Source: Dillenia suffruticosa (taxonomy: Eukaryota; Streptophyta; Magnoliopsida; Dilleniales; Dilleniaceae). Taken from it: DNA of 64,000 bases. The notes under the pieces are model-generated. The model did not search any database. It had not been told where the DNA came from and was given only the letters and a program-made list of their open reading frames with translations. Both the position numbers and the translations under genes were made by a program. Position 1 is the first letter of the stretch. Each line of letters opens with the position of its first letter. The stretch spans positions 18,378,001 through 18,442,000 of the forward strand of contig JAVTVX010000035.1 of the NCBI GenBank assembly GCA_033439265.1, in the 5' to 3' direction. Of the stretch, positions 1-64,000 are shown piece by piece.

Positions 1-220
1 AGATCTATTTATGTGGGGGTGGCTCTTCCAACAAAAGGTTTATGTCAAGATTCGATGATTAAGAGATAAAAATATTTTTATCCATCTATACTACCGTCTA
101 TTTGTTTAAAATAAAGAACATGAGACGGTCAAAGCTCCTGCCATCTCATATCGAAAGTGAAGAAGGTGAAAATAAGAAAAAGAAAGTGTCAATAATCCTC
201 TTTGGGTAAGGTCTTGGAGG

Positions 221-410
221 GACGGAGGGAAATGATGCGGTAGGTGTCACGTTGTATCAGTGAATTTAAAAATTAAAAAAAAAATTATATTATTTTTAAA
301 ATAAACTTGATAAGTATTTAAATTAAATTAATTAAAATATAATTTTAAATATTAATAATAAAGAAAAACAACACACCTCGACAATGCCACATCATTTCAA
401 CACCTCCGTT
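221..410. repeat. MITE-like imperfect inverted repeat
   Basis: The arm at 221-260 (GACGGAGGGAAATGATGCGG and onward) reappears, diverged and reverse-complemented, at 369-410; both arms carry GGAGG, then AAATGATG, then a TGTC core. The middle is AT-rich. This fits a small decayed terminal-inverted-repeat element. No clean target duplication was seen, so the family is unassigned. Confidence 0.35.
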
Positions 411-598
411 TAACAAATTCCGTCCATAGAATTAAATGTACAAAATTAAGAGATTTAAAAGTCAATAGAATTGTTTCATTAGAAGATTTAAATTCAATGC
501 TTCCATCATTTGAACGCACTTTATCTTAATACTCATGAATTGTTTCATTATGTGATTTAAAGTCAATAGAATCAAATGTACATAATTGAATTAAAGTT

Positions 599-660
599 GA
601 CGACGACGACGACAACGACAACGACGATGATGATGATGATGATGATGATGATTATTATTA
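599..660. repeat. (GAC)n/(GAT)n/(ATT)n compound microsatellite
   Basis: Successive trinucleotide runs GAC, GAT and ATT, seen directly. Confidence 0.95.
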
Positions 661-1296
661 TAATTATTATTTTGAATAATTTGGTCTAACGTTAAGAGAC
701 TATCCATGTATTTTACCCCATTTGGTTTGGTAAGATTGAGCTTACACATAAATCTTTTCCTTATTATCTTTTAGTTAGAAAATATTATTTTTAAAATATA
801 AAAAGAGTAATCAAATGTTTTAAATTTTAATAATATCAAAAAGTATATCTATTTTAAAATTGAAATTTAAACATTATCAATTATAGTATGGGACTTTAAT
901 TTGTACTAGATTATATTGTAAGTACTAACAAAAGAAATTCCCCTATGTGACGTTTGGAACATTAAATAAACAAAAAATTACTCTGGACCAGACAGTTTAT
1001 TATTTTTTCAGGCAAAAAAAAAATCTTAAAAACACAGTTATACAAACCTTAGCATTGTCAAAAGGAAAAAGAAATAGAAATAAAATAAAATAAAAAAAAT
1101 CAACAACGCAGCAAAAAACAAAAAACAAAATACAAAAGTGGCGAATGCGCGTCTCCTCGAAAATGATAGAGATAGACCACTTACCCACACGGTGTCGACC
1201 ATCATTGAGGACGCCATCTTTTGTTCTACCCAGGTCTGTTTATGTCAGTCCCCAAGCATAAAGCTGAAGACTTTCTAGGCCTAAATCTAGGAATCA

Positions 1297-1814
1297 ATGA
1301 GCTCTCTATTTTGTATAATTGTAATATTATGGTGCAAATTGAGATTGGGTTCAGCCTTGGAGGATTATGAATATGTATCAGCAATTGGGGACCCTGGAAT
1401 GAAGAGCCCAAATGTGAGAGTTGGATTGGAAGCTTGGAACTTCTGTAATGAAGTTGGTCAGGAAGCTCCCAACATGGGAAGTCCTAGATTGGCTGATTGT
1501 GCCGATTTTTATTGCCACTCGATTACTGGTAATTCTTAGTTTAATTCTGGCTATTTGATTCTTAATTCTTGGGACAAGTTTTTTTATTATACCCAGAATT
1601 TAGATCTCTGATTTTTTTTAACAATTTATTTACGAAAAATTAGTATATTTATTATAAGTCTTCGGTTTTGATCCAACTAACACGTGAAGAGGGCATAGTT
1701 CCAATTTCCTTTCTGGGGGCGTAGCATCCTATGACCCAATAATATATCACAGATCACAATCCATTGCATGCCCAACGGTGGTCTAAATAATGAGGAAATT
1801 TTTTAATAAAGTTT

Positions 1815-1850
<36 letters not shown>

Positions 1851-4800
1851 GGTTTAGTTAAAATACCCATTGAACGACATTCGATACAAATCATCGGTAT
1901 CTAAGTTATGATGTGTTCTGGTGAGAAATATTCGTTTGTTTGGTAGAGTTTAGGATAATGACTTGCAAAGGAGAGGGATGATTCTTGTTAGTGGTTTCAT
2001 CTTTTCTCTAAGCATGCAAATGAGATATTAGTTGATTATCTTCTTTTGTGTTATGATAAGATTAGATGATTTTGGGAGATTAGATGATTTTGGGAGATCA
2101 TCGGTTTGAGCTAAGGACCATAACGTAAGTGTCAATTATTGAGCTTTTATAGAATTAATCATTTTTGAGAAAATTAATTAATGTCCATTTAGTTTGCCTT
2201 ACTGCTTAAAACCTCTAGCTGCTCCAGTTTTTAGTAAACTGCAAAGCATATGGAAAATCAACCAGGTGCCCTTTACTGTGCTTCTGTTTATTAGTCAAAT
2301 TAGATCTTCTTGTTAAGATTTATTTCATTTGTCAGATCAGCTTGGTGGCCCGCAGCATGATTATGGGAGGAATTGCGAAGTACATCACAAGGTGAATGAG
2401 TCAGATAATAGATTACGGGCAGGTGATGAATTTCCTTCTGCGGATTATAAATCTTACACTGACCCTGACCTATACGCTGTTGAAAAGGAGCTATATCTTG
2501 CTTCTCTGTGCAATGTTCGTGATTCTTTAGAACCTTGGCAGTTTTGGATGATTATGCTTAAGAATGGCAATTTTGACAAAAATACAACTCTTTGTCCTGA
2601 GAATGGGAAGAAAGTGAGTAAAATCATAACAGGTAGAAACTTTCCATGTTTCGGGGAAGGATGTATGAATCAACCACTAATTTACCACAACCCTTCAAGA
2701 GCCATTTCTTCTGAGGCGCAGATTTTCACTTTAGCCGGCGGATTTTATGGAACATATGATCTCGATGCTAATTTAAGCCGAGGCATAGGAAACAGTTCAT
2801 ACTTCTCAGTCTCATGGCAAAAGAATTTGACCACAGGAAGCTGGGTCTTCTCACATACCTTGACTACTTCCTCAAAGTATCCATGGTTAATGTTGTATCT
2901 ACGTGCTGATGCAACAAAAGGATTCAATGGAGGATATCATTATGATGGTCGTGGTATAATGAGAAAGGTTCATTCCTTAGGCATGATTACTTCGTTTTTA
3001 GTTTCTGCTATTAGAATCATTATCTTTTATGCATTTTATAACAGCAAGTTCTCTTGTTCATGACACTTGCAATTGAATTTTCTTTTATAGCAAAAAAAAT
3101 TTCATACATCTAGAAGAATGTACTTAATAATACCTGGGTTGGGTCATCCTCAAGACAAAAAAAGAAAAAAAAAGGATTGAATTTGGGTTAAGACTTTGTT
3201 TCTTACCTCATCATGTTATGTCTATCCAAAATGCAAATGGGACATCCCAGAAAAATAGTCATATTATCCTGTTTAACACTTTTCTGTTTGACATGGATTT
3301 TTATTCACATGGTTCTTTATCCTTTTTCCCCATTTCTTCAAATTGTGCGAGTAGAGGAGAGCTTAACTCCTGGGAGTAACTATTCTTCTTGTTCTTGTTG
3401 ATCCAGTTGCCAGAATCTCCGAACTTTAAGGTAAAATTGACACTTTCTATTAAACGTGGAGGAGGATCAAACAGCCAATTTTATCTTCTTGATATAGGAA
3501 GCTGCTGGAAAAATAATGGACATCCATGTGATGGTGATGTTCTGACAGATGTTACCAGATATAGTGAAATGATTATAAACCCAGCAACTTCAAGCTGGTG
3601 CCGGCCTGACAACTTTATATCTTGCCCACCTTACCATGTCAGTCCTCAGGGAGAGATTATATATAGGAATGATACATCTCGGTTTCCATATTCTGCTTAC
3701 CATCTCTATTGCAGTCCAGGAAATGCCTTGTACTCAGAGAAACCATTTGATATCTGTGATCCATATAGCAATCCACAAGCACAGGAGCTGATACAACTTC
3801 TTCCACATCCTGAGTGGGCTGTGCATGGTTATCCTGCAAAGAAAGGAGATGGATGGGTTGGGGATCCTAGAACTTGGGTTCTTGATGTGGGTGCCCTCTC
3901 CAGTCGGTTGTACTTTTACCAGGTAAGTTGCTGCTTTAACTCGATTAAAATGATATATGTGTGTTTGTATTATATTTATAACCTAATAAATATATTTTTT
4001 TCAATGTAGCTTATAATTTCTTTTTGCTAGCATGCTATGCCACTCGATATAATTGAGGTGTTTTTGTTTTTTCTTGTCCTTTTTCTTTTCCCCTTGTGAT
4101 CAAGATTGTCTTGCACTTTCTGTCGTGGGATGCCTGATAGATTTAATAGACATGAGTATGCATTTATAGTTTCATGTATCCATGTCTAATCATTAACATT
4201 CCATAGCCATCCGAGTTGAAGGGAAGCATGTTAATCTTAATATCTTCAATTTACATATTTCGGAACTGTTGGATGTTTAATATTCCCAGACTTCTACTCT
4301 CTCTTATGATCTTTGGATAAGCATTCAAAAAATATTACCTAGAAGGTCCAAAGAGGGTCTAGCTAAGTACATGAAAAAACTCAAAACATATTAAACTAAC
4401 TGAGACTAGACCAAAATAAAGAAGAGCCCTTAATGTCTTTTTTCAAACTTCTGAAATGGAAGGCTGATGTGGCATGGTATTTCACTCTTTCATTTATATT
4501 TGTGTACATTTCAGTTACCTCGTGGATTTTGTTTTTGTTTTCACTTATTTTAGGCCACTTTATTGTTAATTTTCAGGTTATAATCAGATAGGCAGACGTA
4601 TTATTTTTCTCTCTCAATCTCTTTCCCCACCTCTTTGCGCCCTTTTTTCCCTGCTTCCTTCTCTTTCTTTCTACTGCTGTTCATAATCGGAGGGTGTCAA
4701 TCTAAAAATTGTAATATATGTCTTATGTTTTGCCTGCACAGTTACAAGATTTCAGGATATCTTCAATACCCAGCATTTGGTTTTATTTCACTAATATAGG

Positions 4801-6344
4801 ACAAATATTTTCTAGGGAACTCCTGTTGTTATTTTCCCTGGGTTTATGTAAACATTAGCTGCTCTTGGTACTAAGTGGGTTGTTAGAACAGAAGAGGGTT
4901 GGTCAAGGTAGTATGGGGGTCCCAAAAGGGAGTTGATAAGCTGTCCAGTTTGGCAGTAAGGGTTGAGTGATGTCCTCTACGTGTTGAATCAGAAAATTGT
5001 GTTAGTGGGTCCGGATGCCGGGCCAGAGCATGAGTTCCAGAGGGAGCTGGGTATTGGTTTGGATAGAGATTGGGAGGATGAATTATGGAGTTTTATGGGG
5101 TCTAACGATGGAATGTTTAGAGGAAAACGGGAGCTTGGGGATGATATTCTACGAGACTTTGATGCCAATCGAGGAGGTCCACTTTGCTGATTCTTTTTTG
5201 CGACAGGAATTTCGGAATGATGGCTAGACTGAATCAATTCTAGGAAAACCAGACATACTTATTGCCCACGAGGATAACACTGAAGCTGGGAACAGACTTT
5301 TTTCTTTTTTAACAAATTATATTTGAGATCGTCTGAATCTACAGTTGCCCCAGTAGAGGTCAAGTATGATCTTTTGGTCTTTGTAACTAGAAAAAAGAAG
5401 GAAAAAAAGGGGGGGAGTTGAGGATCTTTAGGAAATCTGTATTGGGGCTCAGGCGGATTGGTGGTTTCTAACCAGAGGCAGGCACTGGGATATTGGAAGA
5501 ACACGGGTTGCCAAACTTGCTAAATACATATATTTATCTTTTCTTCTTTGGGCTTAAATTGTCCTCTTTCTGCCATTGTGGTCTGTAGTTGAGGCTTTGG
5601 CTTAGAAGCCTTGTGGTGCATTTTGGTAATAGTTCTCCTTTTGCTCTTGTTTTGTTTGCTTTTTCTTTTCTAAGGATTTTGTATCCTTAGTATTTTTATT
5701 CATTCTTCTTCTCCTAATATAATTCTTTTTCTACATAAAAAAATTAGCTACTCTTGGTTGGCCTTTCTTGGAGATAGCCATCTTGACCGTGCTTCTTCTA
5801 GGTATACTAGATTGAAACCAACTCTTCAAGATAAAAAAGGAACAAAAATGAAACTCAATGAACATGCTGAGGGAAGAAGCCAATGGAGGCATTCGGCAAG
5901 TATGGTAACTATATAATGCATGTAGTTCAATACTATTAAAACTATGTTACTAGTTCAATCAACTTAATGCTCCAGGATTTTTTTTCTCTCACATTTCTGA
6001 GACAATCCAACTGTTTCTTATTAATAATTTTGGTGTTCTTACAATTTATAAGCCCTAAGGAATGCAATAGCGGTATGGACTTGGCATCTGAAGCTACTGA
6101 CTATTGTTGCCTAAATGGCTGTAGTTGATGTGAAATTGGCATTACAAGGGTCTAACAGGTACTACTTGTCCGTTATATTGCGCAGGACCCAGGGACAAAA
6201 TCTGCAAAGCGGGTGTGGACTTCAATTAATGTGGGTACAGAAATATATGTTAGCAGCAAAGGGGAAACAGCGGAATGGACTGTGAGTGACTTTGATGTAC
6301 TTGTTCCTGAAACTGATACCCATGATGGTGTTGTCGTCTATTAA
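1297..6344 (+). CDS. Secreted plant protein of unknown function (DUF7705-like), 4 exons
   Basis: Four exons join in frame: 1297-1528, 2336-2967, 3407-3922 and 6186-6344, with GT-AG borders and stop TAA at 6342-6344, giving 512 residues. The N-terminus is hydrophobic (SLFCIIVILWCKLRLGSA) and looks like a signal peptide cut near residue 20, so secretion or an apoplastic location is inferred. Conserved-looking blocks include EDYEYVSAIGDPGM, NFCNEVGQEAPNMGSPRLAD, DIGSCWKNNGHPCDGDV, SCPPYHVSPQG, GDGWVGDPRTWVLDVG and AEWTVSDFDVLVP. Many cysteines suggest disulfides. I recall these blocks from a widespread land-plant family of about 500 residues (I believe DUF7705) with no known activity, so no reaction is assigned. 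No internal stop interrupts the four exons. The third intron is about 2.3 kb because a retroposon sits in it. Exon structure is well supported; the family name is from memory. Confidence 0.85.
1817..1848. repeat. (TC)n microsatellite
   Basis: Uninterrupted TC dinucleotides in the first intron of the secreted-protein gene. Confidence 0.95.
4854..5759 (+). mobile_element. LINE-like 5'-truncated retroposon in intron 3, with TSD
   Basis: The stretch 4871-5742 is bracketed by ATTAGCTGCTCTTGGT (4854-4869) and ATTAGCTACTCTTGGT (5743-5758), 15 of 16 bases identical. The right copy directly follows a short A-tail (ACATAAAAAAA) after a T-rich 3' end. A long target duplication plus A-tail is the signature of target-primed reverse transcription, so this is a LINE copy truncated at the 5' end, or another retroposed transcript. 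An open frame at 4963-5190 shows no reverse-transcriptase motif that I recognise, so the source family is not assigned. Confidence 0.7.
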
Positions 6345-6965
6345 ATTGTTGGTGTTACATATTCTAAAGCAGTGGAAGGAATGAATGGATCCCAACCAGT
6401 TCTCTATTCTTTGTAAATATGTAAGACACATTTATGGAATAATGTCCTATAATTTCTTTCCCTATGCAATGAATCACTCATTTCTCTGTCCTCGTGTCGT
6501 TATCTAAACTGCATGCTGTCTTCAACTTTTCCTGTTTTCTCTGTGGTTGAGCCTACTCTTTTTGTTGTTTGGCTATAATCCCTCCTATTTCGTCTCCCAT
6601 TTGTGCAGAAAAAATTGGTTCAATGTTTTCTATTCCCTCGTGTTGATAGGAAGACGCTGACTTTCACAGAAAGGTCTTAGCTTTCTAGTGGACTTTTTAT
6701 CTTGCATTGTTCTTTTCCCTCTTGTAGCCTTGTCTACTCCTCAGGTGTATATTTCCTTGAGTTTCATCAACTCTCAATCCTTCGTTACACAGATTTGCCC
6801 TTTTTTTTAATAGAACAAGAATTGCAATAGGAGCAATAGAAAAATAGATAAGGCTCCAAGGATGACTAATTCTCAGAAGCAAGGGAAACAAAGAGCAGAA
6901 TTAAGCAGTGAAGGACTGCTGATAACCCCCGCCCCCCCTTAACTCTTCTGGACACTAATTTCTAA

Positions 6966-7148
6966 AGACTTCTAAATAAAAATAATAAAATAATCATATT
7001 CTATAATAAAAATATAAAATAATTAAATTTGTAATTAATAATCATTAGATAAATAATATAAAAATAATAATTATAATTAAATAAATAAATAATTTATTAA
7101 ATATGAAAAAATATATAAATATAGAAAATATTAGTATTTTTTGAATAA
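6966..7148. repeat. AT-rich dispersed repeat, copy 1
   Basis: Shares long stretches with 57395-57572, for example TAATTATTAATCAT-like words, then AGATAAATAATATAAAAA, TAATTATAATTAA and AAATATGAAAAA in the same order and spacing. A diverged interspersed repeat, probably part of a non-autonomous transposon; ends not determined. Confidence 0.55.
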
Positions 7149-7252
7149 ATAGATAAGTTATCAGCCATCAAAATCACACCTTTTGCGGTCTTGGTGGGCT
7201 ACTGTTCATTGAACAGCGAAAGTCTGTCTTCTTGTATTCTTTATTATTAATT

Positions 7253-7255
<3 letters not shown>

Positions 7256-7284
<29 letters not shown>
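7256..7284. repeat. (TA)n microsatellite
   Basis: Pure TA dinucleotides, seen directly. Confidence 0.95.
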
Positions 7285-7288
<4 letters not shown>

Positions 7289-8417
7289 TGTCGTGAGGAT
7301 TATTTTACATGGTTTTGTCGTCCTCCACGTGGAAAAGGGAGCAGTGATTGTCCTACCACGTGACACACCCTTCCCCTTATTTAGATTTTTTTTATACCTT
7401 GTTTTTATTTTATTGTGCTTTACTTCGTCTCATTCAATCTCTCCCTCTCCCTCTCCCTCTCCCTCTCCGTTCTGTCTCTCCACATCACCTCTCTCTCTCT
7501 CTCTATTACAAATATATTTTTTTCATTTTATTTTAATTTAATATATTTAATTAACAATATAGATTTAAATTTAAATTAAATATTTAAATGTTTTATTCTT
7601 ATAATATTTTAAATTAAATAATAACATTTATAAGTTTACTTAATGATTAAATTATTGAATAATGTAGTTTTATTTTATGATTTTATGATTTTATATTTTA
7701 ATATTTTATATTACGATTTAATATTTTATTTAAATATAAAAAAATCTAAATATTAATGTTTAAATATTTGATATTTCAAATTATTTTTTTATTATATAAA
7801 TATTTAAATATTTAGATTATTTTTTTAGATTTTTATGTTTTAAAAATTTTAGATTAAATATTAATATTTATAAATTTTTTAAAACCTTCGTGGACAAATT
7901 TTTCAGCCTTCCAAAGACATCTTTCTTTTTTCTTTTTATTATTTAATTATTTTTTTAAGCCTCCGTCGACGAAAGCCGGTACCTTCGTCAATGAAGGCTA
8001 ATTCAATTCAATATTGTGCTCGGGAATTTCACAAAAATTGTGAAATTCATATTTAGTTTTAATTTTTTATTTAAAAAATATTTTTTTAGATTATTTTTTT
8101 TAGATTTTTATATTTTAACAATTTTAAATTAAATATTAATATTTATGAATTTTTTTATAATCAAATTATTAAATATTATAATTTTAGATTAATATTTACA
8201 GATTTAATAAAATTATTTTAAAATTTTTTTATCAACAAAATGAGAATGAAAGTTGCAGTATAAACCCTAAGGGGACAGTTTAGGTTTCTAAGGAGAATCT
8301 AATAATATAAATTTATTTTTTTAACATATTGATTTTATATTTAAATTTTTATATAATAAAAAAAAATCACCACTTTCGTTAACTACGTCGACCAAAGGCG
8401 CTGCCTTCGTCGACGAA

Positions 8418-8654
8418 GGGGCCTCTCTCTCTCTCTCTCCCCCTCTCACTCTCCTCTCCTCTGCCCCCTTTTTCCCTCTCGCTCCACGTTATCTCAGTCC
8501 CTCTCTCTCACCCTCTCTGTCCTCCCTCTCAACGTCACCTCTCTCTCTCTCCACTTCCAGCTTCCAACCTACCATCCACCCCCCCCCTCTCTCTCTCTCT
8601 CTCTCTTCTACGTCACCTCTCCCTCTCTCCACTTCCCACTTCCCACCCACCATC

Positions 8655-8698
<44 letters not shown>

Positions 8699-8717
8699 AT
8701 TAACACTCTCCCTCCCC

Positions 8718-8799
<82 letters not shown>

Positions 8800-8970
8800 A
8801 CTCTTTCTCTCTCATCATTGATTCTCTCTCTCCTCTTAAAAATATTTAAAAATAAATTTTATAATTAAAAACATTTATAATATTAAAATATCATCCCTCC
8901 CTCCCTCTCTCATCTAACTCATCCTCTCTCCTCATTAACTCTCTCTCTCTCTCTCTCTCTCTCTCCTCGT
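8418..8970 (+). repeat. Long polypyrimidine (CT)n-rich tract
   Basis: About 550 bases almost wholly of C and T on this strand, with several long (CT)n runs (notably 8658-8695 and 8721-8794), interrupted only by short AT-rich pieces (8838-8890). Low-complexity DNA able in principle to adopt triplex (H-DNA) structure; no coding content. Confidence 0.9.
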
Positions 8971-10443
8971 TAAAATATCAAAAAATATTTTTTATAATTA
9001 AAAGGATCTATAATATAAAATATTAAAAATTATAATTAAAATTTTTGTGCTTAAAAGGCCCAAGGGGTCAATATCAGAAGCCCTATTTCTCTCTATAAAA
9101 ATGATAACATCGAAGGTTTTTTTTTTCCTTCTTTTTTTTTTTTAACTATAATAGGTAGGCAAAATCAATAATTTTTTTGTCCTTTTCCTTTTTCCTTTTT
9201 TGGTTATAACTAGTCAGCTCTTTGAACACATCAAAATAAAGAACTCAACTTAAAGCATACAACCTTACATTGTGACACCATTGATGCTTGGGTGGCTCAA
9301 GAAGCCACAATCATGGCACACACCAAATCCCAAGGTGCAGTTGGGGAGCTTGGAAATGATGATGGGAATACATGGTTAGGAGATGCGAGTAAAATTCACA
9401 TGAAAGTTATGGGTGGTGATGGTGAGTCTTAAGTCCTTCAGCAAACCATTGGAATGAATATTGGTTAAGGTGAGGGTTTGCACGTGTGCACAACATGCGC
9501 ATGCAAGAGATAGTTGGATGCAGCTTTACAATGGTGGATTGCATTGGCGGTTGGTTGTTTTCATGGAGACAAGAAGTAGGAGATAATTACTTGTGTCTGC
9601 ACACAAACATGAGATGATCACTGAGAGAGTTACTAGTGTCCGTATAGAGACAAGGGTAGTTTTTATGGATTGTGTGTCCAGATTTAGGCAAAACCGCGTG
9701 GGTAGTTTCATGTAATAATCTAGATATGCGTGGTAGTTCTCCTTAGAGTTATTTCTATCTCTAGGAAGTTGAGGAGGTCAATTGTCTATGAGTTTAAGCT
9801 CAAGTTTAGAAGTAATTTTTGTGGTTTGTCCCTGGACAGTTGGAAGTGTTAATTAACATCTATTATGTGAAAAAAGCCTTAGGGGCAGGGCAGCCTAGTT
9901 GGGATAGCAAAAGGGAAAAGGGATTCCAATTTCCAAGGGGTAATGGAAATTGTTGTAAGCCACCTACAGCGAAATCCTTGCACTTTGAGTTGGGAGAAAC
10001 TAAAAGTTGGTCGTTAATCGTGTACATTGTGGTCGTGTTTGGTTGCTTTCCATTCCTTAGTCTAGATTTGGATCAAGTAGAAATGGGTGGACTTGAGGGT
10101 TCAAACAGTCTGAGGCTTGGTTGCATTATGAAAGGTATTTGGGAAGCGAAAATTACGCTAGTGACACTAACCATGTATACAAAAGTCCTTATAGAAGATG
10201 TTAGATTGTCTAGCCCTTTCTTCGCTATAAAATTTCTTAAAATAGGCAAAAGCATTTATTAATAACAAAGAGAAATAGGGATACAAAAAGCTGTATGCCC
10301 GCAATAACAAAGAGAGGTTCCCATGACACATAATACATCTAGAAAGCATAACGAAAACATAAACCTAGAAATATACTAGAAACTCCCATGCAGGTCCTCT
10401 TGAACAGCATATGCCCGCATACTCTGAGAGCTAAATTCCAAGC

Positions 10444-11670
10444 CTAACCTGGCAGAAAGAGAGTCTCCATGTATTGATGGTAGTTAATGCTGGAGCACCA
10501 GTAGTGCTCCAAGAGAACGTTATCAATAGCACCAACTGGCATCTCAAAAACCTCTTTGACTCTCCCATCCCAAAATTTACAACAGATGATTCTACTTGAT
10601 TCACTCAACAATAAGTAGGATTCTCCTTCATCCATGCCTGAAACCAGATTAAGCACCAGCAGCGGACCAGGTTTATTCTCGCTCATAAAATTAAGGTTTC
10701 TTGGATCAAAATGGAACTTCAAAACCCACTTCGAGTGATCTCTTTCCATCTCAAAAACGTCAAACTCCCCGCTTTTATGTTTGTAAATCAAATGCAAATG
10801 GCCACAAGACTCTCCAAAATACTCACATTCAGCAAAATCGGTCTTCCCTTCCACTGGGGGCATTGGAATCATCCGAAAAATCTCTTGGTCAATATCATAA
10901 CATAAAAACTCCTGAATATCACAAGAAGATACATCAACCTTGTTTATTTGAGGCCAAAGAATAGTTCGATTCCAATACACCCCTTTGGAAAACATTACAG
11001 TGCTGGGAACTTGGAAAGGATCATCTGAAACAGCTCTCCAACTACCCACTTCAGAATTATAAATCCGAATGCTGTCAACTACTTTAATCATACCATAGTC
11101 ATGAACTCTAGCACAAACAACTCTGTAGTTATGGACTGACCTAAAAGGATCAAAAGCCAAAACAAACCAGAAAATCGCCTCTTCGGCTGCAGGGGTCCAC
11201 AGATTTGGTTGCGGTGGAAGACATTTATATTTCTTCGTAACTGGGTTACAAACATAATAGTTGCACAGAGGGTTCTCAAAAGTTACATTGATTGAGCTAC
11301 AGAGTAACAAGCCACAGCAGGATTGTAAAATCTGAATACCCAAAATCGCATCGTCTAAATTAAGAGAAAAATAACAAGGGTTACTGTTTGAATCCTGGTG
11401 GGTTTGAAGAGAGAGCAATTTGTACCTGATTCTGTAATCTGGTGCAAGCAAGAAAAGGCCGCTGCATTTATGGTTTTGGGTGAAGTGGGAACGGGAGAAA
11501 TGATGGGATGAGATGAGAGAGAGCCACAGTTTAGAAACCGATTTGAATCTGACCAATGATTTTGTTGGCAAGCGTATGAGGATTTGGGTTATCAGATCCT
11601 GGTTGCCAGCAATTGTAGCAGCTGATGGTGAGGAATATGTTGGGGTTGGAACTTCATCTGGTGAGCTCAT
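10444..11670 (-). CDS. F-box protein with F-box-associated domain
   Basis: Intact single-exon frame of 408 residues, ATG at 11670-11668. An F-box spans about residues 25-65, with DLITQILIRLPTKSLVRFKS and the downstream VSKLWLSLISS typical of the SKP1-binding fold. The rest looks like an F-box-associated (FBA) beta-propeller region: SCCGLLLC near residue 119, YYVCNPVTKKYKCLPP, then a WRAVSDDPF-like repeat and a YWNRTILWP segment. Known role of the family: the F-box docks to SKP1-CUL1 ubiquitin ligases and the C-terminal domain chooses the substrate, which cannot be told here. Length, intron-free structure and a decayed relative 1.7 kb upstream fit the rapidly duplicating plant FBA family. Probably cytosolic or nuclear. 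Confidence 0.9.
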   Translation of the reverse strand: MSSPDEVPTPTYSSPSAATIAGNQDLITQILIRLPTKSLVRFKSVSKLWLSLISSHHFSRSHFTQNHKCSGLFLLAPDYRIRYKLLSLQTHQDSNSNPCYFSLNLDDAILGIQILQSCCGLLLCSSINVTFENPLCNYYVCNPVTKKYKCLPPQPNLWTPAAEEAIFWFVLAFDPFRSVHNYRVVCARVHDYGMIKVVDSIRIYNSEVGSWRAVSDDPFQVPSTVMFSKGVYWNRTILWPQINKVDVSSCDIQEFLCYDIDQEIFRMIPMPPVEGKTDFAECEYFGESCGHLHLIYKHKSGEFDVFEMERDHSKWVLKFHFDPRNLNFMSENKPGPLLVLNLVSGMDEGESYLLLSESSRIICCKFWDGRVKEVFEMPVGAIDNVLLEHYWCSSINYHQYMETLFLPG

Positions 11671-13359
11671 ATTTTTCTTTTGATTCTGATCACAACTTTG
11701 AGACTGGACTTGGAATATTGGAGACTAGTGTATTCATACATTCTTTGTTTTTACGACGGAACCTTTTTAATATGAATCTAGTACGCATGTAAGGCTATGT
11801 TCATGTTTGGGAACAGCCAGGATGGGGCGGGCCACGTGCTGTCTAAGACTTTTGAAATCTTAGTATTTCCTTCTGCAGCTGCGGCTTTTCTATTAACCAA
11901 AAATGTACGGGTAATCAAAAGAGTAACAAAAGGAGTTATGTTTTAAAATAATGTTTTTTTGGTTTTTCAGGGCATGAAATTCAAAGACTTTTCTTTTTCT
12001 CTCTCTTTTTCTGGGATAATATTTTTTATTCAGAAAAAAATATTTATTTGAAGGTTTAAATTTCATAAATGAAAAAAAAATGTGAAAAATCCCAAATTTT
12101 GTGATCATGAGAGGAATTGAAGGACTTCAATAAGTGTTGAAAGGTCAGGCATTGCTGGACATGTTGGTAAAGGAAATGGTAAACAAGGAGAGGAAAGAAA
12201 AGTAGTTTTGTACGGAACTGGTCCTCTTATCAATTCGTGTTTCTGTGGTGTGTCGGCAACAACCACCCTCATCAAGTATCTGTTGTCTCAAGAACTGGTC
12301 TTCTTATCTAGTCTCCTCTCTACTGTCATGTCTACAGCAATACGAAAACAGAAATTTTGCCTATATTTTAGGCTCAGTAAAAGATTTTTTAGGCTTGACC
12401 AACCACGTCGTGTCTTCACAATCCCAAAAAAAATTGTTGAACAAATTGTTGGACTGCACCGTACCATAAATCACCCTCCAAGATGATAAATAATGGTTTT
12501 AAAACTTTTATTCAAGATATTGGTTCCAAAATCTCATGTGTAAATATATATATATACACATACCATGTCGTATGTTAATATCATCTGTCAAATCCATTTA
12601 ACTAATTATAATTTTTTAACAACTCTAAAATATGAATTAATTTTAATTTTTATACAAAAATTAAATTTTTGCTATCTTCTTTAATTATAAAAGTTGATCT
12701 ATTAGATGGAATTAAGACCCAAAGCTAAAGTTTGGGGTAAGTTTTAGAATTATGCGGCTCAAAACCAAAAGATCCAAAAATTTTTGTGGTGACCCCAAGA
12801 CTAAAATATTTAATTTTGGTAATTTTTTGTGTATATTGAAATGTGATTTCACAATAAAGCTATTAATTTTTACTGGAATGATTAATATTTAATCGTAATA
12901 ACTATTATATTCATGATTCGTCTAAGTATTAGAATATTCTTAAATATATGGCCTTTGCTATAAAGACCATATTGCTCTCATATATAGTATGAGAAAATTC
13001 TTTTTGGATTTCTTCCTTATTTTCTTTTATAAATTTTTCAATGCCATAAAAAATGGAGTTTATATATTCTCGCCGCTCCTTTATCTATTCCTTTTTCTAT
13101 GCAGAAATATGTTTTATTTTCTTGTAGTAATCTGGATCCAAACAAAGGTTACAGGGATATACCAGAGCCCGGCGATCACATCCACCGCAACGGCAAAGGA
13201 ATGACCTATTATCACCATGGCAGAATCTAGCTTTCTCCAAAAAAATTATGAAGCTTTGGATCATCTTTTTAATATATTGCATCTCATCTCCTTGACACAA
13301 AGGTTACAGGGACATGATCTTACAGAAACCACACAACAAGAAGCATGATTCATCTTCAG
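11671..13359. other. Intergenic region between F-box gene and F-box pseudogene
   Basis: AT-rich sequence with no supportable gene. The word CAAAGGTTACAGGGA occurs twice (from about 13143 and 13297), a short local duplication just downstream of the pseudogene. Nothing else recognised. Confidence 0.5.
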
Positions 13360-13993
13360 CTACACCATGAATGAAAGTGTCTGCTGGTAAGCAAACACTG
13401 CACCCAAAAACCACTTAAGAGCAATCACTCTCCATCTCAAACACAACAAATCGAATAGTTGCATGTTCCCACTTGAGAACCATATGCAAATGACCATCAC
13501 ACCTTTCTCCGAAATACCAACATTCTCTATAATGGTCGCCCTCCTCCATTGGAGGCAGCGGAATTTTCCTCCAAATCTTCTATTAATATCAAAATGAAAG
13601 CAATAATCATCGCTAGGCCAAACTACGCCACTAACAACAAATCTCCAAATATCCATCTCAGAATAATACCAGAACTAGGCTACAAATCTGTTCCTTCCCT
13701 GGCTCCCCATCCCCAGTATCATCTTTGATCGTAACACAAACGACCCTGTAACCTGAGGGGACTTAAAAGGGTCAAAAGCCAAAGAAATTCCAGGGTTGAA
13801 TAATTTCCAACCAGCAATCCACTTGAGCAAGAGGAAGGGCTTTGCATAGTTTGTAGTGGGATTCTAGACATAACAGAGATGCAGGGTGCTTTCAATTGAT
13901 AAAATAGTAGAATTACAGAGCCGCAAGCCACTGCAAGACTTCAAAACCATAATGCGCCGAGGGTCTCGGAAATGACTCAGAGGATCATGCATG
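13360..13993 (-). pseudogene. Decayed F-box/FBA gene fragment
   Basis: Reading the minus strand from about 13993 to 13370 gives pieces collinear with the intact F-box protein next door: LKSCSGLRLCNS (compare QSCCGLLLCSS), NPTTN, SLAFDPFKS (compare LAFDPFRS), then IPLPPMEEGDH, ECWYFGERCDGHLHMVLK (compare ECEYFGESCGHLHLIYK) and FVVFEMESD (compare FDVFEMERD). These lie in different frames and are broken by stops, for example at 13864-13866 and 13415-13417. The F-box itself is missing. It is a 5'-truncated, frameshifted tandem relative with no coding capacity. Confidence 0.85.
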
Positions 13994-14188
13994 TTCAAAG
14001 GAGAGTGTTGAACTCGGCCCTACCAATCACAGATTTGGGCCCAGTAGCTCAGATTGGACCGAACAGTGAGCTCATCCGGTCTAAGCTATGACGATCCATA
14101 TGGCCAACAAAGCGGCAACCTGAAAAGCGAAGAGCCCAGTTGTGCACCGCATGCCTACAATACTCTCGAGGCAGCCGCGTGACGTGCA

Positions 14189-14204
14189 AAGAGTGAGCTA
14201 GTGA
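14189..14204 (+). repeat. Left target-site duplication of the U2 fragment
   Basis: AAGAGTGAGCTAGTGA, repeated at 14239-14254 with one mismatch, directly abutting the U2-derived insert. Confidence 0.8.
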
Positions 14205-14238
14205 ATACCTTTCTCGGCCTTTTGGCGAAGATCAAGTG
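14205..14238 (+). pseudogene. U2 snRNA 5'-end fragment (nt 1-34), retroposed
   Basis: The segment starts ATACCTTTCTCGGCCTTTTG and matches the 5' end of plant U2 snRNA, as I remember it, at 33 of 34 positions; the one difference is G for T at base 23. Similarity stops just before the branch-point-recognition sequence. Direct repeats of 16 bp (15 identical) abut both ends exactly, so this is an insertion of a U2 fragment and not part of a gene: no U2 promoter elements, no remaining U2 body. Orientation is plus. Confidence 0.8.
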
Positions 14239-14254
14239 AAGGGTGAGCTAGTGA
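14239..14254 (+). repeat. Right target-site duplication of the U2 fragment
   Basis: AAGGGTGAGCTAGTGA, the partner of 14189-14204. Confidence 0.8.
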
Positions 14255-15729
14255 TTCCGGAAGGTTTAGAGAATGTGAGCACCGGATTAGTACTGGAGCA
14301 ACCAACAAATGACATATCCTCTCGTCCAATTATCATTGGATTCCAAAGTTTAAAATAATAAAAGAAAATAGTATTAATCATTTTGAATCTTAACATTTAG
14401 TCCAAACAATATCTCTCTCCCCTTAGCCAATTTAACGAAGACAAATACTAAAATAGCTAAGGAAATCAAATTTTAATGTGTTTAAATATACCCATATAAG
14501 AGTATTTTACCGGAGGTTAAAGTTAATTTAAAATTTAAATTATGGAATATGAGTGGTTACCCATTATTCTCATCTCTCCAAATAATCTCTCCATCTCTTT
14601 AAGAAATGACTAAGTGACTTAATCTTTTGCAATTTTGAGAGTTAGAACATATAAAAATTCTCTACACACTGCAGACACAGTGATATTGAGAGTGAGATTA
14701 TTTTTCTAGAGAGAAAAATACAAAGGGTTATGAGAAAATTTTGAGCATCGTTACGATTCACAGGATTTTGAATTGAGATATTGTGGATTTATGATGGTGA
14801 TTCGATTTTGTGATCATTATTCCAACCGAAAGTTTTGATGGAGGAATTTCGCACTTTATGGTTTTGTTGATTTTTGAAAACCTACGTATAGAGATATTTA
14901 TTTAAAAATTCTTACTTTTAATTTACAAGCTTTCTTATACGCATGTAGAGAATAAATATAAAATAATGAGTAGAAAAATGACATTATTTCTTTCAAATTA
15001 TTAGAAAAATAGATGTAATGAAACGTGTGAAATTTTATTACAGACAAAACATAATAGAAGTTAGTGAAGAGCATTAATTTATCAATAGACAGTTGATATA
15101 GTGGGATAGAGAATTTAATCTATTAATCAAATTTTTAGTTTAAAATTTGAAAATGAAAAAACTTACGCTGATGGAGTGTCCCCTAAATAATCAAACTGGA
15201 TTAATCGGAATATAGTTCCGAATACGGATGATGATAAAAAGTGCATTAATTTAATTTCTTCCCTTTGATGTCGGTGTTAAAGAGAGGTATTACGTGGTTA
15301 CCTCCTTCGAAATTAAGAAAAGAATATGAGTGAGCACATGCCTTTACCTTTTGTTTGATTGGCCTTACTATTATTATTTTCTTTTCCCCCACCTTTTGCG
15401 TCTCTTTTTCTTACTTTTGAAAAAGAGGTCACATTGCAAAGAATCTGTAAATTGATTTTTCCAACTTTCCTCCATGTAGTCCTCTGCTCTACCCTCCTTC
15501 CTCTCCTTGGAAATTATTGTTATTTAGATTAACCTTTTTGCAATTGGAAACATCAAACTCACTTCCTGAAAAAAGTTGGGTGCTAATGGCCTATGATAGA
15601 GAACGCATTTCCTTTCCTTCTTAAAAACGTCCGCGAGGTCATTTTACCTTGAGAGTTGATGATTATTAGATAGACAATCAAATTTAAACAATTACAATTT
15701 CAAATTTTTAAGCAATTTTGGATAACTAA
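14255..15729. other. Intergenic region
   Basis: AT-rich DNA without a supportable gene. Some stretches (14640-14830) have the look of a decayed LTR, but no partner copy or target duplication was found. Confidence 0.4.
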
Positions 15730-18700
15730 CACTACCAAAGCACTGAATTTTGTGACACCAACATATGAAGTAAAAAAATGGTGTCACAGATTTGCCGCTC
15801 CCTTTGCGATGAATGTTAAAGGAACTAGCAACGGTGAAGACAATGCATAGGAAACTCCATCGAATGGTGCTAGCACGGATGTTAGTGACGACCATGTCGT
15901 TGCAAAAGTAGTCGCAAATTTCTGCTGGTCCTCGCAGAAGAAGTTGCAAGGAGTTTATCATAGCTGAGTATGCTGGAAAACACTACGACGCAAGACAAGT
16001 CGATACAAACTTCATTGCTACGATCACGATGGCTAGGTAACGACGCTGCAAGATTGTTTGCAATGTAGAATGGCATCAGAAAGGCTAAAAGACAAGACTA
16101 AATGCGTCAGAAAGCTATTAGTGTCAACACACAATTCATCACATAATTTGTCGGTAGAAACATTTTTCAGATGATTTGATGTTTTGTAAGAGTTTGCAGC
16201 GGCAAGTGTCGTTGCTAATATCGTTGGAAAATTTTGGCGATGCAAACGACCATCGTGAAATTCTTTAGCAATGCAAAGCATTACGTCACACATTAGCTTT
16301 TCTAGGTTGACTTGACAGATCTTGAAGATTGCAGCTCCATAGGACGTTGCTAAAGCCACCGCAATATACTTTTGTGCACACAACTTACATTGCAGTTCAC
16401 ATTTTTCAGGTTAATTAAACGTATCTTGAAAATTACAATGCGCTTGGATGTTGCTAAGGGCGTTGAAATACATGAAGATTGAGTCACTAATGGCATTGCT
16501 AATAAACTTTTAGATACTTTGACCTTGGTATATGCATCGTAAATGATGTTGCAAACATGGTTAACAGGTGATACAGCATGATTGTACATAAAAATGCAGC
16601 TTCTTCCAAGTTTGTGGCTTCTTTGGATGTTGCAAATGGCATGCGACGTCGCAAGTTTCTAGCTTCTGTTTTTAATAAAAATTTGAATGGAAAAGAAAAT
16701 TGTCTAATAAAATTAAACAATTCAGAAGTATTGAATTTGAGTTTTGATATCTACATAGGAGAAAAATAGAAGAAGATAAGAGTTAATTGTACAAAATAAC
16801 TTAATAAGGTGTCATGGGGTTACATATGACTTTACTTTTATGATGCAACACTTTTTGGAATTTGCTAGAAGTCAACACATGAGTATATGAGCGAGAATGA
16901 AATTCAGTATCCGTGTAGAAGATGTAATAATCATAAATTCTTTTGATGCAAAATCAGTTATGTTACACCTTTACAAGTATGAGTTTATTCAGAATTCTAT
17001 ATTTGGATTTGTCAAATGATCCAATTCTATCGCATGAGTGCAGAGGTGGGCAGGTTATTCTAATAAGAGAACAATATTATCTCAATTACGACCAACTAAA
17101 TTCATACTAAAGAATGGGGGCAGATGCTACAGCTAATGAATTTTTCTTTTTTTTTTTTTCTTTTTTTTTACCATGAGATTATTCAACTGCTAATTCTCTT
17201 CTACTATTTGATACTGCATGCCCAAATACTCTATTCCCATTGAGTGTCGAAGACAACGTGGGTTAGGAGTCACATGTAGCTTATCGATTTGTAAACATGT
17301 TAAATGACACCAATAGACCTTTGTATGAAAGTATGAGAATCATAACCTGTTGTGAATCACAATGAAACTATTAAATATCAAGACCGACTGCAACCTCTCC
17401 GAGGAGAGTTTAATCTAAGGGAAATGAGTGAGATTCTACTTCCAAACCACCGCTTGCCCTATATAATTATTATAGTCTTAAAAAGTTAGTCTCCCAGATA
17501 GGGTTTCCAGTTCAACGGATAGACACTGTAAAAAGAGTTGTACGCTTTTCTAGAAGAGTGATGTATCATTAAGGAGCTATAAATTTTGTAGCAATTCAAG
17601 GTACGAGCCCATGAAGAAATAGAGAACGCCATTCATGGAGCTGTTTTGTCTGCTATTTACTCCCAAATTGTAGAGACTTTATCAATCTAAAACCATAGTA
17701 GAGCACATGACTTTGTATACAACTCATGTTACAAAAGATGGAGTAATGTCACACGTATCAAATATGGCGTGGTGGAAAACGTTTGATTCGACATATCCAA
17801 ATTTTTGTAATGGAGCCTCACAACATCAAGTTGGAACTTGTGTGCAAATGGTTTTTCCCCATTAGGTCCATCAAGTAAAAAAAATTATTAATATTGACTT
17901 CCAACAAGGGCTTCTTTCTTTGAACAATAAGTGACTTTCCCATTTATAGACAGTAATTTGAATAGAACACAATAAAGAGATTTGCAAACCGAGTATGTAT
18001 AGAGAACTTGAAAGCTTTCTATTTATGGTATGGTGAGAAAGTATTATATTTTGACCATTACAATCAATTTTTGCCTACATGTCATTCTTTTAAGATGGAT
18101 AGAAAACAATTCACGAAAAAAATAGGTTGAGTGAGATACTTCACCACTGAGGTTGACCGGCGATGAAGTCTTGTAGCATGTAGCTGAATTTTCAACAGTG
18201 ATTGAAGACTAGGAAGACACGATTTTAACATTCAGAACATAGCACAAAATGGAATAAACGAAATATCCTAATCCCATGAGTGGAAGGGTGGATTGGTGGG
18301 GTTGTATGTAGAACTAAAAACCGAAGGAAAATTGAGTAATGCTAGGAGGGGAAAACGACATATCAATAGGAGACAAGCAGTACAGCTGAGCATGTTTTCT
18401 GTTACTATCCTAATTTGACATTGTCTTGCTAGTACAAAAAGTGATGCGAATGTCAATACGATAAATTGAGAGAAATGACGCAAATGGTGAAAGGTATCAT
18501 ACGGATTATTACATATAGAAAGATGAAAATGAACATAAAAATGACAATGAATACTTTTATTTCTGAATTCTTATGATTTATACCATATGATGCTACTAAT
18601 TAAGGTTGCTCTTTGTAATATTTGATGAATTAATATATTTTTTTATTAAAAATTTATAATAGGATGTTGTGATGGTTTTGAGTGTGCAAATTATATTACT

Positions 18701-19030
18701 TTTTTGTTATGAAAGTATTTAAAATTTTTATTACATTTTTTTTAATTATTCAAATATTTGGTGAAATTGAGGGTAATAAATCGTCAAAGTATTCGCAACT
18801 AAAATTAGGTCAAACTACGTGATTTATAATGTCTATAGCGACACAATTTACTAAAAGGGTCGTAAGATGCATGACAAAAGCGCTTAATATTGAGGTAATA
18901 AATAAGAGTGGCAATTTGAATTACAATAAGATTTGCGACCTCAATTCCAAATACGTCACTAATTCTATCACTAATAGCATCGCAAATGCATTTAATTACT
19001 ATAGTGTCACAAATATCAAACTCTTTTAAA
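15730..19030 (+). mobile_element. Decayed CACTA (En/Spm) DNA transposon
   Basis: Begins CACTACCAAAGCACTGAATT followed by TTGTGACACC, the form of a CACTA terminus. From 15780 to 16680 there are many short GTTGCAAAT/GTCGCAAA/GACGTCGC-type words, typical of CACTA subterminal arrays. A broken transposase reads on the plus strand: YPCRRCNNHKFF with following LHLYKYEF-like codons (about 16900-17000, transposase-associated zinc-binding region), KDGVMSHVSN, WWKTFDSTYPNF and QVGTCVQMVF (about 17735-17860, TNP2-type Transposase_21), then FDHYNQFLPTCHSFK (about 18050-18095). Stops and frameshifts lie throughout. Similar words recur at 18829-19029. The right terminus was not found, so the end is approximate. 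Confidence 0.7.
16880..18130 (+). pseudogene. CACTA transposase remnant (TNP2-like)
   Basis: Fragments in shifting frames: the CRRCNNHKFF zinc-binding piece near 16910, the DGVMSHVSN...KTFDSTYPNF...QVGTCVQMVF segment at about 17735-17860 and FDHYNQFLPTCHSFKMDRKQ at about 18048-18107. These sit in the order expected for plant CACTA transposases. Premature stops follow each piece, so no functional enzyme is encoded. Confidence 0.7.
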
Positions 19031-20090
19031 TTAAATGATTAAGGACACTCTACTTCGGTTTCAAGTTCGAGTTCTAAAAATGACGAAAAAGAATTTAAAA
19101 GAGTCAACCCTTAAAAAATGGGTTCTACAGTATTCAAATCGTATTAGTCAAATAAAATTCAGATACCGATGATAAAAAAAAAACCATAGTGTCACAAACA
19201 ATGTGCCACTACTTCGAAATTAGTACATTTATTGTAATATTTTGTCATATTAATGTTAAACATGTGTTCATATCAAAGTTGTTAGATATATGGTGCATGG
19301 TGAATCCGAAATGGATCCCTTAGTTGTAAAATATAATTTTACCTATATATATATATATATTTATATGTAAATTGTATTTTACCTATATTAGCTGGGTAGC
19401 GACTTGTAGCCCATAGCCTTGGATTAACCTTTATTTGTTAAGGGCATTATCTCTTTTAACTATCTGTTACTTTTTTTGGATGTTCAATAATGGAAATCAT
19501 GTATTTTATGTATACAAAATATATTAAATTATTAGTTTTGTATAAATTAAATTAAATATATGCATAGTATTATATATTTTATACATTGAGAAATTGTTAT
19601 TTCTATTTGTTAAAAATAACATAATATTTGTATGAAATTAGCATTTGTATAAAGTTGTCATAAAGACAAATTTTACCTATTGGGAGATTGGAAGAGAGAG
19701 AGAGAGGAGATTGGAAGGGAGACATACCCCACCAGCCCTAACATGTCTGGAGCATGACCATGACTATGCTCTCACTGCAACTACTCCTGATATATTAACT
19801 TTCTTTGATGTTGATCTTGAGAGGGTATCTTTTTTGGTTATATAACAATTTGAATTTGGGATCATCAGGTTGAGGGAGGAGAGTTTGCACTGGACTATCC
19901 CCTTGTGGACATCGTAAGAGGGCCTCTTAAGCATTGATGTAGCCGTGACACAATTATATTTTTTTTTTTGGGAATTTATATTTTTGATACTTTTATACGT
20001 CATCAATTTCATATATTTTGATATTTTAATTTATTTTTGTCTTTCAATATTTTTTCTTCATATGAATTTAATTAATTAAATAATTGATGA
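19031..20090. other. Interval between CACTA-like blocks
   Basis: AT-rich DNA; it may be internal to the CACTA element or a later insertion. An open frame at 19645-19845 has no recognisable domain. Confidence 0.35.
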
Positions 20091-20139
20091 TTAATTATCA
20101 ATAATATTAAAAAATTTTAAAATAAGAATAAATAAATAA

Positions 20140-20640
20140 ATTAAAAAATTGTTGCAATGCATTTTGCAATACACTAAAATAAACAACATATAAAAATTAA
20201 AACAAAGGAAAACAAATTGTGATGCCTTATGCAATGCATGAAAAGAACTTTGCAACAAGCATATTTGCAACATATATTTTTCCATATCTGTTGCAGCACT
20301 AAAGATAGCTACACAAGTTGTGCCGACAAACACATGAGGTCTTTGTGACATACGAGAGCGTCACCAAGTGATCGTAAAATTTTCTAGCAGCTTGCAACAC
20401 ATCTTGCATCGGAAGTAATGGCATTGCTTTTTCGTTCTACATTGAAACTTTTTACGATGTTACACATCGCTAGTATTAGCAATGAATTTAGAATCAACTC
20501 TTCTGTTGTTGCAAAATTTGCGACTCTTTTACTTTTATTCGTTGCAATTTGTGGCGAACAATGTTTTCGTCGTAAATTATGTCACTATGCTGTTTTGTAT
20601 GATTTTCCTTGCAAATCAACGTCACGGTAACTTTCTTCTT
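20140..20640. repeat. CACTA-type subterminal repeat array, probable right part
   Basis: Dense short words such as TTGCAACA, TGTTGCAA, TTTGCGAC, GTTGCAATTTG and CGTCAC on both strands resemble the array at 15780-16680. This is probably the other subterminal region of the same or a related CACTA element. No CACTA terminus is visible at the outer edge. Confidence 0.45.
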
Positions 20641-21306
20641 CCTTTTTTTTTTTGTATTGCAAGATCGACCGATACCTGCCCAACAGTTACTAATCCTTGT
20701 TAATCTCATAATATCAATAGCCAAGGGCTAGTTGAAAAAATCTATTGTCCCCTTACCATTTGCAACCCAAAACTCATAAAATATTTCATGAGATTCCTCG
20801 CAACAAATAAGATTCCTCTATCTACATGACACCTAAGTTCATGAAATTTATTAGGTTGAAAATTTTGATGACTATGGAGTTTATGATATGAATTTTACTT
20901 ATGGGATTTTCTTAATTAAACTAAACATAAAATAGATATCAAACAATTTTTTTTTTTTTTTTACTCATGGAAAAGATAAACCGGATCTTTTTTTCACGAT
21001 ACAAAAGAAATTTCAATTATTCTATCCATTCCATGAAATTAATTGACTCATGAAAAATAAAGTGATAGGCTTTAAATTAAATAGCACCACTTCTTTCCTT
21101 TTGCTTTTAACATCTTTTTGTGTGATTGCACGTTGTTTTCAACTTTTTATGCATATGTTCCCGTTTGGTTGAGCTTATATGTAAAGAAACTCTCAAGGGA
21201 AGTCCGCACCAACCAATTGCTGTGTCCCCATTACTGCCAGTCTCGTCTCTGTCTTTGATTTCCCTTCACTTTCTTTTTCAGCACAACAAAATCATCCCCC
21301 CCAAAA
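20641..21306. other. Upstream region of the DUF761 gene
   Basis: AT-rich sequence with a pyrimidine-rich stretch near 21210-21300 that probably contains the 5' leader. No unambiguous promoter element was identified. Confidence 0.4.
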
Positions 21307-21873
21307 ATGAAGAAAAGAGCTTCTTTATTCTTGAAAAACATACTCCCCATATTCGCTTCAATTGCCAAAGCCAAAACCATAGCAGTGAAGAACAAAACAT
21401 GCGCCTTCAAAGCTCGCCTCATTGTCTTCTCCTTACTCAAACTCAAAAATCTCCATCTCAGTTCCATTTCTAATAAAATCCATGCAATCCTTGGCCAAGC
21501 ACAAGCAGAAGCAGACACCCTTGAATACGATCAACAAACCAAAACGGATGAGGACAAGGACAACGTTAATGTCATCCGCGAACCTGGTCCAAGTTTTGTG
21601 ACTGAGGAGTTCGAGGATGATTCAGACAAGTATCCAGATCTGACTCACTCGCTATTTGATAAGGAAGACGACGATGATGACTTTGATGACAATGGGGAGT
21701 CATCGGTCATTGAGTTGGTAAAGAATTCAAAGGAAGGACAGGAGGGATTCAGCCTGGAAGACGAGATTGATGAAGTGGCCTCCTTGTTTATTCGAAGATT
21801 TTATAAACAGATGCGCTTGCAGAAGCTTGAATCTTTCAAAAGGTATCAGGAAATGCTTGCCAGAAGCGTCTGA
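21307..21873 (+). CDS. DUF761 domain protein (cotton-fibre-expressed-like)
   Basis: Single exon of 188 residues. The N-terminus is basic and hydrophobic (KKRASLFLKNILPIFASIAK), the middle is strongly acidic (EEFEDDSDKYPD, DKEDDDDDFDD), and the C-terminus EIDEVASLFIRRFYKQMRLQ followed by KLESFKRYQEML is the DUF761 signature. Known of the family: small, plant-only, intron-poor proteins often induced by stress or expressed in growing cells; biochemical role unknown. The start is the first ATG of the frame and gives the expected N-terminus. A Ty1/copia element begins 63 bp after the stop codon, so the native 3' UTR and poly(A) site are probably displaced or supplied by the LTR (inference). Confidence 0.88.
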   Translation: MKKRASLFLKNILPIFASIAKAKTIAVKNKTCAFKARLIVFSLLKLKNLHLSSISNKIHAILGQAQAEADTLEYDQQTKTDEDKDNVNVIREPGPSFVTEEFEDDSDKYPDLTHSLFDKEDDDDDFDDNGESSVIELVKNSKEGQEGFSLEDEIDEVASLFIRRFYKQMRLQKLESFKRYQEMLARSV

Positions 21874-21931
21874 ATCCCACCATGGCATTTCTCAAGGCAC
21901 CATTGAATGACTTCCTCCCACGTGCAATGTC

Positions 21932-21936
21932 ATGAC
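21932..21936 (+). repeat. Left TSD (ATGAC) of copia element 1
   Basis: ATGAC immediately before the left LTR, repeated at 26753-26757 immediately after the right LTR. Confidence 0.95.
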
Positions 21937-22229
21937 TGTTGAATAAGTCAATTTGTTTTTCAATAAACTAGGAGTTGTCCTAGTTTGTAGGGAGTACGTG
22001 TTCCTATTCTACATGAAGAGGAAGAGTGGCTGCACACATGTTTAGTTTAGTGGGCAAAACCACTTCCTAATTTTTAGGTATCACCTGTTGGATTAAAGCT
22101 TATATCAAGGCTACCACCAATTGTGTTTTTTTAATGATTCAAGCAAAAAGTTTAAAAGATGTTTTCTTCTGTCTCACATTTCTTTATCCTGTGGGTATTA
22201 GCTTGTGTTTCATTTTATTGCTTGTTTCA
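21937..22229 (+). repeat. Left LTR of copia element 1
   Basis: 293 bp, TG...CA. Compared with the right LTR it lacks about 48 bp after GGGAGTACG and keeps about 10 bp near 22200 that the right copy lacks. Confidence 0.95.
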
Positions 22230-22230
22230 G

Positions 22231-22242
22231 TGGTATCAGAGC
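22231..22242 (+). promoter_or_regulatory. Primer-binding site (initiator Met tRNA)
   Basis: TGGTATCAGAGC one base after the LTR, the usual plant copia primer-binding site. Confidence 0.93.
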
Positions 22243-22311
22243 TTTAAAAGGTGAAAGAGATAGTATCAACCGTGAGAGTGAGAGTTAAACACGTGAGGCA
22301 CCCATTACCCA

Positions 22312-25300
22312 ATGGCTACAGATTCAGCTTTTGTGCAAGCAGCCATCCCACACTTTGATGGTCACTACGACCATTGGAGCATGCTAATGGAAAACTTTTT
22401 GCGGTCAAAAGAATATTGGGCAGTCATTGAATCTGGAATACAAGAGCCACCAGCAGCTGTGGTTTTGACGGAAACCCAAACTACAGAACTAGAAGCAAGA
22501 AAGTTGAAGGACTTGAAGGCGAAAAATTATCTCTTTCAAGCCATTGATCGTTCCATCTTGGAAACTATTCTTTGCAAAGAAACTTCCAAGGATATTTGGG
22601 ACTCTTTGAAGAAGAAGTACCAAGGCTCTATGAGAGTGAAGCGGGCACAGCTTCAAGCATTAAGAAGGGACTTTGAGACGCTAGCAATGAAGGAAGGAGA
22701 ATCTGTCACCAGCTATTGTTCCAGAACCATGGAGATTAGCAACAAGATGCGAATCCATGGCGAGAAGATGAACGACGTCACCATTGTGGAGAAAATTTTG
22801 CGTTCTTTGACTTCAAAATTTAATTATGTTGTCTGCTCAATTGAAGAGTCAAAAGACATTGATGCACTCTCTCTCGATGAGTTGCAAAGCTCCTTATTGG
22901 TCCATGAACAGGAGACGAGGAGAAGTTCAATAATAGAAGAGCAAGCTTTGAAGGCTTCTACCGATACCCATTTCAACAATTTCAAGGGAAGGGGTAGAGG
23001 TAGAGGTAAAGGTAGAGGAAGAGGAAGAGGAGACCCTGGAAAAGGAGATAACAGCAGGAATTTCAAGACCAATAATGACCAATCTCGCGGCAAAGGCAGA
23101 GGACAAGATTTTGACAAATCGAAGGTAGAGTGCTTTCGATGTCATAAATATGGTCATTATGCATCTGAATGTTATTCAAGGTTGCCTCATGGTAAAGAAA
23201 AGGAAGAAAGTTCAAATTTTGCCGCAGAGAAGGAAGCAGAAACGTTGTTGATGGCTGTTCAAGATGGACAAAAATCTGAAACAGATATTTGGTATATGGA
23301 TACAGGTTGCAGTAACCATATGAGCGGAAGTATGTCTTCTTTTTCCCATCTAAATGAAGATTTTCATTCTACTATGCGTTTTGGTGATCATTCTACTGTA
23401 AAAGTGATAGGAAAAGGTGACATTAAGATAAGAACCAAGAATGGTTTTGTGGAAACAATTTCTAATGTGTTGTATGTTCCTGACTTGAAAAGTAATTTAC
23501 TGAGTGCTGGTCAGTTACAAGAAAAGGGTTATGTAATCACTATTAAGAATGGTGTTTGTGAAATTTATGATTCTATTAGAGGTGCTATTGCAGTTTTTCA
23601 GATGAGTTCAAACAGATTGTTTCCATTGAAGATTGAAAGCATTCAATCTTGCTTGATGGCCGAAATGAAAGATCCTTCATGGCTATGGCATTTTCGTTAC
23701 GGCCACTTGAGTTTTGGTGGATTAAAGACCCTCCAACAGAAAAATATGGTGACGGACCTTCCACAAATCACTACTCCTTCCCAAATCTGTGAAGAATGTG
23801 TTGTTAGCAAACAACATCGTTCTGAATTTCCAAAAGGGAAGTCATGGAGAGCAAAGGAAGTTTTACAGCTGGTGCATTCAGACATTTGTGGTCCGATAAA
23901 CCCAACTTCTAATGGAGGTAAATGATACTTCATTATCTTCATTGATGATCTTTCTAGAAAAACTTGGGTTTATTTTTTACAAGAAAAATCAGAAGCTTTC
24001 TCTACATTTCAAAACTTTAAAGCTCGTGTAGAGAATGAAACAGGAAAGAAAATTCAGACCCTACGAACAGATCGTGGTGGTGAATATTGCTCAACAGAAT
24101 TTGAAGTTTTTTGTGTAGGGCATGGCATTCGAAGAGAACTTACAGCTGCATATACACCACAACAGAATGGTGTATCAGAAAGGAAAAATAGAACCATTCT
24201 CAATATGGTGAGAGGCCTGCTGGGAATAAGAAGAATTTCAAAGACCTTTTGGCCAGAAGCAGTAAACTGGAGCATTCGTGTTTTGAATAGAAGTCCAACC
24301 TTTGCTGTTCGAGACATGACACCGGAAGAAGCTTGGAGTGGGAGAAGACCAAATGTGGATCATTTCAGAATCTTTGGATGCATTGCATATGCTCATGTCC
24401 CAGATCAGAAAAGGAAGAAACTTGATGACAAAGCTGAAAAATGTGTCTTTCTTGGTGTAAGTGATACATCCAAAGCATATAAATTATATAATCCGCTAAC
24501 AAAGAAGATTGTGATCAGCAGAGATGTTATTTTTGATGAAGAGGCTACTTGGGATTGGAATAGGCAGCAGCCTACTCGAGTCCTCTATGACAATGATACC
24601 GAACAAGAGCAAATTTCAGTACCTTTGATGTCTGAAAGTCCAACCTCTACAGCTGCATCCCTTATGCCTGAAAGTTCAACTCCCACAGCCATTGTAAATT
24701 CACCACCAGTGGCTGAAGTCAATGAAGACGAGGCTCAAACTTTTTGCCGTGTTAGAAGAAGACCAGCTTGGATGGAAGATTATGAAGTAACTGGAATTGA
24801 AGATCCAATTACTCACTTTGCTTTGTTCGCAGACTATGACCCTACAACTTTTGAGAGTGCTGTCAAAGAAGTAAAATGGCGAAAAGCGATGGATGCTGAA
24901 ATCGATGCCATTGAAAGAAATGATACTTAGGAGCTATACGAGCTTCCAAAGGGACACAAAACCATTGGTGTAAAGTGGATCTTCAAAACAAAGCTGAAAG
25001 AAAATGGTGAAGTAGACAAATACAAGGCACGCCTGGTGGCCAAAGGTTACAAGCAGCAATACGGGGTTGATTATACAGAAGTTTTTTCTCCAGTTGCAAG
25101 ACATGACACAATCAGATTGGTGGTTGCATTGGCAGCACAGAATTATTGGCCTATTTTCCAGCTAGATGTCAAATCGGCATTTTTGTATGGGTACTTGGAT
25201 GAACAGGTATTTGTTGATCAACCTCCTGGCTATGTCAAAATTGGAAATGAGCATAAAGTTTACAAATTAAAAAAGGCTCTCTATGGACTAAAACAAGCTC

Positions 25301-26390
25301 TACGGGCATGGTATAGTCGCATTGAGACTTATTTCCTTAAAGCTGGTTTTCAAAATGTCCCTACGAGTATACATTGTTTGTTAAGATCGGGGATAAAGGA
25401 AAAATGCTTATTGTCTGCTTGTATGTTGATGATCTAATATTTACTGGGAATTGTGATGCCATGTTTGAAGAATTTAAGAAGTCAATGATGAATGAGTTTA
25501 AAATATCTGATCTTGGTATGATGCGTTACTTTCTTAGCATAGAAGTAGTACAGTTAGGTGCTGGGATATTTGCTTCTCAAAAGAAATATGTGGGAGATAT
25601 CTTAGACAGGTTTCAAATGAAGGATTGTAATCCTGTAAGCACTCCAGTTGAAGTTGGCTTAAAGCTACATAAAGATCATGAAGGGAAGAGGGTCGACAGC
25701 ACTCTTTACAAACAAATCGTGGGCAGCTTGATATATCTGACTGCGACAAGACCAGACATAACTTATTCTGTAAGTCTAATCAGCAGATATATGGAGAATC
25801 CTACAGAAATGCATTTGTTAGCTGCCAAGAGAATCCTTCGTTACTTGCAAGGAACTAGAGATTTTGGGTTATTCTACAAGAAAGGTGAAAAGTCTAATTT
25901 ACTAGGATTTACTAACAGTGATTATGCAGGAGATCAAGATGATAGGAGGAGCACTTCAGGTTATGCTTTTATGCTTGGGACAAGTGCAATTTCGTGGTCC
26001 TCCAAGAAGCAACCAATTGTCACTTTGTCAAGTACAGAAGCTGAATTTGTTGCTGCTACAGCTTGTGCTTGTCAAGCTATTTGGCTAAGGAGAATTCTTG
26101 AGGAGCTACAATTCAAGCCACCAGGAGCTACAAAAATTATGTGTGACAATAATTCAGCAATCAAATTATCCAAGAATCCTGTGCTACATGGAAGAAGCAA
26201 GCATATTGACGTGAAGTTTTATTTCTTGAGAGATCTTACAAAGGATAAAGTGATTGATCTAATATTTTGCAGAAGTGAAGATCAATTGGCTGATATATTT
26301 ACCAAGCCTCTCAAAATCCCAACATTTCAGAAATTAAGAAAGCTGCTTGGTGTTTGCCCATTAAAGGAGGATGGTATTCCTTTAAACTGA
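22312..26390 (+). pseudogene. copia gag-pol, disabled by two stops and a frameshift
   Basis: Reading starts at ATG 22312. In order: a Gag region of about 260 residues, an RG-rich stretch, a zinc knuckle CFRCHKYGHYASEC (near residue 274), an aspartic protease site DTGCSNHM (near residue 330), the integrase HHCC region and a DDE core, reverse transcriptase with YVDD at about 25422-25433, and RNase H ending with DIFTKPL. Breaks: TGA at 23923-23925 at the start of the integrase core, TAG at 24928-24930 before the reverse transcriptase, and an apparent one-base loss near 25350 after which the frame changes. Both stops fall where the family normally has tryptophan, consistent with G-to-A change at methylated sites. 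Otherwise the sequence is well preserved. Confidence 0.93.
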
Positions 26391-26410
26391 TTGTGTGCAT
26401 CATCAGTTTG

Positions 26411-26420
26411 AGGGAGGGAA
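26411..26420 (+). promoter_or_regulatory. Polypurine tract of copia element 1
   Basis: AGGGAGGGAA directly before the right LTR; primes plus-strand synthesis in this class of element. Confidence 0.85.
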
Positions 26421-26752
26421 TGTTGAATAAGTCAATTTGTTTTTCAATAAACTAGGAGTTGTCCTAGTTTGTAGGGAGTACGTTGTAGTTGCTGTACATG
26501 TTGAAGTGACTTAGTCAGTTTGTTACTTTGTGGTTCCTATTCTACAGGAAGAGGAAGTGTGGCTGCACACATGTTTAGTTTAGTGGGCAAAACTACTTCC
26601 TAATTTTTAGGTATCACCTGTTGGATTAAAGCCTATATCAAGGCTACCACCAGCTGTGTTTTTTTAATGATTCAAGCAAAAAGTTTAAAAGGTGTTTTCT
26701 TTTGTCTTACATTTCTTTATCCCGTGGGCGTTTCATTTTATTGCTTGTTTCA
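26421..26752 (+). repeat. Right LTR of copia element 1
   Basis: 332 bp, starts TGTTGAATAAG and ends TTTCA, followed by the ATGAC target duplication. Confidence 0.95.
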
Positions 26753-26757
26753 ATGAC

Positions 26758-27697
26758 AGTGCCTATTTTTTATTTTATTTTGGGGGCTGGGGGGTTGCTA
26801 GCATTTGTTGGATGGATAAAACCATCACAGATTAGATTTTCGGTCTCCAACTTTTGGGTGTTTTTATTTATGATATATTTAACATTTGCGCTTTTCCTAT
26901 TTAAGATTATGATAGTAGCAGATCATGAAATGTTATGAATAATATGTAAGTCTTTACTAAGTTAGAGCTTTACCTTTCTCTATACTTTTAGAGCTTAAAA
27001 TAGTCTGAGAAACAAGTTTCGCCCACAATCATATGAACAATCATATGCAACCAAGAGGAATTCCAATGTAAGTTGGCCTTCTATTATGAAGCCTCAAATT
27101 TCATCAACTAATTATAAATTTGTACTATGGATTCAATTCAATTACGTACATAAATCACTTTATTGAACCATTTTATTTTATACATACATATGAATAATAT
27201 AACTATCCATAAACGAAAATATTTAAAAAATTAAATAAAAATATGGAAACAACTCCAACAGTTTTCTATATGAGTGACTCCAGCAGAAAAACGCATTTCG
27301 TTTCCTTAGCCACCCTTGCGATGCCTTATGTTTGAAGTTTGGTGGTAAGATATTATTAGAGCATAAATTCAGGAAAAAAAAAATCCCCTCGATGGTGCTC
27401 AATTTCTTGCTGTATGAAAACCTGAAATCTATTAAGATTAGAAATATAAAAAAGTATAGAGGGTTTGTCTGGCTATAAACTTCCGGAAGTAATGATATAG
27501 GTAAGAAGCATTTCTTTCAAGTAATATATTTGGATTTGGCTTCAATCAAATCATATAAATTTTAAACTCACCCTAACATCCATACGTTTAACTATCGTTC
27601 ACTAGTATTTTAGGAAGATATGAGCATAAATTTGAAAAGCATTTATTTGTTAGTCATACCCTACAAAATCACCACAAAGATGACTCTGGGTTTTCAC

Positions 27698-27733
<36 letters not shown>

Positions 27734-28245
27734 ACACACACACACACATAAACCAGTGACCTTTCCTCCCCAATGTTATACGTGACATGAACCGGATAAA
27801 ACTTAATTAATTCAATTAAATAAGTCCCAAATAATAAAACCACACAAAATCAAATCAAACAAGAGAGGTACAATCGCGGGGGCATTGGATACCTTCAAAA
27901 CTCTCTTATTATATATGTATTTTTTAAAATACTTTATGACTGATTTTTAAAAATCTGATTAATCTGATTCGAGTAAATATGAGGTTCAATTAAAAAAAAA
28001 TTACTTTTCTGATGTCTATTTTTCATTCTCTATGACATATGTTACCTTGTTTTATTAAAAAAAAGAAAAAATCAAATAGGAGGATTAGGCAAGTTAGCCC
28101 GTTCATGTTTTGCGCCTGAATCCTGAACAAGTGAGAGCCTAAATTAATAAAAATATTATTATCTTTTGGACCCATACAACCCAATTTAGTTCGTTGTGAG
28201 GCCCAGCGGTTGAGCCCGTAGTCCGAACAAGTACGCCCCAAAATC
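26758..28245. other. Intergenic region upstream of MCM2
   Basis: AT-rich, no gene. It holds a poly(A) run of about 30 followed by (CA)n (27702-27748). The last 150 bases become GC-richer and form the MCM2 promoter. Confidence 0.5.
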
Positions 28246-28256
28246 TCCCGCCAAAA
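28246..28256 (-). promoter_or_regulatory. E2F-binding site in the MCM2 promoter
   Basis: TCCCGCCAAAA; its complement TTTTGGCGGGA contains TTTGGCGG, a full match to the plant E2F consensus TTTSGCGS. It lies about 90 bp before the MCM2 start codon. E2F control of MCM genes at G1/S is well established in plants, so this site probably drives S-phase expression. Confidence 0.75.
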
Positions 28257-28341
28257 CATCGTGGGATGAGCCTTAGGGGATGGTGTGTAGTAGTGTGGAG
28301 TGCCCTAACAAAGCATTCTCGTCGAAGAGAGAGAGAGAGAA

Positions 28342-33869
<5,528 letters not shown>

Positions 33870-33941
33870 CAGATGATTATCAGCTCCAGTCTGCTCCTTT
33901 TATCTGTCGGACCGTATTCGGTTCTTGAAAATTTTATGTAA

Positions 33942-34074
33942 GTAGGATTTTTTTTTTTTTTTTTTTTTTTTTATGGATATACAATGGAGTCTCTAATTCG
34001 AGATCTCAAAGCGAAGGGGACGCAGGGGGGGGGGGGGGTGGGATAGAAGATGGTGCCAGTTGAGCTACTCGAAA
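33942..34074 (-). mobile_element. tRNA-derived SINE-like element in the MCM2 3' flank
   Basis: On the minus strand a pol III A box TAGCTCAACTGG (matches TRGYNNARNNGG) is followed by a pyrimidine-rich spacer, a weak B box (GATCTCGAATTAG) and, at the 3' end, a poly(A) run seen as T's at 33950-33972. The layout fits a plant tRNA-type SINE about 75 bp after the MCM2 stop. No clear target duplication was seen. Confidence 0.5.
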
Positions 34075-37000
34075 ACACCTGTAAACAATTGCATGTAGCA
34101 GCAACATTGACAACTTTACTACAACCTTTTCTTTCTCGATCCACAGTTAATTTCAAAATTCTTTTCTTTGAAAGTTTAATGTTATTTTTTACTCAATCTG
34201 TGTCTAGTAGGTAGAAGTACCTAAAATCTAAAGTTTAATTTCTGATAATAATACTGAGGAGATTTTAAGTGATGTACTTATTTCTTAGTGTGTTTGTGGC
34301 GATCATATTGTAGGGTGATTTCTACAAGTGAAAAGTCCACCAATCCTGCCTTAGGTGCAAGTATTGACATTTAATCCCTCCGCTATGTTCAACCACCGGG
34401 CCTCGCTGCAATTACTATTACTGAAATGTAAGCGGCGATATCGGATGTCATTTGCATAAATTTTTAAATAAATTAATAGAAACAATTGTAAGTGATTGGT
34501 TCAAAATTATTATCATATAAAAATTTTACATTATTTTATTTTTAATTGAAAAGAATTTCACTAATTTACATGCAAAGGTACTTACATGAGGTAGGAAGTC
34601 ACAAACGATCAATAAGTAAATGCACCTTTACATCTTATGTATTATTATAAAGAAAATATTTATAGGTAGTATGATGGTCATCGACTTTATAACTGGTTTG
34701 AAAAGGTATTTTTTTAATTTATATTATTTTATTTTTCATTGAAATTAAATAATTTCTTATACAGTCTTAATTATTATAAATTAAGTCTATTCAATTTTTA
34801 AAGAACAATGATTAATAGTTTATGGATTACCTATACGTAACTTAGTTATTTCATGTGAAGATGGAAAATTTAATCGTCGGGTTTTATCGATTTGCAAATT
34901 CTTCCCTAGTTAAAAGAATGAAATTAGTTGATATTATGTAGCGGAGAGGTTGATTAAATCCATTTCTTATGAACCCATAGCCATGGGTGTTATCTTGTAT
35001 TTGAATCAAATTTCAAATTAATCTATATGGATTGATTGCCTTCATTATGTTATTACTAACAAATATCACTTTTATGGTTTTGAATTTTACAAATCATTTT
35101 CGCTCAAATTTCTATTTGTAAAAAGATTTATATTTAATTTATAAATTAAAATTATAAATCGAGAAAAAAAATTTAGAATTAAGCTCTAAGATTTTGATTC
35201 CAGATTCGAGCTCTAAGATTTGACGTTCACCTTAACGAGCATACAAAATAAAGTTTGACCAATTGATTTTAAATTTTATTTGCTATGATTAGGTTCTTAA
35301 ACTTTAAAAAACATAATAATTAAATTCTTAATTTGACATGGTTAGTGATATTTCATAATTAAATTCTTAATTTGATATGATTGATAATATGAACATTATA
35401 CACGGACATGAAAAATATTTCGCTATGTCATACGACATGTCAACAGCACCCACCTCAACCATCAAATATATCATACAACGGTTATTTTCATAAATATTGT
35501 TTTTTTTTTTAATTTAAATTATTGAAATATCTTTATTTTTTTTCTTTTCTAAATTATTGATTTCATACTCTCATAATATAAAATCATACATTTTTAAAAA
35601 TAAAATTTTTTAAAAACAATATATCATTTCATGCTCTAAGAGTACGGATCGGATTCACATTACGTAAGAAATTGATGAATGCATGACACAAAAGACCCGA
35701 TACCTTGTTTAAAATCTTACGCTGGCCCCAACCTTTTTTTTTGCTTTTGCTAGCCAATGTAGTAAACCCTATGGAGTGACCTTAGAAGACCCTACATGCT
35801 GCAGACTGTTGAATTTGAGATGGAACTACTCAGCCCAGAGTTAGACCCATCAGGCATTACGACACCCCCTCCCCCCCACCCCGGGGGCGGAAATTAGATA
35901 GTCTACATAGTAACTGGTTCATGCTCTCCTACTGCAATTTCAGGCCTAACTGCACTAAATGATCAGTCCAAAATTAAACCCTGGCCTACGTAGTACCTGT
36001 CTCACTGCTACAACCAATATCAGGTCCAAATGTCATTGCACCAATCACCTCAGATCTAAACAGACAACCCAAAATCATCCAAACCGTGAAGCCCTGTCGC
36101 ACATGACGACATCAAAGAAATTGACTTCTTCACCTCTGTGAGACCCTGCCAATGGACAAGCATTTGAGCTAAAAGCAATTGATAGATAAATGGATTAATG
36201 GAAATAATGCTAGACGCAATTATATACAGTTTTAACCACTACGCTTAAAATGCTGCCCTGACTAGGCACATTATTGATCGAACTTTGAAAAGCCCATCAA
36301 ATATACACATTGAAGCAAGCATTACTCGTACCCCTTTGTTCAAGGATCCTTATTCAGCTAAAACCTAACCCAAAAACAATATATGTCAATTATATTAAGT
36401 ATGTAGTGTTGTTTGATTGTGATATACATATACAATATAAAATTTATGTCGATTATATTGAAAATCTCCTATCGATCGTTTGGTCATAGTTGATTTTTCA
36501 TAAATTAAATTTAATGATATTATTTTGTTTCATATCAGATATTTTAAAAATTTATCTAGTACCATCGGCTGATATGAGATTTATTGAACATTATAAGATA
36601 TTCTCTTTTTGGATGAGAGTATTAATGACATTAAATAATTGAGGATATAGTATATTAATCCTTCCGAGCTCAATTACGAGTGTTATATAGGAAAACAACA
36701 TGTAAAAATATATAAAGATCAAGCATAAAGTAATGAATAATTTTTTGTTAACTTTTTTTAAATAATACGGTACTTATTTTGGAATATATTTTTAATTATT
36801 CAGTGAAATTAATTAGAATTTATATTAATTTAATATAATTATTTAATTAGCAGATTGTATTATAATTATTTTAGAGTCAATTGATACATTCTCTAACCTA
36901 AAATTTTGTTAGTATTTATTACTTACCCATTGAGATGTTATATTTGTATTAAATTAAATAGAAATAAGAATAATTAACGGAAAGAGATATCGGCATATTT

Positions 37001-38582
37001 TGAAAACTTAAATATGATAATGTAATCTTTGACCGGACTATTTTGTAAATAATAAATATTCCAAAGTTCTTATGTGAATTCTAAAATTTTTAGAGAATTA
37101 TATAATTAAGAACTATTAGGATTTGAAAATGATTTTCTCTATACATTTTTCTAAAGACTCCATGCCTCTCTATTTACCCTTTTCTCATTATTTATTCATT
37201 TTTATTAATTTACACAAAATAATAGGAAATTTGAATTTTTTTTTTTACACGTAAAGAATCAATTTTGAAATTGATCTACCCATCCAGATTGAATCATTCA
37301 AGAGATTAGAGTTAGGGCATACGCAAGGAGATTTGGATTTGGAGCCGATTTCAGATTAGTGAGATTTGAAGTATGGAGACTTAGATTCCAACGGGTTGGA
37401 TCAGGAAAAAAATCCTAACCAGGTATTATTGTTTCCCTTTTTATGCAAATCTTAACTATATTCATACTCATTACTCTAATATTTCATGTTCATGATTTTA
37501 TATTTACTTCCATTGTATTATTTATTAGTTGAACGTAATAGAAATATTAAAGTATATAGTTTTTTATACGGAAAATTGATACCACTCCTAACAATTGAGG
37601 TGTTGTAGACGCCGATATTTGAATTAGTACTCCAAACTAATTTATTTCCATTTTTGCACTCTTTTTGACCAACCAAAACATGGCAAAATAAAAAATCCAA
37701 CTCGAATTCACCGTTTGCGTATCCATGTTAATTTTAACACCAAAAAACGTGAGAAATTCGGCGATTATAGCTTTTTTGGTGGTGAAAATGAACCCCTAAG
37801 ATCAAAAATCAATGAAAAAAGGAAGATTAGCGGACATTGAGAAAGGTATTATCGGAGGTTGTAGAGGAGGATTGTAAAGAGGTTAGAGAGAGTAAAAGGT
37901 TCATTTAGTAAAACTTATTTACAAAATTAATTAACTTTTATTGCAGCCATATATAGCACATGTTACTTTATCGGCAATTCTTGATAACCCAATACTAACC
38001 TTGATTAAAATATATAATTAATCTCTCATAACTATCCCCTACAAAAAGATCCATGCACCATGGAAAAGTTACTAATTGGCTTTTGTGGCCATGACAGCCA
38101 ACCATGGAATGGATCCATGCACCTGGCCGTGACACCACTTGAACATGTATCTGAAAAGATCTCAAATCTTTTCTTTTATCTTTTTTCCTTTTTTCCTTTC
38201 TTTCTTTCTTTTGTTATTCTTTTTGGTTGGAGGAGGATCATGCCGTTGAAGTGGGGAATCAGGGCTTTACCTCCTATTATGGTATAAGAGAAGAGCCTAG
38301 CTAAGCTTCAAGGTACATCAATCGCAATTAGAAACCAAACGAATTAAAAATTAAACTGATGAATAGTTCTTGATTTCGAAGTGGAACCTCAATAAGTGGG
38401 ACCTTCACTCACCCAAGACACTCGTGAAACTTAATGAGCCTTTAAAGATTCACGCAATAGAGATATCATTTTATATATTTTATATGTATCATTCATCGAA
38501 CACTTCACAATAAAGATGACTAATAAAAATTTGAAAAAACAGAAAGAAGAAACAATAAAATTCACATGAAATTTCCTATGGT
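34075..38582. other. Intergenic region between MCM2 and the pectinesterase
   Basis: About 4.5 kb of AT-rich DNA. Short open frames (35959-36141, 37518-37700, 38060-38287) have no recognisable domain. A C-run/G-run patch lies at 35867-35890. No element boundaries could be fixed. Confidence 0.5.
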
Positions 38583-40630
38583 CTATGCTAGCAAACCAGC
38601 AGTGTATTTGACACCGGTAGAGGGCAACCAAAGGTTGCCATCGATGAACTGAGCTACAGTGAAGTTATTAGCCTGAGATGACTGGTTTACCACATGGAAA
38701 CCTGGCCAAGTAACGCGGCTGGCAAGGGCTGCACCAGGACCATAGTTCATGTACTCTGCATAAAACAGGGTGTCCAAAGCAAAGTCCCCATTCCACTCGA
38801 GCCAACCTTGAGGCTGTACAACACTACTAATGTAGGACTGCATGATTATAGTCCGCGAGTATAGCTTCCAAGGTCGTCCAAGGTAGGTTAAGGTGGAATT
38901 AGTAGAGGCAATGAGGTCCGAGTCTGCAGAGATGTTGCAGAATTGAATGGAGAAACCTGTGTTTTGATTTGGGTCTTTTCGTCCTTGAGCTGTTATAGTG
39001 TTCTTTTGATTCGGTAGACCTTGCTTGGGGCCTATTCGACAGTTTTGGAACACAACGGCGCCATTCCCAAAGATGAAATCTACGGTGCCAGTTATTGCAC
39101 ATTCCCTGTAGAATTGTCGGAGGGAGTGTGTGTAGAGTGTATCCTGGTAACCCCGTATTGCACATCGAAAAAAGACTGATAGGTCTGAGTCCGAACGCAG
39201 GGCCACCGCTTGGTGCTTTTCTGGTCCTGCCGTGTTCTGGAATGTCAAGTCCCTCGCTATGAACCCTTTCCCACTTACAGCTGCACATGCATATTATTTC
39301 ACAATACAATTCGCGTTTAGTTTTAACTTGTGCTAATTACTAGCAAGATTTTTTGTGCACAAATTTGGTAAAACGTAAACTTTTGTTTATTTGGCCTATG
39401 CGTGCAATTCTTATAAGTTTTTGCATTGTGTGGAGTCACACCGAGTTAATATTAAATAAAGGGCCCCAAAGAGATTACAAGATAGAGGAATCATACCAAA
39501 AGTAGCAGAGCGAAATGTAGTCCAACCATCAATGAAGCTTCGGTTGCCAGATATAATCGTCACGTCCATTCCATCCCCTATGAGCATCAGGTTCCATTTC
39601 TTCTTCTTGATTTCCACATTTTCCAGATATATACCTCTCTTGACATATATCACATAACGCTGCGTGCTATAGTCAGGCGCAGCCTGAACTGCATCCATCA
39701 CCCTTTCGAAATTCCCCGTGCCATCTGCAGCCACAACCACATCCGGTCCTGTTTCCTGGCTCCCAGCTTGCAACAGTTTGCGATCTTTTGCTTTAACCCA
39801 CCAAGGAAATTGAGATTTCTTGATGCTTTTCAGCTTTCGCCCATGTGGGTGCTGTTTTCCACCTCCTTTGCCTCCACTGGACTTGGAATTTGAGGATAAT
39901 TTAGCACTAGGAAACTGGTCTACCATGCCAAGAATATCACGCACCAAGGAAGTTAATTGGTTGAGACTTCCAGCCACCACTTGTTTCACAAAACTATTGG
40001 TCCCTTCGAATCCGTCTAGGCATGTGTCCTGATTTCCCAACGCCGCGCTCAACCAAGTGCCCAAGTCAGACCTTCGGTCACCAGTCCCATTATGATCCTT
40101 TCCTGCGCTCAAATTAATAATCAAAATGCTATATTTCTGCACAAATGATTAGCGAATATTAAATCCCACGTTGACTAGCTTAATATTTAAAGTATATGAT
40201 ATATAAAACTGAGAAAACTTTGCCTAAGCGACTAGTTTCATGGGGGCAGTATTACAGTAGGAACCACAGAGAAAACAGAGTGAACAGACACAGAGAGAGA
40301 ATGGAGAGACTCACCATTGGGATTTTGAGTAGCAGAGAGAGACCAGGTTAATTCCTCGTTGGAGAAGTCGAGCAAATCAAGACAATCATTAATAGCATTA
40401 GAGAGACGACGGTCCGCAAAAGCGTTTGCAAATGGGGCGACTGTGGATGTCACCTTGCTTACCATATCAAGAGTAGCCTTTATTGAGTTAGCAAATACAG
40501 AAGACGGGACCGTTAAGCATTCGACATCTATGAAATCAGCTTGAGCTAGACATGGGTTGCGAGCTAAGAAAAAGAAGGAGAAGAATGCTATAAGTAGCTT
40601 TCTTCTTCTCATGTTCCATAACAAAGCCAT
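38583..40630 (-). CDS. PME: Pectinesterase with pectinesterase-inhibitor pro-region, 3 exons
   Basis: Exons on the minus strand: 40630-40315, 40102-39497 and 39280-38583, all GT-AG and in frame, giving 539 residues. A basic then hydrophobic N-terminus ([16 protein letters not shown]) is a signal peptide or anchor; residues about 30-190 form the PMEI-like pro-domain; RKLL at 213-216 is the typical subtilase cleavage site before the mature enzyme. The pectinesterase domain (about 222-535) has the expected catalytic residues: Q331, Q353, D354 (GYQDTLY), D375 (VDFIFGNG) and R443 with W445 (YLGRPW). It removes methyl esters from homogalacturonan in the cell wall; the pro-region keeps it inactive in the Golgi. 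Length and motifs are normal, with no lesion, so it is probably functional. Which paralogue it is cannot be told. Confidence 0.95.
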
Positions 40631-40701
40631 GTACTGCTATCATACACTTGGTAGACTCTGCTCTGCCCCCCCAGAGGACTGATCAGAAAATAATCTCACT
40701 C

Positions 40702-40712
40702 TCTTTTATGGG
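40702..40712 (-). promoter_or_regulatory. Possible TATA box of the pectinesterase gene
   Basis: CCATAAAAGAG on the minus strand, about 75 bp upstream of the ATG. Placement is plausible but the match is only approximate. Confidence 0.35.
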
Positions 40713-43158
40713 GAGACCAGTGACTAGCTACAGCATGAAGACACAGGAAAGAGCGGTCTGTGGCCTTGTTATTAATTAAAACATGATGCGGATATTAAAG
40801 ATAAGAAGGGCTGGTTACAACTAAAGAAAAGGTCAAAAAAGCAAAAGGGTGGTTGGAGAGGAGTGAAGGAATTAAATGGGGAGCTCGTGCTTGCATTCAA
40901 AGGGTATCATGGACTCAATAAAATCGAATGACTCGGATTGCGGTTGAGGGGAAGTGGGCTTGTGGGGTTCATTCAATGACTACGAATCAAGATGGTGTTT
41001 GAAAAATCTTTTTTATTATTATTTTATTTTTTAACTTATTTTGATATTTTTAAATTAAAGTAAAAAATTTTATATATAAAAAAAATGAAATTTACAAATA
41101 AAAATTTACTTGCCAAGTGTATTCTTAACCTATTTTTAAATATAAATGATAGAGTAAAGACAATTTCACTATTAAAAGCTTTAAAACAACACTATTTAAT
41201 TGGTATTATCATATTTTCCTTATCCAAAGAAAATTTTAATAAAATATTTCCAGCAATTAACATAGGTATTTTTTTTAGAATACTATTTAATATTTGTTTA
41301 AGATGTAATATATAAATGGATAACCAATTTTTAGAATATGAATTATATTCCATAACTTTGATTGCAAGCAAGACATTTTCTTTACTCTTAATTAAAAGTG
41401 AAGCATCGCTCGACAATTGATTTAAGAAAAATTATATTAAATTTTTTAATTAAAATTAAGATTTAAATGTTAAAAATAAAAAGAATTATATTAAGAAAGC
41501 TTTTTATAAAGAATTTAATAATAATTTAAGTTAAATTAATTAAAATATGATTTAAAATATTTATAATATAATCGGAAGAAAAAAAAAAAAAAAAAAAGTA
41601 GGGCAGAGCCGTTGAGGTACGAGAATGGAATCCCATCCTAGTCCCACCTGGAACCCCGTGTGGGTCATGTGTCGGTGATAATACTTTACAAATCCAAATC
41701 TATCTCAAAATTCTCTAAATTTTAAAGCGAGGGGAAGCATCATATCATCAATTTGTGTGCCAGCCCCACCATCTTTGGTCCTTTCCCTTATTTTTTCCCC
41801 CTTTCCCCTTCAATGCATGTTTCCTTTTCATATCTTCTCTCTCCCCACCTGACTGTGAATTAAAGTTTGTGTTGCCAGCCATGCACATGCAGCATTTTCA
41901 AATTTCAATCTCTCTACTTTATATCACAGATATTCTCGGCCCCCTTTCTTTTCTTTCTTTTGGCCTTTTCTGCACCATAAAATATAGATTAAGACTCATT
42001 TAACCAAAGTTTATACATTATATTGTTATGAAAACCTTAATAATATTATTTATTTTCTAAATTTGGAGTGCTTGGTATTTCTATCTATATTGGATGCTCA
42101 ATCAAGACTCTTGCAAAGAGCATTTAATATTTATTAACATATATAAAAAGCATACATTTGATTAATCATTGTTATAACAAAACTATAAATGTCTAATTGG
42201 TCTAGTAACTGAATACTAATATTTTATAAATAAGATTTTAAATTTAAGTTTTGTGAATAGAGAAAATACATACGTGGAGAGTTTTATCCCTTAAAAATTT
42301 AACCCACATCGTACTAATTTATTCAGCGTCAACGTAATTATCGGATACTAGTGATTTATAAAAGAAGTGTTATACAAGAACTTGTTAATTTGTGCTTAAT
42401 TTATTTTTTTCTAGTTTGAATTAAATAACTTTTTCAACTAAAAGGTCAAATTGCTGAATGTGCACAAGCTATGATCTTTAGGAGATCAATAATAATTTTA
42501 TTAGTGATGTTCCTTAACAAGTTCTGATAGGATACTCAAAAGAATAAATAACAAGAATTTTGGTTTCATGAAAAATTATTTGCATTGTGAAATCATAAAT
42601 ATTATTTGGGATGTAATCAATATGCCAACAAATCTCACTCTTTTTTTTTTTTGTTCATTAAGAGAGATTTATAAAATTTAGAATTACAAAATATAAAATA
42701 ATTCTTCTCATATAATTATTAAATAATTCTAAATTATCAAAAATTAAATCTTCTTTATTACAAAAAGTTATCGATCATATAAGTGCTTATTATGTATGTT
42801 TATGCCTAACAATTCTCATTTGTTAAGACCTCAAGATCACCCAATTCCATAGTAGACCAGACCGCCCGCGGTCCCACTGCGACCACCCAACTTACCCTTT
42901 CGGCAAAGGCCAATATGCCCCTCACTCTTAAGTTAGGTGCCAATACCCCATCATTTACTTTGTTTGGTATATTTTAACAAACCCGACACCCCCCCTCAGT
43001 GGCCTATTCCCCACTTTTGCTCCCAGCTATGCCCTACCAGTGGTCACCAAAGGGTAAAATTGCGTCAAAGCAAGCACCTCAGTGAATATATTTTGATTGT
43101 TGCTCTCTTAGAGTGTTTTTACTACATTCCAAGGCTCGAAAGCAGTACCTATGTGAAT
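40713..43158. other. Intergenic region upstream of the pectinesterase
   Basis: AT-rich, with a poly(A) run at 41580-41597 and no supportable gene. Open frames here are short and lack motifs. Confidence 0.5.
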
Positions 43159-43159
43159 G

Positions 43160-43505
43160 GTAAAAAGCAATGTTCTTAAAAACCAATCAATAAATAACTC
43201 AAATAACCTATCGATTCATCGACTCATTGATTAAATCGATCAGATTGTTTTATAAATTGAATAACATTATCATGATATTATATATATAATTTGTATATTA
43301 TATATATTTTAAAATAAAATAAATTCTATATTTTTCTTTAGATCAATTTGAATGGTTCACTAATTTTACTAGTTTTGATCAGTTTTAAATAGTTTTAATC
43401 GAATTTAATTTTATCCGATTTGACAGTGAAAACCGAATCAGACTATAAAACATTTTCCGATCCAATCGGCCAATCCAATCCGGTTTAAAAAACACTGGTA
43501 AAAAG
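43160..43505. mobile_element. Non-autonomous hAT-like element with 8-bp TSD
   Basis: The element spans 43168-43497. It starts CAATGTTCTTAAAAACC and ends in the inverted version GGTTTAAAAAACACTG. GTAAAAAG flanks it on both sides (43160-43167 and 43498-43505), identical. An 8-bp duplication and CARTG ends fit the hAT superfamily. The 330-bp interior is AT-rich with no coding capacity. One further matching G would make the duplication 9 bp, so a MULE is the alternative. Confidence 0.75.
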
Positions 43506-43819
43506 ATTTTGAGTTTGGTTTTTGTCTATCTAGGAACATCTTTTGCAAATGGACCTCATTAAGTGTCGTCATTATTAATTGATTTCAATGTTGATTATCG
43601 TTGGAATTTGACTTAGATAACTATAGATTATGAAGAAATGAAAATTTGGCAAAAGTTCAAAACTAGAGCCTAAATCAACTAAACATATTAGAAGACCTAG
43701 TTTGAGAATCATTTCACGGGTTATAAAATTATCAAAATTAAACATATCATATATATTTCTAATCTCATGTTTTCTTTTTCTCAAACATGCATAATCATGG
43801 ATTTGTGCTTATAAGATAT

Positions 43820-43915
43820 GTGAGAAGCTGTCCCCAAGAGAATAGTCTGGTAATCATAATCCCTCTCCCCAATCCTAAAATCCAGGGTTTGAATCCTTGT
43901 ATAACAAAAAAAAAG
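43820..43915 (+). mobile_element. Possible tRNA-derived SINE fragment
   Basis: TAGTCTGGTAATC (A-box-like), then about 40 bases later GGGTTTGAATCC (B-box-like), then an A-run at 43907-43915. The layout resembles plant SINEs, but the A box does not match the consensus well and no target duplication was found. Confidence 0.4.
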
Positions 43916-46126
43916 GCACGTGAAAAGCTTACCGAGGTCACAAAATCATTATGTAACTTGGGCGAATTTGAGTGCCCAAAATCATAAATATATGAATAAT
44001 AGATGTCAAAACTGAGAATTCTTATAACATATTTTTACATGTTCACAACATAAATTATTATATTTTGAAATTCACATTAAAGTAAATAGCATAACATACT
44101 TTTGTAAATCACATCCTTGGCCATAACTTGAATCGTCAAATTTACTACTAAGGCTTCGAAATAAAGTATGGTTTAAAACTATGCCAAATGAATACATTGT
44201 GCTTAAGGTGCATAGGGGCTGGTTGGATTGGTTCAAAAATTGGTTCGAACCAAAGTAAACATAATCGCTTCTACGAAATTTAAAACCCAACCGAGTTGGT
44301 TCGGTTTCTTTATCAATTTTTTATTTGAAATATTTTATGAATAATTTTTTTATTAATTATTAATATAATAATTTCATTTGGAAGTAGGAAAATAAAATTT
44401 TCAAAATATAAAAAATTTAATTATAGTAATATAAAGATACACAAAATATTCTAACAAATATCTAGAGAACTGATTATACATAGAAGAAATGAAAATAAAA
44501 ACTGAATTATGATAGGAGGAATCAGCTAACTAAAACTAACTATAGAGATGGTGAAAGTAAAAACATATTGGACTAGTGAAACCAGGTGAATGGTAGAAAA
44601 TAATTGCCCTTGATATTGTAAAAAGACATTAAATGAAGTGAAAATTTTCATATTATCATTTGTCGATTGACTTTGTTAGATTTGATATGATTAAAAATTT
44701 TTAAATTTTCTACCAAACCGATATTCAAAATTTAATAAATAATTCAAAATAAATCATGCTTTTGATCAAACTCAAATCGAACACTTCGATTTGGTTTATT
44801 TGGTACAATCGATTTGGTTTGGTTTGGATTTTACTCTGCATGTTGGAAAGCAAATACAGCAAAAGGAGGGCCAAATCACCCGCATCAAGAACAAGCCAAC
44901 AAACTTATTTTCAATTATCTAAACAAACACATGCAAAATATGCATTCAACTTGGTAGACTTAATTGTGGGCTCATTTAAAGATCAATGGAGAAAAGAATA
45001 AAGGCTGAAGCAAGGATTTGGATGAAGGGCTTTTGGTGAACTGGGATTTGTTAAGGTTCGACAAGGATTTATCTCTTTGCCGTATCATCATCAAAATACA
45101 TATTGTTTGCTTTTTCTAAAAATAAGTACAACAATTGATCTCTAATAGTTTCCTAATTAAAATATCACTTCTAATGTGAAGTAAGGCCTGTTGAAGGGAT
45201 AAGATGGCATAGACCAAAATTCAGCACCATGACAAACATATTTCATTGTTGAAAAACAAAAGTTTAGATTTCATAACTTTTATAACCTTATTCATGCTGA
45301 TTCTCCATCGTACGCAGGTGAATAAGGCCAAAGAAGCACCAAAATTTGAAGGTAAGGAAGGTGATCGGAAGTTTTTGAAGTTATCTGGTCCCAGATACAC
45401 TCTGAGCTTTAAGAAATTCATGCAAACTAAGAGTTCTGAATATCTTTCCCTTAGTTAACTATGGAGGGTTTGATGCCTTTAAACCTGTAAATTAAGTTCA
45501 TTACTTAATGGTGTTAGCAAGTAATCATTAAAGTTGTGTTTTCTCTGTTGCCAAGACACGTGACAAGTTGGATAGGCAAGAGTAATGGCTTTGCTTCAGA
45601 CATGAAAATAGTTTCTAAAAAGAGCTTAATTAAACACAGCGGTAATATTTCAAATCAATTCGAATTCGCTAAGTTGTTTTAAGGTAATTAAGGAAGGTAA
45701 CGTAAAATGGGATGCGAACTGGTTCGAGCTCTGACATGAATATATTGAAAATAGCCACCCCTCCTGGTTATTGAAGACACTTAAGGATTGAGAATTGAAG
45801 ATACCTGAGCTCGGTTTCTAAAGTTAAACACAGCGATTATCGAAGATAATGGAGAGATTAGGAAAAGGAAACCGAGTCCAAACACTTATAAAAGATGAAT
45901 TTATCGACGAATAATTGATTTAATGAGAACAGATATTAGATCCCTTAAACAAAACTCAATTTCGAATTTTAAAAATATAAAAAAGTACATTAAAAGATCT
46001 TTTTCTATAGAGAGTCAAACCGTAATTTAAAACAAATTAATCAAAATATAATTTCAGATATTAATTAATCTAATACAAAAAAACAGAACCCCGTATGTCA
46101 GAAGACACACAATGACACATGTATTC
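43916..46126. other. Intergenic region
   Basis: AT-rich. The 44210-44320 and 44770-44840 stretches are full of GGTTTGGTT/GAACCAA words like the ends of hAT elements, but no matching ends or target duplication could be paired. Open frames at 44756-45001 and 45246-45458 show no known domain. Confidence 0.45.
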
Positions 46127-46131
46127 TTAGA
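46127..46131 (+). repeat. Left TSD (TTAGA) of copia element 2
   Basis: TTAGA immediately before the left LTR start TGTTGG; repeated at 53799-53803 directly after the right LTR. Confidence 0.85.
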
Positions 46132-46444
46132 TGTTGGAAATGGAACCAGGTTATCTTTTTTTTTTTTGTTTAAGTAAAAAGTTGGTTCCTCTGTCTCTCT
46201 CTCCCTCCTCCGTTGAAACACAGAAGAAAAGCTTCCAATTTTGAGGGATTAAAAGAGAAAAATTCATATATCATACTCAAAGACATTTGGATTGTGAAAA
46301 TTAAAGGCATATCAATACGTGATTGCTTTTAAACCTGTGTATCAAAAAATGATAAGTGATTCAACCCTAAATTTTAGATTAATTTTTGAGACATTTTGAT
46401 TTTAAGTATGAAAATCATGTCTTGTTTTTTAGAAAACATTATCA
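46132..46444 (+). repeat. Left LTR of copia element 2
   Basis: 313 bp, TG...CA, followed by the primer-binding site; probably internally deleted relative to the right copy. Confidence 0.85.
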
Positions 46445-46445
46445 T

Positions 46446-46456
46446 TGGTATCAAAG
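46446..46456 (+). promoter_or_regulatory. Primer-binding site of copia element 2
   Basis: TGGTATCAAAG, one base after the LTR; close to the initiator-Met tRNA complement seen in copia element 1. Confidence 0.75.
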
Positions 46457-48187
46457 TACGTAATGGTTGTTTCCTAATTTTTTTATGTAAAAAAATAATA
46501 TGGGTAATTAAAAAATTAGATATTAGAGCATTATGAGTACATTTTTTTTTTTGAGAAAATTGTTAATGATAACTTGTATGATTCTCAACGAAATGCTCTA
46601 AAATTTTAATAGATGAATACTCAAATATCAAAAATCTCTCTACAAAAAAAATCAAACATGCACATCTAATATTTTTGGAGAAAAATGAAATCCTAGTTGA
46701 AAATTAAAAGACTTATATCTCTTTGCGTAGAATGATTTATGATTTAATATTTGTATGGTTAGATTTCTTATTAAAAACCCTTTCCAATCATATGAAAAAC
46801 ATACAAAATAGTTTAAAAATGAAAGAGATATGATTTAGAGAAATTGGAGTCAAAATGCAAAAATATTTATGTATGAAGAAGACGATGAACAGTAACATCA
46901 GACCAATCTCACTCTCGGCCGTGCATGTGTGTGACTCAAACAAATAGGTTCTAGACCGCTGATCAGAAAACTAATTCCACCATTGAAATCAGAGGCAGCA
47001 AAAATGGGGGTAACCGGAATTTAGGAAGAAGGAACCACCGGAAAGGCGGCGCATGTAGGTTACACACCGACCCGGGCGAGTGGGCGTGTGGCCCAACTTG
47101 CCCGACCTTCCCAGCAGCGTGTGAGGACGCGTAAGACGTGCTCTCTAGTCAGAATTTTTACAAAAATTATTTTTAGAATATTTTTATTTTTCTATAATTT
47201 TTTATTTATTTTTCTGAGATCAAAAATATTTTTTTTATTTTAAATTGGAAAATCCTTTAAAAATTACAAAAAAAATTTTATTTTTCAAAATTTTCTAAAA
47301 TTTTTTTCATACATTAAGAAAATTATTTAATAATTGTTGACTACCTAAGTTAAATTTTTCAATACTTATTTGATTTTATACTCGTCAATTTATATGTGAA
47401 AATTTTATTTTTTCAATATAAATTTATCAAATGATTGAGCATAGTTATTAGAAATAGTATTTTAAAATTTAATGACTGGTTTCGTGACCAATCTGCTGCT
47501 TACCTTATTTTTTAGGATATTGTGAGAATTAGACAAACTCTTATAGTTCTCCGGATGAGAGAATTTCAAAACGTTTGATAAAGTTAGCTGAAATAATGAA
47601 TTATATAATGAACCCAATGAATATTTTGCCACAACACTTGAGAGTAATGAATTGAAAATGAATTGAAATTCTGTATTTGGGTCACTGGTTTGGGGGAGAT
47701 GAAGTTGAAATTAATATAATAAGAAATTCTCTTCCTGATGATTTCGTTAAAATGACTGATCAAATTATAGCAGAGAATGAAAGGATCATTCTCAAGAACT
47801 TCAGACTTAAATTACTTAAAATTGGAGAACTAAGCAGATACATATTAAGATAAGGAGATCATTATCTTTGAGATTAAACAGCTCTACACCACAAGTCGTT
47901 AGAAAATTTACTCCCACTAATAGGCTTTCAGTAAGAATGATTAATACGGTTACTCACATGTATATGGAAAAAAATAAAGAGAAAGAAAGAAAGTAATGAA
48001 TTAATGTATCTTTTTTTCTTTCTTTGTTATATAGATGTGTACTATGATCATGTATAATAGAGATCTATAACTATGTATGGTAGACCACTTTTTTTATATA
48101 TATATATATATATGTATTTAAAATGCTTTTGGTATTTTGAAAGAGATACATATTTATGTGAATATACTAGTATATGAAAATGGTCAC

Positions 48188-48379
48188 CAATGTTTGGTGG
48201 CACAGTTGGTTTGGAGACTGTCGCCCCTTAACCATGGTCGGCATTTCGATTCCCAATGGGCACAGAAAAGCCAGCGCTGGGAGACTTGCCCCACGTAGGG
48301 CCCTGCAACGATCTGTCGAGATTAGTCAGTGTGAAATTTCAAATACTGAGTGGTAGCCAAATCATGGTACAAAAAAATA
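48188..48379 (+). mobile_element. tRNA-derived SINE-like insertion inside copia element 2
   Basis: A box TGGCACAGTTGG (48198-48209) is a full match to TRGYNNARNNGG. About 45 bases on, a B-box-like TTTCGATTCC lies at 48244-48253, and the unit ends in an A-run (48371-48377). It is clearly GC-richer than its surroundings. This is the usual structure of a plant SINE transcribed by RNA polymerase III. Flanking words TAGTATAT and TAGTGTAT may be a diverged target duplication. Confidence 0.6.
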
Positions 48380-48645
48380 GTGTATCCTTATTTCGCATGA
48401 TTCTAAATACCCAAAAATATTTTAATGGGAGATTTTTTTATCTAAAATATGTTGAATTTTGTTGTCTTAAAAAATTAAATTTAGGGTAATCAAACATTTG
48501 GATCATGGATGATAATTGAGAACTTAGTGCATTTTTTAATCTATATCTTGTGTTTGTTTATCATAAATGTTAGTTTTAAGTATAAAATTGAAAGTATTAT
48601 ATGAGTATGTAAATTCACGTTTACCTCTTTTTGAAAACTTAGATC

Positions 48646-51600
48646 ATGGCATCAAAATCCATAATAGCTAACATTAATAAAGGTGATAAGTTCAATGGCG
48701 ACAATTATGATATTTGACGCCATAAGATATGGTATGTGCTAAAAGAGTAAGATACTTTAAAAGCTATCAACCATATCATGCAAGACCTTGAAGTTGAAAA
48801 CATTACTCAGTAGAGAAGAGATCAATAAGCTTACCAGGCATGAAAAAAGAAAGATTCCACTGCACATGGTATCCTAATTAGTTTTGTTGTATATGATCTC
48901 ATTCATGAATGTGAACAATTCCCTACTGCTCATGACATATGGGTGTATCTCAGAGAGAAGTATGGAGGTATTAGCGTGACCCGTTTGAGTCAATTGACGA
49001 TCAAATTTGACATATATAAAAAGAAGTTTGATAACAGTATCAAACAGTATCTGAGAACCATGTCAAACATGACAAGTGAATTAAAATTAGTAGGTCACAT
49101 TTTATCTAATGAGCAGTAAGTTCAAGTTTTAATCCGATCTCTTCCAGATCAGTGGAAGCACCTGAAAGTCAATCTGACTTATAATGACATCATTAAAAAT
49201 TTCTCTGATACTACTCACCACGTGGAACTTGAAGATGAGCGGCTTGGTGCCGCAAGATCAATTTCTAATACCATTGTAGCTAAGTCTAGTTTCCAGAAAG
49301 TTTCGAGTTTTAAGCATAAAAGAAACAAAAACAATGGCAAGAAAGGGAAGGAAGTTGCGGAAGGGTTTAAGAAGAACAATTCCAAATGTAAGAATAAATG
49401 AAAGCAGTTTTGGAAGAAGAAGGACAAGACCAAACTGAAGTGTTACAATTATAAAGCTCTTAGTCATTTCGCTCGAGAATGTTCCGAACCAAAAAAGCTA
49501 GCACATTGTAACGATTCTCTAAGTGTTATAAATGTCTCTAATGCTATTTTACTTTATTAATCTTATCCTATGTAGATTACAGACTTAGAAGTAACAAACC
49601 ATGTGACAAGAGATTGGGAAGCATTCGTGAACTTTCGTTGAGTTCCTCCTGGTGCAAGATGGATATACGTAGGGATCAATACGAGAGTATAAATCAAAGA
49701 GATTGACACTTGCAAACTATAATTACGAAGTGACCAAACTCTAATCTTACACGATATTCTTTATGCACAAAAAATTTGTCAAAATTTAGTCTCAGTTATT
49801 ATTTTTCTTAAACTAGGTTATGACTTGAATTTTTCTCATGATACGGTCTTATATATAACAGTGGTGTGTTTTATGGTACTGGACATATGGTGAATGACTT
49901 TTTTACTTTGGATTGTGATAAACAAATATTTAACTGTTATTTTGATCGTTATATTTCGTTAAATATTTATTCTTATAGTGATATTAATATTGATGACAAA
50001 ATATGACATGCTAAATTTGGTCATATTAAACAGAACAGAATAAATCAACTTATGAAAGCAGAACTATTGGATTCGCTTACTAAAGTTGATTTACCAAATA
50101 ATGAAAATTGTCATGTTGGGAAGATGACCCGAAATCTATTTGGAAAGACCATAAGGGTTGAATTTCCATTGCAATTGGTTTACTCCGATATTTGTGATCC
50201 AATGAATGTGAAGACTCGATATGGAGCGTCATATTTCATTACATTCATAGATGATTTCACGCGATTTGGTTATATCTATTTGATTTCTCAAAAATTTGAA
50301 TCATCTGAGTGTTTTAGACGTTATATAACGAAAATGAAGAATCAAATAGACAGAACAATTAAAGTCTTGAAAACAGATCGAGAACGTGAATATCTATCAG
50401 ATTAATTCTATGATATATATAGTGAAAAGAGAATTACTAGACAATTGACTATTTCTCATATATCTCAACAGAATGGTGTTGCAGAGAGGAGGAATAGAAT
50501 ATTGCTAAATATGACGAGATCATGATGGCGCAAACTAATTTACCCATTTCCTTTTGGAGAGATGTATTATTAATTGCGACCTATATTTTGAATAGAGTAT
50601 CTTCAAAATCATAACCAACTACACCTTATAAACTTTGGACCGGTAGAATACCTAGTTTAAATGGACTTAGACCTTGGGGTTCAGCAGCCTATATTCATGA
50701 CTTTTCCAATAAGTTTGGAAAACTTGATCCCCGAAGAAAGAAGTATATATTTATTAGATACTTTGATCAGTTAAAAAGTTATATATTAATCGGTGAGCGC
50801 AATGATGGTACTGTAACGGAAATTGAATCATGAAATGTGACATTTTTGGAAAATGATTTTCCTAATAAAGGTAAAATAGCAGAATGAGAACTTTTGTTTG
50901 AATTAAATAATTCAAATAATGGATTTGTGCAAGATGGATCAAGGGAACCATGAGAAATTGAATCCCTAGATAATCTCAATCAGAGAGATTCAAATTCTAA
51001 CGATCTAACCGAATTATTGATAAAAAGTGTCACGAAAGGTATACCCAAACGTTATTACGAAATTGAATGCCATATTTTTATCATTTCTCTACAAGACGAG
51101 AATGAGTCTAACAATATGAATGAGGCTTTATCTTGTCCTGCGAAAGATGAATGGGTAAAAGCAATGGAGGACAAAATAGAGTCGATAAAATCCAATCATA
51201 TTTGGAAACGATTGATCTTCTATCTGGGCGCAAACCTATTGGAAATAAATGTGTTCTCAAAATTAAACGCAAGAGTGATGGAACAAATGAGAGGTACAAA
51301 TCTCGATTGGTGGCAAAATGTTATACCGAACAAAAGAGTATTAATTATGAATAAATCTTTTCACCAGTACTGAGATATGCCTCAATTCACCTATTATTAG
51401 TTATTGTAACCAATTTAGATTTATAATTACACCAAATGGATGTGAAAACTGCTTTTCTAAATGGTGAACTTAAAGAAAAAATTTACATAAAACAACCAAT
51501 AGTTTTCATAGTTAAAGGCCAAGAAAACAAAATTTATAAATTGAATAGATCAATTTATGGCCCCAAACAGTTTTCAAGACAATGGTATTTGAGATTTCAC

Positions 51601-52673
51601 AGAACTGTAATCTCTTACGACTTCATGATGATAGAAAAAAACCATTGTATTGATATAAAAAAGTCCCATAATAAGTTTATAATTCTATCTCTATATGTCG
51701 CTGACATATTATTAGCCGAAAACAACATAGAGTATATCCTGAATATCAAGAGTTGGTTATCATCAAATTTTAAGATGAAGAACATAGGTGAGGCAGAGTA
51801 CATACCGGGTGTTAAGATCCACAAAAATCGTTTCAAAAGATTGTTAACCTTATTTCAAGAATTTTAGATTAAAAAGATTCTGAAACGATTTATGATAGAC
51901 AACTATAAACTCATTGATACCCTTGTGACTAAATGCGAAAGTTTAAAACTAGCGATTTGTCCAAAGACTATTAAAGAAAAACATGAAATATCAAAAGTAC
52001 CATATTCCAGTGTTGTTAGGAGTTTGATATACACTATGATATGTACTCGTCCTAACATTTGTTATGTCGTGGGTTTGTTTAGCAGGTATCAATCCGATCC
52101 AGTTGGAATCATTGGACTACGATAAAGAGGATTTTGCGATACTTAAAAGGAATTGCAAACTATTCTTTTTGTTATTAAGGAAATGATTTGTCATTGAGTG
52201 GATATACATATACTGATTGGGATGGCGATTTAGATGAACGTAAATCCACCTCAAGTTATATTTTCTTATTGAATAATGACGTCATCTCTTGGAAAAGTAA
52301 GAAATAAACATGTGTATCACTTTTCACAATTGAAGCAAAGTTTATAACTTGTATTTTTGCAGTTCAAAAATGTGTTTTGTTAAGAAAGTTTTTACAACAC
52401 TTAGGGATTATTAGCGATTCAGTGAGAGTTGTGATAATTTATTGTAATAATCAATCAGTTATCTCTTATATGAAAAATCCCAAATATCATGGAAGAACCA
52501 AACATATATATACAAAATACAATTTTATTCGAGACATTGTTAAAAAAGGAGAGATAACGTTGAAGTATATGCATACGCATTTGATGGTGGCCGATCCGTT
52601 TACGAAACCTTATAATATTCATAATTTTATGACATTTGAATTTGTTTTGTACTTGCGAGTTCTTATATCTTGA
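48646..52673 (+). pseudogene. copia 2 gag-pol remnants
   Basis: Collinear pieces: Gag from ATG 48646 (stop already at codon 25), a degenerate zinc knuckle CYNYKALSHFAREC in which one cysteine is lost, an integrase core at about 50150-50520 (SDICDPMN, FIDDFTRFGYIY, QQNGVAERRNR), reverse transcriptase at 51017-52125 with QMDVKTAFLNGELKEKIYIK and the catalytic motif altered to YVAD (51694-51705), and RNase H ending ADPFTKP near 52600. Stops and frameshifts are frequent. No functional protein can be made. Confidence 0.88.
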
Positions 52674-53454
52674 TTTAAAATATGTCGGACAAGTTTTGGA
52701 GGTTGGTTTTCTCATACGAGCAATCGTCTCTAATATCTATGTGATATGTAAAGATGAGACAATTTTAATTTGTGATCAATTAACATATATATATCGTCTT
52801 AGTGGAGAACTAAGATGAGATTATCTTTATATATATTTTTTTGATAATCGAAATGGATTCCCTACAATTTATTATACATGTCAATGAGTCAGGTGTGATT
52901 TTCTTTTGAAATTGTGATAATTATAGAAGACTTATAAAAAGAGAAAATTAGATCAAGTGTTGTGATATAGTTGGACTAAGATCTGTATGATATATTATAA
53001 TTTTAAAATAGATATACGTTTCTAATTAAATAGAAAATGTATCGTCATATGTGTTTCATACCACATATGCTTTTGTGACCCAATAGGTAATGAGTTGATG
53101 AATCCTTCTACACCTCAATATGTGAGACCCAAATGTTTGTATTTGATCTTATTAAAATAGCCTTAAAACTTTCAACTATTTTTTGAAACTTTATTTTAGT
53201 ATTGCTATTTTAGCATGTGACTAAAACGTTATGATTGATTCGGTTTTGTGGTACATATCTAGCAAAGTAGCTAAAATGGAGCAGATAGATAGCAGTATGA
53301 AAAAAAAAAAGCTAACTTATGGCTAATATGTTATTTTGTATTCACAGGCAAGTTAGTTATGTTTTAATGCTCATTTGGGTTTGACCTGACCCAATACTAT
53401 TTAAATTCAAATTTATAATTAATAAATAAAAGGAAAAAAATTGAAAGGGGGAGT

Positions 53455-53798
53455 AGTTTTTTTTTAAGTAAAAAACTTTCTCAATTCTCTTTGAATAGTA
53501 CATGGGGGTTATGTTTAAAAAAACTATACTCAAAAAGTTGGTTCCTCTCTCTCTCCCTCCTCCATTGCATTGAAACCAGGAAAGAAAAGTTTTCAATTTT
53601 GAGAGATTAAAAAGACTAATTCATATATCATACTGAGGTATTTGAATTGTGAAAATTAAAAGCATATCCATACGTGATTACTTTTAGACCTATGCATCAA
53701 AAAATAGTTACTGATTGGACCTTAGATCTTAGACTAATTTTGAGACATTTTGATTTTAAGCATAAAATCATGTCTTGTTTTTTAAGAAAACATTATCA
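53455..53798 (+). repeat. Right LTR of copia element 2 (visible homologous part)
   Basis: Homology with the left LTR is plain from about 53530 to 53798 and weaker from 53455 (T-run then AAGTAAAAA). The true 5' end may lie further left. Confidence 0.75.
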
Positions 53799-53803
53799 TT
53801 AGA

Positions 53804-56800
53804 CATAGGCATAAATTAATCTAGCGTAGGCGTTATGATAATCAATAACCATTTGTATCGTAGAAGGAGTTCAACCCTCTCAAAAAGTGAACTTGCTTAT
53901 GTTGAGATTTTGTACATGCGGACCGAGAAAACCAAAGCAGAGTAGGGAAAAAAAAAAAAACCCAAAGAGGACGATGTTGAAGTAGAGGCTTACCTTAATC
54001 ACCGACTCAAAAGTGTTGGTAAGAAGAATTTGAGAGGTTAAGCTCCGTAATGGTGCACCTAGCTGTGTGCTTGGCCGCTTGCAGTATATGAGTTTTGCAA
54101 TTTTCAAGAATTGACATGAATCGAGCCTTGACCTTTTCTAGTGCAATTATCAAGAATCGACCCTTGACCTGCAACTTCTACCCATTGACATGGGATTGGG
54201 ATACACGTGGCGTTAAAAATTTGTAGGTATTGCACAGCATATATATATGCAATTCCAAAATTTTAAATAAATTAAACAATTTAATTAACTACATTAGTTT
54301 TTTAATATTATAGGATACGTTTGAACATATTTTATATCGAATATATAACAAAATAAAATTAAAAGGGTTTCGACGTTTATAATGTGTAAACTGTGCCCTT
54401 TCTCTGTTTCCCCGTGAACTATTCGGACAAATTAGCTCTGCAGACAAAAAGCACTCCATCCATGGGGAAAGAGAATTAGCCAATCAAGTGCAAAACCCTT
54501 TTGATTTTCTATCCAACAATTCTGGGATCAATTGGGAAGCTAATGATTTCAAACCATGTTTGTAAAGAAAAACTCACTCTTTGAATTGATTAAGAGAAAT
54601 AATCTCTGTCATCTCACTCTATTTTAATTTTTATTTGGAAAACTTAAGAACTCTATTGGGCTTCCGCAGGTTATACAGCCCTCTCTCTAAATGTAAAACT
54701 CACTCTCTCTCTCTCTCTCTCTACTTTCCATATAAGAGAGAGAATTTCAAAACCTAGAGACAGAGAGGACGGGGAGAGAGAGAGAAGAAGGAAAGAAAAG
54801 AAAAAAATATAAAATATTAATGTAAAATTTATTTCCTTTTCTTTTATTAATAGGTTGCACCTTTCAACCTTACATGATAACTCCCAATATATTAGACAGA
54901 ATCCTGTTTGTTCCTTTTTTTTTTTTTACTTTAATTTGAATTAAATTTAATAATATTAAACTTGAAAAACAAAAACCAAGTATATCTTGTGGGAATTAAA
55001 TCTCGGTTCTTTTCTTGCACTAGTTAATCTCTGCACCACATAAGCCAGGGTGTTTGGCTTGTTTTATCCAAAGTAAAGCCTGAGACTATGATTATAGTGT
55101 ACTATAATCTCTTCGTTTCAAAATCTCGATTCACTAGAGTCATGGTAAATGTTAAACTTCTATTTTTGGAATCAAACTAACCAAGGAGTGACCATGGCTG
55201 GCTCTGAGCAGGTCTGAGGCTCCTTAGAATATGTGAAATCTCTTTTCAAAAGGCAAATCCTTGCCATGGTAGCAGTGGAAATTTGGTTGAGGCAGTAGAT
55301 GAACAACATGTTCCTAATGACTTTGTTGGGGTAGAGACACTTTAGTGTTGCATGTGGTGTTAGGCAAATGAAGATGTTATTATGTTCACATGTTATGAAA
55401 ATCTGAATAAAAATCTTAATCCAATATATAATTTATTATTGTTCCTAGCGAGTTGATGTTTTGCCATAGTTTATTCATGATATTGGTACAGAGACGTCAC
55501 TATCACTACTGGGGCAATGCGCATGCATCTTTGGATCTTTCTGGTCATTTTTCACATAGAATGTGGCCATAAGTCTTGTAGAGCATCGTCAATCTATCGA
55601 CATCTACATATGTGCATTGAAAATGGGGATTATTTCTAGAAGAACAGAAAAAAGAAAAAGAAACCCTATGCTTCCCTTTTTTAAAATAGACACTTCACCT
55701 CCTTTACTTGTATTTATGAACATCTATGCTAATTCTTGCATCCTAGGCTGAGGTTAGATTTTCATATATGAAAATGACGATAAATCTCAAATTGGATAGT
55801 TCGTAGATAAGAGCAGTGTTTGTATTTATAAAGATAATCTAATATGTAATATTTTAAAATTTGGTATGAAGTATTAGCGTTTAACATATGTATACTTATG
55901 TTAATTTTGCAAGTCTAAAATGTAGAAATAGAGCTCATTGTTTACCAATCTCGTGCTAAATTTTCTTAATTATAGATTTCGAGTTCAAGATATGACATGG
56001 AGAAACAAAAATTATGAGAATCAATTTCTTAATGAGTATCATGGTACTTGATCAGATTAGTCAAATAAAACTCGAATACTAGTGATGACAAGTAATCCAC
56101 TTACGGTGACAAAATAAAAAAAGATCATATGGGTCTAGTAGGGCTCCTACTATTTGGGCTTTCATACGGTTAAGTGTGAGTAATAATTTGCTACTTCATT
56201 TTTGATCCATGGGCAGACACGAGCAATTCAAGAGATCGAGTAATGTAGACCCATGCTTCGTGCTTTTCCATGGACAAGTAGGACTCATCTAGTTTGATCC
56301 GTCCATGGAGTCCCATAGCGTTTAGTTTAATCCAAATATAGACTAGAAGACATTAGACATGGCAGAGAAGAAAAGCATAAAAAGAAATTTGGAATTGCAT
56401 GAGGGTAAAGTTGAAAAAAATAAATTTACAATATATATATTTTTTCTCAATCTCTGTTCCTTATGTCCCGTGGGGAAGAAGCTACAAAACTTTTAAATCA
56501 TTTTTATTACAAAGATTGAGACAATTGTTGATTTTGTCTTCATATCTATAAATCAAATATGAAATTTTCCAATACGTATCCATTATATTCCATTCCCCAC
56601 GCTACCTAAAGGTGCATTTGTCTTGGAGTATGGAACGAAAAGGATAGGCAAAAGAAAAAAAAAAAAATCATGTTTTGTAAGAACAAAATAAAAAATTGTC
56701 TCCAACTCAAGGCAAAAGCTAACTAAAATTACATACCTTTTCTTTGGGAGGACAATGAGAATAAAGATAAAAGATTTAATAATTTTTTTAACTTTATCTC

Positions 56801-57876
56801 GTATATTTTCAAATTTTTCATTCATTTGTTTTGTCCTATCTTATTTCTTTTGTTTTATATTTCAAATCAAATATTATCTTATCAAAATTCAACATTATTG
56901 ATGAAAAAAATTATAAAAATATTTACGTGATAGATGGGTATTTTTATATTTATGGAGAGAGAGAGAGAGAGAGAGGGGATCTAAGTTTGTTAGCTCTTTG
57001 AGCATTTTATTGATGCAAGTCCCGACAAGTATGGATGTAAGAGTTAAAATTTACATATCATCTTTAATCAGTTATCGATTAAATTTTAAAATTTTACGTC
57101 ATTTATTACTAAGTAAGAAGGGTTTTAAGAACAGGGAGATGATCTAATTAGTATTTTTACGTTCTTTGAGCATCATAGCTTGCTTGCACTATAAAATGAT
57201 CAATTTCAATCATATTAATTTATATTTGCTTATTTACATAGTAATAGACTAGGTTACATAGAAACGAAAATAAAAACATAAACGGATACAAAATGATATA
57301 AAAAAATGATATTTTATAAGAATATTGAAAATAAAAATATAGATAAACATGTAAATATATAAGAAATATATAAGAAATTTTATGTAAATATTAATTATTT
57401 TATAAAAATAACTGAATAATTATATTTTATAATAAAAATTAAAATGATTAAATATGTAATTATTAATCATAAGATAAATAATATAAAAAAATAATTATAA
57501 TTAATAAATAATTTAGTAAATATGAAAAAAGTGCGTAAAAATAGAAAATAGAATATTTTTTTGATAAATATTAATTAATTTGAAACGTTTTAGAATTTTG
57601 GAAACTAGAAATATTTTGGAAATAGAGAAATATTAGTGTTAAAAAATTTTAGTGCATCATAGTTAGATGCCGATTTTATTTAGTGAGATAATGAGTTGGT
57701 CGTTGTTATTGGTATATTGAGATGGTAATAAATAGATATCCTTTAAATCCTCCTAACTTTAAAATGAGAAGGTTTCATCATGTATTTTTCACAGGCTAAT
57801 AACTTGATAGGATTAGGACATGGTCAATTAGAATAAGATGCCTTATATTTGTATTTGACTGGTTAATTAGAAATGC

Positions 57877-57878
<2 letters not shown>
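53804..57878. other. Intergenic region between copia 2 and the NHX gene
   Basis: AT-rich, no supportable gene. It holds (CT)n near 54700-54721, (GA)n at 56952-56977 and the second copy of the AT-rich dispersed repeat (57395-57572). Short open frames here lack motifs. Confidence 0.5.
57395..57572. repeat. AT-rich dispersed repeat, copy 2
   Basis: Diverged copy of 6966-7148, same orientation, collinear words including AGATAAATAATATAAAAA and AAATATGAAAAA. Confidence 0.55.

Positions 57879-57911
<33 letters not shown>
57879..57911. repeat. (GA)n microsatellite in the NHX 5' leader region
   Basis: Pure GA run ending 97 bp before the NHX start codon. GA tracts here may bind GAGA-type (BBR/BPC) factors; that role is inference. 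Confidence 0.9.
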
Positions 57912-57913
<2 letters not shown>

Positions 57914-58008
57914 TAAATTCAGGAGTTTGGGAGGATCGCATTGGACGCAGCTGTTAACTGAGAAATTCGCTACTCGGTAGAGAGGGAGAGAGAGTGGCGC
58001 TGGAAAAT

Positions 58009-59353
58009 ATGCAGATATCGCCGTCGGATTATCGAGGGAGCAGTCCCGGAAAAGCGCAACAAGCGGCAGGCGTGGGCATTCTGCTGCAGATCATGATGCT
58101 CGTCCTCTCTTTCGTCCTCGGCCACGTCCTTCGTCGTCATCGCTTCTATTATCTTCCCGAAGCCAGTGCTTCTCTTTTGATCGGTTAATTCCAATTCCTT
58201 TGTGACTTGCTTTCTTCACTCATCTCTTTGTAGGTTTTCTCATCTGGGCATGGCATTGCAGGTTTAACTGTTGGTGGACTTGCCAATGTATCTGACACCG
58301 AAACCAGCATTAGGTATTTTTCCTGACAAATTTTGTACAACCCTTGTGCTTCTTTTTCATTTGTTTGATTTTGATCGTCTCAATTTTGCAGGGCATGGTT
58401 CAATTTCCACGAGGAATTTTTCTTCCTGTTTCTGCTACCTCCGATCATATTATATCCTAACTTTCGTTCTAGTCTATAATTCTATTTTGTAAGTTTTGCA
58501 TCTGCTTCTATGTCTTGTTGTTTGCCTTGACAGATTTCTTGCTTACTCAGTCGGGTTTCAGTTTGGCGCCTGTGAGTTTCCTAGTCTTCTCATCTTGTAT
58601 TTTGCTGTTTATTTATAAGTTGTTTCATTTGACTTGTTTATCTTGCTATGTAATCCACAGAAACCATTCTTTTCGAATTTCGGTGCCATTGTCACCTTTG
58701 CAATTCTTGGGACTTTTATTGCTTCTGTTGTCACGGGGGTCCTTGTGTGAGTATATATCTCCATAGCTATCTGCCATTTAGTCTACTTCATAGTGACTTC
58801 CCATTTTACATAGGATAATGAAAATGCTATTTGTTAGTGCTAGGTTCCCCACTTCTTCATATGTAATATATTTTAGAAAATTTTTTTCCTCTTCAATGGG
58901 AGTCTTGAACGGAAATGACCTAAAAAAAAAATTCTTAAAAGAACCTATCTCAAAATAAATTCCAAATCCAACCCACATTGATCGAGTGTTCAACACTCGA
59001 CTAACACTGTTGGTCGAGTGTTGAACACTGGACCAATATTCGTTGAGTGTTCAACACTCGAGCAAAGCCCAGCACGAACAGAGAGAGAAAGAAAAACTAC
59101 AGAGAGGGAGGGAGGGAGGGAGGGAGGGAGGGAGGGAATGACGGCATCTGAAACCCTAACTCGCATGAATGAAGAGAAAGAAAGAGATCAAACCTGTGAA
59201 TGATCAAGATTCTGAGTGGGAGAGGACTTCAATCTGTCGAATTCGCAATAGAGAAAGCTTTAGACTGAAAGAAGAAGGGACGGCATTTGTTAGATTGGAA
59301 GACAGGGAGAGAGAACGAATAGAGAGGGAACCTGAACTCTGGGTTTTGTTCGG

Positions 59354-59409
<56 letters not shown>

Positions 59410-60459
59410 TTGAACCGTCCTGGGTCTTGGTTGACGAGTTCAAAGGCGGCGGATATTATAGAGTAGGGAGGGCAGCGCGACTGCAAGAGGATATCGCGCA
59501 GCAGAGAATATCGGTCGAGTGTTCAACACTCGACCAATGTGGGTTACATCTGGAATTTGTTTCCCGATAGGGTTTTTTTAAGATTTTTTTTTTTATTTTT
59601 TAAAAAAAATTTTAGGTCATTTCCGTACATGTCTCCTTCAATTGGTAGGGTTTCTATGTTTCTTTTAGTTGGGGAAAATTTTTTCTACTATAAATAACTT
59701 CCGATGATAATAAATTGAATAATCAAAAACATAATATTTTACGTAGATTTGGTAACGCATCTACATTCATGATCATCAACCACTACCATATATTTATCCT
59801 CACAATCATTCATAGCAATCAACCATTGCAATCCATCAATCTTATTTATCCTAACAATCACTCTGTATAACCAAATCTTTACCTAATTAAACTCTCACCC
59901 AAATTTATATTAACCCCACAATCATACCACATTAACAACATCTCTTAGGAAATTCTAGCATGGTTATGAATAACCAACACTCATCCTCTTTTAGTAAGTC
60001 TCATACTTGGCTACCTTGTGATTTGCGAACCCCAATGAGGCACACTTAATCCAGTCACAGTTCCCTATATTTATAAGGGTAACAAACTAGCACATCATAT
60101 CAACATTTTTGCAAAATATTTAGATATAAAATATTCTCTTTATCTATTTAATATTTTCTTTTCTTTTCTGTAATTTTCTTTCCTCGAAAAACTATTTTAT
60201 TTTTTATATAAATTTGGGTTGGATCAAAATATTCCATATTAAGTAATTATAACAAAATTGTGAAGTTTCACCATTGACATTTGGCATCATCTACTAATTT
60301 TATTTGGGTCTTAAGTCCTAGCATTTCTGACCACCTAATTTTTGCAGATACCTTGGTGGTTTGATATACCTTATGTACAGACTTCCATTTGTTGAGTGTC
60401 TGATGTTTGGTGCTCTTATATCCGCAACAGACCCTGTCACTGTTTTATCCATTTTTCAG
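58009..60459 (+). CDS. NHX: Endosomal Na+(K+)/H+ antiporter, NHX5/NHX6 type; first six exons, runs off the window
   Basis: Exons 58009-58183, 58262-58313, 58392-58451, 58547-58571, 58661-58746 and 60348-60459 join in frame to 170 residues. The protein begins [10 protein letters not shown]; the start at 58009 gives the MxISP-type N-terminus of this class. It then has [20 protein letters not shown] (first membrane segment), [28 protein letters not shown] (86-95, the amiloride-binding type motif), [20 protein letters not shown], and [12 protein letters not shown] (159-170) with the conserved aspartate D161. Family role: class II NHX proteins exchange K+ or Na+ for H+ in Golgi, TGN and prevacuolar membranes and set lumen pH. 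Intron 3 is an AT-AC U12-type intron. Introns 5 and 6 carry transposons. The next exon, expected to start with an ELG-like segment, was not found before 64000, so intron 6 exceeds 3.5 kb. No lesion seen. Confidence 0.93.
58452..58546 (+). other. U12-type AT-AC intron in the NHX gene
   Basis: The intron starts ATATCCTAAC, matching the U12 5' splice consensus ATATCCTT at seven leading bases, and ends TTGCTTAC. TGCCTTGAC (58523-58531) fits the U12 branch consensus TTCCTTRAC at eight of nine positions and lies about 15 bases before the end. No GT-AG choice keeps the conserved PPIIFQSGF, while AT-AC joining gives it exactly. 95 bp. Confidence 0.92.
58891..59644. mobile_element. MULE-like element with 9-bp TSD in NHX intron 5
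   Basis: The element spans 58900-59635 (736 bp). It starts GAGTCTTGAACGGAAATGAC and ends in the inverted form (complement GAGACATGTACGGAAATGAC). The terminal inverted repeats run for roughly 100 bp, through CCCACATTG and CGAGTGTTCAACACTCGA. The flanks CTTCAATGG (58891-58899) and CTTCAATTG (59636-59644) match at eight of nine bases. A 9-bp duplication and long inverted repeats are the marks of Mutator-like elements. The interior is GC-richer purine-rich sequence with (GGGA)n and (GA)n, unlike the host intron, possibly captured genic DNA. No transposase is present. Confidence 0.8.
58982..59533. repeat. Repeated 19-bp palindrome in the MULE-like element
   Basis: TCGAGTGTTCAACACTCGA, a perfect inverted pair around one base, occurs at 58982-59000 and 59515-59533, with variants at about 59013-59031 and 59043-59060. 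Confidence 0.85.
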
Positions 60460-60508
60460 GTATTGATTTATTTTATTTTATCCATTTTTCAGGTATTTAT
60501 TTATTTTG
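60443..60508 (+). repeat. 33-bp tandem duplication copying the exon-6 splice donor
   Basis: TTTTATCCATTTTTCAGGTA occurs from 60443 and again from 60476. Donor 1 is at 60460, donor 2 at 60493. The added 33 nt reads open in frame as [11 protein letters not shown], which would repeat the SIFQ end. Confidence 0.9.
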
Positions 60509-60630
60509 TTTTATCAGTCTCATTGTGCATTCCTCTTTGCATCACTCTCTCTAATATTTGATAAGAAAAAATTCTAGTGCTCATGCAAAATTTAATTGTA
60601 ATTTTTAGTAAGAAGAATCTAAGAAACATA

Positions 60631-60872
60631 TGTAAACCATTGTCAAGGTGTTGGCTTAGTGACCGAAAGAAGGGATTCCAAAGGTGGTTGCAAAGTTCTA
60701 TCCTGCTTTTGGCATTGGGGGATGGGCAGTAGGACTTTGGATGCAAATTTGTTGTAAACCCTTGTCAAGGTGTTGGTTTAGTGACTGAAAGAAGGTATTG
60801 CAAAGGTGGTTGGAAAGTTCCATCCTGCTTGTGGCATTGGGGGACGGGCAGTAGGACTTTGGATGCAAATTA
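60631..60872 (+). repeat. 122-bp tandem duplication in NHX intron 6
   Basis: TGTCAAGGTGTTGG begins at 60641 and 60763, and the whole unit, through GGGCAGTAGGACTTTGGATG, is repeated with a few substitutions. Two copies, head to tail, non-coding. Confidence 0.92.
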
Positions 60873-61157
60873 TATGTGGTTGCTAAATTGAGGTATGGTG
60901 GTGGTGGGATAATTTACGAGTTGAATATGGAAAAGTCCTACAATCATGTTTGTGGAGATAACCTTATTCGATGGTATAAAGAATTGGCTGTGCAGAGAAG
61001 TGGAACTGTTAGTTAGAACTTAGAATATAAAATGCATTTTGACTTTCTTTGCCTTTTTCTTTATCCTTTTGCAATGTCCACCCTTGTCTCCCTAGTTAAA
61101 CATAAAACACACCCTACTTTTGTTAAGATTATTATCGTATACTTATGCCTCACCAAG

Positions 61158-61572
61158 AGACATAGTAGGGGTGTATCTAAGTTGAGTTGATCCCGAGTAC
61201 CCCTATGTTCAAACTTGAACTCGATTTTTTTAATGGTACTTGGACTCGAACTCATCAAGTAGTAATATTATGATTCGAACTCGATTCATTTATAAATATG
61301 AATATTTATATAATATATTAATATATTCCACTTAATTTAATTTTTTATATTATAATAATATATGAGTATATATGCAATGTATAATATGTCATCGAGTTAT
61401 CAATGAGTTTTCGAGTTTAAAATTCTATTACTTGAACTGGACTCTATTGTATAATGAAGCCGCTCGAACTCGACTCGAGTTCGGTCAAAATCGAGTTGAG
61501 TTGAGCTTTTGACCGAGTGGCTCACAAGCGACTCAAACTCAATTCGGTTCGCATAACAGCCCTAAGACAGAG
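61158..61572. mobile_element. hAT-like non-autonomous element with 8-bp TSD in NHX intron 6
   Basis: The element spans 61166-61564 (399 bp). It starts TAGGGGTGTATC and ends in the inverted form (complement TAGGGCTGTTATGCGAACCG). The flanks AGACATAG (61158-61165) and AGACAGAG (61565-61572) match at seven of eight bases. Repeated GAACTCGA/CGAGTT words inside are typical of plant hAT subterminal repeats. No transposase. Confidence 0.78.
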
Positions 61573-64000
61573 ATGACTAGAGCTGGGCCATCTCTTCCAC
61601 AAATAACAGCTTAGAGAAGGACGAGTGTACTATGTCTGCTTAGCAATTTGCAAAAGTTGTTGATGCAAGAACTGAAGTTCAACAACAGTTCTGGAGGAAA
61701 GTTTCTGCCTTGTTTATTTGCTTTTTCTTCTTCTCAAGTATAGTTTAAATAACTCTTGCAGTCTTAAAATATTTCTATTTCTTTTGTGGCCTTGGAATAT
61801 TTCTATCCTTTGCTGGATGAATTTTTCTCTTCCTTCAACTTTCTTTTGTTTTTGGATTCCCTATTTTCTCCTTTTTCTTTTATTAGTTAGTGGCTGAGAT
61901 CAGAGGCTACTTTGAAGAGTTTGGTTTTATTCCTAGTAGGGTTATGATACATGTAGAAGGCTGGGTGCTCTTGGAGCACTTGATCGATGAAAAAAAAATA
62001 GTTTTATTTCACAAGGCTTGGTAAATCTTGCTATTCCCTGGCTGCAGCATTAGGAAACGGCCTTTGGCCTGTGTAATAATCTCCTTTTGTTTGTTTTATT
62101 ATTTTCTGCTACCTGAACTCCTTAGGGTTTCTCTTCCACACATTAGGTATTAAAACTTGACATGCTTGTCAAAAGAAACAAACTAATGAAGTGTGCCTAA
62201 TGAATGTATAATGATGCTACAAGATAAAGGCAAAATGAATGATGGGGTCATGCTTCACAAAATCCATTGTCAGGTTAGGTTCATATATGCTATATAAGTG
62301 GGTAGTCTCTAAGTTGATGAGGTGTGATGGAACAAATTCATAAGACAACATGATGTTCTATTATTCTTTTTAATTGCAGATATAAAAGCTTCTAAGAAAT
62401 GATCATGTTAAAACTCCTTGGACACTAAGAATAAATGCCTGGTCCATACCTGGTCCTACTGTACATTTGAAATAATGTCTGGTCATTTGGTGTACAGAAC
62501 ACGAGTTCCCAACAGGGCAACATTGTCGAACACGTGCCCAAAGGCTCCATGCGCATCAAATGTGTCATGAAGACCTCACACATGATGCAGTCTTGGTGAT
62601 ACACCACTTTCCACAGTCTAATGTTCACCTATGTAGGCCCCTGAGTCATAGTCAAAGGAGAACCAAATTGAAGTATCAATCATTTCAAACATTTTTAATG
62701 GGGCTACTATAAATAGATCACAGGAATATGCCAAAAAGCAAGAATACTTTTTCAAAATTGTTTCAAAACAGTCTTGTTCTGGTTAAAGGGCTCGACTATA
62801 TCCATTGAAGCTTCCTCAGGGGTGGACCTGAGGAGGGTTGACAGAGATTTAATCTACTGAATTGAGAGGCAGTCAAAATATCTATTAATTAATGAGGTTT
62901 AGGTGTTAGATCCTTCATGGAGTTTAACAAAGTTTTTCTCTGAGGTGGTTGTGGATGTTCATGGCTGAGATCAATTTTCTTGTTAGGTCATTAATTTTGG
63001 ACAGAGATAAATGGGCGGATATTTAAGTTTCTGTCAGTATTGTATTTTTATATTGATCGCATTGATTTAAATTGCCATGCTTGTTTGGGTCATGGTAAAA
63101 TGTTGATGGCTATAGCAGGATTATGTAATAGAAAATCAACATTGTGGATAAGAGAATTTTTTCCTTTCAAATCATATATTTAACTCTGTGTTACAATTGT
63201 ACATGCATTCAAAACTTTATATGTTCATTAAATTTTTAATTAAGTGGACATATGTTATAGTGTTATATAAATGTGAATCCAAAACCCATTGAACTCATTT
63301 TATCTCCTCATTTAATATTTCAAATGTTGGACCTTCTTTAAGTCATCACGAGCCCACACATGTGGGGTGGGTGTTAAGCTATAAAAACAATATAAACATC
63401 TCTCTGGAGTTGCAATAACTATGAAACTAAAGATCACATGTTTTTTTCATTGTTTTATTGCATGGGAGATATGGAATTGCCTATTTGTTTTGTGTGATAA
63501 TGAGTGGGATAGTCCGTGGAGCCTCTATATGTTGTTTCTCACAAGATTTAATATGCTTACTTACTTTCAAGATGTGCTTTTGTGGCTATTCCTTTGTGTA
63601 ATGTAGACTGCGAAATGGTAGATATTTTTGAAATCAAACTATTATTCATTTTCTCTTGGTTGTGTTTTATGCTTCTATGTAGACTGGCACATGGGGTTTA
63701 TAAAAAGAATAAGTTTAGAGGAGTTGAGTAAGGACTCCATGGCAGCCTTCTATTAGTCTATTTATAACTGTCTTTTCACTTTCTTTTGGAGGATTTCTCA
63801 TTTTTAGAGTTTCTGTATTATTTTTAGGGATACTATTTTTCCACACACACACACCCCCTCCCCATAATTTTGAGCTTTTAATGTATATAGTTTTTTTCCT
63901 CAATATATAGGATGATATCATGGTCTAAGGTTTTGAGCCCGAATTATGCCAAACCTCTTTCAACCGATTTAAAAATTTCACGTAATTGGATGTGTTAATT
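61573..64000 (+). other. Remainder of NHX intron 6 (to window end)
   Basis: No exon of the antiporter could be recognised here. T-rich intronic sequence with short motif-free open frames (62425-62628 minus, 63421-63606 plus). The gene continues beyond the window. Confidence 0.6.

What the first reader, a model, noticed from the sequence alone, without database searches (positions are those of the whole stretch)
14189..14254. Retroposed 34-nt fragment of U2 snRNA with a 16-bp target-site duplication
The insert equals nt 1-34 of plant U2 snRNA with one mismatch and is abutted on both sides by AAGAGTGAGCTAGTGA / AAGGGTGAGCTAGTGA. It has no A-tail and stops just before the branch-recognition sequence. 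Long exact flanking repeats mean LINE-type target-primed reverse transcription. Such 3'-truncated snRNA inserts are known for mammalian U2 and U3; I do not know of a described plant case. The U2 match is from memory of the snRNA.
Basis: partly seen in the sequence, partly recalled or inferred. Interest (0 to 1): 0.75.

Follow-up and report, generated by a model that had tools for sequence, protein, structure and literature searches.

The report
Reverse-transcribed U2 RNA fragment in plant
A 34-letter piece of a splicing RNA was copied back into this plant's DNA, and it is one of many such pieces scattered through the genome, a by-product of LINE-type retrotransposition known mainly from mammals.

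Summary
In detail: window 14205-14238 is U2 snRNA nt 1-34 between two 16-nt repeats. The 'mismatch' at nt 23 is shared by a host U2 copy with promoter-like motifs, which matches the insert 34/34. It is not a lone case. U2 nt 1-22 occurs 557 times in this 596-Mb genome (reversed control 1), against 59 (control 18) for an interior piece. Of 91 non-duplicate exact-match loci read, 86 are fragments; 81 end at nt 28-38 and 62 have a clear duplication (0 of 3,604 controls), median 16 bp, with excess target/U2 identity at the 3' junction (2.2 nt against 0.7). One family has a natural empty site. U6 (15 of 20 read) and U4 (6 of 18 read) behave alike. These are 'tailless retropseudogenes', most likely made by LINE reverse transcription primed inside the snRNA. 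The class is known from mammals, and eight U2 cases are reported in maize, so a plant case is described; the scale here, roughly human-like, is what stands out. The stop is not tied to branch recognition. A telomere-associated LINE, noticed in passing, may deserve more attention.

The parts
14189..14204 (+). left target-site duplication, AAGAGTGAGCTAGTGA
14205..14238 (+). U2 snRNA nt 1-34, sense orientation, 5' end complete, no A-tail; identical over 34 nt to the host U2 copy L005
14239..14254 (+). right target-site duplication, AAGGGTGAGCTAGTGA, one difference from the left copy

Best explanation
The insert is a tailless (3'-truncated) snRNA retropseudogene. A LINE-type endonuclease nicked the bottom strand at the start of the AAGAGTGAG target; the freed 3' end annealed to the purine-rich stretch of U2 RNA that follows its 5' stem-loop (AAGAUCAAGUGUAG); reverse transcription ran to the 5' end of the RNA; a second nick 16 bp away and gap filling made the duplication. 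Shown here: sense insert that begins at the RNA 5' end, no tail, duplication, family-wide 3' ends clustered in one stretch, excess target/RNA identity at the 3' junction, a natural empty site for one sister family, and LINE zf-RVT domains in the genome. Inferred: that a LINE enzyme (probably L1-clade) did it, that the stretch is single-stranded (recalled), and the order of steps.
For: U2 nt 1-22 with up to 3 mismatches: 557 places, reversed pattern 1; interior U2 nt 41-62: 59, reversed 18; nt 10-31: 585, reversed 3. Duplication score >=9 in 62 of 91, 0 of 3,604 controls; with slack at the 5' junction 64 of 91, 0 of 1,348. In the 62: median duplication 16 bp, 3' microhomology mean 2.18 against 0.70 simulated, no untemplated base in 56 of 62. 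A second sample of 20 places not in the first list: 12 with score >=10 (2 of 755 controls), one of the 12 (L197) doubtful because the repeated letters are U2's own. Natural empty site: L020 2675-2976 is a neighbouring unit without insert and with a single AAATATAAAGGACAC. U6: 278 places, reversed 1; 15 of 20 read have duplications of score >=8, 0 of 1,907 controls. U4: 6 of 18 read have score >=12, control maximum 8 in 1,697. LINE zf-RVT domains: 150 scored matches, 11 in open frames of over 1,000 codons. Host U2 copy identical to the insert, with upstream-element and TATA-like motifs (motifs recalled).
Against: The nick sites do not show the mammalian TTTT/A or TT/WAAAA consensus: duplication starts are purine-rich (2.8 purines in the first 4 nt, background 2.0) and C-poor, and the first target base after the U2 match is A in 73%. 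The window locus itself has 0 nt of exact microhomology at its 3' junction. No empty copy of the window locus was found in its own genome. 24 of 86 fragments lack a duplication of score >=9, 13 of 86 lack one of score >=7; 5 of 20 U6 and 12 of 18 U4 copies read lack a clear one, 8 of those U4 copies being full-length by a string test. The 100 loci were chosen for an intact nt 1-22, so their complete 5' ends are partly a matter of selection. L1-clade membership of the LINEs was not tested.
Confidence: 0.9

Rival explanations
1. Staggered double-strand-break repair: two offset nicks, fill-in giving a short tandem duplication, and a captured scrap of U2 DNA as filler (patch-mediated repair as described in rice; recalled, Vaughn and Bennetzen).
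For: Plants make short tandem duplications with filler at breaks (recalled; one search gave a listing only, none of those papers was read).
Against: Comparison of the flanks of the 100 exact places found no fragment whose flank matches the upstream DNA of a U2 gene; 3' ends cluster at nt 28-38 (81 of 86); duplications cluster at 13-17 bp (54 of 62); U2 5' ends are about tenfold more frequent than interior U2. DNA filler should sample the whole gene and its flanks.
Confidence: 0.05
2. Retroposition of a pre-cut 5' U2 RNA fragment (a degradation product), joined at its 3' end, rather than internal priming on intact U2.
For: 3' ends cluster sharply, as a preferred cleavage site would also give; the window locus shows no microhomology.
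Against: Family-wide 3' junctions show 2.2 nt of target/U2 identity against 0.7 simulated, and no untemplated base in 56 of 62, which fits priming by base pairing; the mammalian study found no matching RNA fragments (PMC5322556).
Confidence: 0.12
3. A SINE family with a U2 head, of which this is a truncated copy.
For: Hundreds of dispersed matches; snRNA-headed SINEs are known in animals (recalled).
Against: Beyond the U2 part the loci share nothing consistent: flank comparison found segmental duplicates, U2 genes and scattered short repeat matches; the duplication follows the fragment directly.
Confidence: 0.02

Closest known systems
Tailless retropseudogenes of therian mammals, including U2 (Noll et al. 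2015, PMC5322556; abstract, introduction, results and discussion read)
   Same: 5'-complete, 3'-truncated copies without A-tail, with target-site duplications and target/RNA complementarity at the 3' junction; truncation in single-stranded regions
   Different: Host is a plant; nick consensus TT/WAAAA not seen here. That paper reports only eight U2 cases in Zea mays; here 62 of 91 loci read, out of 557 matches, are clear cases
3'-truncated snRNA pseudogenes mobilised by L1 (Doucet et al. 2015, PMC4476161; two sections read, other passages seen)
   Same: Same anatomy, 3'-junction homology, and U2 and U6 as the leading sources: human hits U2 1,708, U6 906, U5 360, U4 305, U1 88; here pattern matches U2 557, U6 278, U1 59, U4 46 (U1 copies read were all full-length-like, U4 mixed; U5 not searched)
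   Different: Mammalian sites resemble TTTT/A; search criteria differ between the two counts
L1-like retrocopies in dicots (PMC4838847, passages seen)
   Same: LINE-type insertion in plants with duplications
   Different: Those are mRNA copies, with A-tails in the clearest cases; these are tailless snRNA fragments

Membership tests
tailless (3'-truncated) snRNA retropseudogene | sense copy starting at the RNA 5' end | tested here: met
   window insert starts at U2 nt 1
tailless (3'-truncated) snRNA retropseudogene | 3' truncation without A-tail | tested here: met
   ends at nt 34 and goes straight into the right repeat
tailless (3'-truncated) snRNA retropseudogene | target-site duplication above chance | tested here: met
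   score 13 against control maximum 8 in 3,604
tailless (3'-truncated) snRNA retropseudogene | truncation clustered in a single-stranded stretch | tested here: inconclusive
   clustering shown, 81 of 86 at nt 28-38; single-strandedness of that stretch is recalled, not computed
tailless (3'-truncated) snRNA retropseudogene | excess target/RNA identity at the 3' junction | tested here: met
   family of 62: 2.18 against 0.70; the window locus alone shows 0
tailless (3'-truncated) snRNA retropseudogene | L1 endonuclease-like nick consensus (TTTT/A) | tested here: inconclusive
   purine-rich, C-poor duplication start, A in 73% just after the U2 match, but no A4 consensus
tailless (3'-truncated) snRNA retropseudogene | empty site | tested here: inconclusive
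   met for a sister family; none found for the window locus in its own genome; related genomes not held
SINE | shared body and 3' tail beyond the RNA-derived head | tested here: not met
   no consistent shared sequence beyond the U2 part and no tail
SINE | internal pol III promoter | not tested
   promoter boxes were not searched

The most novel reading that the evidence does not exclude
This plant lineage carries LINE machinery whose template recognition has relaxed, independently of mammals, to the point of copying nuclear snRNAs by internal priming at a density equal to or above the human one (557 U2 5'-end matches in 596 Mb), against the published impression that plants restrict this process; its nick preference differs from the mammalian L1 consensus.
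Probability: 0.55. Interest if true: 0.6.

Novelty: new member of a known kind. Interest (0 to 1): 0.5.

Why it matters
It turns one odd insert into a genome-wide record of LINE activity in a plant: each fragment is short, oriented and bounded by a duplication, so many of them could serve as presence/absence markers and as a read-out of where the enzyme nicks and how it primes. It also shows that the scarcity reported for maize is not a rule for all plants.

Tried and rejected
An Rfam scan of the window at gathering thresholds found nothing, presumably because the fragment is too short for the U2 model. A search for another copy of the window locus in its own genome gave 40 scored matches: the locus itself, two other U2 fragments, and 37 matches to a repeat that starts near 14475. 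The idea that the stop at nt 34 reflects branch-site function was dropped because U2 ends scatter and U6 and U4 copies end elsewhere. No other U1, U2, U4 or U6 5' end (22 nt, up to 5 mismatches) lies in the window. U1 as a source: 59 matches, 30 read, all 30 run on into U1-like sequence; 25 of these 30 come from one array on C11, so the 29 unread ones leave room for a few fragments, and fragments ending before nt 22 would be missed for any of the four RNAs. Literature: nine paper searches were answered. In the listings I saw no survey of tailless snRNA copies in plants; the only plant statement found is the maize remark in PMC5322556. Passages of PMC3747384, on relaxed template recognition by plant L1, were seen for background.

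Full report
What is there. The window holds, at 14189-14254, a 34-nt stretch equal to the 5' end of plant U2 snRNA between two 16-nt repeats with one difference. The one supposed U2 mismatch, G at nt 23, occurs in a U2 copy of the same genome, L005 (G000:C30:13203869-13204065), which matches the insert over all 34 nt and carries TCCCACATCG at -76 and TATAAAAG about 30 nt upstream (recalled as plant snRNA promoter elements). Of the 100 exact places read, only this copy (L090 there) and the window locus have G at nt 23.

Chance. U2 nt 1-22 with up to three mismatches is found 557 times in 596 Mb; the pattern read backwards is found once. An interior U2 piece (nt 41-62) is found 59 times, backwards 18, and an Rfam U2 search scored 46 matches. 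So U2 5' ends are about ten times as frequent as U2 interiors. nt 10-31 gives 585, backwards 3; since that pattern asks for other letters, the two counts only suggest that 5'-truncated copies are a minority. Among 20 extra loci from that list, L184 begins near nt 10 and L199 near nt 4, and L185, L192 and L198 have no recognisable nt 1-9 and no duplication.

Anatomy of the family. Nine near-identical duplicates were dropped, leaving 91. Five run on past nt 55 (L009, L027, L028, L055, L090); 86 are fragments, of which 81 end at nt 28-38; the commonest ends are nt 33 (26) and nt 32 (19). Duplication score (length minus three per mismatch) is 9 or more in 62 of 91, never in 3,604 re-pairings of left and right flanks, whose maximum is 8. 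Allowing up to four extra bases at the 5' junction gives 64 of 91 against 0 of 1,348, with 43 differences in 974 duplicated positions and 30 of 64 perfect; the sample is biased to young copies because it was chosen for exact U2 letters. In the 62, the duplication has a median of 16 bp (range 10-22), 56 have no untemplated base, and target and U2 share a mean of 2.18 nt at the 3' junction against 0.70 in 3,000 simulated junctions. The duplication starts are purine-rich and C-poor and the first target base after the U2 match is A in 73%, but the mammalian A4 consensus is not seen. In the second sample of 20 places, 12 score 10 or more against 2 of 755 controls; one of the 12, L197, is doubtful.

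Empty site. The C5 family L019-L025 carries the insert; within L020 and L023 a neighbouring unit (L020 2675-2976) lacks it and has one copy of AAATATAAAGGACAC where the filled unit has two. For the window locus, no other copy of the flanks was found in the genome; that search scores best candidates only.

Other source RNAs. U6 nt 1-22: 278 places, backwards 1. Twenty were read (15 exact, 5 with one mismatch): by the script's count all leave U6 by nt 38, 17 of 20 at nt 21-24 or 31-32; 15 have duplications of score 8 or more against 0 of 1,907 controls, median 16 bp. U4: 46 places, backwards 0; 18 were read, the clusters on C8 and C16 being left out. By a string test 8 are full-length and 10 not, but one of the 10 (L175) looks like a diverged full-length copy; 6 of the 18, all among the 10, have score 12 or more (control maximum 8 in 1,697), 5 of the 6 with the duplication starting 69-75 nt from the U4 start. 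U1: 59 places, backwards 1; 30 read, all run into U1-like sequence, 29 unread. U2 and U6 lead here as in human (Doucet et al., Table 1); U5 was not searched.

Mechanism. RNA 5' ends, sense orientation, no tail, duplications centred on 16 bp and short identity between target and RNA at the 3' junction are the marks of target-primed reverse transcription with internal priming on the RNA, as two mammalian studies describe. LINE machinery is present: 150 scored zf-RVT matches, 11 in open frames of over 1,000 codons; that these are L1-clade is recalled, not tested. Break repair with DNA filler, a U2-headed SINE and a pre-cut RNA fragment explain the data less well (see rivals).

Novelty. Noll et al. 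[quoted passage not shown] What stands out is the number. 557 matches per 596 Mb are 0.93 per Mb; the human figure of 1,708 hits over about 3.1 Gb (size recalled) is 0.55 per Mb. Criteria differ, so this is only an indication. The finding is a new member of a known kind, with a genome-wide context that is more interesting than the single locus.

Noticed in passing
G000 contig ends; loci L202-L211, e.g. L203 (C21:12000-14500): A LINE family sits at chromosome ends: 12 of the 150 zf-RVT matches lie within 25 kb of a contig end (my recount of the listing; the notebook entry says 13; the length of C37 was not seen), all 12 with the frame running away from the end. Ten of the 12 were read: 8 share a 3' end ...TTCTTTTATAT-poly(A) that abuts telomere-type (CCCTAAA) repeats directly (117 CCCTAAA copies in L203, 17 in L205, 15 in L206, down to 1 in L204), L207 abuts a degenerate version and L208 shows none in its stretch. 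It looks like a telomere-repeat-targeting LINE in a flowering plant. The listings of two paper searches and passages of PMC10088271 and PMC13089509 showed no such flowering-plant case.
   Followed up: partly
window 14475-14600: A repeat begins here: 37 of the 40 scored matches cover only this part (about 75-126 bp each), five times in pairs 6.5-6.6 kb apart (for example C12:20196557 and C12:20203200), as the two LTRs of one element would be.
   Followed up: no
window 22297-26390 and 50007-52673: Open frames that look like Ty1/copia polyproteins, the first in large open pieces, the second broken into several (judged by eye, no family search).
   Followed up: no
L097 (C34:12700293-12700814): The U2 fragment is followed by a tandem repeat of its own 3' part plus flank (CCTTTTGGCTAAGATGAGTATCAGCGGCGGTGG), as if the filled site had later been partly duplicated.
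   Followed up: no
C11:3423855-3473578: An array of U1 snRNA copies, many spaced about 1.56 kb; 20 of the 32 listed C11 copies carry G instead of C at nt 20.
   Followed up: no
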